Positions 1 to 64,000 of a DNA stretch of 64,000 nucleotides are shown here, piece by piece (the stretch's first letter is position 1; the number at the start of each line of letters is the position of its first letter). The DNA is from an uncultured Methylococcaceae bacterium. Lineage in GTDB: Bacteria; Pseudomonadota; Gammaproteobacteria; Methylococcales; Methylococcaceae. Position numbers and translations under genes: made by a program. The stretch spans positions 1 through 64,000 of the forward strand of contig CAIZPP010000185.1 of assembly GCA_903934875.1 (NCBI GenBank). The letters run 5' to 3'. A model generated the notes under the pieces. It made no database searches. It worked only from the letters and a program-made list of their open reading frames with translations, and was not told the origin of the DNA.

Positions 1-137
1 TGATGTTACGCAGTCATCGCTAGAGGATGGCAACTTGTGGAGTGCGGCGACTCGTCGCCGCTGGACGCAAAAGGCGGCGACGAGTCGCCGCACTCCACAA
101 CATCCGGGCTACAGCCTACACGGTTGCGTAACATCAG
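1..137. mobile_element. Family A miniature element (copy A1), cut by window edge
   Basis: This is a non-autonomous element with terminal inverted repeats reading CTGATGTTACGCA, of which the first base lies outside the window. It has a large inner palindrome (GTGGAGTGCGGCGACTCGTC arms). It is identical over its 137 bases to the copy at 58658-58795, and the copy at 8878-9015 is a close relative in inverse orientation. It contains no reading frame. On its right it abuts the end of a family B element, whose AAAACGCTGTA end stops at 159. Confidence 0.85.
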
Positions 138-159
138 TTTTTAAGATAAAAACGCTGTA
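138..159. mobile_element. Right end of a family B element
   Basis: The stretch ends in AAAAACGCTGTA, the terminal repeat of the family B elements found elsewhere (for example 8857-9123). The thiL stop codon begins at the very next base. The arrangement, family A followed by a family B end, is the same as at 8878-9123, so A1 probably also sits inside a family B copy that starts outside the window. Confidence 0.6.
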
Positions 160-1113
160 TTAGGAGAAATGCCGGTAACCTAAAGCAGCCAAATCGTAAA
201 TTGCCCCGTCTTTTTTCAAGCGCAACCCCATTTGTTGTTCAATCGAACCAATGCGGACACAGCTACAGCCAAACTCGGCCATCCGGCCCGGCAGTTCATC
301 TTCCCGCTCACGGGAGACGGTAAAACAAAGCTCATAATCGTCACCAGCCCGCAATGGCATCCACGCGTCGCCGTCCGCTTCGATATGTTGCCGCACTACC
401 GAAGGCAATGGCAATGCAATCCAATCCAAGGTTGCCCCGACACCGCTGGCATTTAAAATATGGCACAAGTCGGCAGCCAATCCATCTGAAACATCAATGC
501 ACGAGTTGGCGAATCCGGCCAGACTCATCCCTGCGTTGACACGGGGATGCGGCCTTTCCAGTTTAGCCAAAGCCTCAGGCGATTGCCTCGCTGTTTTTCC
601 AAGCAGAATCTCCAGCCCTAGCCCGGCCAGCCCCAAGTCGCCCGTTAGATAGATGCCGTCTCCCCACCGAGCACCCGAACGCCTCAAAGCACCGACTTCA
701 TCCACAACACCCATAGCCTGCACGGTAATTGACAGCGGACCCCGCGTGGTATCCCCACCCACCAGTTCAACACCGTAATAATCGGCCAATGCCCGAAACC
801 CGTTGGCAAAGGCTGCAAGCCAGTTCTCGTCCGATTCAGGGACGGTCAATGCCAGAGTCACCCAAGTCGGCGTGGCCCCCATTGCGGCCAAGTCGCTGAG
901 ATTAACTGCCAATGACTTATGTCCTAGGCTTTCTGGATTGGTTCCACGTAGAAAATGCACACCCTCCACCAAGGTATCCATAGTCATTGCCAGACATTTG
1001 CCTGACTGCGGTCTTAATAAGGCACAATCGTCACCAATGCCTTCGACAATGTCGAACCGCAAAGGCGGACGGTTGAAAAACCGCTGTATCAACTCAAATT
1101 CGCCAATAGACAT
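160..1113 (-). CDS. thiL: Thiamine-monophosphate kinase
   Basis: The 317-aa product phosphorylates thiamine monophosphate to thiamine pyrophosphate with ATP, the last step of the cofactor pathway, in the cytoplasm. The sequence has the ThiL/PurM-type features: the GIGDDCALL metal and nucleotide motif near residue 25, GGDTTRG near 118 and CIDVSDGLAADL near 205. The length is normal for the family. It is the last gene of a ribH-nusB-thiL operon, starting 24 bp after nusB ends. This gene order is common in gammaproteobacteria. Its stop codon directly borders a family B element, so the transcript probably runs into repeats. Confidence 0.95.
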   Translation of the reverse strand: MSIGEFELIQRFFNRPPLRFDIVEGIGDDCALLRPQSGKCLAMTMDTLVEGVHFLRGTNPESLGHKSLAVNLSDLAAMGATPTWVTLALTVPESDENWLAAFANGFRALADYYGVELVGGDTTRGPLSITVQAMGVVDEVGALRRSGARWGDGIYLTGDLGLAGLGLEILLGKTARQSPEALAKLERPHPRVNAGMSLAGFANSCIDVSDGLAADLCHILNASGVGATLDWIALPLPSVVRQHIEADGDAWMPLRAGDDYELCFTVSREREDELPGRMAEFGCSCVRIGSIEQQMGLRLKKDGAIYDLAALGYRHFS

Positions 1114-1137
1114 GGTTTTTAACCGTTCGCTGCTCTG

Positions 1138-1584
1138 TCAGCCTGGCTTTTTACTGGAAGCGCTTATTTCCACGGATCTAGTCTTATGGGCAATACGGTC
1201 AAGAATGCCATTAACGTACTTATGACCGTGAACAGCTCCGAAAATCTTGGTTAAGTTGATGCATTCGTTGAGGATTACTCTATACGGCAAGTCAATCCGA
1301 TAAAGCAGTTCATAGCTGCCAATACGTAACACTGCCCGCTCCACCGGATCAATACTATTGATGGAGCGGTCTGTGAATTCACCTATGGCGGCATCGATGC
1401 TGTCCAGTTTTTTAGGGATTTCATGCAAAAGCTCCGAGAAATACGCCGGATCGCCATGCCCAAGCCCATGCTCCTCGACAAACTGCCGTTCGATTTCTGC
1501 AAGATCATAGCCGGTCAACTGCCATTGGTAAACGGCCTGCATAGCACTGCGCCGAGCAAAAACCCGCATTTGGGAATGGTTCAT
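1138..1584 (-). CDS. nusB: Transcription antitermination factor NusB
   Basis: This 148-aa all-helical RNA-binding protein acts with NusE (S10) on boxA of rRNA operons. The family is recognised from the N-terminal [13 protein letters not shown] and the conserved C-terminal half ([18 protein letters not shown], then [13 protein letters not shown] and [11 protein letters not shown]). The start overlaps the ribH stop by 4 bp (ATGA), indicating translational coupling. Full length and nothing unusual. Confidence 0.95.
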
Positions 1585-2060
1585 GCGGTTTCCAATCCAC
1601 GTAAAAGACTAACCATCTCGATAGCTGAAAGGGCTGCTTCGGCACCTTTGTTACCGGCTTTAGTGCCCGCGCGCTCAATGGCTTGCTCGATTGTGTCGAC
1701 TGTCAACACGCCCAAGCTTACTGGTATGCCAAATTTCAGCGACACGCTGCTAATCCCCTTGACACATTCGCCGGCAACATAATCAAAGTGAGGGGTGGAA
1801 CCTCGAATCACCGCACCGACGGCGATAATTGCATCGTAGCGTTTGCTAGCCGCCACCGCCTGTACCGCAAGCGGCAATTCATAAGCCCCTGGCGTCTTGG
1901 CAATATGAATATCTTCTTTTGAAGCGCCGTGGCGCACCAGTGCGTCGATAGCCCCGGCCTCCAGTTGGTCGACGATGAAGCTATTGAAACGCGACGCAAC
2001 GATGCAGAAATGCATCCCGGCAGCACCGAAGTGGCCTTCGTAGGCTTTAATCTTTGACAT
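1581..2060 (-). CDS. ribH: 6,7-dimethyl-8-ribityllumazine synthase
   Basis: The enzyme condenses 3,4-dihydroxy-2-butanone 4-phosphate with the ribitylaminouracil to form lumazine, the penultimate step of riboflavin synthesis. Lumazine synthase signatures are present: [29 protein letters not shown], the active-site loop [15 protein letters not shown] and [16 protein letters not shown]. An open frame extends 39 codons further upstream, but the family begins at the [10 protein letters not shown] start at 2060, which gives 159 aa, a normal length. It is first in the ribH-nusB-thiL operon. No FMN riboswitch was recognised in the 150 bp upstream. Confidence 0.93.
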
Positions 2061-2208
2061 TTTGGTCTCGCATACCACAGATACTAAGTTATAAATAATT
2101 GCATTGGTTAGAAAATTAAACGAACCGACAACAAAAGTGACGATGCACAGGCAATGGCTTTTGACTTTAAGTTGCAAATTATATCAAACATACCAGCTCA
2201 AGCCCATG

Positions 2209-2601
2209 TCATTTTCCTGCCACTTTAAAATTTACATACAAATTCATTAAATAGTTCCACATCCCAACCATGCCGGCGATGATGACGCGGGATGGAAAAT
2301 AATGCATATGCAACACCTCGACAAAAACAACCATGAGTCCTGTCACTGCTCCAAGACCGGCAAGGGCGATTAGCAGAAAAATGCCATAGCCTTCGTGGAC
2401 CGAGCGCAGGGTCCCTTTAAATACAAAACGCCGACTCAGCACATAATTGATGGAAACCGCCACAGCAAACGCTACCGCAGTAGCATAAACATAATATATG
2501 TTTAGATAATCGATAAATAGATACAAAAGAAACAGGTCAAACAAAAACGTCGAAACACCGACACTGGAATATTTTAAAAATCGCACCAAGCTTTTATTCA
2601 T
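2209..2601 (-). CDS. GtrA-like membrane protein
   Basis: The 130-aa product has four predicted membrane helices (about residues 9-31, 36-56, 73-95 and 100-122) and the GtrA/DPMS-like pattern KYSSVGVSTFLFDL near the N-terminus with SINYVLSRRFVFKG in the middle. Family members are thought to help move lipid-linked sugars across the inner membrane or to support surface polysaccharide glycosylation. No glycosyltransferase gene lies next to it, so the substrate cannot be inferred. It follows the HD-GYP gene by 45 bp on the same strand and could be read from the same transcript. Confidence 0.8.
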   Translation of the reverse strand: MNKSLVRFLKYSSVGVSTFLFDLFLLYLFIDYLNIYYVYATAVAFAVAVSINYVLSRRFVFKGTLRSVHEGYGIFLLIALAGLGAVTGLMVVFVEVLHMHYFPSRVIIAGMVGMWNYLMNLYVNFKVAGK

Positions 2602-2646
2602 TTTTTAGGCTGCCTCAGATCATCTATTTAACGACTTTTTTAAAGA

Positions 2647-3756
2647 CTAGGATTCGGCATAGCGACAGGCAATCATATGGAATTCGTCTTGTATTTCCAC
2701 AAAGGCTTCCAGCATATCCGGATCGAAATGACTGCCATTGCCCTCGCACATGATTCCCACTGCGCGTTGATGTGCGATGCTTCCCCTGTCAGATATTTTG
2801 TTGATGATGGCATCGTACACATCGGCAATTGCCATCAAGCGTGCCGGTATGGGGATTTCATCGCCGACAAGCCCTAGTGGATAACCACTGCCATCCATTT
2901 TCTCATGATGCGAGAGTATGATATCCTTAGCTATAGAGAAAAATTCTGTATCAACGCCCAAGGTTTGTTCTGATTTATGGATAGCATTCCATCCAAGCGT
3001 AGTGTGGGACCTCATAATCTCAAGTTCTTTCGGGGAAAGCCTACTCTGATACGGTTTCGCGATAATCCGGTCTGGAATCACAACCATGCCTATGTCGTGC
3101 AGGGGTGCCGCCCAGAACAGCATATTGATGTTGTAATCGGACAGAAAGCCGACGAAGCGTGTTTTAAAACGCAAACACTCCGCAAGGGCTTTGACGTAAT
3201 GCTGGGTACGGAGAAGATGGCGGCTTGTTTCGCGATTGCGGCAACCCACAAGGGTAGACAAGGTCAGGATAAGCAACTTCTGGATGGCCTGCGTCTCATG
3301 GGTACGCCTAACCACTTCTTGCTCAAGATAGCGTGAGTTATCGACCAGGAAATTAGCGGCGGCTTTAACTTGCAACTGGGTCTTGACCCGAGCCAGAAGA
3401 ATTGGCGGGTTAATTGGCTTGTAAATATAATCCACTGCACCTAGACTCAAGCCATAAGTCTCACTTTCCAAATCAATCCTCGCCGTTAGAAACATAACCG
3501 GAATGGCTGCGGTATAGGCATCCTGTTTCAATAGGCGACAGATATCATAACCATCCATTTCCGGCATCATGATGTCTAGCAGGATAATATCGGGTTTTAC
3601 TGTAGAGTGTGCGATCCTAAGTGCAGTCTCACCATTTTTGGCCACCTTGACCTGATAGTGTTGTTTGAGAATATTGCCTATTAGCTCAAGACTACTCGGC
3701 GTGTCATCCACAATGAGTACGCTCTGCTGCTGGGTACTACCGGTAAAAATATCCAC
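2647..3756 (-). CDS. Response regulator with HD-GYP phosphodiesterase domain
   Basis: The 369-aa two-domain regulator has a receiver domain at about residues 12-130, with phospho-acceptor Asp in ILLDIMMPEMDGYD and conserved Lys in YKPINPP. An HD-GYP domain occupies about 150-350. The catalytic signature is complete: HDIGM, HTTLGW, SHHEKMDGSGYP and IADVYDAI. HD-GYP enzymes hydrolyse cyclic di-GMP, so phosphorylation by an unseen kinase probably controls c-di-GMP breakdown. The gene starts 23 bp after the PAS-GGDEF gene on the same strand, so a maker and a breaker of the same messenger are probably co-transcribed. Confidence 0.92.
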   Translation of the reverse strand: MDIFTGSTQQQSVLIVDDTPSSLELIGNILKQHYQVKVAKNGETALRIAHSTVKPDIILLDIMMPEMDGYDICRLLKQDAYTAAIPVMFLTARIDLESETYGLSLGAVDYIYKPINPPILLARVKTQLQVKAAANFLVDNSRYLEQEVVRRTHETQAIQKLLILTLSTLVGCRNRETSRHLLRTQHYVKALAECLRFKTRFVGFLSDYNINMLFWAAPLHDIGMVVIPDRIIAKPYQSRLSPKELEIMRSHTTLGWNAIHKSEQTLGVDTEFFSIAKDIILSHHEKMDGSGYPLGLVGDEIPIPARLMAIADVYDAIINKISDRGSIAHQRAVGIMCEGNGSHFDPDMLEAFVEIQDEFHMIACRYAES

Positions 3757-3779
3757 AATGCCCTCTCATCATTAAAGAT

Positions 3780-5927
3780 TCAACGAACGCAATGGGAAGC
3801 AGGAGGGCTATCGCGATCATGTACGTCGAAAAAAACGAAACGGTTCTTGCCACTTTGCTTGGCAGCGTACATGGCATGGTCGGCATGGCGCAACAGAATT
3901 TCCGGGTCGGCGCGGTCACCTGGAAACAAGGTGACGCCTATGCTAGTTGAAATGCCCGGGTACTCGGAATCAGCGATATTGTAACTTGCAGCCACGGTTT
4001 CCAGCAGACGCACCAAAATCTGCCGACACTCCTCCTCACCGCTGAGGTTGGATAGCAGGATGACAAATTCATCCCCTCCCAGACGCGCCACGGTATCCCC
4101 GTCCCTGACACAGGATTTGAGTCGCTTTGCCAACTGGATCAACAACTGGTCGCCGAAAGCATGGCCAAACCGGTCATTCACCGCCTTGAAACCATCCAAG
4201 TCCAGGTAGCAAATGGCCAGCATTCCCACGTCACGACGCGCCATTGCTTGCTGCAAGCGGTCAACAAGCAGCCTACGGTTGGGGAGTTGCGTCAGGGCAT
4301 CATGGTAAGCCGCCTTACGCAACTGTTCCTGGGCTTGATGCAGTCCGGTCACATCGACAACCAACGCAACCAGATAATCAACCGAACCATCTGTCTTGCG
4401 CAGACAGCTAACGGAGGTTTGGGCATACAGGATACTGCCATCCTTGCGCAGGCAGCGTTTGTTTATTGTATAGTCGTCAATCTTACCGGTTAAAATGAGC
4501 TTCAATTTAGCTTGGTTTCTGGCTTGATCGACGGGGAAGGTCATTTCATCCCAAGTTTTCTGGAGCAACTCCTCACGGCTAAAGCCCAGCATTTGGCACA
4601 ACTGGTCGTTGACTTCGAGCCAGTTTGTTGCCGGTGAAACGGTTGCCATGCCCACCAGGGGGCGCTCAAAGAAAGCCCGGAAATGGCGTTCTCTGGCGCA
4701 AAGTAGAGTCTGGGCAAGTTTGCGCTCAGTAATATCCGTGCTCGTGCCTACAAGCCGGACCACTTCTCCTTTGTCGTCCAGCACGACACCTTGGGCCTCG
4801 GCGATCCACCGAAGTTGGCCATTGGGAAGGAAAATACGAAATTCGACTGTTTCATAGGCCTTGTTTTCAACCGTCCGTGACAGAGAAGCCCAGACTTTGG
4901 CAAAGTCATCCGGGTGCACGGATTTTTTCCAAGTCTCATGTGGCATGGGGACTATTCTGGGAAGACCGTAAATTTGGAACATTCTGTCGTCCCAAGTCAC
5001 CAAGCTGTTGCTGAAATCCAAATCCCACACCCCCATAGTCGCAGCTTGGGTCGCCAGAGTCAGCCGTTCGGTCACCTCCCGCAAAGCCAGATTGGCTTGA
5101 TGGAGTTCTGCGGTCCTTGCCCGCACCCTTTCCTCCAGTTGCTCCCGGTGCAAAGCGAGTTCGTTTTCCACCAGCTTCCGCTTGGTGATGTCGCGAGCCG
5201 CAGCATAGATGATATCGCCCGCCGTGACAGCCTTCCATTCCAGCCAGCGGCAACCTTCATGCTTACATTGGAAACGGTTGACAAAATTGCTAAGTTTTTT
5301 CTCGACGGCAAGTTGGGCAAATACTCTTAAGGTTTCCTCCTTGTCCTCGGGACGCACAAACTCGATGAACCGCCGCGCTTTGAGTTCGTCCTTAGTATAG
5401 CCCAACACCTGCTCCCATGCCGGATTGAGTTGTTGGAAGTAACCCTCGGCATTGGTAATGCACAGCAAATCCATGGACACGTCAAAGAAACGGTCTAACT
5501 CCTGCGTCTTCCTATGCAATTCTTCCTTGGTCTTCCGGCGGTTGGTCAAATCGAAAAAAGTAATGAGGTTTTTTCCATCAACGGCTGTAGTATGAATGCG
5601 GACGAACCAGACGGTGCCGTTTTTAGCAATGATGCTCACTTCCATAGGGTCTATTTCCATGTCCCTACCCTTGGTGGCAGCCACTCGGCGCTCCCATTCC
5701 CCAACAGCCCACTCGCGGTATTCGGGATTCGGATAGGCAAGATGGCACCATTCCCGGAAGGTCGCAGACTCATCCAAGGTGTAACCGAACATTTCGACGA
5801 ATTTGCGATTTCGGTAGAGTATTTTCTGTCCGGGAACCGAGGTAAGTATCACGCCCGCGGGAAGGTGTTCAAGCATGGCTTGCAGCCTACTCTCTGCCTG
5901 CCCGTGTTCACTTGCTTTAGGCATCAT
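3780..5927 (-). CDS. Multi-PAS diguanylate cyclase (GGDEF)
   Basis: The 715-aa cytoplasmic protein has four PAS/PAC sensory modules (about residues 10-130, 140-250, 285-405 and 410-530) and a coiled-coil stretch (LALHREQLEERVRARTAE) in the middle. A C-terminal GGDEF domain carries an intact LGGDEF catalytic loop. An RDGD (RxxD) inhibitory site sits five residues before it, so product feedback is likely. There is no EAL domain and no membrane segment. It makes c-di-GMP from two GTP. The start overlaps the uspA stop by 4 bp, indicating coupling, and the HD-GYP regulator follows. Confidence 0.93.
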   Translation of the reverse strand: MMPKASEHGQAESRLQAMLEHLPAGVILTSVPGQKILYRNRKFVEMFGYTLDESATFREWCHLAYPNPEYREWAVGEWERRVAATKGRDMEIDPMEVSIIAKNGTVWFVRIHTTAVDGKNLITFFDLTNRRKTKEELHRKTQELDRFFDVSMDLLCITNAEGYFQQLNPAWEQVLGYTKDELKARRFIEFVRPEDKEETLRVFAQLAVEKKLSNFVNRFQCKHEGCRWLEWKAVTAGDIIYAAARDITKRKLVENELALHREQLEERVRARTAELHQANLALREVTERLTLATQAATMGVWDLDFSNSLVTWDDRMFQIYGLPRIVPMPHETWKKSVHPDDFAKVWASLSRTVENKAYETVEFRIFLPNGQLRWIAEAQGVVLDDKGEVVRLVGTSTDITERKLAQTLLCARERHFRAFFERPLVGMATVSPATNWLEVNDQLCQMLGFSREELLQKTWDEMTFPVDQARNQAKLKLILTGKIDDYTINKRCLRKDGSILYAQTSVSCLRKTDGSVDYLVALVVDVTGLHQAQEQLRKAAYHDALTQLPNRRLLVDRLQQAMARRDVGMLAICYLDLDGFKAVNDRFGHAFGDQLLIQLAKRLKSCVRDGDTVARLGGDEFVILLSNLSGEEECRQILVRLLETVAASYNIADSEYPGISTSIGVTLFPGDRADPEILLRHADHAMYAAKQSGKNRFVFFDVHDRDSPPASHCVR

Positions 5928-6385
5928 AACCCGGAATGGCTGCGGTGCGGCACCACTAGCAAAGGACAGGGGGAATGGTGCAGCACATAGTCACTGACCG
6001 AACCGGCAACGAGCCGCCAGAAGAAACCCTTGTTGCCACTGCCCAGTACGATCAGGTCGGGATGAAGCTCATTTGCCGCATCGACGATGGCATGGCCGGG
6101 ATTTGAATCCGTTGGGATGAGGCGGACTTCCACGTCCTTGCCCAAAGCCACTTTAGTATTTTCCAGTGCGGACTTGCCATCTGCAAGCTGTCGCTGGTAC
6201 TCAGCCTCAGCCTGCTCGGGAGTAATCAGCGGGCCTTCAAAGCCGCCCGCCATCTCCAAAGGATTTTCATAGTCTTGCACCACTGTGACCAACACAATTT
6301 CCGCTCCGTCGCGCAATAAGGCAAGGGCTACGCGGGCTGCTTCTATCGCATCGGTGCTACCATCGGTTGCTACCATTACTTTCAT
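5924..6385 (-). CDS. Universal stress protein (UspA family)
   Basis: This is a 153-aa single-domain Usp with the N-terminal strand MKVMVATDGSTDAIEAAR. Its C-terminal nucleotide-binding stretch is GSGNKGFFWRLVAGSVSDYV. The usual G-x-x-G reads G-S-G-N here, with the later glycine-serine conserved, so ATP binding is likely but the motif is not perfect. It is the first gene of the uspA/GGDEF/HD-GYP unit and ends in a 4-bp overlap with the cyclase gene. The context suggests a stress input into c-di-GMP signalling, which is inference. Confidence 0.9.
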   Translation of the reverse strand: MKVMVATDGSTDAIEAARVALALLRDGAEIVLVTVVQDYENPLEMAGGFEGPLITPEQAEAEYQRQLADGKSALENTKVALGKDVEVRLIPTDSNPGHAIVDAANELHPDLIVLGSGNKGFFWRLVAGSVSDYVLHHSPCPLLVVPHRSHSGL

Positions 6386-6517
6386 TGTTTCACCTCAAGA
6401 TAACAGACAAGTAAATTAATCTAACTAGGCTTAGCTGGCTTTGATCTTACTACAACTGGCATTACAATTAAATCTATGCGCGGCGCTTTCCGAATCGAAC
6501 CCCCCAAGGAGCAAACC

Positions 6518-6856
6518 ATGACTGACTGCCTATTTTGCAAAATGGCCACCGGTGAAATCAAACCGGCGATTGTTTATGAAAATGACTTTATCCTCGCATT
6601 CCGCGACATAAAACCACAAGCGCCTACCCATGTGCTCATTATTCCAAAGCAACACGTTGCCACGCTTGAAGACCTAGACGACCAGGGCTTGGCCGGCGAA
6701 CTGCTGCTCGCCGCACAGCGGGTGGCAAGACAGGAAGGCATTGCCGACAGCGGCTACCGCACTGTCATCAATTGTCGGGGCGACGGCGGGCAGGAGGTGC
6801 CGCATTTGCATTTGCACCTTTTGGGAGGGCGCCGCCTGAGGTGGCCACCGGGCTAA
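6518..6856 (+). CDS. hinT: HIT-family nucleotide hydrolase (HinT-like)
   Basis: The 112-aa protein has the histidine triad HLHLHLLGG near the C-terminus and the CLFCKMATGEI start typical of HinT/PKCI purine-nucleoside phosphoramidases. The open frame begins further upstream at 6476, but the start at 6518 has AAGGAG six bases before it (6506-6511) and matches the family. The product hydrolyses AMP-lysine-type phosphoramidates. It stands alone and faces away from uspA. The C-terminus (RRLRWPPG) is the normal short tail. Confidence 0.92.
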   Translation: MTDCLFCKMATGEIKPAIVYENDFILAFRDIKPQAPTHVLIIPKQHVATLEDLDDQGLAGELLLAAQRVARQEGIADSGYRTVINCRGDGGQEVPHLHLHLLGGRRLRWPPG

Positions 6857-7073
6857 ACCGTTTGTAGTACTGTATTCAGGCGGAAAACACTGGCGATAGC
6901 AGATTCAATCCGGGACTACGAACAGCAGCCGTAAGGTCACTGCATTAAGTTAAGCCGTTCGTGGTGGACAGCGTACGCCTAGCTCGACCCGATAGGGCAA
7001 TTGCTTTAGAATACTCAAGCTAACTGGCTATTTTGATAGCCGTCCCTTTGAAAGAGCATCAAGGAACTAATCC

Positions 7074-7685
7074 ATGCGATTGCTTACCAGCCTTTTCATT
7101 TCCATTTTTCTATTGGCCTTCTCTGACGCATCTGTGGCAGCGAAAGCCCACAAGGCACCCAAAAAAATGACCGAACACACCACACAAGTGAAATTTGAAA
7201 CCACCCAAGGCAACTTTGTCATCCAACTGGACAAAGCCAAAGCCCCTGTCAGTGTGGCAAACTTTCTGACCTATGTGAAGGAAGGCTTCTACGATGGCAC
7301 TATTTTCCACCGCGTTATCCCAGGATTCATGGCCCAAGGCGGTGGCTTCACCACGGACTTTAAGCAGAAGCCGGTGCATGACCCGATCAAAAACGAGGCA
7401 GACAATGGCCTTCTTAACAAGCGCGGGACCATCGCCATGGCGCGAACCAGTGACCCGAATTCGGCCACGGCGCAGTTTTTTATCAACTTCATCGACAACT
7501 CATTCTTAAACCATACTAGCCCTACCCCCAAAGGCTGGGGATATGCCGTGTTCGGAGCAGTCGTGGAGGGCATGGATGTGGTGGATGGTTTAGGCAAGAT
7601 ACCCACCGGCTCAGGCGGCCCTTTCCCCACCGATGTGCCGAAGACACCCATCGTGATCAACAAAGCCACTGTAGTCAGCGAATAA
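7074..7685 (+). CDS. Periplasmic cyclophilin-type peptidyl-prolyl isomerase
   Basis: The 203-aa product begins with a clear signal peptide (MRLLTSLFISIFLLAFSDASVAA), so it should act in the periplasm on proline bonds of exported proteins. The cyclophilin core has the catalytic-site motifs FHRVIPGFMAQGG and SATAQFFINFIDN plus GYAVFGAVVEGMDVVD. Its size matches PpiA-type proteins with a short lysine-rich linker after the signal. A terminator-like hairpin follows at 7695, and lpxH starts 68 bp later. Confidence 0.92.
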   Translation: MRLLTSLFISIFLLAFSDASVAAKAHKAPKKMTEHTTQVKFETTQGNFVIQLDKAKAPVSVANFLTYVKEGFYDGTIFHRVIPGFMAQGGGFTTDFKQKPVHDPIKNEADNGLLNKRGTIAMARTSDPNSATAQFFINFIDNSFLNHTSPTPKGWGYAVFGAVVEGMDVVDGLGKIPTGSGGPFPTDVPKTPIVINKATVVSE

Positions 7686-7694
7686 CAGCGACAG

Positions 7695-7725
7695 ACCGAC
7701 GCCAAGTTTATAACTGCGTCGGTTT
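7695..7725 (+). terminator. Terminator-like hairpin after cyclophilin gene
   Basis: Arms ACCGACGC and GCGTCGGT enclose a 13-base AT-rich loop and are followed by TTTAA. It lies ten bases after the cyclophilin stop. The T run is short, so termination may be weak and lpxH could still be partly read through. Confidence 0.5.
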
Positions 7726-7753
7726 AACCCCAGCCCCGTACAAACCATGCCCC

Positions 7754-8482
7754 ATGCAGGCTGAAACCCTTTTCATATCCGATTTGCATCTTTGCGCAGC
7801 CCGCCCTGAAACCACGCGGAGGTTCTTGTCCTTCCTTGCAGGCCGTGCACAAGATGCCGAGCGTTTGTATATACTTGGCGACTTGTTCGATGCCTACATC
7901 GGCGATGACGACCAATCCAGCCCCAACCGCGAAGTCAAATCCGCACTGGGACGGCTGGTCGATTCTGGCACGTCGGTTTTTTTCCAACACGGCAACCGGG
8001 ATTTCCTGGCAGAAGAAGGCTTATGCCGGGAGACCGGGGTGGGCCTGTTGGGCGATTACGCCGTCATTGATCTTTACGGCGAACCGGCCCTAATTACCCA
8101 CGGTGACTTGCTTTGTACCGACGACGTTCTCTACCAAAAAGCAAGAATCCGCGTCCGCGCCAATGAGTGGAAACGCAATGCCTTGTCGAAACCCTTATTC
8201 ATCCGCCAATGGTATGCCCGCTGGTATCGGTTCAAAAGCGGCTTGGACAAGGGTAAGAAAAGCCGGATGATCATGGATGCCAATCCGCAAGCCGTCATTG
8301 AAAGCATCCAAAGGCATGGTGTGTCAATTCTGATTCACGGCCATACGCACCGTCCGGCGGTCCATGAATTGGATGTTGGCGGAAAACCTGCCCGGCGCTT
8401 CGTACTAGCGGAATGGAAGGAAACCGGCCAAGCGCTTTGCTGGCGTGAGGGCGGCACTTGGATGATCGAGAATATACTATAA
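7754..8482 (+). CDS. lpxH: UDP-2,3-diacylglucosamine hydrolase
   Basis: The 242-aa calcineurin-like phosphoesterase cleaves UDP-2,3-diacylglucosamine to lipid X and UMP in lipid A synthesis, at the cytoplasmic face of the inner membrane. All metal-binding blocks are present in order: FISDLHL, ILGDLFDAYIGDDD, QHGNRDFL, THGDLLCTDD and IHGHTHRPAVHEL. The length is normal. Its presence is good evidence for a Gram-negative host. The stop codon is followed at once by the family B element at 8484. Confidence 0.95.
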   Translation: MQAETLFISDLHLCAARPETTRRFLSFLAGRAQDAERLYILGDLFDAYIGDDDQSSPNREVKSALGRLVDSGTSVFFQHGNRDFLAEEGLCRETGVGLLGDYAVIDLYGEPALITHGDLLCTDDVLYQKARIRVRANEWKRNALSKPLFIRQWYARWYRFKSGLDKGKKSRMIMDANPQAVIESIQRHGVSILIHGHTHRPAVHELDVGGKPARRFVLAEWKETGQALCWREGGTWMIENIL

Positions 8483-8483
8483 T

Positions 8484-8605
8484 TACAGCGTTTTCAACAT
8501 CAAAAAGTTACTTGGTAGTGGGTATGATAGCGTAGGTTATTCGGCTAACCTGAAGGGTTAACTGAATTTCAGTTTTAGATATATTATGAAGATGAAAACG
8601 CTGTA
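8484..8605. mobile_element. Family B element (copy B1)
   Basis: It begins TACAGCGTTTTCAACATCAA and ends GATGAAAACGCTGTA, giving terminal inverted repeats CAGCGTTTTCA flanked by TA on both sides. A TA duplication is the hallmark of IS630/Tc1-mariner-type transposition. The interior is about 90 bp and non-coding. It starts two bases after the lpxH stop codon. Confidence 0.75.
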
Positions 8606-8856
8606 CATAAATATATCCCCATGCTTGATACTTACCCTTTTCATGAATGTATGCCAACTAATAATTTAAACGCATATAATAATGCGCCTATGGGATTCCC
8701 TCAATGCGGTAAGCGCAATAGGCGTAAGCCGTAGCATGTGGGTAGGGCAAAATCCTTTCCGTTGCCCGACTTTCCTGCCCGGAAGCCCAAATGACGGTCA
8801 CAATGCAAAGAGACACGCCCGATCCAAATGGCTAGGAGTCCCGATTTGTATTTATG

Positions 8857-9123
8857 TACAGCGTTTTTTCTTAATAACTGATGTTACGCAACCGTGTTGG
8901 CTGTAACCCGGATGTTGTGGAGTGCGGCGACTCGTCGCCACCTTTTGCGTCCAGCGGCGACGAGTCGCCGCACTCCACATGTTGCCATCCACTAGCGATG
9001 ACTACGTAACATCAGTTAATAAAGAAAAATAATAAAGGACACTCGATCAAACCACCCATTGTGTGTGTGCTTTGCAAAATGACACAACACAACAAGTAAC
9101 TATCTAATATTAAAAACGCTGTA
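8857..9123. mobile_element. Family B element (copy B2) split by family A insertion
   Basis: The outer ends are TACAGCGTTTTTTC and AAAAACGCTGTA. After 14 bases it is interrupted at 8878-9015 by a complete family A element flanked by TTAATAA on both sides. The uninterrupted relative at 20534-20657 has a single TTAACAA at the corresponding place. The right end stops three bases before the ATG of the next gene. Confidence 0.8.
8878..9015. mobile_element. Family A miniature element (copy A2) with 7-bp target duplication
   Basis: This 138-bp element starts CTGATGTTACGCA and ends CGTAACATCAG. The 7-bp direct repeat TTAATAA lies immediately outside both ends (8871-8877 and 9016-9022). The core palindrome is the same as in A1 and in the 58658 copy but in reverse orientation. 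It is inserted inside a family B element. Confidence 0.85.
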
Positions 9124-9126
9124 AAC

Positions 9127-10863
9127 ATGAACGCAACATCGCTTATCAAAGACACCCTAGGCTCCAAGCTTTCCTACGAACCGCAAGAACTAAAATTTGG
9201 GACCAGCGGAAGGCGGGGTGAGGTCATCCACCTGACCCAACTGGAAGTTTATCTAAACGCCCTTGCGGAATTGGAATATCTGCAATCGCTACACCTTGAC
9301 GAAGGGGGAATTATCCCAGGTGACGAATTCTTTTTCGGTTTCGATTTGCGCCCGAGTTCCAGCCGCTACGTTGCAGAACACCAAGGCAGGGGGGAACTTG
9401 CCCAGGCTATCGAGAAAGCGGTCCGCGACGCTGGCATGAAGCCGGTCAATCTCGGCCAGATACCGACTCCGGCGTTGGCATTTTTTGCCTTATCCCGTGG
9501 CAAGGGTAGCATAATGGTCACCGGAAGCCACATCCCCTTTGACCGCAATGGCTATAAAACCAATACATCACGCGGCGAGCTGCTGAAAAAGCATGAACTT
9601 CCCATCGGCGAAAAAGTAGGTGAAGTACGGCAAAGGCTGTATGGTCAAGCTTTTGCCGAATCGCTTTTTGACGGGAACGGGCGCTTCAAATCGGGGCATG
9701 CAGAACTACAGCCAGTCGACAACGCCGGTGCCGCATCCTATATCCGCCGCTATGCGGATTTTTTTGACGGTGCAAGCCTGGCAGGATTGCGGCTAGTCGT
9801 TTACCAGCATTCAGCCGTAGGGCGCGACTTGCTCGTGGAAATACTGCGTAAACTAGGTGCCGAGGTGATTGCGGCAGGCCGTAGCGAGACATTCATACCA
9901 ATTGACACCGAGAACATGGACGGGGAACAGCTTGCGACGATCCAGCGCTTGCATGATGAAGCCGCTGCCAACTGCGGGAAGATAGATGCTATCCTGTCAA
10001 CGGATGGCGATACTGACCGGCCCTTGATCCTAGGCGTTGACGGCGGCGAGGTGCGCTTTTTCGGAGGCGATAGAGTGGGCATGGTCACGGCCGAGTTTCT
10101 CGGCGCGGATGCCGTAGTTGTCCCCATCAGTTGCAATGACGCCATAGACTTGGGTGCATTGCAAGACATTACCGCCGCCAAGACCAAGATCGGCTCGCCC
10201 TTTGTCATCGCCGGCATGGAGCAGGCCATCGCCAAGGGCAAACGCGCCGTCTGCGGCTTTGAAGCCAACGGGGGATTCCTGACCGGGAGCGACATCGTCC
10301 GCAACGGCAAAACCTTGGCCGCCTTGCCCACCCGCGATGCGATGCTGCCTATCCTGGCCGTGCTCTTTGCGGCCAAAGAGAAACAATTGCCCTTGTGCCA
10401 ACTGTTTGAACTATTGCCAAAACGCTACAGTTCCGCCGCCTTGCTGAAGGCATTCCCGCGCAGCATCAGCCAAAAAATCGTCAACCGGTTCTCGCCATCC
10501 GATGCACGGGTTACCGAAGTTGCTATCGAGCCGGGTGCCGCTGCGCTGCTGGATGAACATGGCGCAAAACTCAATGATTCCGCTGCCGTTAGGGAGTCCA
10601 TCGAAGCCACCGTTGTAGAACTGGAGGATTTGTTCACGCAAGACTTGGGGTTTGGGAGTATCATTCGCATCAATTATTTGGATGGGGTGCGCATCTACTT
10701 CGACAATGGGGATGTGGCCCATCTCCGACCCTCGGGCAATGCCGACGAGTTGCGCATTTATGCTGTAGCTGATACCCAGACCCGTGCCAATGCCATCGTC
10801 AAGCTGGCTGTCGCAGAACCCGCAGGGATTTTCCGGCGTATGGAACAGCGGGTAAACGCTTAA
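9127..10863 (+). CDS. Phosphohexomutase (phosphoglucomutase/phosphomannomutase family)
   Basis: The 578-aa product interconverts hexose 1- and 6-phosphates. The phospho-serine loop TGSHIPFDRNG (Ser134) is present, as are the metal loop DGDTDRP (about 295) and the sugar-specificity loop FEANGGFLTG. The C-terminal phosphate-binding region includes LRPSGNADELRIYA. The FGTSGRRG N-terminal motif is intact. It is longer than bacterial PgmA/ManB proteins and the sugar preference cannot be told from sequence alone. No Shine-Dalgarno is visible, because the 5' leader is entirely family B element, whose last base is three nucleotides before the ATG. Confidence 0.88.
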   Translation: MNATSLIKDTLGSKLSYEPQELKFGTSGRRGEVIHLTQLEVYLNALAELEYLQSLHLDEGGIIPGDEFFFGFDLRPSSSRYVAEHQGRGELAQAIEKAVRDAGMKPVNLGQIPTPALAFFALSRGKGSIMVTGSHIPFDRNGYKTNTSRGELLKKHELPIGEKVGEVRQRLYGQAFAESLFDGNGRFKSGHAELQPVDNAGAASYIRRYADFFDGASLAGLRLVVYQHSAVGRDLLVEILRKLGAEVIAAGRSETFIPIDTENMDGEQLATIQRLHDEAAANCGKIDAILSTDGDTDRPLILGVDGGEVRFFGGDRVGMVTAEFLGADAVVVPISCNDAIDLGALQDITAAKTKIGSPFVIAGMEQAIAKGKRAVCGFEANGGFLTGSDIVRNGKTLAALPTRDAMLPILAVLFAAKEKQLPLCQLFELLPKRYSSAALLKAFPRSISQKIVNRFSPSDARVTEVAIEPGAAALLDEHGAKLNDSAAVRESIEATVVELEDLFTQDLGFGSIIRINYLDGVRIYFDNGDVAHLRPSGNADELRIYAVADTQTRANAIVKLAVAEPAGIFRRMEQRVNA

Positions 10864-10866
10864 AAT

Positions 10867-10901
10867 CCCCCTACCCCCCTTTGTAAAAGGGGGGTAGGGG
10901 G
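10867..10901 (+). terminator. Strong hairpin after phosphohexomutase gene
   Basis: A 16-bp GC-rich stem (CCCCCTACCCCCCTTT paired with its complement) has a three-base loop and lies four bases after the stop codon. Joining the right flank of the adjacent family C element back on (GGTAGGGGGATT at 11030) gives a longer perfect palindrome beginning AATCCCCC. The original hairpin has therefore been split by the insertion. Confidence 0.6.
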
Positions 10902-11029
10902 TGTGATTAAAAGTGATGCAGACGAATCGGGAGGTTGTTGAATTCACACCGGGAGTGCAAGGCCTGCCTTGCCTTTAGTTGCTCTCGCAAGGCAGGCCTT
11001 GCACTCCCGCATCACTTTTAATCGCACCC
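10902..11029. mobile_element. Family C element (copy C1) with 9-bp duplication
   Basis: The ends are TGTGATTAAAAGTGATGC and GCATCACTTTTAATCGCACC, with an inner palindrome of GGGAGTGCAAGGCCTGCCTT arms. GGTAGGGGG occurs directly on both sides (10893-10901 and 11030-11038), which fits a 9-bp target duplication. The second copy is at 62976-63106. It is non-coding and is inserted in the terminator hairpin of the preceding gene. Confidence 0.8.
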
Positions 11030-11073
11030 GGTAGGGGGATTCCTTAGAATGACATTTTGCCACGGATCAACAT

Positions 11074-11916
11074 ATGCTCAGTTACCGCCACGGCTTCCAT
11101 GCCGGTCATCATGCCGACGTTTTCAAACACATCATCCTGACCCGCTTGGTGCTGTCCCTGCTCAACAAGGAAAAACCGTTTTTCTATCTGGATACCCATT
11201 CCGGTGCCGGTCGCTATAACCTGCAATCGGCTATGGCACGGAAAAACCGGGAATATGAGAGCGGCATTATCCGCCTCTTCGGCGCGGAAGGGGTTTCTGA
11301 TGAGGTGAAAGCATATCTGCAAATCGTGCGAGCGGAAAACCCCAGCAATGACTTGCAATTCTATCCGGGGTCGCCACGATTCGTGCGGCATTTTCTCAGA
11401 CCCAAGGACCGCATGGTCCTGTGCGAACTGCATCCAAATGAGGTGGAAAACCTGGCCGCCGAATTTGCCGGTGACCGGCAAGTCAAAGTTGAACACCTAG
11501 ATGGTTACGCGGGAATTAAAGCACTCCTGCCCCCTGCCGAACGGCGCGGACTGGTCCACATCGACCCGGCGTTCGAACTTCAAGACGAAAGGCACCGCCT
11601 ATTGGATGCGCTGAAAGAAGGCTACCGGCGCTGGCCCACGGGAATTTTCGCCATCTGGTATCCGCTACAGGATCGTTTCGTGACGGACGACTTCCTGCGC
11701 CGCTTGAAACGCAGTGGCATCCAGAAAATCCTGCTGGCGGAGTTTTCCATCCTCAACCCCGATGAGACCTTGCGCCTGATTGGCAGCGGCATGGTCATCA
11801 TCAACCCGCCTTGGCAACTCGACGAACAGTTGCGCGGTCTGCTTCCTTGGCTGTGGAAGCAACTGGCTGTGGAGGGCCAGGGCGGCTATAAAGTGGAATG
11901 GTTGGTGGGGGAATAA
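11074..11916 (+). CDS. rlmJ: 23S rRNA (adenine2030-N6)-methyltransferase
   Basis: The 280-aa SAM-dependent enzyme methylates A2030 of 23S rRNA. The family is recognised from the N-terminal MLSYRHGFHAGHHADVFKH and YLDTHSGAGRYNL, the SAM-binding motif I. The catalytic motif IV, usually D-P-P-(Y/F)-E, reads IDPAFE here. The second proline is replaced by alanine, but the catalytic Asp and the aromatic residue remain. Length is normal. It is a single gene between family C and decayed toxin-antitoxin sequence. Confidence 0.93.
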   Translation: MLSYRHGFHAGHHADVFKHIILTRLVLSLLNKEKPFFYLDTHSGAGRYNLQSAMARKNREYESGIIRLFGAEGVSDEVKAYLQIVRAENPSNDLQFYPGSPRFVRHFLRPKDRMVLCELHPNEVENLAAEFAGDRQVKVEHLDGYAGIKALLPPAERRGLVHIDPAFELQDERHRLLDALKEGYRRWPTGIFAIWYPLQDRFVTDDFLRRLKRSGIQKILLAEFSILNPDETLRLIGSGMVIINPPWQLDEQLRGLLPWLWKQLAVEGQGGYKVEWLVGE

Positions 11917-12027
11917 TCCCTACTTTCCTAGTACATTTCACCGTTGTTTTTGGATGAAATTAGTTGACTTTTTTATTTGGCAGGAATTAAACTCGATTAC
12001 GCAGATACAAAATACTGAAAGAATGAT

Positions 12028-12328
12028 ATGCAGAACGAGCAGATTGAGACTATTGTTAGAGATTTGAAAGCGGCAAACCTGATCAAAGCACCAAGCAAAT
12101 GGGAAACAGCATCGGGAAGACGTAGACATCCGCTCACTCGCGGAAAGCCTAAAGTCCTATGGCTTCACAACCTATGATGCTTTGCATCTGGCCTGTGCGA
12201 AGCAAGCGAGTGTTGATGTCTTTCTTACCACCGACGACAAATTAATCAAGCGAGCGCAACGCTATTCCAATATTATTATGCTCAATGTTAGAAACCCATT
12301 AAGCTGGCTGCAAGCGGTTTTATACTAA
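12028..12328 (+). pseudogene. Decayed toxin-antitoxin pair (antitoxin head, PIN toxin tail)
   Basis: A short frame at 12028 (MQNEQIETIVRDLKAANLIK) looks like the start of an antitoxin. From about 12116, in another frame, the C-terminal 70 residues of a PIN-domain (VapC-type) toxin can be read: FTTYDALHLACAKQASVDVF, then TTDDKLIKRA, ending at 12328. The PIN metal-ligand positions in YDALH and TTDDK are visible. The toxin N-terminus and its first acidic residue are missing, and the two parts are out of frame. An internal deletion near 12110 is the likely cause. Confidence 0.7.
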
Positions 12329-12535
12329 ATGAACGCTCAACTAATGACTTTGGAAGAAATACGAAAAGTTGGCCTTGACTTGTTAAATGAACGTTTGGGG
12401 GCTGTTGGTACAATCAGATTTATCCAACAGACTGAAAATGGCTGGGGTGATTACACGACAGAGCGTGAAAAGTGGTTAGGGAACCCTGAGCTTTCTACGC
12501 TTTACGATGCAATTAAAGCCACACAAAATGAATAG
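12329..12535 (+). CDS. Small protein beside PIN remnant, probable accessory or antitoxin
   Basis: This is a 68-aa soluble protein (MNAQLMTLEEIRKVGLDLLN at the start, YTTEREKWLGNP in the second half). Its ATG follows the stop codon of the PIN remnant with no gap, so it was once translated with the toxin. Similar short proteins occur next to PIN toxins in cyanobacteria and proteobacteria, from memory. The frame is intact even though the neighbour has decayed. Function unknown. Confidence 0.6.
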   Translation: MNAQLMTLEEIRKVGLDLLNERLGAVGTIRFIQQTENGWGDYTTEREKWLGNPELSTLYDAIKATQNE

Positions 12536-12829
12536 AGCCATAGGTTGCGCTGAGGTACGAAGCGCATCAGAAAAATACGAGGGGTAAAAGCAAGAGCGGT
12601 AACTTCGTCCTTGATGCGTCAGCCCAACGTTCATGCAAATTTGTTTGCACCCCGACGATGAAAGCCAGACCAAGTAGGGTAGGCTGTGGGTACCTTCAAG
12701 GCGTATAATGGTTCGCACAGCGTCCCTACTTTGGATATCGTACTTTCGTGGCAATATGGAAGGCAGAAGAAACGGTCGAAAATAATCCCTAACAAGAGAT
12801 TCTCATTGCATTAAACAAAGGCAACCACT

Positions 12830-13081
12830 ATGGCACTTTCTATCCATTTACCCCAAACTGTGGAACAATCTCTTAACAATTATTGTGCGAACCATGCCAT
12901 TACCCAAGACCAAGCTATAGAACAGGCATTAGAACAATTTTTATCTACACAATATCAACCTTCCAATGCCTACGAATTGGGGCAAGCGGGGTTCGGTGCA
13001 GACGAAACTCATGCCGGGGACATCGCCCGAAACAGCAAACAATTGCTCAGAAAGAAATTCAGTGGCGAATCTGCTAGTTGA
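12830..13081 (+). CDS. Antitoxin of PIN-type toxin-antitoxin pair
   Basis: The 83-aa product has a predicted N-terminal strand (MALSIHLPQTVEQSLNNYC) followed by helices, as in ribbon-helix-helix DNA-binding antitoxins. A variable C-terminal tail would wrap the toxin. It lies directly upstream of, and overlaps by 20 bp, the PIN-toxin gene. Antitoxins of this type normally repress their own promoter. No clear operator was picked out in the 290 bp upstream, which otherwise holds no gene. Confidence 0.72.
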   Translation: MALSIHLPQTVEQSLNNYCANHAITQDQAIEQALEQFLSTQYQPSNAYELGQAGFGADETHAGDIARNSKQLLRKKFSGESAS

Positions 13082-13472
13082 CACGGGCTTTCTAGTTGCT
13101 TTATATATTCGCCGCGACGCACTGCATACGCAAGCCATCCGTTTCTTACATAATAATCGTGCTGCATTATTGACCATTCCACTAGTCATTACAGAAACCT
13201 GCTATTTTCTCGATGCCAAGGGAAAGCAAGAACTGCTCAAATGGGTGAGCTTTGGCGGTATGAAAGTCATCGATATCCCGGCTAACGCTTATCTCAGTAT
13301 TGCAGGATACCTGGAAAAATATTCCGACCAAGATTTAGATTTCACCGATGCTGCAATGATTTGGCTGGCGAATTCGTATAAAGTGCGACACATTCTGACT
13401 GTGGATCAAACCGATTTTTCTGTATTTCGGCTATGGGGAGGTTTGCCGTTTGAATTAGTGGATTGGAATTGA
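13062..13472 (+). CDS. PIN-domain ribonuclease toxin
   Basis: The 136-aa product has the four acidic positions expected of a PIN nuclease: Asp in ANLLVDTGFLVAL, Glu in PLVITETCYFL, Asp in DLDFTDAAMIWLA and Asp in TVDQTDFSVF. VapC-like toxins cut tRNA or other RNA and are held by the cognate antitoxin. The frame is open further upstream, but no ATG fits. The GTG at 13062, just before ANLLVDTG, gives the normal family length and a 20-bp overlap with the antitoxin gene, which implies coupled translation. Confidence 0.82.
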   Translation: MANLLVDTGFLVALYIRRDALHTQAIRFLHNNRAALLTIPLVITETCYFLDAKGKQELLKWVSFGGMKVIDIPANAYLSIAGYLEKYSDQDLDFTDAAMIWLANSYKVRHILTVDQTDFSVFRLWGGLPFELVDWN

Positions 13473-13673
13473 TATGCAGATTTCGGCATCCCTGCCGAAA
13501 TGACGGGTTTCGGTCTACTTGTGTATAGCGACGAGCGTGGGTACGATAAATGGTTCCCAACGAGGTTACGCTAACGATGCGGTTCGTTCCTCACCCCCCG
13601 GTCGAATAAATACGTTGCTTGGTTTATTTGTGCCAGCCCTTGTGACCCCGCTTGAGTTAATTGGAGAACTACC

Positions 13674-13841
13674 GTGAAACCCGATCCTACAATTGATGCC
13701 ATTCGTGAAGTGCGTCATCAAATCTCAGAATCCTTCAATCATGATATTAGGAAATTGGTGGAACATTACTGCACACGTCAAGAAAGACATCCTGAAAAAG
13801 TACTTTCTCGCAACGAAAAAAAACCTTGTGCAGAGACTTAG
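13674..13841 (+). CDS. Small conserved-looking protein, 55 aa
   Basis: A GTG start at 13674, preceded by GGAG at 13663-13666, opens a 55-codon frame beginning VKPDPTIDAIREVRHQISES and ending at a TAG at 13841. The DPxIDxIRxVRHxIS pattern is one I recognise from short proteins of unknown function that often sit near toxin-antitoxin genes. It is strongly charged and has no membrane segment. I have no function to propose. Confidence 0.6.
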   Translation: MKPDPTIDAIREVRHQISESFNHDIRKLVEHYCTRQERHPEKVLSRNEKKPCAET

Positions 13842-13931
13842 TCCGGTAGGACCGTAGGGCGGAACCATGGACGGGTTCCGCAGAATGGTAGCTGTTATCG
13901 GCAAAGGATTGCCGGACTTATGGCGTTCGTT

Positions 13932-13994
13932 TTGGAGTGTCAAGGCTTGCCTTGACAGGCAAAGCGAGCTTTGCCACTCCAATGCGTAACGTCA
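13932..13994. mobile_element. Right part of a family A-related element
   Basis: A palindromic interior (TTTGGAGTGTCAAGGC and GCTTTGCCACTCCAA) leads into a family A-like end, GCGTAACGTCAG, at 13983-13994. The same interior is found in the complete relative at 35490-35617. No left end was identified here, so this copy appears truncated. Confidence 0.55.
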
Positions 13995-14008
13995 GATAGT
14001 AAGGCGCA

Positions 14009-14115
14009 GAAGGCCGGAATAAAGCTGCCCCGGCGGGCGTTTTCGGCGAAGTAAGCCGCATTTGTCGAGAGTGCTCTTGCCGGAAACGCCCGTAACCGGA
14101 CTTATTCTGGCCTAC
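14009..14115. repeat. Family D palindromic element (copy D1)
   Basis: It starts near AAGGCCGGAATAA and ends TTATTCTGGCCTAC, with subsidiary pairing of GCGGGCGTTTTCGGC and GCCGGAAACGCCCG. Relatives are at 31776-31869, inside a gene, and in part at 54768-54806. It lies between the small protein at 13674 and the EAL gene, and fills the gap together with the family A-related fragment. Confidence 0.65.
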
Positions 14116-14133
14116 GATGGGTAACTATGACAC

Positions 14134-14901
14134 TCACCTGCTGGCAAACGAAGTCCCGTTCAGATCGGGTATGTGGAACGTGGGGATATTCTCAAACATG
14201 GGCTTGGCGAATAGGTGGCCTTGGTACAGATTCACGCCTAGGTCGGAGAACCAGGCAAATTCGTCTATGGTCTCCACTCCCTCAACGACAAAGTCTATGC
14301 CAAGATCAACGCATACCTGCGCGATGGCACGAACGATGGCCTGCCTTGGGCCATGGGATTGAATGTCTCTTACCAAGCTCATATCCAGCTTAACTATATC
14401 CGGCTGGAACTCGGAAAGCATGGTCAGGCCAGAGTAGCCAGCTCCGAAATCATCAATTGCTAGCCCCACTCCGACCCGGCGGTATTCGTTTACAACCTTT
14501 GCGAAGCAGGCATGGTTGTCAATCACTTCGGATTCAGTCACCTCGACGATGATTCGACTCAGAGGGAATGAATGCTTATTTGCCGCCTCAATCATGGAAT
14601 CTAAGCCAATAGCCACATTCAAGACCGCGCTGGGGAGACAGTTGAGGTTCAAATGGGTCTGCACCCCTATTCGAGCCGCAACCTCAATAGCCTTGCTTCT
14701 ACAAGCCGCATCAAACGCTGACATCCGGTCGCCTGAGTACCGACTAATAACTTGAGAGGCAGACTCGTTGTTCAAACCACGCACAAGTGCCTCGTGGGAA
14801 TGAACTACCCGCGCATGAGTATCGACAATCGGCTGGAATGCAAATGAAAAGTCCGCAGTGCTGACACCATGATCGACGGTGGACGGCAAGCTATCACTCA
14901 T
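14134..14901 (-). CDS. EAL-domain c-di-GMP phosphodiesterase, partner of BLUF protein
   Basis: This 255-aa stand-alone EAL domain carries the catalytic residues of active enzymes: EALVRG, the Asn in LNLNCLP, VEVTESEV, IDDFGAGYSGL, VKLDMSLV and VVEGVET. It hydrolyses c-di-GMP to pGpG. Its ATG shares one base with the TAA of the BLUF gene upstream (TAATG), so it is made together with the photoreceptor. In proteins such as BlrP1 the two domains are fused. Here they are separate chains, which suggests that a complex carries out light control. Confidence 0.88.
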   Translation of the reverse strand: MSDSLPSTVDHGVSTADFSFAFQPIVDTHARVVHSHEALVRGLNNESASQVISRYSGDRMSAFDAACRSKAIEVAARIGVQTHLNLNCLPSAVLNVAIGLDSMIEAANKHSFPLSRIIVEVTESEVIDNHACFAKVVNEYRRVGVGLAIDDFGAGYSGLTMLSEFQPDIVKLDMSLVRDIQSHGPRQAIVRAIAQVCVDLGIDFVVEGVETIDEFAWFSDLGVNLYQGHLFAKPMFENIPTFHIPDLNGTSFASR

Positions 14902-15353
14902 TAGGCATCCCCCATCAGCCGCGTTCGCCAGCGACCTTGGGCAAAGGCGGACAACAGCTTCTTAGCCCGACCTGGCTGAAGATTAGACAGAGAATTACCC
15001 TGCTGAAAGAAATCGCTAAACCCTTCGATAGTCTCCAATTCGGACGATTCGATTTCTGCAAACCCCATCGTCCAATCACCAAATGCGCGTTGCGCAATCG
15101 GTTCTTGAATGATCTTTGTCACGTTCCTATGACGCGAGTCGGAAGAAATGTGCGTGAATAAAGCCATCAACGTCGCTTCGTCACCTTCCAATACCTGAAA
15201 GAAGCTACCCGAAGCATATAGCAGCATGCCGGTTACCGATTTTAGCGAATTATTACGCCGCGCAACCTGCAAAATCGTTTTGAGATCGGATGCGGTGAAC
15301 TCCATGACAGCAGTGCTGGCGTAGATAATATGCGTCAATTTATCTGCGTTCAT
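14901..15353 (-). CDS. BLUF blue-light photoreceptor
   Basis: The 150-aa product has an N-terminal BLUF fold that binds FAD. The photoactive residues are visible: Tyr in THIIYAST, Asn in ARRNNSLKSVTGMLLY, Gln in GSFFQVLEGD, and Trp/Met in FGDWTMGF. A short helical C-terminal extension follows. The start at 15353 has GAGGAG just upstream, although the frame is open 15 codons further. It is the first gene of a two-gene operon with the EAL phosphodiesterase. The 284 bp upstream of it hold no gene, only presumed promoter sequence that I could not resolve. Confidence 0.88.
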   Translation of the reverse strand: MNADKLTHIIYASTAVMEFTASDLKTILQVARRNNSLKSVTGMLLYASGSFFQVLEGDEATLMALFTHISSDSRHRNVTKIIQEPIAQRAFGDWTMGFAEIESSELETIEGFSDFFQQGNSLSNLQPGRAKKLLSAFAQGRWRTRLMGDA

Positions 15354-15637
15354 CTTACACTCCTCTAACGATGACATGTTTTTCTTGAATGTCATCAAGA
15401 GCTTTTGACAGCGCGTTAGGACTGACGGCAGAACTTACATAAACCGGATAAAGCAATATTCTTCCTCCAAACAATACAGTCTGACAAGTGAGCTAACGCG
15501 ATGCCGGCCTAAAAATAATGAAGGGAATTTAGAAAAAAGCATATCTGACATAATCCCTTACGTCAATTTTCGCAGCAAACAACTAAGTAAATAAGCTATA
15601 TTCGAACGGATAACATCCCTGTAAGGGGTGTTATCTG

Positions 15638-16972
15638 TTAATGCAGCTTAATCTTCGGCTGCAAGCGGCTGCGGAAAAAGTTTGAAATCATCAACAGCAC
15701 AACCCGCACCGGGCCGAGCAGGGCAGTTTGATGCATCTTATACAGGGAAATATAAACCAAACGGGCGATGGCACCTTCTATCATCACGGTCCCCAACAAA
15801 TTGCCCATCAGGCTACCCACCGTGCTGAATTTCCCCAACGCCACCAAGGAGCCGTAATCCGTGTAGACGTAATCCTGCTGCGGCTGGCCTTTGAGACGGC
15901 GCCGAATGTTGGCGTAAACCTGATTGGCCATTTGGTGGGCTGACTGGGCACGGGGCGGAACATTGGCCTGCGGACCTTTTTCCGGCCAAGGGCAGGCGGC
16001 ACAGTCACCTAAGGCATAGATATCATCGTCCACCGTGGTTTGCAGGGTTCGCCTCACCACCAATTGATTGATCCGGTTGGTCTCCAGCCCGGCGATGCCG
16101 CGCAGGAAATCCGCTGCCTTGATGCCGGCGGCCCAGACTATTATTTCCGCCTGGATAAACTGGCCGGACTTGGTTTTCACGCCATCACGGGTGACTTCCA
16201 CCACTTGCTCGCCAAGGCGGAGGTCCACCCCGATTTCCCGTAACTGCCGGACCGTCGCCTCTGACAGATGCGGTGGCAATTGCGGCAACAGCTTGTTTGA
16301 TGCTTCGATCAGATGCAGTTTGATATCGGACTGCTTGATCGAGTCCAAACCATAGGCATTGAAAAGTTGCGAGGCTTGGTGCAGTTGGGCCGACAATTCA
16401 ATGCCCGTGGCCCCGCCGCCGACGATGGCAATGTCCAATACGCCGTCGCCGCCGAAACTGCCTTGGGCTTGGGCACGCAGATAGGAGGCTAACAAATGTT
16501 GCTGGAAATGCTCGGCCTGTTCGGTGCTATCCAAAAACTGGCAATGCTCGGCCACGCCAGGAATGCCGAAGTCGTTGCATAGGCTGCCGATGGCGATGAC
16601 CAGAATATCGTAGCCTATGCTGCGGGCCGGTACGATTTCATCGCCCAGATCATTCGTCATGGGTGCAATTTTGATCTGTTTGCCGTCACGGTCCAAGCCT
16701 TCCATCCGGCCCAGCACGAAACGGAAATGATTGGTCCGGGCTTGCGCCAGATAAGCCAGTTCGTCATCATGGGAATCCATCGTGCCGGCGGCGACTTCGT
16801 GCAGCAACGGTTTCCAGATGTGAATTTGGCTGCAATCTATCAGAGTGACTTCTGCTTGTTTTCTCTTGCCCAGGGTTTTGCCCAGGCTGGTCGCCAGTTC
16901 CAAGCCTCCCGCACCGCCACCGACGACGACGATACGGGGAATGGCGGGGGGCGCGGATGTTGTCGTGCTCAT
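15638..16972 (-). CDS. ndh: Type II NADH dehydrogenase (NDH-2)
   Basis: The 444-aa monotopic flavoprotein passes electrons from NADH to quinone without pumping protons. Two dinucleotide-binding folds are present: FAD at IVVVGGGAGGLELA near residue 14 and NADH at IAIVGGGATGIELS near 180. The FAD-closing motif is DIYALGDCAACP, and AQSAHQMANQVY follows in the quinone-site region. The C-terminal amphipathic part (residues 385-440) probably anchors it to the membrane. It stands alone. The 280 bp between it and the small acidic gene at 17255 contain only a fragment of a family H-like repeat (about 17142-17215). Confidence 0.92.
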   Translation of the reverse strand: MSTTTSAPPAIPRIVVVGGGAGGLELATSLGKTLGKRKQAEVTLIDCSQIHIWKPLLHEVAAGTMDSHDDELAYLAQARTNHFRFVLGRMEGLDRDGKQIKIAPMTNDLGDEIVPARSIGYDILVIAIGSLCNDFGIPGVAEHCQFLDSTEQAEHFQQHLLASYLRAQAQGSFGGDGVLDIAIVGGGATGIELSAQLHQASQLFNAYGLDSIKQSDIKLHLIEASNKLLPQLPPHLSEATVRQLREIGVDLRLGEQVVEVTRDGVKTKSGQFIQAEIIVWAAGIKAADFLRGIAGLETNRINQLVVRRTLQTTVDDDIYALGDCAACPWPEKGPQANVPPRAQSAHQMANQVYANIRRRLKGQPQQDYVYTDYGSLVALGKFSTVGSLMGNLLGTVMIEGAIARLVYISLYKMHQTALLGPVRVVLLMISNFFRSRLQPKIKLH

Positions 16973-17254
16973 GCTATGGCCTCAAGTTTGGGAATAGTAT
17001 GGCAGCATTGTCGATTAAATTAATGCATTTGCAAAGTGCAAAGTGTGGAAAGCGCGAGATTTCCGTCGGGATTGGTTTGATGGGTGAAATGTGCTATTCG
17101 GTTTCGCCAGTAAGTAGGGGTTCATCAGTGGTTTAACAAAAAGGCTTAACCGTTCGTCCTGAGCTTGTCGAAGGATAGCCAGTTACGCCGTTCATGGTTC
17201 GACAAGCTACACCATTGACGGCTGAACTTATTGCCAGCCAAAAAATATGGTCAC

Positions 17255-17530
17255 CTACTTATTCGTCTCCAACTCGCTGTCAAGAATCGTTCCATTGGGG
17301 TCTAGGTGAATTTCCAGCTCCACATCATCATCTTCGATTTCAACTGCATAAGCGATGACCGATCCATCCACTGCCGTGATCAGTTCGGCATCTAAGAAGA
17401 TGGCGTCCGGGTAGGCTTGCATGATGGACTCCACCACGACCTCCGGCAATTCTTCGAGTTGGATTTCTACTCTTGTTTGGGCAAAGCCTTCAAGTTCGGG
17501 CGCGGCGGGGTGCAATGCTGACTCGTTCAT
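17255..17530 (-). CDS. Small acidic PepSY-like protein
   Basis: The 91-aa product is strongly acidic (DDDVELEIHLDPNG). The pattern VVESIMQAYPDAIFLDAELI then AYAVEIEDDDVELEIHLDPNG resembles the putative PepSY-like domain of small secreted or cytosolic proteins. No signal peptide is visible. TAGGAG lies at the right distance before the ATG. A role in binding metal or inhibiting a peptidase would be speculation. Confidence 0.6.
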   Translation of the reverse strand: MNESALHPAAPELEGFAQTRVEIQLEELPEVVVESIMQAYPDAIFLDAELITAVDGSVIAYAVEIEDDDVELEIHLDPNGTILDSELETNK

Positions 17531-17673
17531 AACGTACTCCTAAAATGGATGGGGTGGCCCGACAAACACTTGGGCAAGAATCAGGCAAAGTTTGTCGAGT
17601 GCAGCCTTTATATTCCAGGAATGTTAAATTTGTTTGAAATTGAAAACTTAATGGCCGAAATGGCGGCCAAGCC

Positions 17674-17696
17674 GACTCGGTTTTTAAAACCGAGCC
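17674..17696 (-). terminator. Terminator-like hairpin after the decarboxylase gene
   Basis: Arms CTCGGTTTT and AAAACCGAG pair across a single base. They lie about 30 bases downstream of the stop codon of the minus-strand gene at 17726. The stem is extended by a few GC pairs. Confidence 0.5.
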
Positions 17697-17725
17697 GGTC
17701 TTTCCTAACGGCAGTGGCTCAGCCA

Positions 17726-18988
17726 TCATTTGTTGATTTTTTTTACGGTGGCAATCCTTGAGTTGATTGGGATATTGCTTGAATCTAGACCCGGTGTCTG
17801 GCCGTGGAGGTCAAACTCAAGGTCCACATGGGGCCCGAAAAACAAGCAATGGGTGGAACCGCCAAAGTGGAACATGCCAATCTGCTCACCTTTCTTGACC
17901 CGCTGCCCTTCATACACAGTGATTTGGCAAGTGGAAACCTCGGCCATACCGACGAACATAATGCACATGAGGCCGATGGCGGGATTGTCCGCCTCAATAA
18001 AGACGATAGCCCTAGTTGCCACTTCAGTAATGTAAGCTTGGGACTCGTTGGGGCCTGAGGGGTCGAAACCTTCCGCCAAGGTTTCGGAATAATAAGTGCC
18101 ATCCTTGACATAGGCTTTGACCACTCTGCCGCTTACCGGACTATGCCAGCGGTGATAGCTCAACGCGCTTAAAAATGCCTGGTAGATTGTCCCGCCGACA
18201 AATCGGTCGGCGAACTCGTCGTTTGCGAGCATGTGCGCTAGGGAGTAACGCTGGGCCTTGATCCAGAACTTGTCATGCCATTTCACATCATGCGCAATTT
18301 TGTAGGGTGCCGATTCGCAAGCATTGGCGATAACCGCGTTGTCTTCGGGCGCTGCGACGGGACGCACCCCTGGCCTAAACTCTCTGGTGAAGAAGTCATC
18401 CCAAGAGGTGAAGCCATGATGAGGTTTGTTTGGATCGCATTGAAATTCTTCGTCGAAATTCGGCATTGCCTGCCGGGCATCCGCGCCAAACCATCCCTTG
18501 TGCGGGTCGCTGCTCAACACATAACAGGAATCTGTTGAACCGAGGAACTTGGCCCACTCATGCAGAACTTTTTTTAGCTGGACGTTGACTTTGTCGTTCA
18601 AAAAGGCGGCGAATCCGCCTGTAGTCCCCATCGGCCAATCCAAGATGGCATTGATGGGAAACCCGACCAGACCCGTTTTATTAAACTCGGGGGCCTTCGT
18701 CATAATGCCATTAATGAGTTGGAGCATGTGTTGGTAATGCCTCACCTGTGGCTTGCCAGTGGGGTCTTTGTTGTATGGCGGTTTGTGCGGCACCTGCTCA
18801 AACATCTGGTTGAAAAGCATGTAGATTTCCGCATCGCCCTCAATCAATGCCTTGAACTCTTCGATAACGGGAAGCAAAGGCTTCTTTTCAGCCTCAACCT
18901 CCAGAATCAGTGCCTCTATCCAACTGTCGAGAATCGCCTGATCGGATGGAAGCCATTCGCCAACGCGAAATGGTGATGTATTTGACAT
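17726..18988 (-). CDS. Phosphatidylserine decarboxylase-like protein of the PsiD type
   Basis: This 420-aa soluble protein has two parts. Residues 1-160 resemble the N-terminal domain found with PsiD-like decarboxylases. Residues 180-415 form a phosphatidylserine-decarboxylase core. The self-cleavage site is FGGST (Ser378 would become the pyruvoyl group), and the conserved SYHRWHSPVSG histidine block is present. True Psd enzymes are shorter and membrane-associated, and usually carry LGST. The two-part layout is that of the fungal tryptophan decarboxylase PsiD and its bacterial relatives. The substrate is therefore unclear and may be an aromatic amino acid. AGGAG precedes the ATG. Confidence 0.75.
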   Translation of the reverse strand: MSNTSPFRVGEWLPSDQAILDSWIEALILEVEAEKKPLLPVIEEFKALIEGDAEIYMLFNQMFEQVPHKPPYNKDPTGKPQVRHYQHMLQLINGIMTKAPEFNKTGLVGFPINAILDWPMGTTGGFAAFLNDKVNVQLKKVLHEWAKFLGSTDSCYVLSSDPHKGWFGADARQAMPNFDEEFQCDPNKPHHGFTSWDDFFTREFRPGVRPVAAPEDNAVIANACESAPYKIAHDVKWHDKFWIKAQRYSLAHMLANDEFADRFVGGTIYQAFLSALSYHRWHSPVSGRVVKAYVKDGTYYSETLAEGFDPSGPNESQAYITEVATRAIVFIEADNPAIGLMCIMFVGMAEVSTCQITVYEGQRVKKGEQIGMFHFGGSTHCLFFGPHVDLEFDLHGQTPGLDSSNIPINSRIATVKKINK

Positions 18989-19094
18989 AAGTTTTATCTC
19001 CTAGTGAAAAAGCTGCTACGTTTGCAACACAGGCTGGGCAGGGGTATATTCTTTCACTGGGCTGATCGGCTTGTATATCGGGAAAAATCTGATT

Positions 19095-20534
19095 TTAAGG
19101 TAGAAACCCATCCACCTTCGCCTTGATCGCCGATGCGGCATCGCCGGCCTTGGCCAGGGCAGCGGACTTGCCCGTCAACTTGTTGATGAATGTCCGGAAC
19201 AAGGACTCCAATACGCGCAACTCGCCTGTCCAACTCGGCACGACAGGCAACAGGCTCATGGCTTCAAAAGCGGCTTTCTGGAAGTCATTCGCAGGCGCAT
19301 CTTTGGCTGCCTGCAGTTGAGCCGGGGTAAATTCGCAAGGCGGTATGTTGATTTTATCAGGGCCTTTATTGCTCGGCGAATCCAAGTTAAGCACATTGTC
19401 CACGCTAGGCGCGACCGCATCACGCTGCGTCAGCGGCTTGACGATGCCAAACCGTTTGCGCAACGTGGCAATCACCGAGGTATGGTCAAAAGGATAGGGA
19501 GGGCCTTGGTGCGCTAGCCCGTCGGGTGCGCTACGCAGTATGGTGCCCGCTTTGATGTAAGGCGAAACCAGCACCGCCGGTATGCGCACACCATAGCGGT
19601 CAAACGCAAATGCGGCATCAGCCTTGCTGTCTGGGGTCACTGCCAAAGGCGGCGGCGCATGGTCATAGATGCCGCCATGCTCGTCGTAAATGATGATCAG
19701 CAGCGACTTTTCCCAGCAAGGCGATGTGCGCACATGGTTATACACATCCGCAATCAATTGCTCGCCAAACGTGACATCATGGGGCGGGTGCTGGTCGTTC
19801 GGCAAAGCCAAATCGGTGAAAAAGCGTGGTTCGATAAAGGTATAGGCCGGTAACTTGCCCGTTTTGGCATCGCTTTGAAAGTCAGCATAAGGCCGGAACC
19901 GATGCAAATGCGGCCACAGCTTGCTCAAGGTCAGCGACTGGGGAAAATCGTTGAAATAAATTTTCCACTCCACCCCGGCATCGCCTAGCACATTGAAAAT
20001 AGTATTCATCGTGTAAGGAAAATGTTGGGGTGAGTTGTTGGGATACCCGTTGGCCGTGCCGGTGTGCAAGAAAAAACGATTGGGCCAGGTTTGGCACGGT
20101 GCCGAAGCATACCACTGGTCGCACACCGCAAAACTGCGGGCCAACTCGCTCAGGACTGGCACTTGGGCAGGCTGGAAATAATGCATGATATCCCGCGCCT
20201 TGCCGCCGTGCTTTGCGTAATTATTGGCAAAGCCCTGCATAGTCGGCACCTGCTTTCCCGGTGTCTGGTCTGCAAAAATTTGCTGCGCTATGTCTGGATA
20301 CAATTCACCGGGGTCAGGGGTGGGCGTAGTCAGGGTTTGCTGGTCCACCCCGGCATCGGACCACACTTGGATTATCTCCGTCACTCCCCCCGGCACATCG
20401 TAAGGATTGGTTTCATTGCCAGTCAGACCGTTGAAATCAGGCCCGGACGGATACAAGCCGCCCAGCAAATTGTCGAAGGAACGGTTTTCCAGCATCAAAA
20501 CGATAACGTGATCAATGTTGTTTAGTCCAGACAT
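19095..20534 (-). CDS. Phospholipase C/acid phosphatase-type phosphoesterase
   Basis: The 479-aa member of the bacterial phosphoesterase family (phospholipase C, AcpA) shows metal-site motifs HVIVLMLENRSFDNLLG at the N-terminus, DQWYASAPCQTWPNR and IIYDEHGGIYDH in the middle, and VRIPAVLVSPYI afterwards. It lacks a signal peptide, whereas classical secreted members carry Tat signals, so it may be cytoplasmic or released another way. The ATG overlaps the first base of a family B element, and no Shine-Dalgarno is visible in the leader. Confidence 0.85.
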   Translation of the reverse strand: MSGLNNIDHVIVLMLENRSFDNLLGGLYPSGPDFNGLTGNETNPYDVPGGVTEIIQVWSDAGVDQQTLTTPTPDPGELYPDIAQQIFADQTPGKQVPTMQGFANNYAKHGGKARDIMHYFQPAQVPVLSELARSFAVCDQWYASAPCQTWPNRFFLHTGTANGYPNNSPQHFPYTMNTIFNVLGDAGVEWKIYFNDFPQSLTLSKLWPHLHRFRPYADFQSDAKTGKLPAYTFIEPRFFTDLALPNDQHPPHDVTFGEQLIADVYNHVRTSPCWEKSLLIIIYDEHGGIYDHAPPPLAVTPDSKADAAFAFDRYGVRIPAVLVSPYIKAGTILRSAPDGLAHQGPPYPFDHTSVIATLRKRFGIVKPLTQRDAVAPSVDNVLNLDSPSNKGPDKINIPPCEFTPAQLQAAKDAPANDFQKAAFEAMSLLPVVPSWTGELRVLESLFRTFINKLTGKSAALAKAGDAASAIKAKVDGFLP

Positions 20535-20657
20535 ACAGCGTTTTTAATATCGAAGAGTTACTTGTTGGGTTATATCATTTTGCAAAGCAGTTCACACACA
20601 GGATGGTTTGATTGAGTTGTCCTTTATTATTTTTCTTTGTTAAGAAAAAACGCTGTA
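20534..20657. mobile_element. Family B element (copy B3), the uninterrupted relative of B2
   Basis: It runs from TACAGCGTTTTTAATATCGA to AAAAAACGCTGTA. Its reverse complement matches B2 (8857-9123) along its length, including AAAGAAAAATAATAAAGGAC, but without the family A insertion: a single TTAACAA stands where B2 has TTAATAA, element, TTAATAA. Its left end touches the start codon of the phosphoesterase gene. Confidence 0.8.
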
Positions 20658-20866
20658 CACAAATGTAAATCGGGACTCCTCGCGATGTTGTGGCACATAG
20701 ACCGTTGTTTGTCGAGCAACAAAATGACCTTATCAGAATTACGGCTTACACCTGTTGCCCCTTACAGCGTTGAGGGAAGCACATTAGCGTATTATTATAC
20801 GCGTTTAAATGATTGGTTGGCATATATTTCTTAAAATGGTATGTGAAGCATGGGGATATCTTTATG

Positions 20867-20989
20867 TACAGCATTTTCATCTTTAAAATATACCTAATAA
20901 AGGATATTCACCTAACGTTTCAATTTAACTGAATATCTTGCCCTTTCATTCCAACTATCAAGTAACTCTTTGATGTTGAAAATGCTGTA
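20867..20989. mobile_element. Family B element (copy B4)
   Basis: It begins TACAGCATTTTCATCTTTAA and ends GTTGAAAATGCTGTA, with TA at both borders. The parE stop codon begins at the next base (20990), so the element lies at the exact end of the gene. Confidence 0.75.
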
Positions 20990-22879
20990 TTATAAAACCT
21001 CTGCCAAATTGCCTTTGTCTTCCAGCCAGACCTTGCGGTCCCCTGCCCTTTTCTTGGCCAGCAGCATGTCCAAATGCTGGTCGGTGCCGACCCCGTCATC
21101 CAGGCTCAGTTGAATCAAACGGCGGGTATCCGGGTTCATGGTGGTTTCCCTTAATTGGGAGGGATTCATCTCGCCTAAACCCTTGAAACGCTGGACGTTC
21201 ACCTTGCCCTTGATTTTTTCTGCCTCGATGCGGTCCAGCACACCTTTTTTTTCCGCGTCATCCAGTGCGTAATAAACCAATTTGCCCACGTCTATGCGGT
21301 ATAACGGCGGCATCGCCACGAAAATATGGCCTGCGCTGACTAGCGGCCTGAAATGGCGCACAAACAAAGCGCACAGCAAGGTGGCGATGTGGTTGCCGTC
21401 GGAATCGGCATCGGCGAGTATGCAGATTTTGCCGTAGCGGATATTGCCGATATCCGCCGAACCGGGGTCAACGCCCAGGGCCAAGGCGATGTCATGGACT
21501 TCTTGCGAGGCGAGTACGCTGTCAGACTCCACTTCCCAGGTGTTCAGGATTTTGCCCCGCAACGGCATGATGGCTTGGAACTCCCGCTCCCGCGCTTGCT
21601 TGGCAGAGCCGCCGGCGGAGTCGCCTTCCACTAGGAACAATTCAGTCAGCCGGGTATCCTGCGAGGCACAGTCGGCCAGTTTACCGGGCAACGCCGGGCC
21701 TGAGGTGACTTTTTTGCGCACCACTTGGCGGCTGGCCTTCAGCCGCTTTTGCGCGCTTTCGATGATCAACGCGGCGATGCTCTCGCCCGTCGCCGGGTGC
21801 TGGTTCAGCCACAGGCTGAAGGCATCTTTGACCACGCCGGAGACGAAAGCCACGCATTCACGCGAACTCAGCCGTTCTTTGGTTTGGCCGGAGAATTGCG
21901 GCTCTTGCAATTTCACCGAGAGGACAAACTGGCATTTTTCCCACACGTCTTCCGGGGCTATTTTGACTCCCCTTGGCAACAGGTTGCGGAAATCGCAGAA
22001 TTCGCGGATCGCCTCCGTCAACCCGGCCCGCAAGCCGTTGACATGGGTGCCGCCTTGCGGAGTCGGCACTAAGTTGACATAGCTTTCCGCAAGCGCCTCC
22101 TTGACTTCCTCAGCCCACACCAAGGCCCAATCGGCAGCTTCGCCTGAGGCTTCCATCGCGCCGGTGAAAGGCTGCGGTGGAATGCATTCGACATGGCCGA
22201 TCTGGTCCAGCAGATATTCAGGCAGGCCGTTTTCATAATGCCAGACGGTTTCCTCCCCCGTCGCCTCCTCTTTAAGGCTGATGCGCAGGCCCGGACACAA
22301 CACCGCCTTGGCGCGTAGCAAATGCTTCAGCCTGGAAATGGACAGCTTCGGCGTGTCGAAATAACGCGGTTCGGGCCAGAAGCGCACGACGGAGCCGGTA
22401 TCGCGGACCTTGCAACTGCCAATTTCGGCAAGCTCCGAGGTTTTGTCGCCTTGCGCATAACTCATTGCGTAAATTTTTCCGCCCCGGCGGATTTCCACTT
22501 CCAGCCGCGCCGACAAGGCGTTGACCACCGACACGCCCACGCCGTGCAAACCGCCGGAATAGCGGTAGTTTTTATGCGAAAACTTGCCGCCGGCATGGAG
22601 CTTGGTCAAGATCACCTCAACCCCGGAAATGCCTTCCTCCGGGTGGATGTCCACCGGCATCCCGCGCCCGTCGTCGCGCACCTCCACACCGCCGTCGGCC
22701 AACAGCCTGACTTCAATGGCTTTGGCGAAACCGGCCAGCGCCTCGTCCACGCTATTGTCGATGACCTCCTGCGCCAGATGGTTCGGGCGGGTGGTGTCGG
22801 TGTACATGCCCGGGCGCTTGCGTACCGGGTCCAGTCCGCTCAGCACTTCAATGGCTGATGCGTCATATTGGTTGTTCAT
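20990..22879 (-). CDS. parE: DNA topoisomerase IV subunit B
   Basis: The 629-aa ATPase subunit of topoisomerase IV unlinks daughter chromosomes with ParC. The GHKL ATP-binding motifs are EVIDNSVDEALAG, VRDDGRGMPV and GGLHGVGVSVVNALS. The TOPRIM part has LFLVEGDSAGGSAKQ and LADADSDGNHI, and the C-terminus RFKGLGEMNPSQL. The length and the short spacing in the TOPRIM region favour ParE over GyrB. parC is not adjacent. The gene stands alone, its stop bordering a family B element. Confidence 0.95.
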   Translation of the reverse strand: MNNQYDASAIEVLSGLDPVRKRPGMYTDTTRPNHLAQEVIDNSVDEALAGFAKAIEVRLLADGGVEVRDDGRGMPVDIHPEEGISGVEVILTKLHAGGKFSHKNYRYSGGLHGVGVSVVNALSARLEVEIRRGGKIYAMSYAQGDKTSELAEIGSCKVRDTGSVVRFWPEPRYFDTPKLSISRLKHLLRAKAVLCPGLRISLKEEATGEETVWHYENGLPEYLLDQIGHVECIPPQPFTGAMEASGEAADWALVWAEEVKEALAESYVNLVPTPQGGTHVNGLRAGLTEAIREFCDFRNLLPRGVKIAPEDVWEKCQFVLSVKLQEPQFSGQTKERLSSRECVAFVSGVVKDAFSLWLNQHPATGESIAALIIESAQKRLKASRQVVRKKVTSGPALPGKLADCASQDTRLTELFLVEGDSAGGSAKQAREREFQAIMPLRGKILNTWEVESDSVLASQEVHDIALALGVDPGSADIGNIRYGKICILADADSDGNHIATLLCALFVRHFRPLVSAGHIFVAMPPLYRIDVGKLVYYALDDAEKKGVLDRIEAEKIKGKVNVQRFKGLGEMNPSQLRETTMNPDTRRLIQLSLDDGVGTDQHLDMLLAKKRAGDRKVWLEDKGNLAEVL

Positions 22880-22965
22880 AAGATTTCAATCGTGCGGGGA
22901 AAGCAATAAGGTCTCAACGGATAGGCGCGACGGCGCAACGTGAAAATGAGATATCTGGTTTAGTC

Positions 22966-23070
22966 GTAAAGCAATCACTCCCCCCTGGGAACGCGGTCGT
23001 CCCGCCCGCCGGAATTGCGGCCGAGATGGCCTCCGCTCCCAGGGAAAGACATTAGGGGGTGAACGCTTAC
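22966..23070. mobile_element. Family E element (copy E1)
   Basis: The right end GTGAACGCTTAC and the degenerate left end GTAAAGCAATCAC enclose a C-run/G-run pair and a palindrome (GGAACGCGG, CCGAGATGGCC, CCGCTCCCAG). It matches the better preserved copy at 37818-37925. Non-coding. Confidence 0.65.
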
Positions 23071-23347
23071 GTTTATTTTAGGTGGATTATATCCCAAATG
23101 CCTCTGGGCAAGCGTGTAGGCGGGAACTCAGCCAGCAATTTTCAGTTTGGCTCGAAGCCCCGATAGGGGTGGGAAGGCTCTCGCCTTTACAAGGCTAGGT
23201 TTTTCACCCGCCTTCCACCGCCGCACAAATTGCCAGCGTTGGGCCATTGATTTCCGGCAAGCTAGGCCATCCCTCCGGTCGCGTCCGGGTTTGACGGGCA
23301 GAAGCTTATGGTTAGGTGATATCCAATAAGGAATATCCCCTCCAAAG

Positions 23348-23398
23348 GCCAAGCTGGGGCTTGGCGCTCCCAGAAGGAACGCCAAGCCCCAGCTTGGC
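23348..23398. repeat. Perfect palindrome, 19-bp arms
   Basis: Arms GCCAAGCTGGGGCTTGGCG and its exact complement are separated by 13 bases. Each arm is itself nearly palindromic. It could form a long hairpin in RNA or DNA. It lies close to the broken end of the transposase fragment. Confidence 0.7.
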
Positions 23399-23479
23399 AA
23401 GGTGATTTGCGGAGGATTTATTCTTGATTTTCGTGAATAGTTCATTTAGGTTTTGGCGGATTCATTATTGGAAATCACC

Positions 23480-23878
23480 TTAAGCAAAGCCGCAATGATC
23501 AAAGATCAGCCATGCAAACGCCAACGGCAGGTTGACATCGCCCACGTTATAAAGGCAGTTGAGGATGTTTACGCCCTTGACCGAGCGGCCTTTGCAATGG
23601 TCGAAGTGCCATGCGATGATTTCGTTTTCATCGCTGTGGGGCTTTTCCTGGATGGTGTCGTCGAAGATCACCACCCCGTCGTCCGTTTCGACGGCGCGGA
23701 CGGTCGGCTTGACCAGCGCCCACAGGTCGCGCGAGGTGTATTCGTCCCCTGACAGGAACCGGGTAATTTGGTCATGGCTGTACTCGTTGTCCAACAGCAG
23801 GGACAGACCGGTTGCTGTGACTAGAGCGAATGAACTGATCAGATAATCGCTGTACAACTCTAACAGAGGATTTTTCAT
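23480..23878 (-). pseudogene. Truncated DDE transposase (probable parent of family A elements)
   Basis: The first 120 or so residues of an IS4/IS701-like transposase are intact, including VIFDDTIQEKPHSDENE with the presumed first catalytic Asp. The frame then runs into foreign sequence and stops at residue 132, so the remaining catalytic residues are lost. Upstream of the start codon, the IS end at 23937-23950 reads GTGCGTAACATCAG. This is the family A terminal repeat, so this IS type probably mobilised, or gave rise to, the family A elements. Confidence 0.8.
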
Positions 23879-23936
23879 GGGACACGTTTCAAATAAGCCA
23901 GATTAACAGCGGCATTTTATGCCTTTATCAACGTCC

Positions 23937-23950
23937 GTGCGTAACATCAG
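23937..23950. mobile_element. Terminal inverted repeat of the truncated IS
   Basis: GTGCGTAACATCAG is the outer end of the IS on the transposase 5' side, followed outside by TTAATGA, a TTA-rich 7-mer like the targets of the family A elements. The opposite IS end is missing. The insertion point is inside the ATPase frame at 23947-24147. Confidence 0.75.
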
Positions 23951-24147
23951 TTAATGAACACGCAACGGGCTGGGGCTATGCTTTGCAAGTGCAGCACCAC
24001 GCTGGTTTTGCCAGTGCGGCGCGGCGCAAGGAACAAGACATGTTCGATGCGCAAAGCGTTCAGCAAGTCATTGACAATGTTGTCGCGTGGAAAGAAGTCG
24101 CTGCCGGTAGCCGGTGCACCGATTTTGATTTGCATGGGTTTGGACAT
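23947..24147 (-). pseudogene. ATPase gene truncated by the IS, N-terminal 66 aa only
   Basis: The fragment (starting MSKPMQIKIGAPATGSDFFP) includes a Walker A loop APRRTGKTS at about residues 41-49. It resembles the start of STAND/AAA-type ATPases related to archaeal-type ATPases. The frame ends at a stop codon made by the IS terminal repeat, and the rest of the gene is not found beyond the IS remnant. It diverges from the methyltransferase gene across a 167-bp control region. Confidence 0.75.
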
Positions 24148-24183
24148 GGCGGATTTCCTGTTTTAAAACCTGCCAAGAGTATA

Positions 24184-24231
24184 GCAACAAATCCATTGCG
24201 CAACAAAATTATTGCGCAATGGATTTGTTGC
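24184..24231. promoter_or_regulatory. 20-bp inverted repeat in divergent control region
   Basis: Arms GCAACAAATCCATTGCGCAA and the exact complement are separated by 8 bases. Each arm contains the self-complementary octamer TTGCGCAA. It lies between the truncated ATPase gene and the methyltransferase gene, just upstream of the latter's promoter, as an operator for a repressor would. A terminator-like RNA hairpin is an alternative, but there is no gene end nearby. Confidence 0.55.
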
Positions 24232-24255
24232 CAACAGTTTATTTAACATCACATT

Positions 24256-24283
24256 TTGGCAGTGCTACTCGTTAGCGTATAAT
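24256..24283 (+). promoter_or_regulatory. Sigma70-type promoter for the cytosine methyltransferase
   Basis: TTGGCA (24256-24261) and a perfect TATAAT (24278-24283) are separated by 16 bases. The start codon follows 31 bases downstream after a short tandem repeat (ACAGACAAACAGACAAAC). Confidence 0.6.
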
Positions 24284-24314
24284 CCGAACAGACAAACAGA
24301 CAAACGAATCAACT

Positions 24315-25256
24315 ATGCCTACTGCTGTTTCACTCTTCTCTGGCTGCGGAGGCTCGGATGCCGGAATTATCCGTGTCGGCTTCGATGTGCTTATGGCCAA
24401 CGACATTTTGCCCTATGCCCGCGACGTGTATCTTGCCAATCACGCTGAGACTGACTATCGCTTGGGAGATGTCGCTTCGATTGATACCTTCCCTTCCGCC
24501 GAGCTTTTGGTGGGTTGCTACCCTTGTCAAGGCTTTAGCCAAGGAGGGGTGCGTAAACCTGATAATAAAATCAACAAGCTTTACTTGGAGTTCGCCAGAG
24601 CCTTGACACAGGTCAAACCCAAGTCATTCATCGTCGAAAATGTTTCCGGCATGGTACGGAAGAACTTTCTCCATTTGCTTGAGGACCAGATTAAGGTGTT
24701 TTCCGAAGTGGGTTATCGGGTAAGGGCAGAGGTGTTGAACGCCGCTGATTTTGGCGTAGCCCAAGAACGTCGGCGTATTTTTATTGTGGGTTTACGTGAA
24801 GACTTGGGGCTGGACTACCAATTTCCCACACCGACCCATGGTCCCGACAGAGGGCATCCCTATTGCAATATCCAGCAAGCCATTGGCGATTTGCCAGAAT
24901 GGCCGGAAGGCGAGTTTTACGCTAGGAAATTCCACTGGTACTATCTCTCTCGTGACCGCCGCCGCGACTGGGGTAAATTGTCCAAGACCATTGTTGCCAA
25001 CCCGCGGCACATGCCCTTGCACCCTATGAGTCCACCGTTGCACAAGCTGGAGCATAATGTTTGGCGTTTTGCCTATGAAGGCCGGGCCCGGCGTTTCAGC
25101 TACCGTGAGGCAGCGCGGCTGCAAGGGTTTGGTGATTTGGTGTTTCCCGACACCAAGGCGGGTAGTTTGGATATGCGGTATACCGTGGTAGGTAATGCCG
25201 TGCCGCCACCGCTGTTTGAGGCGGTGGCTAGGGCTTTGCCGGATGTTTGGGATTAG
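24315..25256 (+). CDS. C5-cytosine DNA methyltransferase
   Basis: The 313-aa enzyme methylates cytosine C5 in DNA. Motifs I (SLFSGCGGSDAGIIRVGF), IV with the catalytic Cys (GCYPCQGFSQGG), VI (FIVENVSGM), VIII (AQERRRIFIVG) and X (RYTVVGNAVPPPL) are in order and intact. The target-recognition part between VIII and X is short. It has its own promoter and converges, with a 4-bp overlap of stop codons, on a two-gene operon encoding a nuclease-like and a ParB-like protein. The arrangement suggests the modification half of a restriction-like defence locus. Confidence 0.92.
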   Translation: MPTAVSLFSGCGGSDAGIIRVGFDVLMANDILPYARDVYLANHAETDYRLGDVASIDTFPSAELLVGCYPCQGFSQGGVRKPDNKINKLYLEFARALTQVKPKSFIVENVSGMVRKNFLHLLEDQIKVFSEVGYRVRAEVLNAADFGVAQERRRIFIVGLREDLGLDYQFPTPTHGPDRGHPYCNIQQAIGDLPEWPEGEFYARKFHWYYLSRDRRRDWGKLSKTIVANPRHMPLHPMSPPLHKLEHNVWRFAYEGRARRFSYREAARLQGFGDLVFPDTKAGSLDMRYTVVGNAVPPPLFEAVARALPDVWD

Positions 25257-26173
25257 CTGTATCGAAATGCCTTAACCTCATCTATGAATGGCATGGCTGG
25301 CAGTTGGTCAAGGAGTTTATATTGCGACGCAAGACGCAAAAGGCGCAATCTATCGACGATAATGGCTTGGCCGATGTCACTCTTGTAAGCCCAATCGCCA
25401 TCAGACTCACGCAAATCCAAAGGTAAAAAATAATAAGTAGCCCATGGATGCATAACTGGCAAATGGCGCAAATGTTTAGCCCACGATGCCTCCAGTTGTT
25501 TGAAGCGCCAATCATCTTTTGAACAACCGCATTGTGCAAAGGCGATAGGCATTCCTTCCCGTGAATCTGACATACAATGCCAGGAAATCAAATCAATTCC
25601 ACCATCCCCCCTGTCATTATCCTTGAAATCACGCTGCTTGAAATTGGCTGTGCAGCGAATGTCTTTAGCTATTTCCACCATTTTTTGGTAAAGAGTGCCT
25701 CTATAAGGCGCTTCCGGCCCGCCGTTGGCCCAAGTGGCGCGAATTTCAGAGCCAAACGGCATCAGGCATGAAAATAAAGTAAAGCATATTTGCTCGAATA
25801 TTCTCGCTATTTCACCTTGTCGCTTACTTTTGATGTACCTCATTGATGATGCAATAAGTAGCCCTATGTAAAACTTCTGAGCTGGATTATTGGTATCTAA
25901 GTCTAAGTAGATTGTGTCTTTGTCATCCGATATTTTAAACGGATAGCTTTCCATGTTAAATTCTTTTTGACGTATACCCGAAAAATCAGACATTTCTCTC
26001 CACCGTTTTTCGGAATCGAACCTTTGGCCTACATCATTACAACGATTTTCAATACCAACTAGGTCACCACGAGAGAAGCACTGATCAGGATGTATTAGAG
26101 CATGGAGTTCAGCAAAATCTGTCCATAAAAATGAATCTGTACCTTTTGGCGGTTTGTCCAAAAAATTTAACAC
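25253..26173 (-). CDS. PD-(D/E)XK-like nuclease candidate
   Basis: I do not recognise this 306-aa protein by name. Residues 188-222 read RGDGGIDLISWHC, then PIAFAQCGCSKDDW. The Asp-Gly-Gly-Ile-Asp hairpin followed by a strand ending in Gln, then Lys219, resembles the D...(E/Q)xK core of PD-(D/E)XK restriction enzymes. Glu127 could supply the helix acidic residue. The start is GTG, three bases after the ParB-like gene, so the two are co-translated. Its convergent neighbour is a cytosine methyltransferase, which fits a restriction role. The nuclease assignment is inference from a motif. Confidence 0.6.
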   Translation of the reverse strand: MLNFLDKPPKGTDSFLWTDFAELHALIHPDQCFSRGDLVGIENRCNDVGQRFDSEKRWREMSDFSGIRQKEFNMESYPFKISDDKDTIYLDLDTNNPAQKFYIGLLIASSMRYIKSKRQGEIARIFEQICFTLFSCLMPFGSEIRATWANGGPEAPYRGTLYQKMVEIAKDIRCTANFKQRDFKDNDRGDGGIDLISWHCMSDSREGMPIAFAQCGCSKDDWRFKQLEASWAKHLRHLPVMHPWATYYFLPLDLRESDGDWAYKSDIGQAIIVDRLRLLRLASQYKLLDQLPAMPFIDEVKAFRYS

Positions 26174-26176
26174 AAA

Positions 26177-27262
26177 CTAACCCTCCAATTTATCCCTAAG
26201 ATAGTTGCGAACTGATTTAATTTCTTCGAATAAATCTTCCGCCTGCTGAAGATGTGATTTGCTAAGGGGTTTAATTCTTGGGAGCATATTCCAGATCACT
26301 TTCAATTTACCGCATGCCTCATTCATAGCTTTTTCGAGTGCAGCTTGAGGGCCATCAGTATAAAGGTATGCCTCCGATAGCTTACAAGTCTCCTCAAGTA
26401 CTTTCACCGCCTCCTCGCTTACTACTACCGCAGCCATCTCGTCAAGGTTGCGCGATTCCCCTAAGATCGTCCGGCCTTGCTGATCTTTAGCAAACATCCA
26501 AGAAAAAACTCTTTTTAAGTTTTCTTTTTGAAGACTAGGCATCTCAATATCTGTGCGACTTACAAGCCCGAGCCAATCACAGATATTGGTATAACTTAGA
26601 GCCGTGGTAATATATGAGAACTCAACGTCTTTTGCTTGGATTGGTAGCCCAAAGAATTTAACTTCTTCCGCTTTTGTATAGAGTGCCAATGCCGTTAGCA
26701 ATTGCGCAACATAATCAGGACGACTTCCTATTTCTTTTGCCAAAGAGCGCATTTGCTGTTGCTGTGGCAAATCAGGATAAAAGTCGTTTCGCAATTGGGC
26801 TAGGTATTTTGCCTTAGATAAGGAGTCCCATTGTTTAATTCCTGTGATATGACGATACCCGAGATAACGCAATACATCACGTCGATCCTCGTATAACAAA
26901 CATGGAAGCTCTTTAGGAGGAGTGACCACAACGTCATTTTTAATTTCGCCAATGCTGTTTTTTCGGCGGCTAGGTGGAAGAATTTCACCATTGAGTAATT
27001 TGACTGCCGCAAGCCTCCGATTGCCTTCAATAACAACATAACGGCCATCAGATTCTTTCGACTTTACAACAAGCAGCGGTTCACCTGGAAAATAACCCTT
27101 CTGTCCGATAGAAAGCATCAAATCCTGCACATTTTCATCATCAAGCATTTCCTCAATGACTGCCTGAACATTATGCGCATTGTTGATCCGGTAAAATCTT
27201 GGATTTTCAGGGTCAAAATCAAGTTTTTCCGTCTGGATTATTTCAACGGTTTTGTCAGCCAT
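26177..27262 (-). CDS. ParB/Srx-fold domain protein
   Basis: The 361-aa product has a ParB-like N-terminal domain at about residues 5-95: DFDPENPRFYR, GYFPGEPLLVV and the box EGNRRLAAVKLLNG. A helical region follows with a helix-turn-helix-like stretch (MRSLAKEIGSRPDYVAQLL). ParB-fold domains bind CTP or act as nucleases or switch proteins. There is no parA beside it, so plasmid partitioning is unlikely. The start at 27262 has AAGGA upstream. The only upstream in-frame alternative is a TTG at 27283. First gene of the operon with the nuclease-like protein. Confidence 0.78.
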   Translation of the reverse strand: MADKTVEIIQTEKLDFDPENPRFYRINNAHNVQAVIEEMLDDENVQDLMLSIGQKGYFPGEPLLVVKSKESDGRYVVIEGNRRLAAVKLLNGEILPPSRRKNSIGEIKNDVVVTPPKELPCLLYEDRRDVLRYLGYRHITGIKQWDSLSKAKYLAQLRNDFYPDLPQQQQMRSLAKEIGSRPDYVAQLLTALALYTKAEEVKFFGLPIQAKDVEFSYITTALSYTNICDWLGLVSRTDIEMPSLQKENLKRVFSWMFAKDQQGRTILGESRNLDEMAAVVVSEEAVKVLEETCKLSEAYLYTDGPQAALEKAMNEACGKLKVIWNMLPRIKPLSKSHLQQAEDLFEEIKSVRNYLRDKLEG

Positions 27263-27360
27263 CGGTTTTTTCCTTGAAGTCAAAAAACTCGTTAAACACT
27301 ACCAAATAAGGGGATATTTAGAAAAGCCTTTACAGTTCATACTTAACTTACGTTAATTGG

Positions 27361-27490
27361 CTTGGTCATCGTTCAGCCCAATCGGGTGAGTTTGTGGAGT
27401 TCGACGACTCGTCGCCGTATGGGTCGAAAGGCAGCAACAAGTCGCCGAACTCTAAGGTAAATGGTACATGTGGGCTGAACGATGACCAAG
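27361..27490. mobile_element. 130-bp element with perfect 20-bp terminal repeats
   Basis: The ends are CTTGGTCATCGTTCAGCCCA and its exact complement. The interior carries a worn version of the family A core (GTGGAGTTCGACGACTCGTC and its partner), although the termini differ. It lies between the ParB-like gene and ettA and is the only structure in that 370-bp gap. Confidence 0.7.
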
Positions 27491-27634
27491 GCCCGATCTT
27501 TTATAGTTTCATCCCATCCTAGCGGCAACCCACGCGGCCTTACCTATTCATATCCGATTTTATCACTTTGCAGGCTCCCAAGCGTTCCCAAACCGCAGCT
27601 TGGGGTACAGGCAACAGAATTCAGAAATGAATCC

Positions 27635-29302
<1,668 letters not shown>

Positions 29303-29443
29303 TCGTTGATGCTGTCTAGTGGGGGGAAAACACCATTATCCCACGTTCGAGCGTCACAAGGCAGACTGGAAGCGATTCCCCTCGTGACCCATCAGCCAAG
29401 TTAGGTCGGGCGCGTCTCTTTGGCGAACGCCAGACGTTGGAAT

Positions 29444-29472
29444 GTCGGGCAACGGTGAAGCTGTTGCCCGAC
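29444..29472. terminator. Hairpin between ettA and hicB-like gene
   Basis: Arms GTCGGGCAAC and GTTGCCCGAC pair across 9 bases, 27 bp after the end of the minus-strand hicB-like gene. It could serve that gene as a terminator. No clear T run follows. Confidence 0.4.
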
Positions 29473-29498
29473 GGTCTCATGCTCCCAATGATGAATCG

Positions 29499-29711
29499 TT
29501 ATGCAAACATCAAACGTCCACGAGGAGCGGGAATGAAACGACCCAATTCTTGCGCGGTTTGTAACCATTCCTCGATGACAATTTCGGCATTGGTGACAGC
29601 TTCCCGATAACTTGGGCCATCAGCCATGCAGCTAGGCAATTCCGGGACTTCGACGACAAAAGCATTATCGTCCTCACTCCAATAAATGATCATTTCGTAC
29701 TTACTCGGCAT
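29499..29711 (-). CDS. HicB-like antitoxin, no HicA partner seen
   Basis: The 70-aa product has the partial RNase H fold typical of HicB: MIIYWSEDDNAFVVEVPELPSCMADGPSYREAVTNAEIVIEEWL. The start at 29711 (MPSKYEMII) fits the family better than the upstream ATG at 29753. No hicA frame is found on either side: the 316 bp upstream are repeat remnants, and ettA lies downstream. It is either an orphan or a stand-alone HicB-domain regulator. No DNA-binding C-terminal domain is present. Confidence 0.8.
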   Translation of the reverse strand: MPSKYEMIIYWSEDDNAFVVEVPELPSCMADGPSYREAVTNAEIVIEEWLQTAQELGRFIPAPRGRLMFA

Positions 29712-30027
29712 CTTCAACCACAAAAACCCGGATTGCGCCGCAAGCGGCTCCATCCGGGCTACAATGGTTTATTATTCCATAGTTGACAGGCAAAGCGGGA
29801 TGTGTAATCAATTCAGGCGGAATATGACAAGTTGTTAGCCCGTAGGATGTGCTGAGCTTGCGAAGCGGAACAATCGCGACCGATGCGCCTCGTACCTCGG
29901 CGCATCCTACTGCCCTAAGCCCTGCCGGAATGACGTACCCCAAAAAAAAATCGCGAGCCGCTACGCGGCTTAAGACAGTGAACAGCAAAGCAGAGCAACA
30001 GAGTTCAGAGCATCAGTGGTCAGCGGT
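29712..30027. other. Gene-free gap with inverted repeat
   Basis: The stretch has an inverted repeat GTAGGATG to CATCCTAC (29842-29910) and a CATCCGGGCTACA segment shared with family A elements. It lies just downstream of the variable region of the TIR/NTPase/FGE gene, where diversity-generating retroelements often carry their template. No template-like copy of the variable region and no reverse-transcriptase gene was found here. Confidence 0.5.
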
Positions 30028-32811
30028 TCAGGATGGGGGCGACACACCACACACCAACCGAAAGCCGATGCTGGGGCTACGGAAGACAGGATCGAAGAAG
30101 TCGCGGTAGGCGCAACGGGCGCTGACTTGGTTGACGTCCCAGGACCCGCCGCGCAGCACACGCCGGGCTTCGCCCCCCGCTGCGGTTTGCTTCGGCTGGT
30201 CGTATTGGTTCAAACACCATTCCCAGACGTTACCGGACAGGTCCATAACATTCTGTTCGGATTTGCCAGACGGATAAAGGCCTACAGCAAGAATCCGGCC
30301 TAAATTGCTTTCGTAGGTATTGGCTAGGCTCTCGTCCCAATCTGGACCCCAAGGATATTGGTTGTGTGGCTTGCCGCCGGTCGCCGCCTGTTGCCATTCC
30401 CATTCGGTAGGCAGCCTAAGCTCATAACCCAACCGGTTGCTAAGCCATTGGCAGAAAGCCACGGCCTCCACCCAAGCTAAGTTGACTGCAGGTTGGTTGT
30501 CTTGTCCGCGCTGTGCACCCGGTGCGGCCCCGTAAGGCTTACGAACCAGCAAGTCATAACCCTCGGCAGCCTCCACAAAAGCCCGCCATTGGGCCACTGT
30601 GACCGGATATTGCGCCATCTGAAATTCTTGGACTTTGAAGACCGGTTTGGCAGCAAACCGTTTAGTCCAGCCCTTGGCTTCCAATTCCAGAGCCACGTTA
30701 CCGCCGGGGATGGTTTTCCACACAATATCCGGCAAGCCGTCTGCCCTCAGCCCCACGCCGGGGCGGGGGTCGCCGCCAGGTAGCAATGCCAGCCGGTCGC
30801 CTATCATCGCCCGTTCGGCATGGGTTGTGGCGGGATCATCCAAGCGGGTCAGCAGTTCATCCACCGTCAACGGCCCAAGAAACGCCCGTTCAACGGATTT
30901 AACAGGAAAACGGCATTGTAAATCTAGAATGACCGGTGCGGCTTCCAGCATCACGCGCTCGTCGGGCCAGCGGTAAACGGCGGCTTGCTGATGCTCTGCC
31001 CAGGCTTTGGCGGCGCGTTCGATCTCGCGGCGCTGGAAGATTTTTTCCCGATCCCGTTCCAGCCAGCCGCGCAACGTCGGCCAGCGGCGGATCAAGGCTT
31101 CGTGCGCCACTTCCACGGTGTCTTTGCCGCTGCCCGGTTCGTACCCGGTCACCACGAGTCGGGCATCGGCCAGTTCTTTGACGACCGCACGGGCTTCCCC
31201 GCCCTCGCCCAACTCGTCCATGAACACGCGGCGGCGGGTGTCGTCCACCCCTTCGCCCAGTTGCACCAGTTGCAGAAAGATGTCGCGCGCCAAATCGCCA
31301 TGGACTGCTTGCCTGTCTTCAATCTTTGCCAGCACCGCGTCGGCCCGTTGGATGATGGCCCCGGACACCTTGCCTATTGCCTCGTAGCTGAAGTGGCTCA
31401 TTAAGCGGTTTTGCCGGGTTTCATACAAGCGGGTCAGGCAGAATTCCAGCAGCGGCAGCGAACCCGGCTCGCCGGCCAGATCATCCACAATCAGCTTCGC
31501 CAAGCCCTCCTGAAATTCCACGCCTGCAAGCTGGGCGGGTTTTTCGATAGCCTGTTGCAATTCGTCATCGGCCATCGGCCCAAGCATCACCATGCTTTTT
31601 TGCATCTGCTCGCTCAAGCCCCGGTGTTCCAATGCACGGCCCATGAAATCGGCGCGTAGGCTGGCAACCACTTTGAACGATCCCTGTTGCTGTTGGGTTG
31701 CCGCCAATAGCAGGTCGATAAACTGCGAAGCCATGGCGGAGGGGGCTTCCCATACTGCTGAATTAAGGGTCATACGTAGGCCGGAATAAGGTCGTGTAAC
31801 GACCGTTTCCGGCATAGGGCAGGTCAGTTTGCCGGAAACACCCGCTGGAGCGGGCTTATTCCGGCCTACTTCAGTTGCTAGTTCAACAGCATTGGGATGA
31901 AAACCTGTAGCTTGATAGGTGTACAACTCCTCCCATTGGTCAACCACTAGTAGCAGATGGCGTGTACCCGCTTGTTTTTCTAGGATGCGAGCGACGACAT
32001 CGCGCAATTCAATGCTGCCGTGTTGAAGCTCAACTGCCAGTTCGCCAGTCTTGCGCAGCCGGTCAAGTTCGCCCAAATCGGTTTCCAGCAGTGGCAATAA
32101 TACCGCCGCCAGATTATGAAAAGGCCGGTCGCCGGGTATCATCGTGACGATTTCCCAAGGTTCGTGGGTCTCGCGCCGTAACTTTGGCACCAAACCGGCG
32201 CGCACCACGGAAGACTTGCCGCTGCCCGACGGACCCACCAAAAAAACGAAGGAACGGGCTTGCACGGATTTGTGCAATTCGTCTATCGCGCTGTCGCGTC
32301 CAAAGAAGAGTTCGGCATCTTCTTCGCGGAAAAATTGGAGTCCCTTGTAAGGGCAGAGGGTGGACAGGATTTCACGCTGGCGTTCGTGCAGCACTGCATC
32401 GGGCGGTTCGCCACGCACGGCGGCGGCAAGGATGCGCAGAGGCAGGTCTTCGGCTAGACCGGAACGGAAATCCACCCAGGTGTTTTGCTTTAGGAAACCC
32501 AGCGGCGGCTCAGCCCCCGGCAATAGCACCGGGATCACCGCAAAGCCAGTTTCCTTGGCTTGGCGGTCCAACGCGAAATTTTTCTCCCGCTGTTGCCACG
32601 GACCCATTTCCCCTTGGCCTATACACACCGCCACCGCGCCGGAGGCTGAGAGAGCTTGCTCCAATTCCTGCAACCAAGACTGGCCGGCGGTCAGATACCA
32701 GCGGTCAAGGAATACGTGTAGATTTTGCCCACGCAGCATTTCAGCCAGGGCATGGACCTGCACCTGATCGCGCCAGTGATAGCTGAGGAATACATCGTAA
32801 TGCTTAGGCAT
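30028..32811 (-). CDS. TIR-NTPase-FGE protein with retroelement-type variable C-terminus
   Basis: The 927-aa product has three parts. Residues 4-130 form a TIR domain (HYDVFLSYHWRD; Glu76 in PWQQREKNF would be the NADase residue). Residues 155-560 form a STAND/NACHT-like NTPase with Walker A GPSGSGKSS (193-201) and Walker B LLLVVDQWEELY (Asp291). Residues 690-925 form a formylglycine-generating-enzyme/C-type-lectin fold ending GGSW to IGFRLVC. Between GGSW and IGFR, sixteen positions use NNC or NNT codons, the mark of adenine mutagenesis of an AAC-rich template. Residues 315-346 are encoded by a palindromic repeat. TIR-STAND proteins often act in phage defence. This role is inferred. Confidence 0.85.
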   Translation of the reverse strand: MPKHYDVFLSYHWRDQVQVHALAEMLRGQNLHVFLDRWYLTAGQSWLQELEQALSASGAVAVCIGQGEMGPWQQREKNFALDRQAKETGFAVIPVLLPGAEPPLGFLKQNTWVDFRSGLAEDLPLRILAAAVRGEPPDAVLHERQREILSTLCPYKGLQFFREEDAELFFGRDSAIDELHKSVQARSFVFLVGPSGSGKSSVVRAGLVPKLRRETHEPWEIVTMIPGDRPFHNLAAVLLPLLETDLGELDRLRKTGELAVELQHGSIELRDVVARILEKQAGTRHLLLVVDQWEELYTYQATGFHPNAVELATEVGRNKPAPAGVSGKLTCPMPETVVTRPYSGLRMTLNSAVWEAPSAMASQFIDLLLAATQQQQGSFKVVASLRADFMGRALEHRGLSEQMQKSMVMLGPMADDELQQAIEKPAQLAGVEFQEGLAKLIVDDLAGEPGSLPLLEFCLTRLYETRQNRLMSHFSYEAIGKVSGAIIQRADAVLAKIEDRQAVHGDLARDIFLQLVQLGEGVDDTRRRVFMDELGEGGEARAVVKELADARLVVTGYEPGSGKDTVEVAHEALIRRWPTLRGWLERDREKIFQRREIERAAKAWAEHQQAAVYRWPDERVMLEAAPVILDLQCRFPVKSVERAFLGPLTVDELLTRLDDPATTHAERAMIGDRLALLPGGDPRPGVGLRADGLPDIVWKTIPGGNVALELEAKGWTKRFAAKPVFKVQEFQMAQYPVTVAQWRAFVEAAEGYDLLVRKPYGAAPGAQRGQDNQPAVNLAWVEAVAFCQWLSNRLGYELRLPTEWEWQQAATGGKPHNQYPWGPDWDESLANTYESNLGRILAVGLYPSGKSEQNVMDLSGNVWEWCLNQYDQPKQTAAGGEARRVLRGGSWDVNQVSARCAYRDFFDPVFRSPSIGFRLVCGVSPPS
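30070..30138 (-). other. Putative DGR variable region (VR)
   Basis: Read on the minus strand, codons at variable positions are GAC GTC AAC, GTC AGC, TGC, TAC, GAC TTC TTC GAT, GTC TTC and AGC CCC AGC. They are separated by constant Gln, Ala-Arg, Ala, Arg, Pro and Arg codons. All but one of the sixteen end in C and that one ends in T, as expected if each derives from AAC or AAT by A-to-N changes. The fixed codons use all third bases. The region ends at IGFR, 27 bp before the stop codon. Confidence 0.75.
31776..31869. repeat. Family D palindromic element (copy D2) inside a reading frame
   Basis: Perfect 15-bp terminal inverted repeats (GTAGGCCGGAATAAG and complement) bound a 94-bp element with internal pairing (TTTCCGGCA, TTGCCGGAAA). 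It is translated in frame as part of the TIR/NTPase/FGE protein (residues 315-346) and falls after the Walker B strand, where related proteins are contiguous. Confidence 0.75.
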
Positions 32812-33228
32812 GTTGTTCTTATTTCACTGATGTTACGCAACCGCATAGGCAGTACCGGATTGGCTCCATCCGGGCTACAATGCCCCCAGCCGGACGGGAT
32901 TTGTAATCCCGTCCGTAACGTTTTGTAGTTTGGCAAGGCATAGTTGCACACACAAAACGCAAGCGAAGGGGTTGCAAACCCCTTCGCGCTTCGCCAGAAA
33001 CGATAAATATAACCCCGTCATTTTTCGGCAGGGATGCCGAAATCCAGCGACCATGGATGGCAAACTGGTTGATTATGATGGGCTTAAATCCGTTGTCTTG
33101 TTACCGTCCTTGGCCTGGATTTCGGCATCCCTGCCGAAATGACGGCGCTTCGAGCCAAGCTGAAATTGCTGTTAGCGTTCAGTCTCCCTATGCCTTTTCC
33201 TGCGAATAAGGTAATCTTGGTCGCCATT
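32812..33228. other. Repeat-filled 417-bp gap
   Basis: From left to right: half of a family A element starting CTGATGTTACGCAACCG at 32827 (to about 32880); a GACGGGATTTGTAATCCCGTC hairpin near 32894; a hairpin of GCGAAGGGG and CCCCTTCGC near 32963; and a 130-bp inverted-repeat element at 33015-33145. No gene was found. Confidence 0.6.
33015..33145. repeat. Inverted-repeat element with CGGCAGGGATGCCGAAATCC ends
   Basis: The ends read CCGTCATTTTTCGGCAGGGA at the left and CTGCCGAAATGACGG at the right, with 27 or so paired bases including a self-complementary GGCATCCCTGCC. Fragments of the same repeat occur near 13480 and, in a diverged form, near 55651. Non-coding. Confidence 0.65.
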
Positions 33229-35460
33229 TTATTTTGAACGCAAGCGATTGGCATTAGTCACCACTGTCACCGAAGACAAGGCCATCGCGGCCCCGGCGAT
33301 CATCGGGTTGAGCAACAGGCCGAAGGCGGGATATAGCAGACCGGCGGCGACGGGTATGGCCAGGGTGTTATAGATGAACGCGCCAAACAAGTTCTGCTTG
33401 ATATTTAATACGGTGGCACGTGACAAACTCATCGCATCGGCGACCTTCAACAAGGAACCGCGCATGATGACCACATCGCCACTTTCGATGGCGATGTCGG
33501 TGCCCGTGCCGATGGCGAAACCCACGTCGGCCTGCGCCAAGGCCGGTGCGTCATTGATGCCGTCACCGACCATGCCCACCACTTCGCCTAGCCCTTGCAA
33601 TTCCTTGACCACCGCCGCCTTGTCCTGCGGCAGCACCTGGGCGCGCACTTCTGTAATCCCGGCCTGCGCGGCTATCGCCTGTGCCGTAACCAGGTTGTCG
33701 CCCGTCACCATCAGCACACGCACACCTAGAGCCTTGAGTTTACTGACGGCAGCGGCTGAATCGGCTTTGATCGGGTCGGCCACCGCAATCAAACCCACTG
33801 CCTTGCCGTCCGCCGCAAATAGCACCGGGGTTTGCCCTTGCTTGGCCAGTGCGCCGACCCGGCCGGACAATTCGCCAGTATCCACTCCGTTTTCATCCAT
33901 AAAAGCTTGGTTGCCCAGCAACACAGAGTGACCCTCTATGGTAGCTTGCACCCCGCGCCCCGACACCGCCTGGAAAATGTCGATGGGCACACGCTGCAAT
34001 CCGCGCCGGTCGGCCTCGGCTATGATTGCCCCGGCCAGCGGGTGCTCCGAACCGGTTTCCAAACTTGCCGCCAAACGCAACACACCCTCTGCGTCAAAGC
34101 CCTCAACCACCTCAATGGACGTGACGCTGGGCTTGCCCTCAGTGACCGTGCCGGTCTTGTCCAGCACCACACAACTCAGTTTGCCGGCGGATTGCAGCGC
34201 GTCGCCATTGCGGATCAGGATGCCCTTCTGCGCCGCCCGTCCCACCGCCACCATGATGGAAATCGGCGTGGCCAATCCTAACGCGCAAGGGCAGGCGATA
34301 ACCAGCACGGTCATGGCGGTGACAAAGGCGTAACCCAAAGCGGGGCTAGGACCAAAAGCCAACCAAATAAGAAAGGTGAGCGCGGCAATGCCCACCACCA
34401 CCGGCACAAACACCCCAGCCACCTTGTCCACCAGACGGGCAATGCCCGGTTTGCTGGCCTGGGCTTGCCGCACACTGTTGATGATCTGTGCCAACAGCGT
34501 ATCGCGTCCAATGCGCTTGGCCTGGAACAGAAAGCTGCCACTGCCGTTGATCGTCCCGGCGATCACTTCCGCGCCAGCGCTCTTTTCCACCGGGATGGAC
34601 TCCCCCGTCAGCATGGATTCGTCAATGCTGGAATGGCCTTCCAGCACCACGCCGTCCACCGCGATTTTCTCGCCCGGACGGACGCGCAAGGTTTCACCGA
34701 GGCCAATATCGGCAATCGGCACGTCAATCTCGAGTCCCTCCCTAACCACCCGTGCCGTGCGCGGTTGCAGGCCGATCAATTGGCGGATGGCGGCGGAGGT
34801 CTTGCCTCTGGCCTTCATTTCCAAGGCCGAGCCTAGGTTGATAAACGCTAAAATAATCGTCGCCGCTTCAAAATAGGCGTGTTTGGATTCAGCCGGAAGG
34901 ATGTCGGAAAAATCAATGGCCAGCGTGGAGAACAACCAGCCAGCACCCGTGCCTAGGGCGATTAGCGTATCCATATTAGCTTGGCGTAGCTTGAATGATT
35001 TGACCGCGCCCCGGTAGAAATGCCCGCCCGAATAAACCATCACGCCCAAGGTCAATAGCGATACGACAAACCAGAAGCGGCTACCTGCCAGGGTTCCCAA
35101 TTCGGGGAACCAGCTAAGATGCGCCCCCAACATCAGCGGCACACCCAATAGCGCCGCCACCCTGGATTTGTTCAGCAAACTGCGGTAGCGGGCATCCTCC
35201 TGGCTCTCCTGCCCGCCTAGGTCTTCCAAGCCCTCCATCACCGCCGCATCGAAACCTGCTTCCCGCACCGCCGCCTTTAAAGCGTCGATTTCCGCCCCGC
35301 CGCTGACCAAAGCGGTGTGGTCGGCGAAGTTGACATCCGCGCTTGCCACACCGGGCACAGCCCGCAACGCACCCTCCACCGCGCCCACGCAGCCAGCGCA
35401 ACGCATCCCCAGCACCGACAGGCGCACCGTTTGGATTTGATCCCGATCTTCAATAGTCAT
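33229..35460 (-). CDS. copA: Copper-exporting P-type ATPase
   Basis: The 743-aa P1B-ATPase pumps Cu(I) out of the cytoplasm. One N-terminal heavy-metal domain has the GMRCAGC site. The membrane part includes the ion-binding CPC in [11 protein letters not shown], followed by the phosphorylation site [11 protein letters not shown], the TGE loop MLTGESIP, the ATP-binding SEHPLAGAI and the hinge [13 protein letters not shown]. The start at 35460, with GGGAG upstream, is preferred over the in-frame alternative at 35502. It stands alone; no cueR or chaperone gene adjoins it. Confidence 0.93.
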
Positions 35461-35489
35461 TTTTTTCTCCCATATTAATGAGTTATTAG

Positions 35490-35617
35490 CTGACGTTACC
35501 ACAAGGCCCCTGTGCGGTCATTGGCAAAGAATTGCTGACTTGCGATGATTCGCTTTGGAGTGTCAAGGCCTGCCTTGACAGGCAAAGCGAGCTTTGCCAC
35601 TCCATGCGGAACATCAG
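35490..35617. mobile_element. Family A-related element with alternative core
   Basis: The ends CTGACGTTACCACA and TGCGGAACATCAG are family A-like. TATTAG is repeated directly at both borders (35484-35489 and 35618-35623). The core is different from A1-A4 (TTTGGAGTGTCAAGGC and a GGCAAAGCGAGCTTTGCC hairpin) and matches the fragment at 13932-13994, so this is a second subfamily. Confidence 0.7.
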
Positions 35618-35723
35618 TATTAGATTAAACATAGCAGAAAGGGCGGAGATTGGCTAACCCGTCGGTCAATGATGAGATAAAATATCCTTTTCCCTTGAAA
35701 TTTTTAACCGTCAGGAGCCAGAT

Positions 35724-35777
35724 ATGACGATTATCGCCAGCAATGCCAACAAGCTGTTTAGAGGGTGCCACAGGTGA
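35724..35777 (+). CDS. Possible 17-aa leader peptide
   Basis: AGGAGCC lies just before an ATG at 35724 that opens a 17-codon frame (MTIIASNANKLFRGCHR). Its TGA overlaps the GTG start of the ATPase gene in the sequence GTGA. The good ribosome site and exact stop-start overlap suggest translational coupling. A chance frame, or an N-terminal part separated by a frameshift, cannot be excluded. Confidence 0.35.
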   Translation: MTIIASNANKLFRGCHR

Positions 35778-36628
35778 AGCTCAGCGTCGACCAGTACAGC
35801 GTTTGGAAAAATAAGAGCATCACCTTGCTTGGCATGTCCGGTGTCGGCAAGACTCGTTTGGCCAACCTGCTGCGCAAGCAAGGCGGATGGTTTCATTACT
35901 CGGTGGACTACCGTATCGGCACACGCTATCTTGGTGAGCCGATATTAGACAACATCAAATTGCAACTGATGCAAATACCCTTGCTTCGGGATTTGTTACG
36001 CTCCGATTCGCTGCATATTAACAATAATATCACCGTAGACAATCTGACCCCTGTTTCGACATTTCTTGGCAAACTGGGAAATCCCGAAAAGGGGGGGCTA
36101 AGCTTGAAGGAATTCAAACACCGGCAACTTTTGCACCGGGATGCGGAACTCAAAGCCTTGCGGGATGTGCCTGATTTTATCTTTAAAGCCAGGGCAATTT
36201 ATGGCTACGATAAATTTCTTAACGATGCTGGCGGCAGCTTATGCGAACTGGATGACTTGGAGCTGTTAGACATACTTGCCGAACATACGCTGATCCTGTA
36301 TGTCAGAACCACCCAGGAAGATGAGAAACGCTTGAACGCAAGAGCCGAGAGCGATCCCAAACCACTGTATTACCGGGAGGAATTTTTGGATGCCCAGTTA
36401 GCTGTATATCTTGCCCAACGGGATTTACCCTATGCCGCGATGATTGATCCCGATGATTTCGTGCGTTGGGTATTTCCTAGGCTGTTCGATGCCCGCATCC
36501 CCCGCTACGAGAGGATTGCCGAAGATTATGGCTACACCGTCACCACCGAGGAACTGGCTAGGGTAAGCGACGAAGCAAGTTTCCATCGCTTGGTGGAATC
36601 GGCTATTGCAAAGAAACATTATGGCTAA
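35774..36628 (+). CDS. P-loop ATPase of unknown role, upstream of metA
   Basis: The 284-aa protein has a Walker A loop ITLLGMSGVGKTRLA near residue 22. Patterns I associate with a widespread uncharacterised ATPase family follow: YSVDYRIGTRYLGEPILDNI, NNITVDNLTPVSTFLGKLGN, NDAGGSLCELDD and a C-terminal FVRWVFPRLF. GTG at 35774, with AGAGGG eight bases upstream, is preferred to GTG at 35765. It lies 52 bp before metA on the same strand. The substrate is unknown; the fold suggests a kinase-like enzyme. Confidence 0.75.
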   Translation: MKLSVDQYSVWKNKSITLLGMSGVGKTRLANLLRKQGGWFHYSVDYRIGTRYLGEPILDNIKLQLMQIPLLRDLLRSDSLHINNNITVDNLTPVSTFLGKLGNPEKGGLSLKEFKHRQLLHRDAELKALRDVPDFIFKARAIYGYDKFLNDAGGSLCELDDLELLDILAEHTLILYVRTTQEDEKRLNARAESDPKPLYYREEFLDAQLAVYLAQRDLPYAAMIDPDDFVRWVFPRLFDARIPRYERIAEDYGYTVTTEELARVSDEASFHRLVESAIAKKHYG

Positions 36629-36680
36629 TTGCCGTTCGACTCCAATCATTTGCTTAACCCACCTCCAGTAGCTTAATTCC

Positions 36681-37751
36681 ATGCCATTAGTTGCACACAC
36701 CACACTCCCCGCCTTCGACGACTTGAAACGTGAAGGCGAAACCGTCATACCCGGCGAGTTGGCAATCCACCAAGACATACGGGAGCTTCATATCGGTTTG
36801 CTCAACCTGATGCCGGATGCGGCCTTGAGCGCCACGGAACGCCAGTTTTTGCGCCTAATCAACGATAGCAATCAGATTGCGCAGTTCTACGTCCATTTGT
36901 TCACCCTGCCGGAACTGGAAAGAAGCCCGGAAGGCCTGGCCCATGTCCAGTCCTACTATGAATCTTTCGAGCAAATCCAAGCGGCGGGACTGGATGCCTT
37001 GATCGTCACCGGGGCGAACGTGACCCAACCAGACTTGGCAAAGGAGGCTTTTTGGAACCCTCTGGTCAAGGTGGTCGACTGGGCCTATGAAAATGTCACC
37101 TCAACCTTGTTTTCCTGCCTGACTACCCATGCCGTGCTGCAATTCCGCTTTGGCCAGAAACGCCGCCCTCTTCCAGCCAAGCGTTGGGGCGTGTTTCCGC
37201 ATCGTTTGACCGAACGGCATCATCCGCTAGTGGTAGGGGTCAATACCCGCTTCGATGTTCCCCATTCGCGCTTTAACGAAATCGGCCGTGACCAATTCGA
37301 GGAAGCTGGCTTGCGAGTGCTGGTGGAAAGTGACGAAGCCGGTGTACATTTGGGTGTTAGCCGTGATGGCTTCAGGCTGGTTTTTTTCCAGGGGCATCCC
37401 GAATACGATACCATTAGCTTGCTCAAGGAATACAAGCGTGAGGTGATGCTTTTTGCTTCAGGGGATAGGCAGGCTTACCCGCCTTTCCCAGAAAACTACT
37501 TCTCCCCCCTATCCCAGGCGATTTTAGATGAATACGCCGATTTGGTCATCGCAGCCAAAAGGGACAAAAGCTCCCCCCCCCGCTTCCCTGAGGCGCTGCT
37601 CGTACCTTGCTTGGACAATACTTGGCACGATACGGCAGAGGCCATTCTAAACAATTGGGTGGGCAAGGTTTACCAGACCACCAACCAGGATCGGGGCAAA
37701 CCGTTCATGCAAGGTGTCAATCCCGACGATCCTTTGGGGATTTACGGGTGA
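36681..37751 (+). CDS. metA: Homoserine O-succinyltransferase family (MetA)
   Basis: The 356-aa HTS-family acyltransferase makes O-acyl-homoserine in methionine synthesis. The catalytic Cys lies in STLFSCLTTHAVLQF. The His/Glu pair lies in FFQGHPEYDTISLLKEY. The N-terminal IGLLNLMPDAALSATERQFLRLI is typical. Succinyl versus acetyl specificity depends on one active-site residue that I cannot assign safely. It is followed, after repeats, by the methylthioadenosine salvage gene mtnB, so methionine making and recycling genes lie together. Confidence 0.9.
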   Translation: MPLVAHTTLPAFDDLKREGETVIPGELAIHQDIRELHIGLLNLMPDAALSATERQFLRLINDSNQIAQFYVHLFTLPELERSPEGLAHVQSYYESFEQIQAAGLDALIVTGANVTQPDLAKEAFWNPLVKVVDWAYENVTSTLFSCLTTHAVLQFRFGQKRRPLPAKRWGVFPHRLTERHHPLVVGVNTRFDVPHSRFNEIGRDQFEEAGLRVLVESDEAGVHLGVSRDGFRLVFFQGHPEYDTISLLKEYKREVMLFASGDRQAYPPFPENYFSPLSQAILDEYADLVIAAKRDKSSPPRFPEALLVPCLDNTWHDTAEAILNNWVGKVYQTTNQDRGKPFMQGVNPDDPLGIYG

Positions 37752-37817
37752 GGCAATACGCTTTATCAAGTATGGGACTTGCGCAAATTCCCGTGTGTGC
37801 TGAGCCCTGAGCTTGTC

Positions 37818-37925
37818 GTAAGCGTTCACTTACCCCCCTAAGAGCGCGGGCGTCTCGCCTGCTGCAGGGCGGCCAAGATGGCCGCGCTCCCAGGAAAAGG
37901 CCGGGGGGGGGGAGTGAACGCTTAC
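37818..37925. mobile_element. Family E element (copy E2) with 8-bp target duplication
   Basis: The terminal repeats GTAAGCGTTCAC and GTGAACGCTTAC are perfect. AGCTTGTC is repeated directly at both borders (37810-37817 and 37926-37933). The interior has C-run and G-run arms and a GGCGGCCAAGATGGCCGCG palindrome. The target is itself a repeat fragment (CCTGAGCTTGTC...) of the family H type. Confidence 0.8.
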
Positions 37926-38009
37926 AGCTTGTCCTAGGGTCGAGGGATGGCCGGTGTGGTTGGCATATATTTCTTAAAATGGTAAGTGAAGCATTGGGAT
38001 ATTTTTATG

Positions 38010-38130
38010 TACAGCATTTTCATCTTTAACATAAAACTAAAAAAAGACATTCCGTATTCCTTCCATTTGAACGTATATCCAGCACCACCCAGTAGCTATC
38101 AAGTAACTCTTTGATGTTGAAAATGCTGTT
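38010..38130. mobile_element. Family B element (copy B5)
   Basis: It runs from TACAGCATTTTCATCTTTAA to GTTGAAAATGCTGTT, closely related to B4, and is preceded by the same middle segment (ATATATTTCTTAAAATGGTA) seen in the compound repeats. Confidence 0.75.
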
Positions 38131-38146
38131 ATCGTAGGAAACCACC

Positions 38147-38767
38147 ATGCCCATTAATCAAGAATTTGAGGCACGCGCCACCGAGTTGATCGAGGCAGGC
38201 CGCTTTATTCATGCCCGAGGCTGGGTGCCTGCCACCAGCGGCAATTTTTCCGCCCGCTTGTCCGACGGTAGTATAGCCATCACCGTTTCCGGCAAGCATA
38301 AAGGCGGGTTGACGTTGGACGACATTATGCGGGTGGACGGTGAAGGCCGCACACTGGATGGCAAGAAACCGTCCGCTGAAACCCTGCTGCACACCTCCCT
38401 CTACCGGCTATACCCTTGGGTGCGTTCGGTGCTGCACCCCCATTCGCCGAATGCCACGCTGGTTTCCAGGCTGTTTGCCGATGAACTAGTATTGGAGGAT
38501 TACGAGCTATTGAAGGCACTGGAAGGCATAGACACCCACGCAACCCGCCTCGTCGTGCCGATTTTCCCCAACGACCAGAACATTGCCCGGCTATCCCTAA
38601 AGGTGGAGAAGCACATTGAGACGCATAGCAACCTTTATGGCTACATCATTGCCGGCCATGGGTTTTACACTTGGGGTTCCTCAGTGCAGGATGCCCTGCG
38701 GCACGTCGAAGCATTGGAGTATTTATTTGACATTGAGATGCGACTGCATGGGCTGAGGTCCAAGTAA
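38147..38767 (+). CDS. mtnB: Methylthioribulose-1-phosphate dehydratase
   Basis: The 206-aa class II aldolase-like zinc enzyme dehydrates methylthioribulose 1-phosphate in the methionine salvage pathway. Signatures are WVPATSGNFSARL, VSGKHKGGL, the metal-binding SVLHPHSPNATL and IIAGHGFYTWG. The length is normal. Its pathway partners mtnD and mtnC lie 5.8 kb downstream on the same strand. In many relatives the three genes adjoin, so the signalling genes between them look inserted. Confidence 0.92.
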   Translation: MPINQEFEARATELIEAGRFIHARGWVPATSGNFSARLSDGSIAITVSGKHKGGLTLDDIMRVDGEGRTLDGKKPSAETLLHTSLYRLYPWVRSVLHPHSPNATLVSRLFADELVLEDYELLKALEGIDTHATRLVVPIFPNDQNIARLSLKVEKHIETHSNLYGYIIAGHGFYTWGSSVQDALRHVEALEYLFDIEMRLHGLRSK

Positions 38768-38809
38768 GGCTACCGGAAAGAGCCTGCATCCAATAAATCC
38801 ATTAAACCC

Positions 38810-41722
38810 ATGACGACCTTAGGTAGACTGCTCTCTCTGACCTTGGCTTACTACGCCACAGGCTGGCTCGGGCTGAACATTCCCTATCTCGGGTCGCACA
38901 TCACTCTGGTCTGGCTCCCCACCGGCATCGCTGTGGCAGCCCTGCTCCGCTGGAGGCGGGAGGTTTGGCCCGGCATTTATCTCGGCGCTTTTCTGGTCAA
39001 TCTTTCCATTGGGTCTTCCGTGGCCTTGGCCGCATGCATCGCAATCGGCAATACGCTGGGTCCGCTGCTGAGCGTGTGGTGGCTTAGGCGCACGGGGTTC
39101 CATTCCGCATTCGACCGGCAGAGTGACGTGGGTTCGCTCATTGTGGCCGCCGGCACGGGCATGTTGCTGCCCGCATCCTGCGGGGTAGCAAGTCTCCATC
39201 TGGCTGGATTGGTGCCGTTGGAGTCTGCCCCCCCCGCCTGGCTGTCGTGGTGGATGGGAGACAGCGTGGGAGTTCTGCTGGCTGCCCCCCTGCTGCTGAC
39301 CCTCACTAGGAGTAACATCAAACGGCTGTTCTACGCCGCTAGGGAATGGCTGCTGTGGACACTGGTGGCAGGCTTGATGGCCTGGCTTGCATTCATCCAA
39401 GATTATGCGTTTATAGGCCGTCCATTGCCCTTGGCGTTTATGACCCTGCCCCTGTTCGCTTGGGCTGCCCTGCGTTTTGGGAATCTGGGTGCCGCTTTGG
39501 CGGCATTGTTTTTCTCTGTTGCAGCAGCTTGGGGCACTGCCAACGGGCACGGCACTTTCTTTTTGGCTGACACTCGCATCAGCCTGTTTTTGCTATGGAG
39601 CTATATGGCAACCACCGTGCTGATGGGCTTGCTGATCACCGCCTTGCAAGCCGAACGGCTAGCGGTGGAAAGCACCCTGCGCGCGAGCGAAGAAAAGCTG
39701 CGCGTACTTTACGAATTGTCGCCCTTGGGCATTGCATTGACTGATCTGGCAGGCCGTTATATAGAATTCAATGAAGCCTTCCGAAACATTTGCGGCTATT
39801 CCGAAGAAGAATTGAAATCCCTAGACTACTGGGCGCTGACACCGAAGGAATATGAGGCTGACGAGGGCTTACAACTGGACACCCTGAAGCGCACTGGCCA
39901 CTATGGGCCGTATCAAAAAGAATACGTCCGCAAAGACGGAAGCCTGGTGCCCTTGCGGCTCAACGGCATGTTGATCACCTGCGACGACGGTCAGAAATAT
40001 ATTTGGTCCATCGTCGAAGACATCACTGACCAAAAGCGGATGGAAGCGGATCTGCGGGTTGCCGCCACCGCTTTCGATGCCCAGGTGGGCATTACTGTGA
40101 CGGATGGCAACGGTGTCATACTGAAGGTCAACCGTGCCTTCACCGAAGGCACCGGCTATGCCCCTGAGGAGGCCGTAGGCCAAACGCCGCGCATCCTCAA
40201 ATCAGGGCGCCACGACCATGCTTTTTATGCTGCCATGTGGAAAAGCCTCCTCCATGCCGGAGTATGGCAAGGTGAAATTTGGGACCGCCGCAAAAACGGG
40301 GAAATTTATCCCAAGTGGATGACCATCACGGCGGTCAAAGGGTCTGACGGGAACACCACCCACTTCGTCAGCACACAGATCGATATCACCGAACGCAAGG
40401 CCGCCGAGGACCAAATCCAGCGTCTTGCCTTCTACGACCCCTTGACCCTGCTGCCCAACCGGCGGCTCCTGCTCGACCGCTTGTCCCAAGCCTTGGCAAC
40501 CAGCACCCGCAGCCAAAGGCAAGGCGCCCTGCTTTTCATTGACTTGGATAACTTCAAAACCATCAACGACACCTTCGGACACAACAAGGGGGATTTGTTG
40601 CTGCAACAGGTGGCGCAGCGCCTGTCTGCCTGTGTGCGCGAGGGCGACACGGTGGCCCGTCTAGGCGGTGATGAGTTTGTCATCCTGCTGGAAGACCTAA
40701 GCCAGAGCATCGACGAAGCCGCAGCCCAAACAGAGCGTGTCGGTGAGGAAATTCTTACCAGACTCAACCTGCCTTATCAGCTTGACGGTAACACACAGCA
40801 TAGTACGCCAAGCATTGGCGTGACCCTGTTTGGCAACCAACGTGAAGACGTGGAAGGACTGCTGAAACAAGCCGATTTGGCTATGTACCAAGCCAAGTCA
40901 GCGGGCCGCAACGCCCTGCGTTTCTTCGACAAAAAGATGCAGGCCGCAATGAACGCCCGCGCACATCTGGAAAATGACATGCGCAATGCGATCCGCGAAA
41001 GGCAGTTCATACCCTATTACCAGCCACAGGTAAACGATGCGGGCCGTTTGATCGGCGCCGAGGTACTGCTACGTTGGCGGCATCCACGGCGTGGCATGGT
41101 AAACCCGAATAACTTCATTTCCTTAGCTGAGGAGACGGGGCTAATCTTGCCATTGGGCCGCTGGGTAATGGAATCCGCCTGCGCCCAACTGGCTGCCTGG
41201 GCCGCCCAGGCAAACGTACCCACCCCTACCCTGGCGGTGAATGTCAGCATCAAACAGTTACGCCAGCCAGACTTTGCTGAACAGGTAAAGAACATATTGG
41301 CATGTACAGGCGCCGATCCACGGATGCTTAAACTGGAAATCACCGAAAGCCTATTTATGGACAATATGGACGACACCATAGCCAAAATGAACGCCCTGAA
41401 AGCGGTGGGGGTGGGTTTCGTCCTGGATGACTTCGGCACCGGTTACTCTTCTCTTTTTTACCTCAAGCATTTGCCCTTGGAAAAGTTGAAAATTGACCGG
41501 TCTTTTGTGACAGATGTGCTGACCAACGCCAATGATGCCTCGATAGTCAAAACCATTGTGTCCCTTGCGCAAGGCCTAGGTTTGGAAATCATCGCCGAGG
41601 GAGTGGAAACGGCGGAGCAGAGGGATTTCCTGGCCCAAAATGGCTGCCACAGCTACCAAGGCTATCTGTATGGCCGTCCGCTATCGCTGGAAGAATTCGA
41701 ACGGTATTGGTTAGAACCCTGA
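38810..41722 (+). CDS. MASE1-PAS-PAS-GGDEF-EAL membrane c-di-GMP enzyme
   Basis: In this 970-aa protein, residues 1-285 are a MASE1-type membrane sensor with about eight helices. Two PAS/PAC modules follow (295-415 and 420-540), then a GGDEF domain (550-710) with LGGDEF and an REGD inhibitory site, then an EAL domain (730-965). The EAL signature reads EVL (GAEVLLRWRHP), as in many active enzymes. NVSIKQL, LEITESLF, LDDFGTGYSSL, LKIDRSFV and IAEGVET are intact. Both activities look possible. It starts 42 bp after mtnB on the same strand. Confidence 0.92.
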   Translation: MTTLGRLLSLTLAYYATGWLGLNIPYLGSHITLVWLPTGIAVAALLRWRREVWPGIYLGAFLVNLSIGSSVALAACIAIGNTLGPLLSVWWLRRTGFHSAFDRQSDVGSLIVAAGTGMLLPASCGVASLHLAGLVPLESAPPAWLSWWMGDSVGVLLAAPLLLTLTRSNIKRLFYAAREWLLWTLVAGLMAWLAFIQDYAFIGRPLPLAFMTLPLFAWAALRFGNLGAALAALFFSVAAAWGTANGHGTFFLADTRISLFLLWSYMATTVLMGLLITALQAERLAVESTLRASEEKLRVLYELSPLGIALTDLAGRYIEFNEAFRNICGYSEEELKSLDYWALTPKEYEADEGLQLDTLKRTGHYGPYQKEYVRKDGSLVPLRLNGMLITCDDGQKYIWSIVEDITDQKRMEADLRVAATAFDAQVGITVTDGNGVILKVNRAFTEGTGYAPEEAVGQTPRILKSGRHDHAFYAAMWKSLLHAGVWQGEIWDRRKNGEIYPKWMTITAVKGSDGNTTHFVSTQIDITERKAAEDQIQRLAFYDPLTLLPNRRLLLDRLSQALATSTRSQRQGALLFIDLDNFKTINDTFGHNKGDLLLQQVAQRLSACVREGDTVARLGGDEFVILLEDLSQSIDEAAAQTERVGEEILTRLNLPYQLDGNTQHSTPSIGVTLFGNQREDVEGLLKQADLAMYQAKSAGRNALRFFDKKMQAAMNARAHLENDMRNAIRERQFIPYYQPQVNDAGRLIGAEVLLRWRHPRRGMVNPNNFISLAEETGLILPLGRWVMESACAQLAAWAAQANVPTPTLAVNVSIKQLRQPDFAEQVKNILACTGADPRMLKLEITESLFMDNMDDTIAKMNALKAVGVGFVLDDFGTGYSSLFYLKHLPLEKLKIDRSFVTDVLTNANDASIVKTIVSLAQGLGLEIIAEGVETAEQRDFLAQNGCHSYQGYLYGRPLSLEEFERYWLEP

Positions 41723-41746
41723 GCGGCCGAAGCTTATTCTTCAACC

Positions 41747-43630
41747 TTAGTTTGCCGACCATTTGGCAAGCATAGTCCTTAATTTACCCATGTCGACTGG
41801 TTTGGCCAGAAAATCGTCCATCCCCGATTGGATACAGTTCCCCCTATCATCTTCAAAAGCGCCTGCCGTCAAAGCGATGATGGGCAGGCGCGGCATGCCA
41901 GCCCAATGCTCCCACTGGCGGATGAGTTGTGTCGCCTGGAAGCCATCCATCACCGGCATTTGCACATCCATTAGCACTAGGTCGGGCCGCATGCCCTGCA
42001 TGATCGCATCGACCGCTTCCTGCCCGTTTCCCACAATGTCAGTTCGGACCCCCAATTTCCTTAAGAAAGCCTCAATGACTTTCTGATTCATCAAAGTGTC
42101 CTCGACCACCAAAACATGCCTGGCCAATCTGTCTACTGCTTCAACATACTCATCCTTCTTGGCGACGTGCTGGATTTGGCGGCTTTCCTCATCTTCCTGC
42201 AAGATATCGACACGGATGTTAAACCAGAAACGCGAGCCTTTGCCCACTTCGCTTTCCATGCCTACACTGCCCCCCATTAGTTTGGCCAGGCTCTGGACGA
42301 TGGACAGCCCCAACCCTGTTCCGCCATATTTCCGGGTAGTCGAACTGTCCGCTTGGGAAAAGCGATTGAACAGCAATGCTTGCTTGTCTTGCGGTATGCC
42401 GATGCCGCTGTCCGTCACGGCGAATTCCAAAAGCGCCACGCTACCCATGCGTTCAAGCTCGTTTCCTTCCACGCGCACAAACCCCTGCGAGGTGAATTTA
42501 ATGGCATTGCTGACCAAGTTGGATAGCATCTGCCGTAGCCGTATGGGATCGGCCAGATAACCCTGGCCTTCCGGTCCCCGCCAAGCGGACACAACCTTCA
42601 ATCCCTTGGATTGCCCCAACTCGTAAAAAAGAGTGGTAGTTTCCTCGACAATCTGCCTAGGTTCGATAACGGAAGGTATCAACTCATATTTGCCGGCTGC
42701 AATCTTGGAGAAATCTAAAATGTCATTGAGTATGACCAGCAGGGTCTGGCCCGAGTTAATGATCGCTCTCGTATATTCGTAGCGCTCCTCCTTAGTGACA
42801 CTCGGCATCAACAACAATTGTGCCATGCCTAGCACGCCGTTCATTGGAGTGCGGATTTCGTGCGACATGGTTGCCAGAAACTCGCCTTTGGCGTTATTGG
42901 CCGCTTCTGCCTCGATGCGGGCAATGTGCAAGGATGACTCGTAGCTGCGCACGGCGTCACGCATGGAGGCAAAGCTGCGCACCAGATCGCCGAGCTCATC
43001 CGTGCCGGCCTTGGGAAGAGCGGCATCATAGTCACGGTTCGCAAGACGGTCAGCAGCCAGGCTGAGGTCGCGGGCACGCCTGCCCACTGCAACATCGAGG
43101 AAGACAGCAATCAGCAGCATCGCGACCGTGAAGACGCCGACAAAAGTCAGGAGGAAAGTCAGCGCCAGCGTTTGGATATCGGCACGGTCTTGGGTGAAAT
43201 CAACGTCAACCGTAATCGTTGCCAGTCTGACATCGTGAAAATGGATGGGATAGGCGAAGCGCTCAATATTGGATGCCTCCGGCAAGGGTTCGGGGCGCAA
43301 TGGGTAAAAGCACCGGCCGTCTTCACCGAGCAATTCCACACGCAGCCAGGTGGGTTGGCGCTTGCGCAACTCGTTGAGGTTTTCACGGATGCCGGCAAAC
43401 TGGTTCTGGATCAGAAAAGGCAGCAAGCCATCCGCCACGGTTTCCAACTCTTGCTGCGTTTCACGGACAAGTATCCGATCAACGGAAGAGAGCAGTTTGG
43501 GCTGCACCACAAGGACGAACACAGCGATCGTCACCAGTTCGATGACCATCAGGAAGCTTAGAATCTTGCTGCGTAGCATCAGGCCAGAGCGCTTGCCGGT
43601 CGCTTCAGGTGCGCGGGTCTTCAACGTCAT
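41747..43630 (-). CDS. Hybrid sensor histidine kinase
   Basis: The 627-aa inner-membrane kinase has membrane helices at about 20-45 and 155-180 enclosing a periplasmic sensor of about 110 residues. HAMP (180-235) is followed by HisKA with [11 protein letters not shown] and HATPase with [20 protein letters not shown] and [12 protein letters not shown]-terminal receiver carries [13 protein letters not shown] and LAKPVD. There is no HPt domain, so phosphate must leave to another protein. The start overlaps the upstream binding-protein gene by 4 bp, suggesting that the binding protein feeds its sensor domain. Confidence 0.92.
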
Positions 43631-44523
43631 CCGCCCGACTTTACATAATACTTTTCAAGCTTCCAGTTTTTAAGCGCCGCGAACTCGGCCACTGTGGCCT
43701 TCGCAGGTTTGGCCATTGGCACCTTGGCCAACAGCGCGGCACCTTCGGGGGTGGCAGCCATAGCAAGTACGGCTTCCTGCACCAACAACCGGTGCGCTTG
43801 GGGCACACGCGGGTGCGCAAGAATCGGGTGTGACGGCACTTGGCGGGTTTCGTAAAGGATGCGCAGGCTATCGCGGATATCCTGCGGCTGCTGGTCAAGC
43901 GTTGCCTTGATACCGCCGGTGGCCTCACTGATGCCTAGCGCTGTGTTGAGATACGCAGAGGTGTGGGTCTGCGCGTAGAGCGCTTCTATCTTGGTGTGGA
44001 AGACCGCGTCTAGATCGGCGCGGATGAGCAGTGATGCCCCAAATGCATTCGGCGCGGGGAAAGAAATCTTTTTTCCCGCTAATTCCCTCACGTCATGATA
44101 AGGGCTATCCTTGCGCACGGCGATGATGCCGAAGAGGGGCTTGGCATCCCGCAGCAGAGGTATGTAACCCTGCTTACGCGCCGCGACCAGGGCATGATAG
44201 GGATTCATATAGGCAAAATCGAATTCGCCGGCCTCGAAAGCGACCTCAAATTCGGGGATGCGCGGCGAACCCTTCATGCTCAGCCGCAGGCCCGTACGCT
44301 TCGAGAGTTCCGTCAAGATTGGCACCCAGATTGATGCAAGTTCCCGTGCCTCGAACTGGGGTACCACGCCAAAACTATAGCCGGTATCGGCTCGGACTAA
44401 TCCTGCCGCGCAAACAAATGCGGCTAGCAGCACTGCTTGCATAATGCGCAACACAGTGTGAAAGGACTTAAGGCTGATTTGACCAACAGGCAAATTTCTC
44501 ACACGCACAACCGCCTTCTCCAC
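43627..44523 (-). CDS. PhnD-type periplasmic binding protein coupled to the kinase
   Basis: The 298-aa product belongs to the phosphate/phosphite/phosphonate-binding family: [54 protein letters not shown]. The GTG start at 44523 gives a basic leader before a hydrophobic signal ([17 protein letters not shown]). A later ATG at 44442 would remove that basic part. No ABC permease or ATPase gene adjoins it. The 4-bp overlap with the hybrid kinase gene points to a sensing role rather than uptake. Confidence 0.85.
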
Positions 44524-44612
44524 AACAGTCTATTAAACGGGTAATATTGACAACCTTTTCACCACAACACAATGCTAAAATTTAATATTGCCACCACAGG
44601 ATCGAAGCTATC

Positions 44613-45173
44613 ATGAGTCTGCTCACCATCCATTCCGAAAACAACCCTGAAACCGCAGAAGTTGTCCAGAATTTCGATGCCATCGCCAAACGCCTAAACA
44701 GTATTGGCGTACTCTTCGAACACTGGGAGGCGGAACATGAATTCGATGCCGATGCCACCCAGAAAATCGTGCTGTCAGCCTACTCCCAGCCTTTGCATGG
44801 GCTTAAGGAGAAATATGGCTTCCAGTCGGCGGACGTGATCAGCGTAATGCCCGACCATCCAGAAAAAGCGCAGTTACGCGCCAAGTTTATCAACGAGCAT
44901 ACGCACAGCGATTTCGAGGTGCGTTTTTTCGTGCAAGGCAGTGGGCTTTTCTTTTTGCACCCGGACGAGAACGTCTATGCTGTCCTGTGCGAAAGGGGTG
45001 ATTTGATCTCCGTCCCGGCCCACACTAAACACTGGTTCGATATGGGCAGGCACCCTAACCTCAAGTGCATCCGGCTGTTTACCTTTGAGGAAGGCTGGGT
45101 CGCCGAATTTACCGGCAGCCACATTGCTGACTATTTTCCAAAATATGAGGAATTTGTCAGGGATTACGCATGA
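44613..45173 (+). CDS. mtnD: Acireductone dioxygenase
   Basis: The 186-aa cupin enzyme oxidises acireductone to the 2-keto acid precursor of methionine (or, with nickel, to other products). The metal ligands are seen in NEHTHSDFEVRFFV (two His and one Glu), with the third His in VPAHTKHWFDMG. The length is normal. The start is 89 bp from the divergent binding-protein gene. It overlaps mtnC by 4 bp (ATGA). Confidence 0.93.
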   Translation: MSLLTIHSENNPETAEVVQNFDAIAKRLNSIGVLFEHWEAEHEFDADATQKIVLSAYSQPLHGLKEKYGFQSADVISVMPDHPEKAQLRAKFINEHTHSDFEVRFFVQGSGLFFLHPDENVYAVLCERGDLISVPAHTKHWFDMGRHPNLKCIRLFTFEEGWVAEFTGSHIADYFPKYEEFVRDYA

Positions 45174-45847
45174 TCGGGGCAATTGTCTGCGACATTGAGG
45201 GCACCACCACCTCCATATCCTTCGTGGCGGACGTGCTGTTCCCGTATGCTAGGGCACACTTGGCCGAATTCGTCCGCACGCACTCTGCTGATGCCGAGGT
45301 TCGGGCTTCGCTGGACGAGGTCGGCAGAGTGTGCGGACACTGCTTGGATGACGGCCAGGCCATCGCCCAATTAATTCGCTGGATTGACGAAGACCGCAAA
45401 ATTGGCCCTTTGAAGGCTTTGCAAGGCTTGATCTGGGAGAATGGTTACCGCAATGGGGATTTCCAAGGCCATGTTTATCCAGATGCCGTACGCAAGCTTC
45501 GCGAATGGAAGGAGGCCGGGTTGGCCCTCTATGTCTATTCATCAGGCTCAACACATGCACAAAAGCTGCTGTTCGGGAACACCGAATATGGCGACCTCAC
45601 CGCCCTGTTCTCAGGCTATTTCGATACCCGCAGCGGCGCGAAACAAGAGTCCGACTCCTATCTAAATATTGCCAGGCAAATCAATTCCCCACCCTCTGAA
45701 ATCCTGTTTCTCTCCGATACAGCCGGAGAATTGGATGCCGCACGGATCGCCGGCCTCAAGACCTGCCAGTTGTTGCGGGAAGGTGCAAAAATTGCCGAAA
45801 ACCACCCAAACGCTTCCAATTTCGATGGTGTTATTACATTGATTTAA
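45170..45847 (+). CDS. mtnC: Enolase-phosphatase E1
   Basis: This 225-aa HAD-superfamily enzyme enolises and dephosphorylates diketo-methylthiopentyl phosphate to acireductone. HAD motif I is CDIEGTTTSISFV, motif II is VYSSGSTHAQKLLF, and motif III/IV are GAKQESDSYLNIA and ILFLSDTAGELDAA. It is translationally coupled to mtnD, whose substrate it makes. The 246 bp between it and the next gene show no gene; a short GGAGGCTCC hairpin-like sequence lies near 46040. Confidence 0.93.
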   Translation: MIGAIVCDIEGTTTSISFVADVLFPYARAHLAEFVRTHSADAEVRASLDEVGRVCGHCLDDGQAIAQLIRWIDEDRKIGPLKALQGLIWENGYRNGDFQGHVYPDAVRKLREWKEAGLALYVYSSGSTHAQKLLFGNTEYGDLTALFSGYFDTRSGAKQESDSYLNIARQINSPPSEILFLSDTAGELDAARIAGLKTCQLLREGAKIAENHPNASNFDGVITLI

Positions 45848-46093
45848 GACAATAGACTATTTCTCATACAGAAACATAGATACTACGCGGCTTCCGAAAA
45901 CCTAGCATTCTTGGGGGTTGGCCTTAGCCTTATTGGCGTATGGCATGTAATATGCTAGTAATTGCAAAGCAATTAACTATTGCCTTAAGGGGTGTTTAGT
46001 CAGTAAAGTAAAACCTAACGTGTCACTGGGGCTGTCCTGGAGGCTCCAGGCTGTAGCTATTTCGCAGCAACTTAACCAGAGGGGTTTTACTGC

Positions 46094-46681
46094 ATGATCT
46101 TTAACCGTTTCAAAGGCCATAATGGCCAGCAAGCCAAAGGCGGCATTAGCCGCCGGGCCTTTCTAACCCGAGTGGGGGTCGCTGCTGCGGCTTCCCTGTT
46201 GATCCCGTCGGCGGATGCTTTTGCCAATGCCTTGGGCAGAGAGCGCAAAATCACCCTATTCAACACCCACACCAAGGAAGAATGGGGGTTCGCCTGTTCG
46301 CCACAACAAGACTATGACCCTGCCTTGTTGGACAGTTTCAACCATTTTCTACGCGACCATTATGCTGAGGTCTCCCACTCCATGGACCCGGCATTGCTGG
46401 ACCTGCTGTACGCCGTCACCGTATTGACGGGCGGTCGTGGCGAGTACAATATTCTTTCCGGCTACCGTTCGCCGGAAACTAATGAGTGGTTACGCAGAAG
46501 CGGGCATGGCGTTGCCGAGCACAGCATGCATATTCAAGGCAAGGCCATCGACCTGCGGACCGAGGATCTCACTACGAGGACCATCCAGCAAGTCGCGCTT
46601 TCCTTGCAGCTAGGGGGTGTCGGCTACTACGGTTCGAGCAATTTCGTCCACTTGGATACAGGCGAGATTCGTGCTTGGTGA
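46094..46681 (+). CDS. Tat-exported DUF882/M15-type murein peptidase
   Basis: The 195-aa product has a twin-arginine signal (ISRRAFLTRVGVAAAASLLI) and a peptidase M15-like zinc domain with SGYRSPETNEWLRR, HSMHIQGKAIDLR and NFVHLDTG. This is the pattern of YcbK/MepK, which cleaves peptidoglycan cross-links in the periplasm. The stop codon overlaps the next start as GTGA. Confidence 0.88.
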   Translation: MIFNRFKGHNGQQAKGGISRRAFLTRVGVAAAASLLIPSADAFANALGRERKITLFNTHTKEEWGFACSPQQDYDPALLDSFNHFLRDHYAEVSHSMDPALLDLLYAVTVLTGGRGEYNILSGYRSPETNEWLRRSGHGVAEHSMHIQGKAIDLRTEDLTTRTIQQVALSLQLGGVGYYGSSNFVHLDTGEIRAW

Positions 46682-47193
46682 TTGACGACGGCAATGAACG
46701 CCCCAACAAGGCAGGCGAGGATATTCATTTTTCCTCCTCGGGCGAGTTGCTAAAGTTAACCGTGGACATAGTCGGACTGTCCGGTCGCCAACTCGACATC
46801 GCCAGCCGCTCGTTGGAGCCAGCGGTTTATGACACGCGGGATTTCCTTGATGCAGTCAAACATTTTGTGTTGTCCCGGCGCGGCAGCAGGGTCAGGATCG
46901 TCGTGCTCGATCCTGACTCGCTGATATCTAGGAATGGCCGCCGCCTAGTTGATTTGGCGATGCGCTTGAGCAGCCTTATGGAAATTCGCAGACCAGGCGA
47001 GTGCCATTCGGCATTCAACGAGGCTATGCTGATTTCTGACCGTTTGCGGGTGGTCCACCGGAAACATTCTGACCGTTACGAAGGTATAGCCAATTTCCAT
47101 GCGCCCAGTATGGCGGAGTGCCTGTCCGAAAGTTTTGAAGCCATTTGGCAAAACGCCGAAACTATCCCCCACTTCAGGCGTCTGATGTTATGA
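46678..47193 (+). CDS. Uncharacterised protein, phospholipase-D-like half (DUF7931 type)
   Basis: The 171-aa product starts at a GTG whose G-T-G-A overlaps the previous stop. The open frame extends further upstream but runs inside the peptidase gene. The content (LDIASRSLEPAVYDTRDFLDAVKHF, SRVRIVVLDPDSLISRNGRRLV, a conserved ISDRLRVVHRKHSDRYEGIANFH) resembles proteins annotated as DUF7931, which look like half of a phospholipase-D-like fold. Coupling to a cell-wall peptidase is the only context clue. Function unknown. Confidence 0.65.
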   Translation: MIDDGNERPNKAGEDIHFSSSGELLKLTVDIVGLSGRQLDIASRSLEPAVYDTRDFLDAVKHFVLSRRGSRVRIVVLDPDSLISRNGRRLVDLAMRLSSLMEIRRPGECHSAFNEAMLISDRLRVVHRKHSDRYEGIANFHAPSMAECLSESFEAIWQNAETIPHFRRLML

Positions 47194-47276
47194 AATTGCC
47201 GCTCCGGCAGGAATAAACGCGGGGCTATAGAGTGCTGTAGCGGCCTAAGCCATACATATCCCTCTTGGTGCATACA

Positions 47277-48299
47277 ATGACGGTTGAATCTTCCGATATG
47301 CTCCGCGATAGGCTAGCCCTCCCGGCAGCCTTGGTGGTTTTAGTGACCGTGGTGGGGACGGTAGGCTATATCTGGCTCGGGCGCGAGCAGGGCGCGACAT
47401 GGCTGGATGCCTTGTTCATGACCGTGACCACGATCACCACCATAGGTTACGGTGAAATCATCCACCTGAGCAGCACAGGCCGGATTTTCACCATGTTCAT
47501 TGCCATCTTCGGAATCGCCAGTCTGTTTTACAGTCTGACCATCGTGATGGATTACTTGGTTAGTCGGCGTATTAATGATCCGCTGGGAGCCAAACGAATG
47601 CAGCGTGAAATAGACAAACTAAGTTCCCACATCATCATAGCGGGCCTTGGCCGCGTCGGCAAGCAGGCCGCAGCCGAACTGTACGAATCCCACATCTCTT
47701 TCGTTATCGTCGATCCGGGAACCGATGCCCAGCACTACGCCCACCAGCACGGATACCTGCATTTTTTAGGCGATGCCAGTGACGATGACGTATTGGCGCG
47801 AGTCGGCATTGAGCGGGCCAACGGACTCATCGTCACCACGGGCGACGATGCCAACAATCTGTACATTGTCCTGTCGGCCCGGGTGCTGAGGTCTGATTTG
47901 TATATTGTCTCCCGCGCCGTGGACGACGCCAGCATACCGAAACTTGTCCGCGCCGGTGCCAACCGTGCGATCAGCCCCTATGCCATCGGCGGACGCCGCT
48001 TGGCGCATCTGATACTAAGCCCCACCGTGGTTGACTTTTTCGACACCGTCATCAAACGGGACGAACAAAGCCTGAATCTGGAAGGCATAAAAGTCCCGCC
48101 CGGCGCATCCGTGATCGGGCAAAGCCTGGCTTCTTTGGAAGCTTTGGAAAGGACTGGCGCAAGCATCCTGGTCATCTTGCGCGACAAAAACGTCCTGCCC
48201 AATCCCAACCCGGAGACGATTCTGTGTGCGGACGACCAATTGCTGGCGTTGGGCACGGTGGAGGAATTGGATGTGTTGGAGGCAATAATCTCGGCTTGA
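47277..48299 (+). CDS. Potassium channel with RCK (TrkA-N/TrkA-C) domains
   Basis: The 340-aa product has two membrane helices (about 15-37 and 68-95) flanking the selectivity filter TTITTIGYGE. A Rossmann-type RCK domain follows (HIIIAGLGRVGKQAAAEL, FLGDASDDDVLARVGI) and a C-terminal TrkA-C domain. It would form a ligand-gated tetrameric K+ channel in the inner membrane. The ATG at 47277 is chosen; an in-frame TTG lies four codons upstream. It ends 24 bp before the 5'-nucleotidase gene. Confidence 0.9.
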   Translation: MTVESSDMLRDRLALPAALVVLVTVVGTVGYIWLGREQGATWLDALFMTVTTITTIGYGEIIHLSSTGRIFTMFIAIFGIASLFYSLTIVMDYLVSRRINDPLGAKRMQREIDKLSSHIIIAGLGRVGKQAAAELYESHISFVIVDPGTDAQHYAHQHGYLHFLGDASDDDVLARVGIERANGLIVTTGDDANNLYIVLSARVLRSDLYIVSRAVDDASIPKLVRAGANRAISPYAIGGRRLAHLILSPTVVDFFDTVIKRDEQSLNLEGIKVPPGASVIGQSLASLEALERTGASILVILRDKNVLPNPNPETILCADDQLLALGTVEELDVLEAIISA

Positions 48300-48322
48300 C
48301 GCAAACAACCGCAGACAAACTC

Positions 48323-49213
48323 ATGCAATCCGAAACTAAGCTGGTCATCGCAATTTCTTCCCGGGCGCTGTTCGACCTGGACGACTCGCATCGCATCTTC
48401 GAGACCGAAGGCAAGGAGGCGTTTTGCCGCCACCAAGTGGAGCATGAGGAAGAAATCCTCAAGCCCGGCGTCGCCTTTCCCCTAGTGCAAAAACTATTGG
48501 CGATCAACCATGCGCTGCCGCAGCCGCAGGTGGAAGTGATACTGCTCTCGCGCAATAGCGCCGACACAGGGTTGCGCATCTTCAACTCCATCGCACACTA
48601 CCAGCTTGACATCTGCCGGGCCGCCTTTACCAGCGGCGAGTCCCCATTCTGCTACATTGCCGCTTTCGGCGCACATTTGTTTTTATCCACCAATGCGGAA
48701 GACGTGGTCAAGGCGCTGGACGCAGGTTATGCCGCTGCAACGATTTACTCCTCCAGTTCGAGCGCCAGCCGCTCGGAACAACTCCGCATCGCCTTTGACG
48801 GAGATGCCGTGCTGTTTTCGGACGAATCCGAGCAAATCTTTAAAGCGCAAGGATTGGCCGCCTTCACCGAGAATGAAAAGGCCGCCGCACGCGAGCCGCT
48901 ATCTGGCGGGCCGTTCAAAGCATTTCTTGCCTCACTGCACCATATCCAGACCCAATTCGATGCCGAGAACTCCCCTATCCGCACCGCGTTGGTGACTGCC
49001 CGCGGCGCACCGGCCCATGAACGAGTTGTGCGGACGCTACGGGCGTGGAACATCCGCATTGACGAGGCGATTTTTCTCGGCGGCATGGAAAAGGGCCAGT
49101 TCCTGCGGGCCTTCGGAGCCGACATCTTCTTTGACGACCAGAAAGGCCATTGCGAATCGGCCAGCCGCCACGTCCCGACTGGCCATGTGCCCCACGGCAT
49201 CGCCAACCGCTAA
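48323..49213 (+). CDS. Cytosolic 5'-nucleotidase family protein
   Basis: The 296-aa product belongs to the 5'-nucleotidase family related to eukaryotic NT5C1. Blocks are VIAISSRALFDLDDSHRIF at the N-terminus, VEVILLSRNSADTGLRIFNSI, then IAFDGDAVLFSDESE (the Asp-based phosphatase motif) and FLGGMEKGQFLRAFGADIFFDDQ. It likely dephosphorylates nucleoside monophosphates. The ATG at 48323 is preferred although the frame is open into the preceding gene. Confidence 0.85.
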   Translation: MQSETKLVIAISSRALFDLDDSHRIFETEGKEAFCRHQVEHEEEILKPGVAFPLVQKLLAINHALPQPQVEVILLSRNSADTGLRIFNSIAHYQLDICRAAFTSGESPFCYIAAFGAHLFLSTNAEDVVKALDAGYAAATIYSSSSSASRSEQLRIAFDGDAVLFSDESEQIFKAQGLAAFTENEKAAAREPLSGGPFKAFLASLHHIQTQFDAENSPIRTALVTARGAPAHERVVRTLRAWNIRIDEAIFLGGMEKGQFLRAFGADIFFDDQKGHCESASRHVPTGHVPHGIANR

Positions 49214-49222
49214 ACAATTCCC

Positions 49223-49519
49223 TTAGAAAAGGGATTTCACTTTCGCCAAGGACTCCTTTATCCCTTCATGAACAGCACCCCATTTCTCTTCGGCCTCCTC
49301 CTTGAACTCACCCCAGAGATGGTCAGCCGAAGCGACCGCCTCTTCCAATTTCGCCTCACCTTCCTTGAGCTTGGCTTGGATTTCCGGCAGGTGTTCCTCA
49401 TACTTTGCCTTCAGGTCGCCGGTCAAATCGGCGGCCTTCTCCTGCAAGCTCCCCAGATCGTTTTTCAATTCACCCAAATGTTGCTTGGCTTTCTCAATGT
49501 ACTCGTCTTTGGTAGTCAT
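49223..49519 (-). CDS. Small coiled-coil, lysine/glutamate-rich protein
   Basis: This is a 98-aa all-helical product (MTTKDEYIEKAKQHLGELKN at the start, then repeats of charged heptads to KSLF). The start at 49519 has AAGGTGA just upstream; the frame is open further but without support. It has no membrane segment. Such apolipoprotein-like coiled coils are often stress-related or bind membranes or PHA granules. The function is unknown. Confidence 0.7.
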   Translation of the reverse strand: MTTKDEYIEKAKQHLGELKNDLGSLQEKAADLTGDLKAKYEEHLPEIQAKLKEGEAKLEEAVASADHLWGEFKEEAEEKWGAVHEGIKESLAKVKSLF

Positions 49520-49576
49520 AATCATCACCTTATGTGTTGTGCTAAGCGCCCATGCTTGCATAAAAACCCGGCATAG

Positions 49577-49617
49577 GCAAACTATCAAGTAACTCTATTG
49601 AGGTTGAAAACGCTGTA
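49577..49617. mobile_element. Right half of a family B element (copy B6)
   Basis: TATCAAGTAACTCTATTGAG followed by GTTGAAAACGCTGTA is the right end of family B. No left end is found. It lies between the coiled-coil gene and the aldehyde dehydrogenase gene, 13 bp from the latter's stop. Confidence 0.6.
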
Positions 49618-49629
49618 AGTCTTCCTCTA

Positions 49630-51027
49630 CTAATCCCATATTTCCGCAAGATTACTTGGAATGCTTAGGTTTTTAATGACCTTGCCGATGTTCGAAACAT
49701 TCATAAGATGGGTGTAATTGAGGTTTTCGGAAATGCTGTTGCCACCCCATGAACCACAGCCTAGGGTTGTAGTAGGGGCAAAGCCGTTTAGAAATGATCC
49801 GCCCGCGCTGGTGGAGGACGATTGGTTGACGACCAGCCTGCTGACCGTCAGTTTTAAGCCGGCTGCGCGTAGGTGTTCCTCGTTGTTTGAGTGGATCGCC
49901 GCACTATGGCCTTTGCCCTCCACTTCCAAGTTGGCTTGTGCCATGGACAAAGCATCCTCAAAACTGTCATAGGGTAAGATACAGATGACCGGGCTCAGTT
50001 TTTCTTTACACAGTATATCCGCATCACCTGCGCCATCGGCTTTTAGCAGAATGAGCCGGACCGATTCGGAAAGGCTGACACCGGCCGCCGCCCCGACCCT
50101 CCACGCGGGAAGCCCAATCACCTCGGGATTTAACTTACCCTCATGAAAAACTGTCTTGCGAAAAGCCTCGGTCACATCCGCATCGGCGCTGTACCAAACC
50201 TTGCCCGTGTCGATAAAAGCTTGCACCGCATCGTCATATTTTTCTGCGGGCACCAAAACGCATTGCTCATGCGAGCAGATTAGGCTGTTGTCGAAGGCTG
50301 CGCCAGTGACAATTTTGCCAATGGCTTCGTTGAGGTCAACGTCCCTGTCTATTATCACCGGTACGTTGCCCGGACCAACCCCAAAGGCCGGTTTGCCGCT
50401 TGAGTAGGCTGATTCCACCATGGCCCTGCCGCCAGTGGCCACGATCACATCGACGGAGCGCATGAGTTCTTTGGTTTTGTCCAGGGAACCGTTCTGGACC
50501 ACCTGGATAAGGTTCTCCGGGCCACCGTGCCGCAATACTATGTTCTCAAAAGCGGAACACAGAAAATCGGCACAGCGTTGTCCTTTTGGATGGGGGGCGA
50601 TAATAACCGCATTCCCGCATTTTAGCGCAAACATGGCATTGCACATCGGCGTCACCACCGGGTTAGTGACGGGGGTGACACAACCGACGATGCCTATCGG
50701 CTTGGCCACAAAGATCAGTTCCCTTGCAGTATCTTCACCAATGATTCCCCGACTTTTTTTGCCTTTCAGACTGTTCCAAATGATGGTCGATTTAATTTTG
50801 CACTTTATAATCTTGTCTTCAAGATTGCCTATGCCTGTGTCATCAATCGCCATTTGCGAGAGCAATTCGGCATTGTCATAGACAAATTTGCCAATTTCAC
50901 GCACGATCAAATCTACTTTCTGTTGCGGGAAGGTTTCAAAAATGCGCTGTGCTTCACGCCCGTTTGCAATCATAGCGCTGATGTCAAGGGGGGGGATTTT
51001 AGGGGTTTTAGAGTTTAATGGTCTCAT
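49630..51027 (-). CDS. CoA-acylating aldehyde dehydrogenase
   Basis: The 465-aa product has the aldehyde-dehydrogenase fold with catalytic Cys in FDNSLICSHEQCVLVP and cofactor region VGCVTPVTNPVVTPMCNAMFALKCGNAVI, as in AdhE-N/EutE/SauS enzymes that convert an aldehyde to the acyl-CoA. There is no fused alcohol dehydrogenase and no microcompartment gene nearby. No transport or sulfonate gene adjoins it to confirm a SauS (sulfoacetaldehyde) role. The substrate is unassigned. Confidence 0.82.
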   Translation of the reverse strand: MRPLNSKTPKIPPLDISAMIANGREAQRIFETFPQQKVDLIVREIGKFVYDNAELLSQMAIDDTGIGNLEDKIIKCKIKSTIIWNSLKGKKSRGIIGEDTARELIFVAKPIGIVGCVTPVTNPVVTPMCNAMFALKCGNAVIIAPHPKGQRCADFLCSAFENIVLRHGGPENLIQVVQNGSLDKTKELMRSVDVIVATGGRAMVESAYSSGKPAFGVGPGNVPVIIDRDVDLNEAIGKIVTGAAFDNSLICSHEQCVLVPAEKYDDAVQAFIDTGKVWYSADADVTEAFRKTVFHEGKLNPEVIGLPAWRVGAAAGVSLSESVRLILLKADGAGDADILCKEKLSPVICILPYDSFEDALSMAQANLEVEGKGHSAAIHSNNEEHLRAAGLKLTVSRLVVNQSSSTSAGGSFLNGFAPTTTLGCGSWGGNSISENLNYTHLMNVSNIGKVIKNLSIPSNLAEIWD

Positions 51028-51064
51028 TTCAGTACTAACCTATGGTGCGAGTGTCGCTGTATTC

Positions 51065-51220
51065 GGCTACCAACTTAAAGCGGGGCAGTATAAGGTTAAG
51101 CCGTTCATGGTGAGCCTGTCGAACCATGAACGGCTTAACCGTCCACCCTTCGACAAGCTCAAGACTCAGGGCGAACGGTTAAGCCTTTGGCGATATGTGT
51201 CCCGCCTTAAGTTGGTAGCC
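51065..51220. mobile_element. Family H element with 20-bp terminal repeats
   Basis: The ends GGCTACCAACTTAAAGCGGG and CCCGCCTTAAGTTGGTAGCC pair at 19 of 20 positions. Inside, GTTAAGCCGTTCATGGT is followed by its inverted copy and by a further CTTCGACAAGCTCA segment. Pieces of the inner repeat occur near 17142 and 37800. Non-coding. Confidence 0.65.
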
Positions 51221-51567
51221 CTATATTCTGTCGAGCAGGAGACCGAATGCGCAATGACTGTAGCCCCACCTCTCCGCTACTGGCGGGGCGGTGCCCATAG
51301 GCTTGATTAAATCACAGGCGGGGTGTCCCGTCGCAGTTTGAACCGGATTTGATTCCCGCACATAGTATCCGATTTATCACTGCATCTGTCGTATCGTCCG
51401 GTGGAAGGTCTATACACTCTTGATATATGAACTTGTGGGTAGATAGACAAAATACCAAAATGGATGGTTAAACGCTGATAAAATGCCGATTAACTGTTGG
51501 CTGCATTGAGCATGCCCGATTCCGGCGCATTCCTGCTGTGGTTTTGCGGCGCGGGAACGAGAGAAAT
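51221..51567. other. 347-bp gap with no gene recognised
   Basis: Between the family H element and the DUF2490-like gene I see no supported frame, RNA or clear repeat. The last 100 bases are presumably the promoter and leader of the gene at 51568. Confidence 0.5.
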
Positions 51568-52278
51568 TTGAAAACACCGAGAAAATTAATACTATTGGCA
51601 AGTTTGGCAGGGTCAATGGCCACTGTTAACTGCTCCTCTGACAATCTCGTTGAGCAAGATGCTGGCTCTTGGCTGCAAGTGGTGGGCGAAGGCAGCTTGA
51701 ACGTTTTAAACCCAAATCTGGACAAGGTCCGCATTTGGCTGGAGGGACAGTCCCACTGGGACGACGACTGGGCACATTGGTCACAAGGCTTGGCGCGGGC
51801 GGCACTGGGTTACTCCCTCAGTGAGCTTGCGACCATTTGGGTCGGCTATACTTGGGTGCCGACGCAAAGCCTAGGCAAACCCTTTGTTTCGGAGCAAGAA
51901 CTGTGGCCGGGTTTTCGCTATGTGCTACCGACCGAATACGGCACTTGGATGTTCAGAACCCTATTGGAAAGCGATTTTATCCACGGCACCGATGTGCGCC
52001 TGCGCCCCCGCCAGACTGTCAGGTTCACTCATCCTTTTGATTTCGAACCGCGCTTGAGCCTAATTGTTTGGGATGAGTTGTTTTTCCGCGTCAATTCGAC
52101 GCAATACGGCGGCCAAGCCGGCTACGACCAAAACCGCGCTTTTGCCGGAGTCGGTTGGACTTTCAACCCAAGCTTCACTGTTGAATTAGGCTACCTCAAC
52201 CAAGACGTGGACGATGCAAAGCATGTCAACAATACCATGCACCATATTATCCAAACGTCCTTTTTTATCAGCTTTTAA
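51568..52278 (+). CDS. DUF2490-type outer-membrane beta-barrel protein
   Basis: The 236-aa product has a signal peptide-like start (KTPRKLILLASLAGSMATVNC) and alternating beta-strand sequence rich in Trp and Tyr (IWLEGQSHWDDDWAHW, YSLSELATIWVGYTWVP). The terminal strand ends in phenylalanine (TSFFISF), as outer-membrane barrels do. DUF2490 is my family guess. A TTG at 51568 gives the best signal peptide; GTG at 51538 is the alternative. It converges on the Lon-like gene with a 4-bp overlap. Confidence 0.7.
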   Translation: MKTPRKLILLASLAGSMATVNCSSDNLVEQDAGSWLQVVGEGSLNVLNPNLDKVRIWLEGQSHWDDDWAHWSQGLARAALGYSLSELATIWVGYTWVPTQSLGKPFVSEQELWPGFRYVLPTEYGTWMFRTLLESDFIHGTDVRLRPRQTVRFTHPFDFEPRLSLIVWDELFFRVNSTQYGGQAGYDQNRAFAGVGWTFNPSFTVELGYLNQDVDDAKHVNNTMHHIIQTSFFISF

Positions 52279-54683
52279 GCATTTTCGCCGTCCTTATGCT
52301 GTTCGGTTTGCGCCAAGGCGGTCACTGCATCGCTCATTTCCTTAAGGCGCTTCTCCACCAGGGCATTGACGCTGCCTTCGGGAAACAGCCCTGCCCCATC
52401 CCGGCTGCCTGCGGGCAACCCGGTCAGCAATTCCAATGCCTGATCCACCGTTTCCACGGCATAAACCGAAAACTCCCCCCGGCCTGCGGCTTCGACCACA
52501 TCCCGCCTCAGCATCAAGTCTTTGACATTGGCGGCAGGAATGACAACCCCCTGGCCCCTTAATCCCAAGCTGTGGCAAATATCAAAAAATCCCTCGATTT
52601 TTTCATTGGCACCGCCTATGGGCTGGACCCGGCCCAGTTGGTTCACCGACCCGGTCACCGCCAACGATTGCTTGATGGGCACTTCCGCCAGCGCCGACAA
52701 TACCGCGCATAATTCTGCCAGGGAGGCGCTGTCACCTTCCACCCTGCCGTAGGACTGCTCGAAGACGATGCTGGCCGACATTGAGAACCGCGACAGACGG
52801 GCATAGCGGGAACTGATGAAACTGGACAGGATCAGCACACCCTTACTGTGTATCGGCCCTCCCAATTCCGTTTCGCGTTCAATGTCAACGATCTTGCCGT
52901 TGCCTAGGCGGGCGGTCGCCGTAACGCGGGAAGGCTGTCCAAAGGCGAAATCGCCCAGGCTGATCACAGAAAGCGCGTTGATTTGGCCTATGGCCTCCCC
53001 GCTGACATCAATGAAGAGGGTGCCGCGCCGGATGGCATCGTAAATCCGCTGCCGCACCCGGTCGGCCCGGTGGATTTGGTTGTTGATAGCCTGTTGCACA
53101 TCATCCTTGTCAATATGCTGCCGCTGCGCCTGGGATGCCCAGTAATCAGCCTCCTTCAGCAAGTCACCGAGTTGGCGCAGATTGGTGGACAGCCTTTCCG
53201 CATCTTCGGCGAGTCTGGCGCTGTGCTCAATGACCCGCGCCACGCCCCCCTTGTTCAACGGACGCAAACCCTCTTTCCTGGCGAGGGTGGCGATGACACG
53301 GGCATAGATGGCGTTACTGTTGTCATCGCGGGGCATGCTATCGTCAAAATCGGCGGAGATTTTGAACAGATCGCGGAATTCGTCGTCATAGAAGCCCAAC
53401 AGGTAGTACAGCAGTCGGTCGCCCACTAGGATAATTTTCACCCGCAACGGGATAGGCTCGGGTTCCAGGCTGGTCGTGCTTATCAGACCGAGATTGCGCT
53501 CCAATGACTCTATCCTGATTTCGAGGGTTTGCATCGCCCGCTTGAGGCTTTCCCAAGCGTAAGGCTGCATAAGCAATTTGCGTGCGTCCAAGACTAGATA
53601 GCCGCCATTGGCCAGATGCAGCGCACCTGGCCTGATCATAGTAAAGTCGGTCAGCAAAGCCCCCATCCATGCCTGGTGTTCGATCCGTCCGATGAGGTTG
53701 GCGTGGTTGGGCAGGTTTTCCTCGATGACGGGGGCGTTCCGGCTGCCGCTGTGGTCGACCAACAGATTGATGCGGTAGCGCTGCAGGGGGCTGGCCTGCC
53801 CTATGGGTCCGAACAGGCCCGCCCCCTGCTCGGATTTTGGAAAAAAATCTTCGATATGGCGGATCATGTCCTGTTCAGCCTGTTCCAGATAAGCCTCCGC
53901 AGCGGGCAGCCTGAAGTATTGGTCCTTCAGTTTTTCAACATGGTGGCCGACCGCATAAGCGGCGAATTCGCGGTTAAGATTCTTCAGCTTCTCCTTGGCC
54001 TCCTTGCGCCAGAAGGGAAATTGGCGCAGAAGCTTGTGCAGTTGCTGGTGCAGGCGGGCGATATTTTCCTGGATGGTGCGCTGCTCAGGCTCGGCAAGCT
54101 TCGCGAATTGTTCCGGGCTGAGTTCGCCGTTGTCCTCGCTCAGCGGCGCAAACGCGTAACTGGTCGGCGTTTCCACCAAATTGATGTGCGCTTGTTTGGC
54201 TTGGCGGCGCAAGTCGTCAAGGGCATGCAATTCACGGAACTTGGCCTTTTCCTCAATTTCCTCGGCGCGCAAGCGGTATTCCTCGCCCTCGAAGGTTGCA
54301 GGCACGGCGACGGAAAGCTCCTCTATCAAGCGCTCGACCTCCGCGGCGAAGCGTTTGCCCTCCCCGGCGGGCAAACTGATGGCGTGGGGCTTGGCCGGAT
54401 TGTCAAAATTATTGACGTAGCACCAGTCTTCCGGGGTTGGCTGCATTTCCGCCTCACGTTGCAGAATCTCCCGAACCGCCGTCGATTTGCCGGAGCCAGC
54501 AGGACCTAGCGCAAAAACATTGAAACCCTGTTGCGCCAGCCCCAAGCCAACGTGGATTGCCCCCAAGGCGCGTTCCTGACCAATGATGACACCCGTGTCG
54601 GCGAGTTCTTTGGTGGTGGAAAAATTGAACTGCGAAACATCACAGTGCGTGTAGAGTTGTTCTGGTGTCAATGGGGCATTCAT
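52275..54683 (-). CDS. Lon-like ATP-dependent protease (LonB/YcbZ type)
   Basis: The 802-aa soluble protein has an AAA domain (FALGPAGSGKSTAVRE) carrying a long helical insertion (residues 120-290), as in the AAA_32 group, then a C-terminal Lon protease domain. The catalytic Ser/Lys dyad is visible in VEGDSASLAEL and GGANEKIEGFF. The N-terminal Lon substrate domain is absent, unlike true LonA. Its job is probably quality-control proteolysis. Large antisense frames over it are coding shadows. Confidence 0.88.
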   Translation of the reverse strand: MNAPLTPEQLYTHCDVSQFNFSTTKELADTGVIIGQERALGAIHVGLGLAQQGFNVFALGPAGSGKSTAVREILQREAEMQPTPEDWCYVNNFDNPAKPHAISLPAGEGKRFAAEVERLIEELSVAVPATFEGEEYRLRAEEIEEKAKFRELHALDDLRRQAKQAHINLVETPTSYAFAPLSEDNGELSPEQFAKLAEPEQRTIQENIARLHQQLHKLLRQFPFWRKEAKEKLKNLNREFAAYAVGHHVEKLKDQYFRLPAAEAYLEQAEQDMIRHIEDFFPKSEQGAGLFGPIGQASPLQRYRINLLVDHSGSRNAPVIEENLPNHANLIGRIEHQAWMGALLTDFTMIRPGALHLANGGYLVLDARKLLMQPYAWESLKRAMQTLEIRIESLERNLGLISTTSLEPEPIPLRVKIILVGDRLLYYLLGFYDDEFRDLFKISADFDDSMPRDDNSNAIYARVIATLARKEGLRPLNKGGVARVIEHSARLAEDAERLSTNLRQLGDLLKEADYWASQAQRQHIDKDDVQQAINNQIHRADRVRQRIYDAIRRGTLFIDVSGEAIGQINALSVISLGDFAFGQPSRVTATARLGNGKIVDIERETELGGPIHSKGVLILSSFISSRYARLSRFSMSASIVFEQSYGRVEGDSASLAELCAVLSALAEVPIKQSLAVTGSVNQLGRVQPIGGANEKIEGFFDICHSLGLRGQGVVIPAANVKDLMLRRDVVEAAGRGEFSVYAVETVDQALELLTGLPAGSRDGAGLFPEGSVNALVEKRLKEMSDAVTALAQTEQHKDGENA

Positions 54684-54739
54684 GTTGGCAGCCTGTCAGT
54701 CATGAGTCGTTTGGCGGTTCAAAAAATGGTCGTTATTTT

Positions 54740-54914
54740 CAGATGTTACGCAAGCTGCCATATGCAGAAGGCCGGAATAAACCCGCCCCAGCGGGCGTTT
54801 CCGGCGAAGAATGTTGTGGAGTGCGGCGACTGGTCGCCGCTTTTTCTGCCCAGCGGCGACGATACGCCGCACTTCACAAATTGGCACGCCATAGCAATGA
54901 ATGCGTAATATCAG
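54740..54914. mobile_element. Family A element (copy A3) carrying a family D fragment
   Basis: Ends CAGATGTTACGCA and TGCGTAATATCAG are worn family A termini. Flanking 7-mers TTATTTT and TTATTTG (54733-54739, 54915-54921) agree at 6 of 7. Within its left arm is GGCCGGAATAAACCCGCCCC, part of family D (54768-54806). The rest is the family A core. Its right border falls exactly at the stop codon of the methyltransferase gene. Confidence 0.75.
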
Positions 54915-55544
54915 TTATTTGTAGGGACGGGCGGTAATCAGCTTGACCAAACCGTTTGCCGCCATGTCCACAACCGACTCCAGCACCAGCCCTGCCCTCT
55001 TCGCATTATCCACCGTGCGCCGGTTGATGTTCGCACCCACCATCCGCACAACCAAGGGGTTGATGCAGTCCATCAGCCAGCCGGCCAATGGATGGTCCAG
55101 CCGCACATGTTCGAGCAGGACGATTTTACCCCCAGGCTTCACCACGCGGGCGAGTTCTTGCATACCCAGAATAGGGTCGGGGACCGAGCAGAACACAAAA
55201 GTCGCCACTGCCGCATCGAAGCTGCCGTCGGGGAAATCCAATTCCTGCACATCCATCTCGCGCAGGTCAAGGTCTATCCCATCGCGGTCGGCGCGACGCC
55301 GGGCTTGCGTCAACATGCCGTTGCTCAGGTCTATGCCGCAAATTTTGCCACCTTCCGGGTAAAAAGGCAGGTTTTTTCCGGTCCCTATGCCCACTTCGAG
55401 AATTTCCCCCGGCCCGATACTCTCCCATAACTGCCTACGCCATGCCTTTGCACGGCGTTCCATCAGCCACTCCAGAAAATCGAAGATGCCGGCGATGCGG
55501 TTGTAGCGGGCCTTGGTCTGGGCGGTTGCCTGGATATCAATCAT
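54915..55544 (-). CDS. Class I SAM methyltransferase (PmtA/UbiE-like)
   Basis: The 209-aa product has SAM-binding motif I ILEVGIGTGKNLPFYP, motif II DLREMDVQELDFPDGSFDAA, and VKPGGKIVLLEHV. The KARYNRIAGIFDFLEWLMERR N-terminus resembles phosphatidylethanolamine N-methyltransferase PmtA and menaquinone/ubiquinone enzymes; PmtA fits best. The start at 55544 is chosen over the in-frame alternative at 55571. The stop codon lies in the target duplication of A3. Confidence 0.8.
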   Translation of the reverse strand: MIDIQATAQTKARYNRIAGIFDFLEWLMERRAKAWRRQLWESIGPGEILEVGIGTGKNLPFYPEGGKICGIDLSNGMLTQARRRADRDGIDLDLREMDVQELDFPDGSFDAAVATFVFCSVPDPILGMQELARVVKPGGKIVLLEHVRLDHPLAGWLMDCINPLVVRMVGANINRRTVDNAKRAGLVLESVVDMAANGLVKLITARPYK

Positions 55545-56029
55545 AATAAATTCGTTTACTTCCGCAGCCATCTAAAAACCCGGCCATTGTTCCACTAAAC
55601 CAACCCCAGTGGCAATGCCCGCCAAAGGTCTACAGCAATTCTCATTTTGGGTAAAACGCCGTCATTCCAGCAGGGATGCAGGAATCCAGTCACAGGGACG
55701 TGAAGCCTCAAGCCTTCGATAGGCTTGCCGTAAACCGTAGATTGCCATCCTTGGACGCTGGATGCATACAGGACATCCTTGTCCTGTACCCTTCGGGCGG
55801 CGAAGCCGTGCAAATCGGCTATCCTGCCGATTTGTCCGGCATCCATGACCGGAATGACGGGCTATTTCTCACGCCTCGGCGAGGCTATGGTGGGCTACGG
55901 CGCATGTCAAACCCGCTGATAACCGGGCAGGCTCTTCCCATGTGCGCCTATAGCATAGCCCACCCTACGGCAAATACGCTATTCTGGACAAAATGTGGTT
56001 TTCTATTTTCATTCAACATAGGGATAGGC
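55545..56029. other. Repeat-filled gap upstream of cas3
   Basis: A 200-bp inverted-repeat unit (GTCATTCCAGCAGGGATGCA near 55651 to CCGGAATGACGGG near 55861) is followed by a second inverted repeat (GGTGGGCTACGGCGCATG near 55890 and its partner near 55955). The long open frame that runs through here into cas3 is therefore repeat-derived and not part of the gene. Confidence 0.55.
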
Positions 56030-58318
56030 ATGAACACGATTTACTATGCACACAGCAAAAACAAGGCGGGCAATCTCCATCTGCTTCGAGAGCATTTGCA
56101 GAGCGTCAGTCGTTTGGCGGGGGAATTTTCCGCAAACTTCCCTTGGTCCGAGGAAGCTCGGCTAACCGGGTTGTTGCATGACTTAGGCAAATATGGCGAC
56201 CGTTTCCAAGCGCGTTTGCGGGGTGAAGACCAAGGGTTAGACCACTGGTCGCAAGGAGCTTGGCTGGCTTTGTCCGAATACCGTGCGGTGGCGGCAGCAC
56301 TGGCTATTCAAGGCCACCATATTGGTTTGCAACATCTCAGCAGAGATTCTTTACTTGGTTTATTGAAGCAACACCAAAAATTGCAACTTGAATTAAGTGG
56401 CGATTGGCAGATTTTAAGGAACCGGCTCGGCGGCGATGGCTTAACGCCGATAAATCCGTCCCAAAAAATAATGGATGCTCAACTTATCAGCCGCCTTGAC
56501 CGAATGCTTGATGTGAGGATGCTGTTCTCCGCCTTGGTGGATGCCGATTTTGTCGATACCGAAGCCCATTTCAAGGGAAACGAACAAGGCAAGGTTTATC
56601 GTGCCCCCGGTGCTGACCTGCAAGCAGGGCAAGCCCTGGCAATTCTGCTGGAACACATCGGCAAGCTTGCGGAAAAAACCGCAGCGGTGGATACCGTTTC
56701 GGAAGTCCGCCTAGCGTTGCGTTCGGCTTGCCTAGATGCCGCCCGGCAGGAACCCGGCTTGTTTACCTTGACGGCCCCCACTGGCAGCGGCAAGACACTC
56801 GCCATGCTGGCTTTTGCCTTGGCCCACGCACAACATCACGGGCTGAGGCGGGTAGTGATAGTGATTCCCTACCTCAGCATCATTGAGCAAACTTCACGCA
56901 TTTACCGCGAGATTTTCACGCTGCATTTCGGGGCGGACTATGTGTTGGAGCATCACTCATTGGCTGGGCGCGGTCAGGAAGGATGCCAGTCCGATAACGA
57001 AGGCGAGGCTGAAAGTGTGGAAGTTGCCGAGCGTCGCCGCCGTCTCTTGGCCGAAAATTGGGATGCGCCCTTGGTTGTCACCACTAGTGTACAGGCTTTG
57101 GAGTCGCTGTTTTCCAATCGCCCCTCCGCCTGCCGCAAGCTGCACAGACTGGGCGAGTCTGTCATCCTCTTTGACGAAGTGCAGACCCTGCCGCCGGGTT
57201 TGGCTGTGCCTAGCCTTGCCGCGTTGTCACATTTGGCGAATGCTTATCGTTCCAGTATAGTGTTTTCGACCGCCACCCAGCCGGCTTTTGAGCATCTCCA
57301 TGAAAAGGTCAAGGCGCATTGCCCGCATGGCTGGAAACCAAGCCCTATCGTACACGATCCTAGCCGGTTGTTTGGTCCCATGCAGCGGGTCAAGGTCAAC
57401 TGGCTCAAACCGGATCAACCCTTAAGTTGGCCCGTATTGGCCGGATTACTGCGCGAATCCGAGCAAACCCTGTGCATCGTCAATCTCAAGAAACATGCCC
57501 AGGCTTTGTGGGAGGCGATGGAAGATAACGAGGTTTTCCATCTATCCACGAACCTCTGCGCCGAACACCGCCATGACGTGTTGGACAGGGTGCGCAACCG
57601 CCTGAAGCAAAACCAGCCAGTGCGTTTGATTGCAACTCAGTGCATAGAGGCCGGGGTGGATGTGGATTTTCCCGTAGTCTGGCGTGCCCATGGGCCGCTC
57701 GATGCCATCATCCAAGCCGCCGGCCGCTGCAATCGTGAAGGCCGGTTGGCAAACGGGCAAGTCCATGTTTTTGTACCTGAGGGTGAAGGCTACCCACCGG
57801 GTGCTTATAAACAGGCGGCGGAGGTCACGCGGCATTTGCTACTGGTGCATGGCCCGGAGGGGATGAAGCTCAATGACCCCGAATTCATTACTGCCTATTA
57901 CCGCGAACTTTACGATATCGGCAGGCCCGAAAACTCAGCAAAGACCCGGCAAATCGAGGCGTTTATTAAAGCTGGGGCGTTTCCCGAAATTGCCCGCGAA
58001 TACCGGCTGATCGAACAAGACACTATCAATATCGTCGTGCCTTATACGCCATGTCTCTATCAGTTTCACGAGTTGCAGGACATGGCCGACAAGGAAGGGC
58101 TAACAGCCGATTGGATCAAACAAGCCAGACCCCTATCGGTCAGCCTGTTCCGCCCAAAACCGGACGATGCTGTTTGGGATAGCCTTCTACCTGTGCAAAG
58201 CAAGCGGCAACGCGGAAAAAAACAACTGGAAGATTGGTATATCGCGGCAGTTTTGGAGCATTACCATCCGGTACTCGGTTACCAGCCGCCCAAAAGTTTC
58301 AATTTATGGATAGGCTAA
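56030..58318 (+). CDS. cas3: CRISPR-associated helicase-nuclease Cas3 (orphan)
   Basis: The 762-aa product has an N-terminal HD nuclease domain (LLHDLGKYGDRFQ, IQGHHIGLQHL) and an SF2 helicase: Walker A TAPTGSGKTLAML, DExx box ILFDEVQTLPP, FSTATQPAF, CIEAGVDVDFP and motif VI IQAAGRCNREGR. Size and order match type I-C Cas3. The start at 56030 (MNTIYYAHS) has a family-like N-terminus; the frame extends upstream through repeats. No cas5, cas7, cas8, cas1 or cas2 gene follows, so interference cannot work from this locus alone. Confidence 0.88.
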   Translation: MNTIYYAHSKNKAGNLHLLREHLQSVSRLAGEFSANFPWSEEARLTGLLHDLGKYGDRFQARLRGEDQGLDHWSQGAWLALSEYRAVAAALAIQGHHIGLQHLSRDSLLGLLKQHQKLQLELSGDWQILRNRLGGDGLTPINPSQKIMDAQLISRLDRMLDVRMLFSALVDADFVDTEAHFKGNEQGKVYRAPGADLQAGQALAILLEHIGKLAEKTAAVDTVSEVRLALRSACLDAARQEPGLFTLTAPTGSGKTLAMLAFALAHAQHHGLRRVVIVIPYLSIIEQTSRIYREIFTLHFGADYVLEHHSLAGRGQEGCQSDNEGEAESVEVAERRRRLLAENWDAPLVVTTSVQALESLFSNRPSACRKLHRLGESVILFDEVQTLPPGLAVPSLAALSHLANAYRSSIVFSTATQPAFEHLHEKVKAHCPHGWKPSPIVHDPSRLFGPMQRVKVNWLKPDQPLSWPVLAGLLRESEQTLCIVNLKKHAQALWEAMEDNEVFHLSTNLCAEHRHDVLDRVRNRLKQNQPVRLIATQCIEAGVDVDFPVVWRAHGPLDAIIQAAGRCNREGRLANGQVHVFVPEGEGYPPGAYKQAAEVTRHLLLVHGPEGMKLNDPEFITAYYRELYDIGRPENSAKTRQIEAFIKAGAFPEIAREYRLIEQDTINIVVPYTPCLYQFHELQDMADKEGLTADWIKQARPLSVSLFRPKPDDAVWDSLLPVQSKRQRGKKQLEDWYIAAVLEHYHPVLGYQPPKSFNLWIG

Positions 58319-58375
58319 TCGGATAAAGATAAGGAATTCAGGCAGCGAGTCTCCATGGTTTTCGGTGGTTTAAAG

Positions 58376-58397
58376 GGCAGGGAAGCAAGTCCCTGCC
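58376..58397 (+). terminator. Hairpin downstream of cas3
   Basis: Arms GGCAGGGA and TCCCTGCC are separated by six bases, 58 bp after the cas3 stop. There is no T run, so it may be a repeat fragment rather than a terminator. Confidence 0.35.
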
Positions 58398-58416
58398 TGT
58401 GCGTAACAGCTTAGGT

Positions 58417-58448
58417 GTTTCAATCCACTCCCCTGGCCGACGGGTCGT
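58417..58448 (-). repeat. Solitary CRISPR-like repeat (type I-C-like)
   Basis: On the plus strand the 32 bases start GTTTCAATCCAC, so the minus strand ends GTGGATTGAAAC, the conserved 3' end of type I-C repeats. The middle has a weak CCC/GGG stem. Only one unit was found. With the lone cas3 upstream, this looks like the remains of a deleted CRISPR-Cas locus. Confidence 0.5.
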
Positions 58449-58657
58449 TTTTATGCGTTGCTCTTGGCTGCTTGTGCGATTGCTTACCTGCTTAAACATT
58501 AGGCTAATTGGTAATATTCACCTAGCGAACTTGATGCGAAATGTGAAAGGATATCCAAGTTTTCATATGAAGCATCGTTTGCGAGATAGCGCTGACCCGC
58601 CGCCAGCGACCATTTGGCAGGAAGGCTATCATGACCATGCACTACATCACTTATCAG

Positions 58658-58795
58658 CTGATGTTACGCAGTCATCGCTAGAGGATGGCAACTTGTGGAG
58701 TGCGGCGACTCGTCGCCGCTGGACGCAAAAGGCGGCGACGAGTCGCCGCACTCCACAACATCCGGGCTACAGCCTACACGGTTGCGTAACATCAG
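58658..58795. mobile_element. Family A miniature element (copy A4)
   Basis: This complete 138-bp copy is identical to A1 (1-137) over the whole shared length and in the same orientation. The flanking 7-mers differ (TTATCAG and CTGTTAA), so no target duplication is seen. A family B-like end follows within 20 bases, as at A1 and A2. Confidence 0.85.
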
Positions 58796-58835
58796 CTGTT
58801 AAAAACGCGGTACACAACAGGCCACAGCCAATCCA

Positions 58836-59828
58836 ATGAATTTAATGACCGCCATCGAAATGCTTGGCTACGGTGAACCTGAAGTGTTACAGGTTTGCCG
58901 CAAATCCATCCCTACACCGGGACCAGGCGAAGTATTAGTCCGTGTGCAAGCCGCAGGGCTTAACCGCCCCGACCTGATGCAACGGCAGGGACTCTATCCA
59001 CCTCCACCGGGCGCATCGGACATTCTAGGCTTGGAAATCGCGGGCGTGGTGTCGGCTTTAGGGCCAGGCGTAGCACAGCCACAACTGGGGGAGGAAATTT
59101 GTGCCTTGGTGACCGGTGGGGGCTATGCGGAATATTGCCTTGCAGCCGCTGGCTTATGCCTGCCCATCCCTACGGGTTTGGATTGGATTCAGGCCGCATC
59201 GCTGCCGGAAACATTTTTCACCGTTTGGGCCAACCTTTTCGAGCGGGGCTGCTTGCAGCCTGGAGAGAGCCTGTTAGTCCACGGCGGAAGCAGTGGCATC
59301 GGCGTTGCCGCCATACAATTGGCCCGCGTTTTCGGCAGCAGGGTATATACTACGGTGGGTTCCGAACAGAAACGCCTCTTTTGCGAAGGTTTAGGTGCCA
59401 TCGCCTTCAACTACCGGGAGCAGGATTTCGCTGCCGCCATCATGGAACAAACCCAGGGGCGTGGCGCGGATGTCATCTTAGACATGGTCGGCGGCGACTA
59501 CCTGCAGCGCAATCTAGCTTGTCTGGCCCAAGATGGGAGGCTGCTGCAAATTGCCTTCCAAAACGGGCCGAAGACTCAAATCAACTTGCTGCCCATCCTG
59601 CTCAAACACTTAACGCTTACCGGTTCCACCCTGCGCCCCCGCAGTGTGGCCGAAAAAGCCAGGATTGCCAGCGCATTGCTGGAGAAAGTCTGGCCCAAAC
59701 TCGCGACGGGTGCGATCAGGCCGGTTGTCCATGCTGTGTTGCCACTGGAAGAGGCGGCTTTGGCCCACCGTTTGCTGGAAAGCGGCGGGCACATCGGCAA
59801 AATTATTCTAAAGGTAGGGTCATGGTAA
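58836..59828 (+). CDS. NAD(P)H:quinone oxidoreductase, zeta-crystallin type
   Basis: This 330-aa zinc-free medium-chain dehydrogenase/reductase reduces quinones or enals with NADPH. Signatures are QAAGLNRPDLMQRQGLYPPPPGASDILGLEIAG and the cofactor site LLVHGGSSGIGVAAIQLAR, then ADVILDMVGG. It overlaps the Sel1-repeat gene by 7 bp (59822-59828) and heads a three-gene overlapping unit with the Sel1 and YkuD genes. Confidence 0.9.
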   Translation: MNLMTAIEMLGYGEPEVLQVCRKSIPTPGPGEVLVRVQAAGLNRPDLMQRQGLYPPPPGASDILGLEIAGVVSALGPGVAQPQLGEEICALVTGGGYAEYCLAAAGLCLPIPTGLDWIQAASLPETFFTVWANLFERGCLQPGESLLVHGGSSGIGVAAIQLARVFGSRVYTTVGSEQKRLFCEGLGAIAFNYREQDFAAAIMEQTQGRGADVILDMVGGDYLQRNLACLAQDGRLLQIAFQNGPKTQINLLPILLKHLTLTGSTLRPRSVAEKARIASALLEKVWPKLATGAIRPVVHAVLPLEEAALAHRLLESGGHIGKIILKVGSW

Positions 59829-60571
59829 AATTTTTCCGACTGTTTTTTCTCGTCTCCGCCGGTGTTTTCGCCATCAATGCGTACGCCGGTTTACAAGAGG
59901 GTGTTGATGCCATCATCCGCAGCGACTTTGCAACCGCGCTGAAAATCTTCCATCCCTTGGCAGAAAAAGGCAACGTGGCCGCACAAGTCAACCTCGGCAA
60001 TCTCTACATGAAAGGTTTGGGTGTGGAGCAGAATTATCTGCTCGCCCGGCATTGGTATCTAAAGGCCGCCGAACAAGGCGAGCGCATAGCGCAAAGCAAG
60101 CTGGGCATCCTCTACTATTATGGCTTGGGGATAGACAAAGACCCCGCCGAGGCGGCGCGTTGGTTCCAGAAAGCCGCAGAACAAGGCGAAACCAGTGCGC
60201 AATCCATTCTCGGCTCGCTGTATGCCGCAGGCGATGGTGTGCAAAAAAATCTCTCCCTGGCGCTTTACTGGTACACCATGGCAGAGGAACGGGGGGACGG
60301 CGAAGCGGCCAAGGGGCGTAAAAGCTTGGAGGAGGAAATCACCCCAGGACAACGGGACGAAGCCTTGCGCCTGATGGCCGAGACGCGTAAATTGCGCGGC
60401 GAGCAAGAAGCAAAGGACTTCGCGAAAGCCACGGCGGGTCTGCTGGCCCCGCCCGGGCCTAGCGCCCAAGGCGACTCCGCCAAGCTTGGGCAAGGTTCTA
60501 CCGTAGCTGCCGACAAACGCAAAAAACACCCGACAAAAAAGCAAACACCCAACCAACCGGAGAAGAAATGA
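59822..60571 (+). CDS. Exported Sel1-repeat protein
   Basis: The 249-aa product begins with a signal peptide (VKFFRLFFLVSAGVFAINAYA) followed by about four Sel1-like repeats (AQVNLGNLYMKGLGVEQN, AQSKLGILYYYGLGIDKD, AQSILGSLYAAGDGVQKN). The C-terminal 80 residues are basic and low in complexity. Sel1 repeats make protein-binding solenoids, often in envelope assembly. A much longer open frame extends upstream over the preceding gene; the ATG at 59822 is the real start. The end overlaps the next start by 4 bp (ATGA). Confidence 0.85.
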   Translation: MVKFFRLFFLVSAGVFAINAYAGLQEGVDAIIRSDFATALKIFHPLAEKGNVAAQVNLGNLYMKGLGVEQNYLLARHWYLKAAEQGERIAQSKLGILYYYGLGIDKDPAEAARWFQKAAEQGETSAQSILGSLYAAGDGVQKNLSLALYWYTMAEERGDGEAAKGRKSLEEEITPGQRDEALRLMAETRKLRGEQEAKDFAKATAGLLAPPGPSAQGDSAKLGQGSTVAADKRKKHPTKKQTPNQPEKK

Positions 60572-62055
60572 CATTCAAGCTGCTTATCGTGCTGCTGTTT
60601 TACGGTTTGCTGTCCGGCTGCGCCGAAGTGTCCAGCATCTTCGATTACAATCCTCCGCCAGCGGTCGATTTTGCGGGGGAACCCGACAATGAAACCGAAA
60701 AGGGGCAAGCGAATGAGTCCATCCAAACCCACGGTTTTTACCTCAATGGGAAAAATAGCCTGGTCGGCCGCACCGCGGTGGTGCCGCTAAAGGAGGGGGA
60801 CACGCTGCTGGACATTGCACGCCATTTTGGCCTAGGCTACCAGCACATCGTCGAGGCCAACCCCGCCGTGGACATCTGGGTTCCAGAACCGGGCACCCGC
60901 GTGATTTTGCCGCTGCAATTCATCCTGCCGGATGCCAAACGGGTAGGCATAGTCATCAATCTGGCCACCATGCGCTTGTTTTACTTCCAAGGCGGCAAGG
61001 ACAAAGACGCGAAAGTGACCACTTGGCCCATAGGCATAGGCCGGGAGGGCCGTTCCACTCCCTTAGGTGCCATGACGGTGGACCGGAAAATGCAGCACCC
61101 GACCTGGTATGTGCCTGCCTCTATCCGCAGAACCCATGAGCAACAAGGCGACCCGTTGCCCGCCGTCGTCCCACCAGGCCCCGACAATCCGCTGGGGGAT
61201 TATGCGTTTTACCTAAGCAAGCCCAGCTATCTGGTCCACGGCACCGACAAACCCTTCAGCATAGGCCTACGCGCCAGCAACGGCTGTATACGCTTGTACC
61301 CCGAGGATATCGAACATGCCTTCAAGGAAATCCCGGTGACAACCCCGGTGCGCATCGTCAACCAACCCTATTTGCTAGGCTGGCTGGACGGGGTGTTGTA
61401 TCTGGAAGCCCATAAACCCTTTGAGGAAGTGAATACTGAAACGGAACAAAAGAACTTGACCGAGGCGATCCAACGCATTGCCAAACAAACACAGCGTAAA
61501 ATAGACTGGCCCAAAGTCAAGGAGACGCTGAAATTAAGCCGGGGTATACCGACCCCTATCTTTGAAAACACACCCAGCCTCAAGGATATTCTGGCGCAGG
61601 CGGCTGAATTGGAGCGGCCAGAGAAACTGTTTGGCCAGCCGGACCCCGCATCACCGACGGCCAACACCGGCTGGTTCGTCCTGACCAAGGAAACGGATGA
61701 TGGTTACTGGGCCAAAAAATTAGCAGCCCAACTGAATCATCTAGGCCCCAGAGTTCCGGCCCGCACCCTGAGCAGAAACCAGCACTACCGCGTTCTCGGC
61801 GGCCCCTTTGCCCAAGAGCAGACCGCACGAAAAACGCAGATGTTCCTAGTCGAGGATTTTAATACGCAAAGCGAACTCCTCAAACTGCCCAAAACCGAGT
61901 TGGCAAAGACCAGCCATACAGACAACAACAGACCCAGCAAAAACGGGCAGGGCAAACAAGGCAAAGGAACTGCCATTCAAACCGACAAGCCGGTTGAGCG
62001 AAAATCGCCTAGCATCATCTTGAAACTACCCAAGACGGCTAAACCAGAGGGGTAG
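60568..62055 (+). CDS. LysM-L,D-transpeptidase lipoprotein
   Basis: The 495-aa product has a lipoprotein signal (LLSGCAE, Cys18). A LysM domain follows (VVPLKEGDTLLDIARHFGLGYQHIVEANP, about 70-115), then a YkuD L,D-transpeptidase domain (125-265) with HGTDKPFSIGLRASNGCIRL, the catalytic His and Cys. A C-terminal stretch (residues 365-435; GWFVLTKETDD, HYRVLGGPFAQEQTA) resembles a SPOR peptidoglycan-binding domain. It likely anchors or cross-links peptidoglycan. The tail is Lys/Asn-rich and ends at a family B element. Confidence 0.9.
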   Translation: MTFKLLIVLLFYGLLSGCAEVSSIFDYNPPPAVDFAGEPDNETEKGQANESIQTHGFYLNGKNSLVGRTAVVPLKEGDTLLDIARHFGLGYQHIVEANPAVDIWVPEPGTRVILPLQFILPDAKRVGIVINLATMRLFYFQGGKDKDAKVTTWPIGIGREGRSTPLGAMTVDRKMQHPTWYVPASIRRTHEQQGDPLPAVVPPGPDNPLGDYAFYLSKPSYLVHGTDKPFSIGLRASNGCIRLYPEDIEHAFKEIPVTTPVRIVNQPYLLGWLDGVLYLEAHKPFEEVNTETEQKNLTEAIQRIAKQTQRKIDWPKVKETLKLSRGIPTPIFENTPSLKDILAQAAELERPEKLFGQPDPASPTANTGWFVLTKETDDGYWAKKLAAQLNHLGPRVPARTLSRNQHYRVLGGPFAQEQTARKTQMFLVEDFNTQSELLKLPKTELAKTSHTDNNRPSKNGQGKQGKGTAIQTDKPVERKSPSIILKLPKTAKPEG

Positions 62056-62059
62056 GTCT

Positions 62060-62135
62060 TACAGCGTTTTCAACATCAAAGAGTTACTTGGCAGAGACAA
62101 TGGGGAAACCACCGTTAGAGGTTGAAAACGCTGTG
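62060..62135. mobile_element. Short family B element (copy B7) overlapping the cysQ 3' end
   Basis: It runs from TACAGCGTTTTCAACATCAA to GTTGAAAACGCTGT, only 76 bp in length. It starts four bases after the stop of the transpeptidase gene. The last six codons and the stop codon of cysQ, on the opposite strand, are read from within it. Confidence 0.75.
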
Positions 62136-62924
62136 CGGCAACCAATCGCGGGACCCATCGCCAAAAACGATGAAATAGGGATTCAGCAGAGACGGCTGGG
62201 TGTTATACCGCAAAGGCTCCCCGCGCAAATCAACGACCCTGCCGCCGGCGGACTCGACGACGCACTGGGCGGCCGCCGTGTCCCATTCTGACGTGGGTCC
62301 TAGGCGCGGATAAAGATCGGCCTCCCCTTCGGCCACAAGACAAAACTTCAAGGAACTGCCGACCGGCCTCATTTCGTACTCGCCTAGCCGCAGCAGATAA
62401 GACTTCACTTCCTCCGTCAGATGCGAGCGGCTGCCGACCACCATTGGAGGATGTGACACCCGTGCGCGGGCGAAAATCTGCGCAGGCTGCTCCTGTCCGA
62501 CTGCTTTGTAAGCACCGGAATCGGCAGTGGAAAAATAGCAAAGCTTGGGCACGGGGGCATAGACAACCCCCAAAACTGGGCGATGCTGATGGATTAAGGC
62601 GATGTTAACGGTAAATTCGCCGTTCCGTTTGACGAACTCCTTGGTTCCATCTAAGGGATCAATCAACCAATACGTTTCCCATAGCCTGCGTTGCTCAAAT
62701 GGAATTTCGGCGGATTCCTCCGATAAAATCGGGTATCCACCCGCCAGTTTGGCCAGCCCTGCGACCAGACACGCATGGGAAGCCAGATCGGCGGCAGTCA
62801 AAGGCGAATTGTCGGCCTTATACTCGACATTGAAGTTTGAAGAATAAATGGCGAGTATCTCTTCACCCGCCTGGATTGCCAGCTTGACGGCCGGTATTAA
62901 CAATTCTGATTCAATTTTTGACAT
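62115..62924 (-). CDS. cysQ: 3'(2'),5'-bisphosphate nucleotidase CysQ
   Basis: The 269-aa lithium-sensitive inositol-phosphatase-like enzyme removes the 3' phosphate from PAP, protecting sulfate assimilation. Metal-site motifs are PILSEESAE, WLIDPLDGTKEFVKRNGEFTVNIAL and SEWDTAAAQCVVESAGG. The C-terminal residues HSVFNL are encoded by the family B element B7, which replaced the original end. The core is intact, so activity is likely kept. Confidence 0.9.
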   Translation of the reverse strand: MSKIESELLIPAVKLAIQAGEEILAIYSSNFNVEYKADNSPLTAADLASHACLVAGLAKLAGGYPILSEESAEIPFEQRRLWETYWLIDPLDGTKEFVKRNGEFTVNIALIHQHRPVLGVVYAPVPKLCYFSTADSGAYKAVGQEQPAQIFARARVSHPPMVVGSRSHLTEEVKSYLLRLGEYEMRPVGSSLKFCLVAEGEADLYPRLGPTSEWDTAAAQCVVESAGGRVVDLRGEPLRYNTQPSLLNPYFIVFGDGSRDWLPHSVFNL

Positions 62925-62975
62925 ATGCCCCTTTACTCCTCCAGCACACTATAATACAACAACACATCGGCAGTA

Positions 62976-63106
62976 GGGTGCGATTAAAAGTGATGCAGAC
63001 GAACCGGGCAGTCTTTGAATTTATACCGGGAGTGCAAGGCCTGCCTTGCCTTTAGATGCCCTCGCAAGGCTGGCCTTGCACTCCCGCATCACTTTTAGTC
63101 GCACCC
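62976..63106. mobile_element. Family C element (copy C2) with 9-bp target duplication
   Basis: Terminal repeats GGGTGCGATTAAAAGTGATGC and GCATCACTTTTAGTCGCACCC enclose a palindrome built on GGGAGTGCAAGGCCTGCCTT. TCGGCAGTA is repeated exactly outside both ends (62967-62975 and 63107-63115). It lies in the 231-bp divergent region between cysQ and nhaD. Confidence 0.85.
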
Positions 63107-63155
63107 TCGGCAGTAAGCCTGGATAGAAACTTCCCCATCCTTTAATGAGGTTTAA

Positions 63156-64000
63156 ATGCACAAAATATCCATTCTAATCGCTTGCCTGCTGTTAGGCTTG
63201 CCCGCCTTAGGGTCGGCAGATGCGGGAACAAGCCCGCAACATCTGGACCTGACCCATCACTGGGCGGGATATTTCTCGCTGCTGGCGATGGTATTGGCCT
63301 ATGTCGCCGCCATGCTGGAAGAAGGAACCTATCTGAGAAAATCCAAGCCTATGCTGCTAGGCGCCTCGCTAGTCTGGTTTGTCATTGCCCTAACTTACCG
63401 GCAACATGGCGTGGTCCAGTTGGCGGCTGATTCGTTCAAGGAAAATCTGCTGGCATTTATCGAATTAATGCTGTTCATCATGGTGTCGATGACTTATCTG
63501 AACGCGATGGAAGACATGCGGGTCTTCGATGCACTGAAGAACTGGCTGGTGGCCGCCCGTTTTGGCTACCGGAAGCTATTCTGGATCACCGGTTTGCTGG
63601 TGTTCGCACTGTCCAGCCTAGTCAACGGCTTGACCACGGGGCTGTTGATGGGCGCGGTAGTGATGGCGGTTGGCAAGGAGAATCCCCGCTTTGTTTCCTT
63701 GGCGTGCATCAATATTGTCGTGGCCGCCAATGCGGGTGGTGCTTTCTGCCCGCTGGGAGGCATCTCGACCCTGTTTGTCTGGCAGGCGGGCATGGTGGGT
63801 TTCGGCCAATTCTTCCACTTGTTCATTCCCTGCCTGGTCAATTTCCTGGTGCCTGCCTGCATCATGAGTATTGCCGTGCCCAAGGCTTGCCCCCTCGTCG
63901 AGGCCCGGCAAGTGACTCTGCAACGGGGTGCCTTAGGCGTGATCTTGCTATTTGGGTTCACCATCACCCTAGCCGTGCTTTTCGATATGCTGCTGGGCCT
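63156..64000 (+). CDS. nhaD: NhaD-type sodium/proton antiporter, cut by window end
   Basis: The first 281 codons are present. A signal-like leader (MHKISILIACLLLGLPALGSA) is followed by HWAGYFSLLAMVLAYVAAMLEE and then helices with YLNAMEDMRVFDALKNWLV, SSLVNGLTTGLLMGAVVMA and ANAGGAFCPLGGISTLFVWQAG. This is the pattern of the NhaD ion-transporter family that exports Na+ or Li+ in exchange for H+. GAGG lies six bases before the ATG. The gene continues past base 64000. Confidence 0.88.
   Translation, partial: MHKISILIACLLLGLPALGSADAGTSPQHLDLTHHWAGYFSLLAMVLAYVAAMLEEGTYLRKSKPMLLGASLVWFVIALTYRQHGVVQLAADSFKENLLAFIELMLFIMVSMTYLNAMEDMRVFDALKNWLVAARFGYRKLFWITGLLVFALSSLVNGLTTGLLMGAVVMAVGKENPRFVSLACINIVVAANAGGAFCPLGGISTLFVWQAGMVGFGQFFHLFIPCLVNFLVPACIMSIAVPKACPLVEARQVTLQRGALGVILLFGFTITLAVLFDMLLG

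What the first reader, a model, noticed from the sequence alone, without database searches (positions are those of the whole stretch)
30070..30138. TIR/NTPase/FGE protein ends in a retroelement-type hypervariable region, with no retroelement in the window
Seen in sequence: between the conserved GGSW and IGFR blocks, sixteen scattered codons are all NNC or NNT (fifteen NNC), alternating with constant codons of mixed third base. Known: diversity-generating retroelements turn AAC codons of a template into NNC in the C-terminal C-type-lectin/FGE fold of target proteins. Inference: this is a DGR target linking a diversified binding face to a TIR-STAND effector, possibly an adaptable immune receptor. 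No RT or template is here, so the element must work in trans or be lost.
Basis: partly seen in the sequence, partly recalled or inferred. Interest (0 to 1): 0.92.

Follow-up and report, generated by a model that had tools for sequence, protein, structure and literature searches.

The report
Off-site retroelement target: TIR-STAND immune-like sensor
A methane-eating bacterium carries a protein built like an innate immune sensor whose C-terminal tip was rewritten by a mutation-making retroelement; the matching template copy lies elsewhere in the genome, and the protein is one of about 40 with similar tips, a kind of system already described in other bacteria.

Summary
The window gene (30028-32811, -) encodes TIR + nSTAND1 + FGE (C-type-lectin-like) and ends in a variable repeat (VR). 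I found its template class on another contig of the same genome (C179:295-387, -), with AAC codons where the VR varies: 17 of 28 template adenines are changed against 3 of 65 other sites (P = 9e-9). A relative in a sister species has the same constant codons and different residues at the adenines. The genome holds three DGR-type reverse transcriptases, two full Avd genes, six templates and 14 template-matched VRs (208/385 adenines changed, 4/863 other sites). Several VRs exactly match a template on another contig, so action in trans is common here. One complete cassette begins about 5 kb past the window's end but belongs to another template class. Caveat: the C179 template is not the exact parent of the window VR. 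It differs at three non-adenine sites, lacks the 3' GFR block kept by the other five templates, and has no reverse transcriptase on its 4.7-kb contig. Whether the window VR is still rewritten is open. This is a new member of a known kind (Dore et al. 2024), in a genus (Ca. Methylumidiphilus) with an unusually large repertoire. Immune function is inferred.

The parts
30028..32811 (-). 927-aa DGR target gene: TIR_2 (aa 7-118), nSTAND1 NTPase (154-609), FGE-sulfatase/C-type-lectin-like domain (700-920)
   Evidence: ORF; Pfam (TIR_2 5e-21, nSTAND1 4e-113, FGE 3e-39)
30067..30162 (-). Variable repeat (VR), codons 884-915; gapless match to the template runs to codon 914 (30070), plus the inferred ATC codon 915
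   Evidence: 17/28 template-A sites changed, 3/65 other sites; pattern match
30035..30066 (-). Conserved block directly 3' of the VR (GFRLVCGVSPP), candidate 3' homing site (IMH-like); absent from the C179 template
   Evidence: found only at the three targets of this class in 7 genus genomes; 94-97% nt identity across otherwise diverged genes
29938..29968 (-). GC-rich hairpin (CCGCGTAGCGG) followed by a T run after the stop codon: terminator-like, possibly also the post-VR hairpin used by DGRs
   Evidence: sequence, (alignment with C179 and G001:C319); function inferred

Best explanation
The region is a DGR variable repeat at the end of a STAND immune-type sensor, written in trans. A DGR reverse transcriptase copies an AAC-rich template RNA, misreads adenines, and the cDNA replaces the homologous 3' end of this gene, so the ligand-facing tip of the FGE/C-type-lectin domain changes while the scaffold codons stay fixed. 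Shown: template-VR relation, adenine specificity, template on another contig, RT + Avd elsewhere in the genome, domain architecture. Inferred: the tip binds an invader (for example phage) molecule, the STAND NTPase oligomerises, and the N-terminal TIR acts as an NAD-consuming or signalling effector that stops the infected cell. The exact parent template is inferred to be an older version of the C179 template (GGC, AAC, GAT at the three differing sites, ATC GGC TTT CGG at the 3' end) that is now drifted, lost or unassembled.
For: Template on C179 and adenine-specific changes. No mismatch falls on an A of the VR (0 of 11), so the direction is template to VR. A second target on C179 matches the same template at all 65 non-A sites. 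The sister-species TIR-nSTAND1-FGE gene G001:C319 shares the window's three non-A differences and has 18/28 A sites changed. Identical amino acids use identical codons 16/16 in the VR against 18/52 in the rest of the FGE domain. The class pattern hits exactly four loci in seven genus genomes, with zero hits for the reversed control. RTs and Avd (NF033474, over cut-off) in the genome. Trans precedent within the genome: VRs on C154, C200 and C289 match the C185 template, and the C288 VR matches the C177 template, all with 0 non-A differences. Sequence match of the domain to the solved DGR variable protein TvpA, 2y3c (E 1.6e-8).
Against: The C179 template differs from the window VR at three non-A sites, whereas the 13 other template-matched VRs together show one such difference. 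Its 3' GFR block is missing, with a dispersed repeat starting 12-20 bp after the last AAC. No RT lies on its 4.7-kb contig. No read data were available to show ongoing diversification. The MAG is in 344 contigs, so absence of the exact template is weak evidence. Both structure models of the FGE domain had low confidence and were not used. Immune function is untested.
Confidence: 0.88

Rival explanations
1. Frozen former target: the VR was written by an ancestral DGR, but the template (C179) has since decayed and its RT is gone, so the sequence now evolves as an ordinary gene. (This agrees with the best explanation on origin and differs on present activity.)
For: Three non-A mismatches only here, 3'-truncated template, no RT near C179, although RT and Avd are both present next to the sister-class templates in G001:C59 and G003:C314.
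Against: ORF, VR constant codons, 3' block and post-stop hairpin are all intact, with no synonymous drift against the sister species. The three non-A differences are shared with G001, so they are not decay of the VR itself. The assembly is fragmented and the exact template may be missing.
Confidence: 0.4
2. Ordinary fast-evolving FGE paralogue under diversifying selection, with codon bias giving the NNC pattern.
For: The FGE family is large in this genus (56 domains in this genome) and STAND sensors often evolve fast.
Against: Adenine-specific differences from a non-coding AAC template (P 9e-9), identical synonymous sites in a hypervariable block inside an otherwise 45%-identical domain.
Confidence: 0.02
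3. VR and 3' flank were copied into this gene by recombination (module shuffling) from another target rather than by mutagenic retrohoming in place.
For: Similarity to C179 and C319 begins at the VR and runs about 220-240 bp through the stop codon to the terminator, beyond the template's end.
Against: Shuffling alone would not change only template adenines; the conserved 3' flank is also expected as a cis element required by DGRs (hairpin after the VR, Guo et al. 2011, PMC3240598). Both processes may have acted.
Confidence: 0.15

Closest known systems
[quoted passage not shown] 2024, PMC10907252)
   Same: C-terminal CLec/FGE VR on NTPase proteins with nSTAND1/NACHT and, in some, TIR effectors; several DGR classes per genome; remote (trans) targets; loci degraded by repeats/mobile elements
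   Different: Other lineage (Methylococcaceae-type methanotroph, multicellularity unknown); about 43 VR-like blocks in 40 ORFs here against the paper's 15 targets and 21 VRs, but only 14 matched to a template in this assembly; additional effector types (SIR2, DUF4062, GT4-conflict)
Remote variable proteins of cyanobacterial DGRs (Vallota-Eastman et al. 2020, PMC7517822)
   Same: Paralogous CLec targets away from the RT, signalling-type N-terminal domains, 3'-terminal VRs
   Different: Different phylum; that paper stresses kinases and regulatory pathway tuning and counted targets at >50% TR identity
TvpA, Treponema denticola DGR variable protein (2y3c)
   Same: FGE-type C-type-lectin domain carrying the VR at its C-terminus; detectable sequence similarity
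   Different: Surface lipoprotein (as stated in PMC10907252), not a STAND/TIR protein
Avs / bacterial NACHT (bNACHT) STAND antiphage proteins
   Same: Tripartite layout: N-terminal effector, STAND NTPase, C-terminal sensor (as described in PMC10907252)
   Different: Their characterised sensors (for example TPR) are not rewritten by a DGR; no PADLOC Avs/STAND model hit the window protein

Membership tests
DGR target (variable protein) | Near-copy template repeat in the same genome, differences concentrated at template adenines | tested here: met
   17/28 A against 3/65 non-A; the three are shared with the sister species
DGR target (variable protein) | Exact agreement at non-adenine positions with the extant template | tested here: not met
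   3 of 65 differ from the C179 template; no better template in seven genus genomes. Lowers the claim that C179 is the parent, not that this is a VR
DGR target (variable protein) | VR in a C-type-lectin/FGE domain at the C-terminus | tested here: met
   the VR lies 12 codons from the stop
Active DGR | DGR-type RT and accessory protein (Avd or HRDC type) in the genome | tested here: met
   3 RTs, Avd NF033474 over cut-off at C177 and C185, HRDC protein at C229
Active DGR | RT/accessory linked to the template of this class | tested here: inconclusive
   none on the 4738-bp C179 contig, which ends about 0.3 kb past the template; the sister-class template in G001:C59 has Avd and RT next to it
Active DGR | Template keeps 3' homology to the target's homing site (IMH-like) | tested here: not met
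   the C179 template loses the GFR block; all five other templates of the genome keep it
Active DGR | Hairpin downstream of the VR | tested here: inconclusive
   GC hairpin + T run after the stop, conserved in two relatives, but it is also a normal terminator
Active DGR | Observed variation in a population | not testable with these tools
   no read data
STAND immune sensor (Avs/NLR-like) | Effector + STAND NTPase + C-terminal sensor | tested here: met
   (TIR_2, nSTAND1, FGE)
STAND immune sensor (Avs/NLR-like) | Antiphage activity or NAD depletion | not testable with these tools
   needs experiment

The most novel reading that the evidence does not exclude
Ca. Methylumidiphilus species carry one of the largest DGR-diversified receptor repertoires known: some 40 STAND/TIR/SIR2/NACHT/caspase-type proteins sharing exchangeable hypervariable tips, fed by a handful of templates acting in trans, that is, a bacterial analogue of a combinatorial receptor repertoire in a free-living methanotroph.
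Probability: 0.45. Interest if true: 0.78.

Novelty: new member of a known kind. Interest (0 to 1): 0.57.

Why it matters
It adds a methanotroph genus to the bacteria that put targeted hypermutation on NLR-like sensors, and shows targets spread over the genome that exactly match templates elsewhere. Six of seven species of the genus have 27-56 FGE domains and Avd; the seventh has 2 and no Avd, a natural contrast. If read data confirm diversification, it offers a way to ask whether DGRs give bacteria an adaptive, receptor-based immunity, outside the multicellular bacteria stressed so far.

Tried and rejected
Structure prediction of the FGE domain: single sequence pLDDT 37, six-sequence alignment pLDDT 49; too poor, not used for a fold search. 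Search for the inferred parent template: none in seven genus genomes; an exact 20-base piece found nothing in viral contigs. Idea that the cassette just past the window's end (C185, 69-75 kb) writes the window VR: rejected, its template is another class (RSGNR against RCAYR constants). Idea that C179 wrote the window VR as it stands: rejected on the three shared non-A differences. Use of G001:C129 (92% identical N-terminus, syntenic neighbours) as the orthologue test: its contig ends at residue 298, before the VR. Ordinary codon bias or diversifying selection: rejected.

Full report
Observation. Pfam gives TIR_2, nSTAND1 and FGE-sulfatase in that order. The sixteen codons are all NNC/NNT with fifteen NNC, against 49% and 31.5% elsewhere in the gene. 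The constant codons between them are mostly NNC/NNT too, so the codon-phase argument alone is moderate.

Template. Searching the window's own genome (5.41 Mb, 344 contigs) with the VR gave a second target and an AAC-rich near-copy, both on contig C179 (sequence). The near-copy reads GGSW NNN QDN ARCAYR NNN HPDNR NNN. Over 93 aligned bases the window VR differs at 20, 17 of them at the template's 28 adenines (P 9e-9); none of the differences lies at an adenine of the VR (0 of 11), which fixes the direction template to VR. The second target on C179 (1044 aa, TIR/SEFIR + NACHT + FGE) differs at 17 of 28 adenines and 0 of 65 other sites.

The parent template is not C179 as it stands. The window VR has GGC, NNC and GAT where C179 has GGT, AAT and CAT. 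A TIR-nSTAND1-FGE gene in a sister species (G001:C319) has the same three differences and 18 of 28 adenines changed. G001 corresponds to Ca. Methylumidiphilus alinenensis AMbin10, since its contig C129 has the length and the match of QJPH01000349.1. The codon after the last AAC is ATC, TTC and GTC in the three targets, as expected from an ATC in the parent. So the window VR and its relative were written from an older version (inference). The C179 template also lacks the GFR block that the other five templates of this genome keep, and a dispersed repeat found around targets in other species starts 12-20 bp after its last AAC. Dore et al. 2024 (PMC10907252) describe repeat arrays replacing DGR parts in Thiohalocapsa in the same manner. 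In G001:C59 and G003:C314 a sister-class template follows its target and is followed by Avd and RT; on C179 the order target-template is the same, and the contig ends where Avd/RT would be expected.

Ordinary divergence is excluded. Between the window gene and G001:C319 the FGE domain before the VR is 45% identical in DNA and identical amino acids use the same codon in 18 of 52 cases; in the VR it is 16 of 16. A pattern made of the constant bases hits exactly four loci in seven genomes of the genus, its reversed control none.

Machinery and trans action. The genome has three RVT_1 proteins; two sit with Avd (NF033474 over cut-off) and a template, on C177 and on C185 at 69.4-75.5 kb, about 5-11 kb beyond the window's end. 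The third, with an HRDC protein, is cut by the end of C229 and its template is at the start of C166, so the two contigs are probably neighbours. Fourteen VRs match a template in the assembly: 208 of 385 adenines changed against 4 of 863 other sites, three of the four in the window VR. Targets on C154, C200 and C289 match the C185 template exactly, and the C288 target matches the C177 template exactly while differing from its own neighbour template at nine sites. Trans action, or exchange of cassettes, is therefore common here.

Repertoire. FGE domains number 56 in this genome and 27-56 in five other species of the genus, 2 in the seventh (which has no Avd), and at most 12 in the 31 other genomes of the family. 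I count about 43 VR-like blocks in 40 ORFs, some fragmentary; 29 of them have no matching template in the assembly and are VR-like by layout only. Their N-terminal parts include TIR, nSTAND1, NACHT, DUF4062, SIR2, GT4-conflict and caspase domains. DUF4062 was recently reported as a TIR-like NADase family with antiphage activity (PMC13174449, preprint; abstract seen).

How it works. Shown: template, adenine specificity, dispersed targets, RT and Avd, domain layout. Inferred from known DGRs (PMC3240598, PMC10907252): reverse transcription with errors at A, cDNA replacement of the VR. Inferred from STAND proteins: sensing by the tip, oligomerisation, TIR effector output. The domain is related by sequence to TvpA, a solved DGR variable protein (2y3c, E 1.6e-8).

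Verdict. A genuine DGR variable repeat on a STAND/TIR sensor, template class on another contig, parent template drifted, lost or unassembled, current activity unknown. Same kind as described by Dore et al.; new in lineage and in scale. I found no paper in the held library that mentions both this genus and DGRs, which does not prove there is none.

Noticed in passing
G000:C185:69428-75507 (same contig, beyond the window end; L021): Complete DGR cassette: two FGE targets, Avd, RT and AAC template of another class, also matching exactly VRs on C154, C200 and C289.
   Followed up: yes
G000:C229:18838-23712 (L022) and C166:379 (L055): A 1625-aa protein with four FGE domains and three tandem VRs; its template sits at the start of C166 and matches all three at every non-A site.
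   Followed up: partly
G000:C288:229 and 1505 (L023): Target next to a template that does not match it (9 non-A differences), while the C177 template matches it exactly: apparent template exchange.
   Followed up: partly
14 template-VR pairs: Changed adenines become T 98, G 87, C 23: A-to-C is under-represented.
   Followed up: no
window 33013-33145 and C179 below position 290: Dispersed palindromic repeats found near targets in several genus genomes; one copy abuts the truncated template.
   Followed up: partly
G002 (genus member): Only 2 FGE domains and no Avd, unlike six sister genomes with 27-56 FGE domains.
   Followed up: no
window 29499-29753 (-): Small HicB-like ORF just downstream of the target gene (recognised by eye only).
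   Followed up: no
window 24315-27283: C-5 cytosine methylase, an unidentified 306-aa protein and a ParB-like protein in a row, possibly a small defence or modification cluster.
   Followed up: partly
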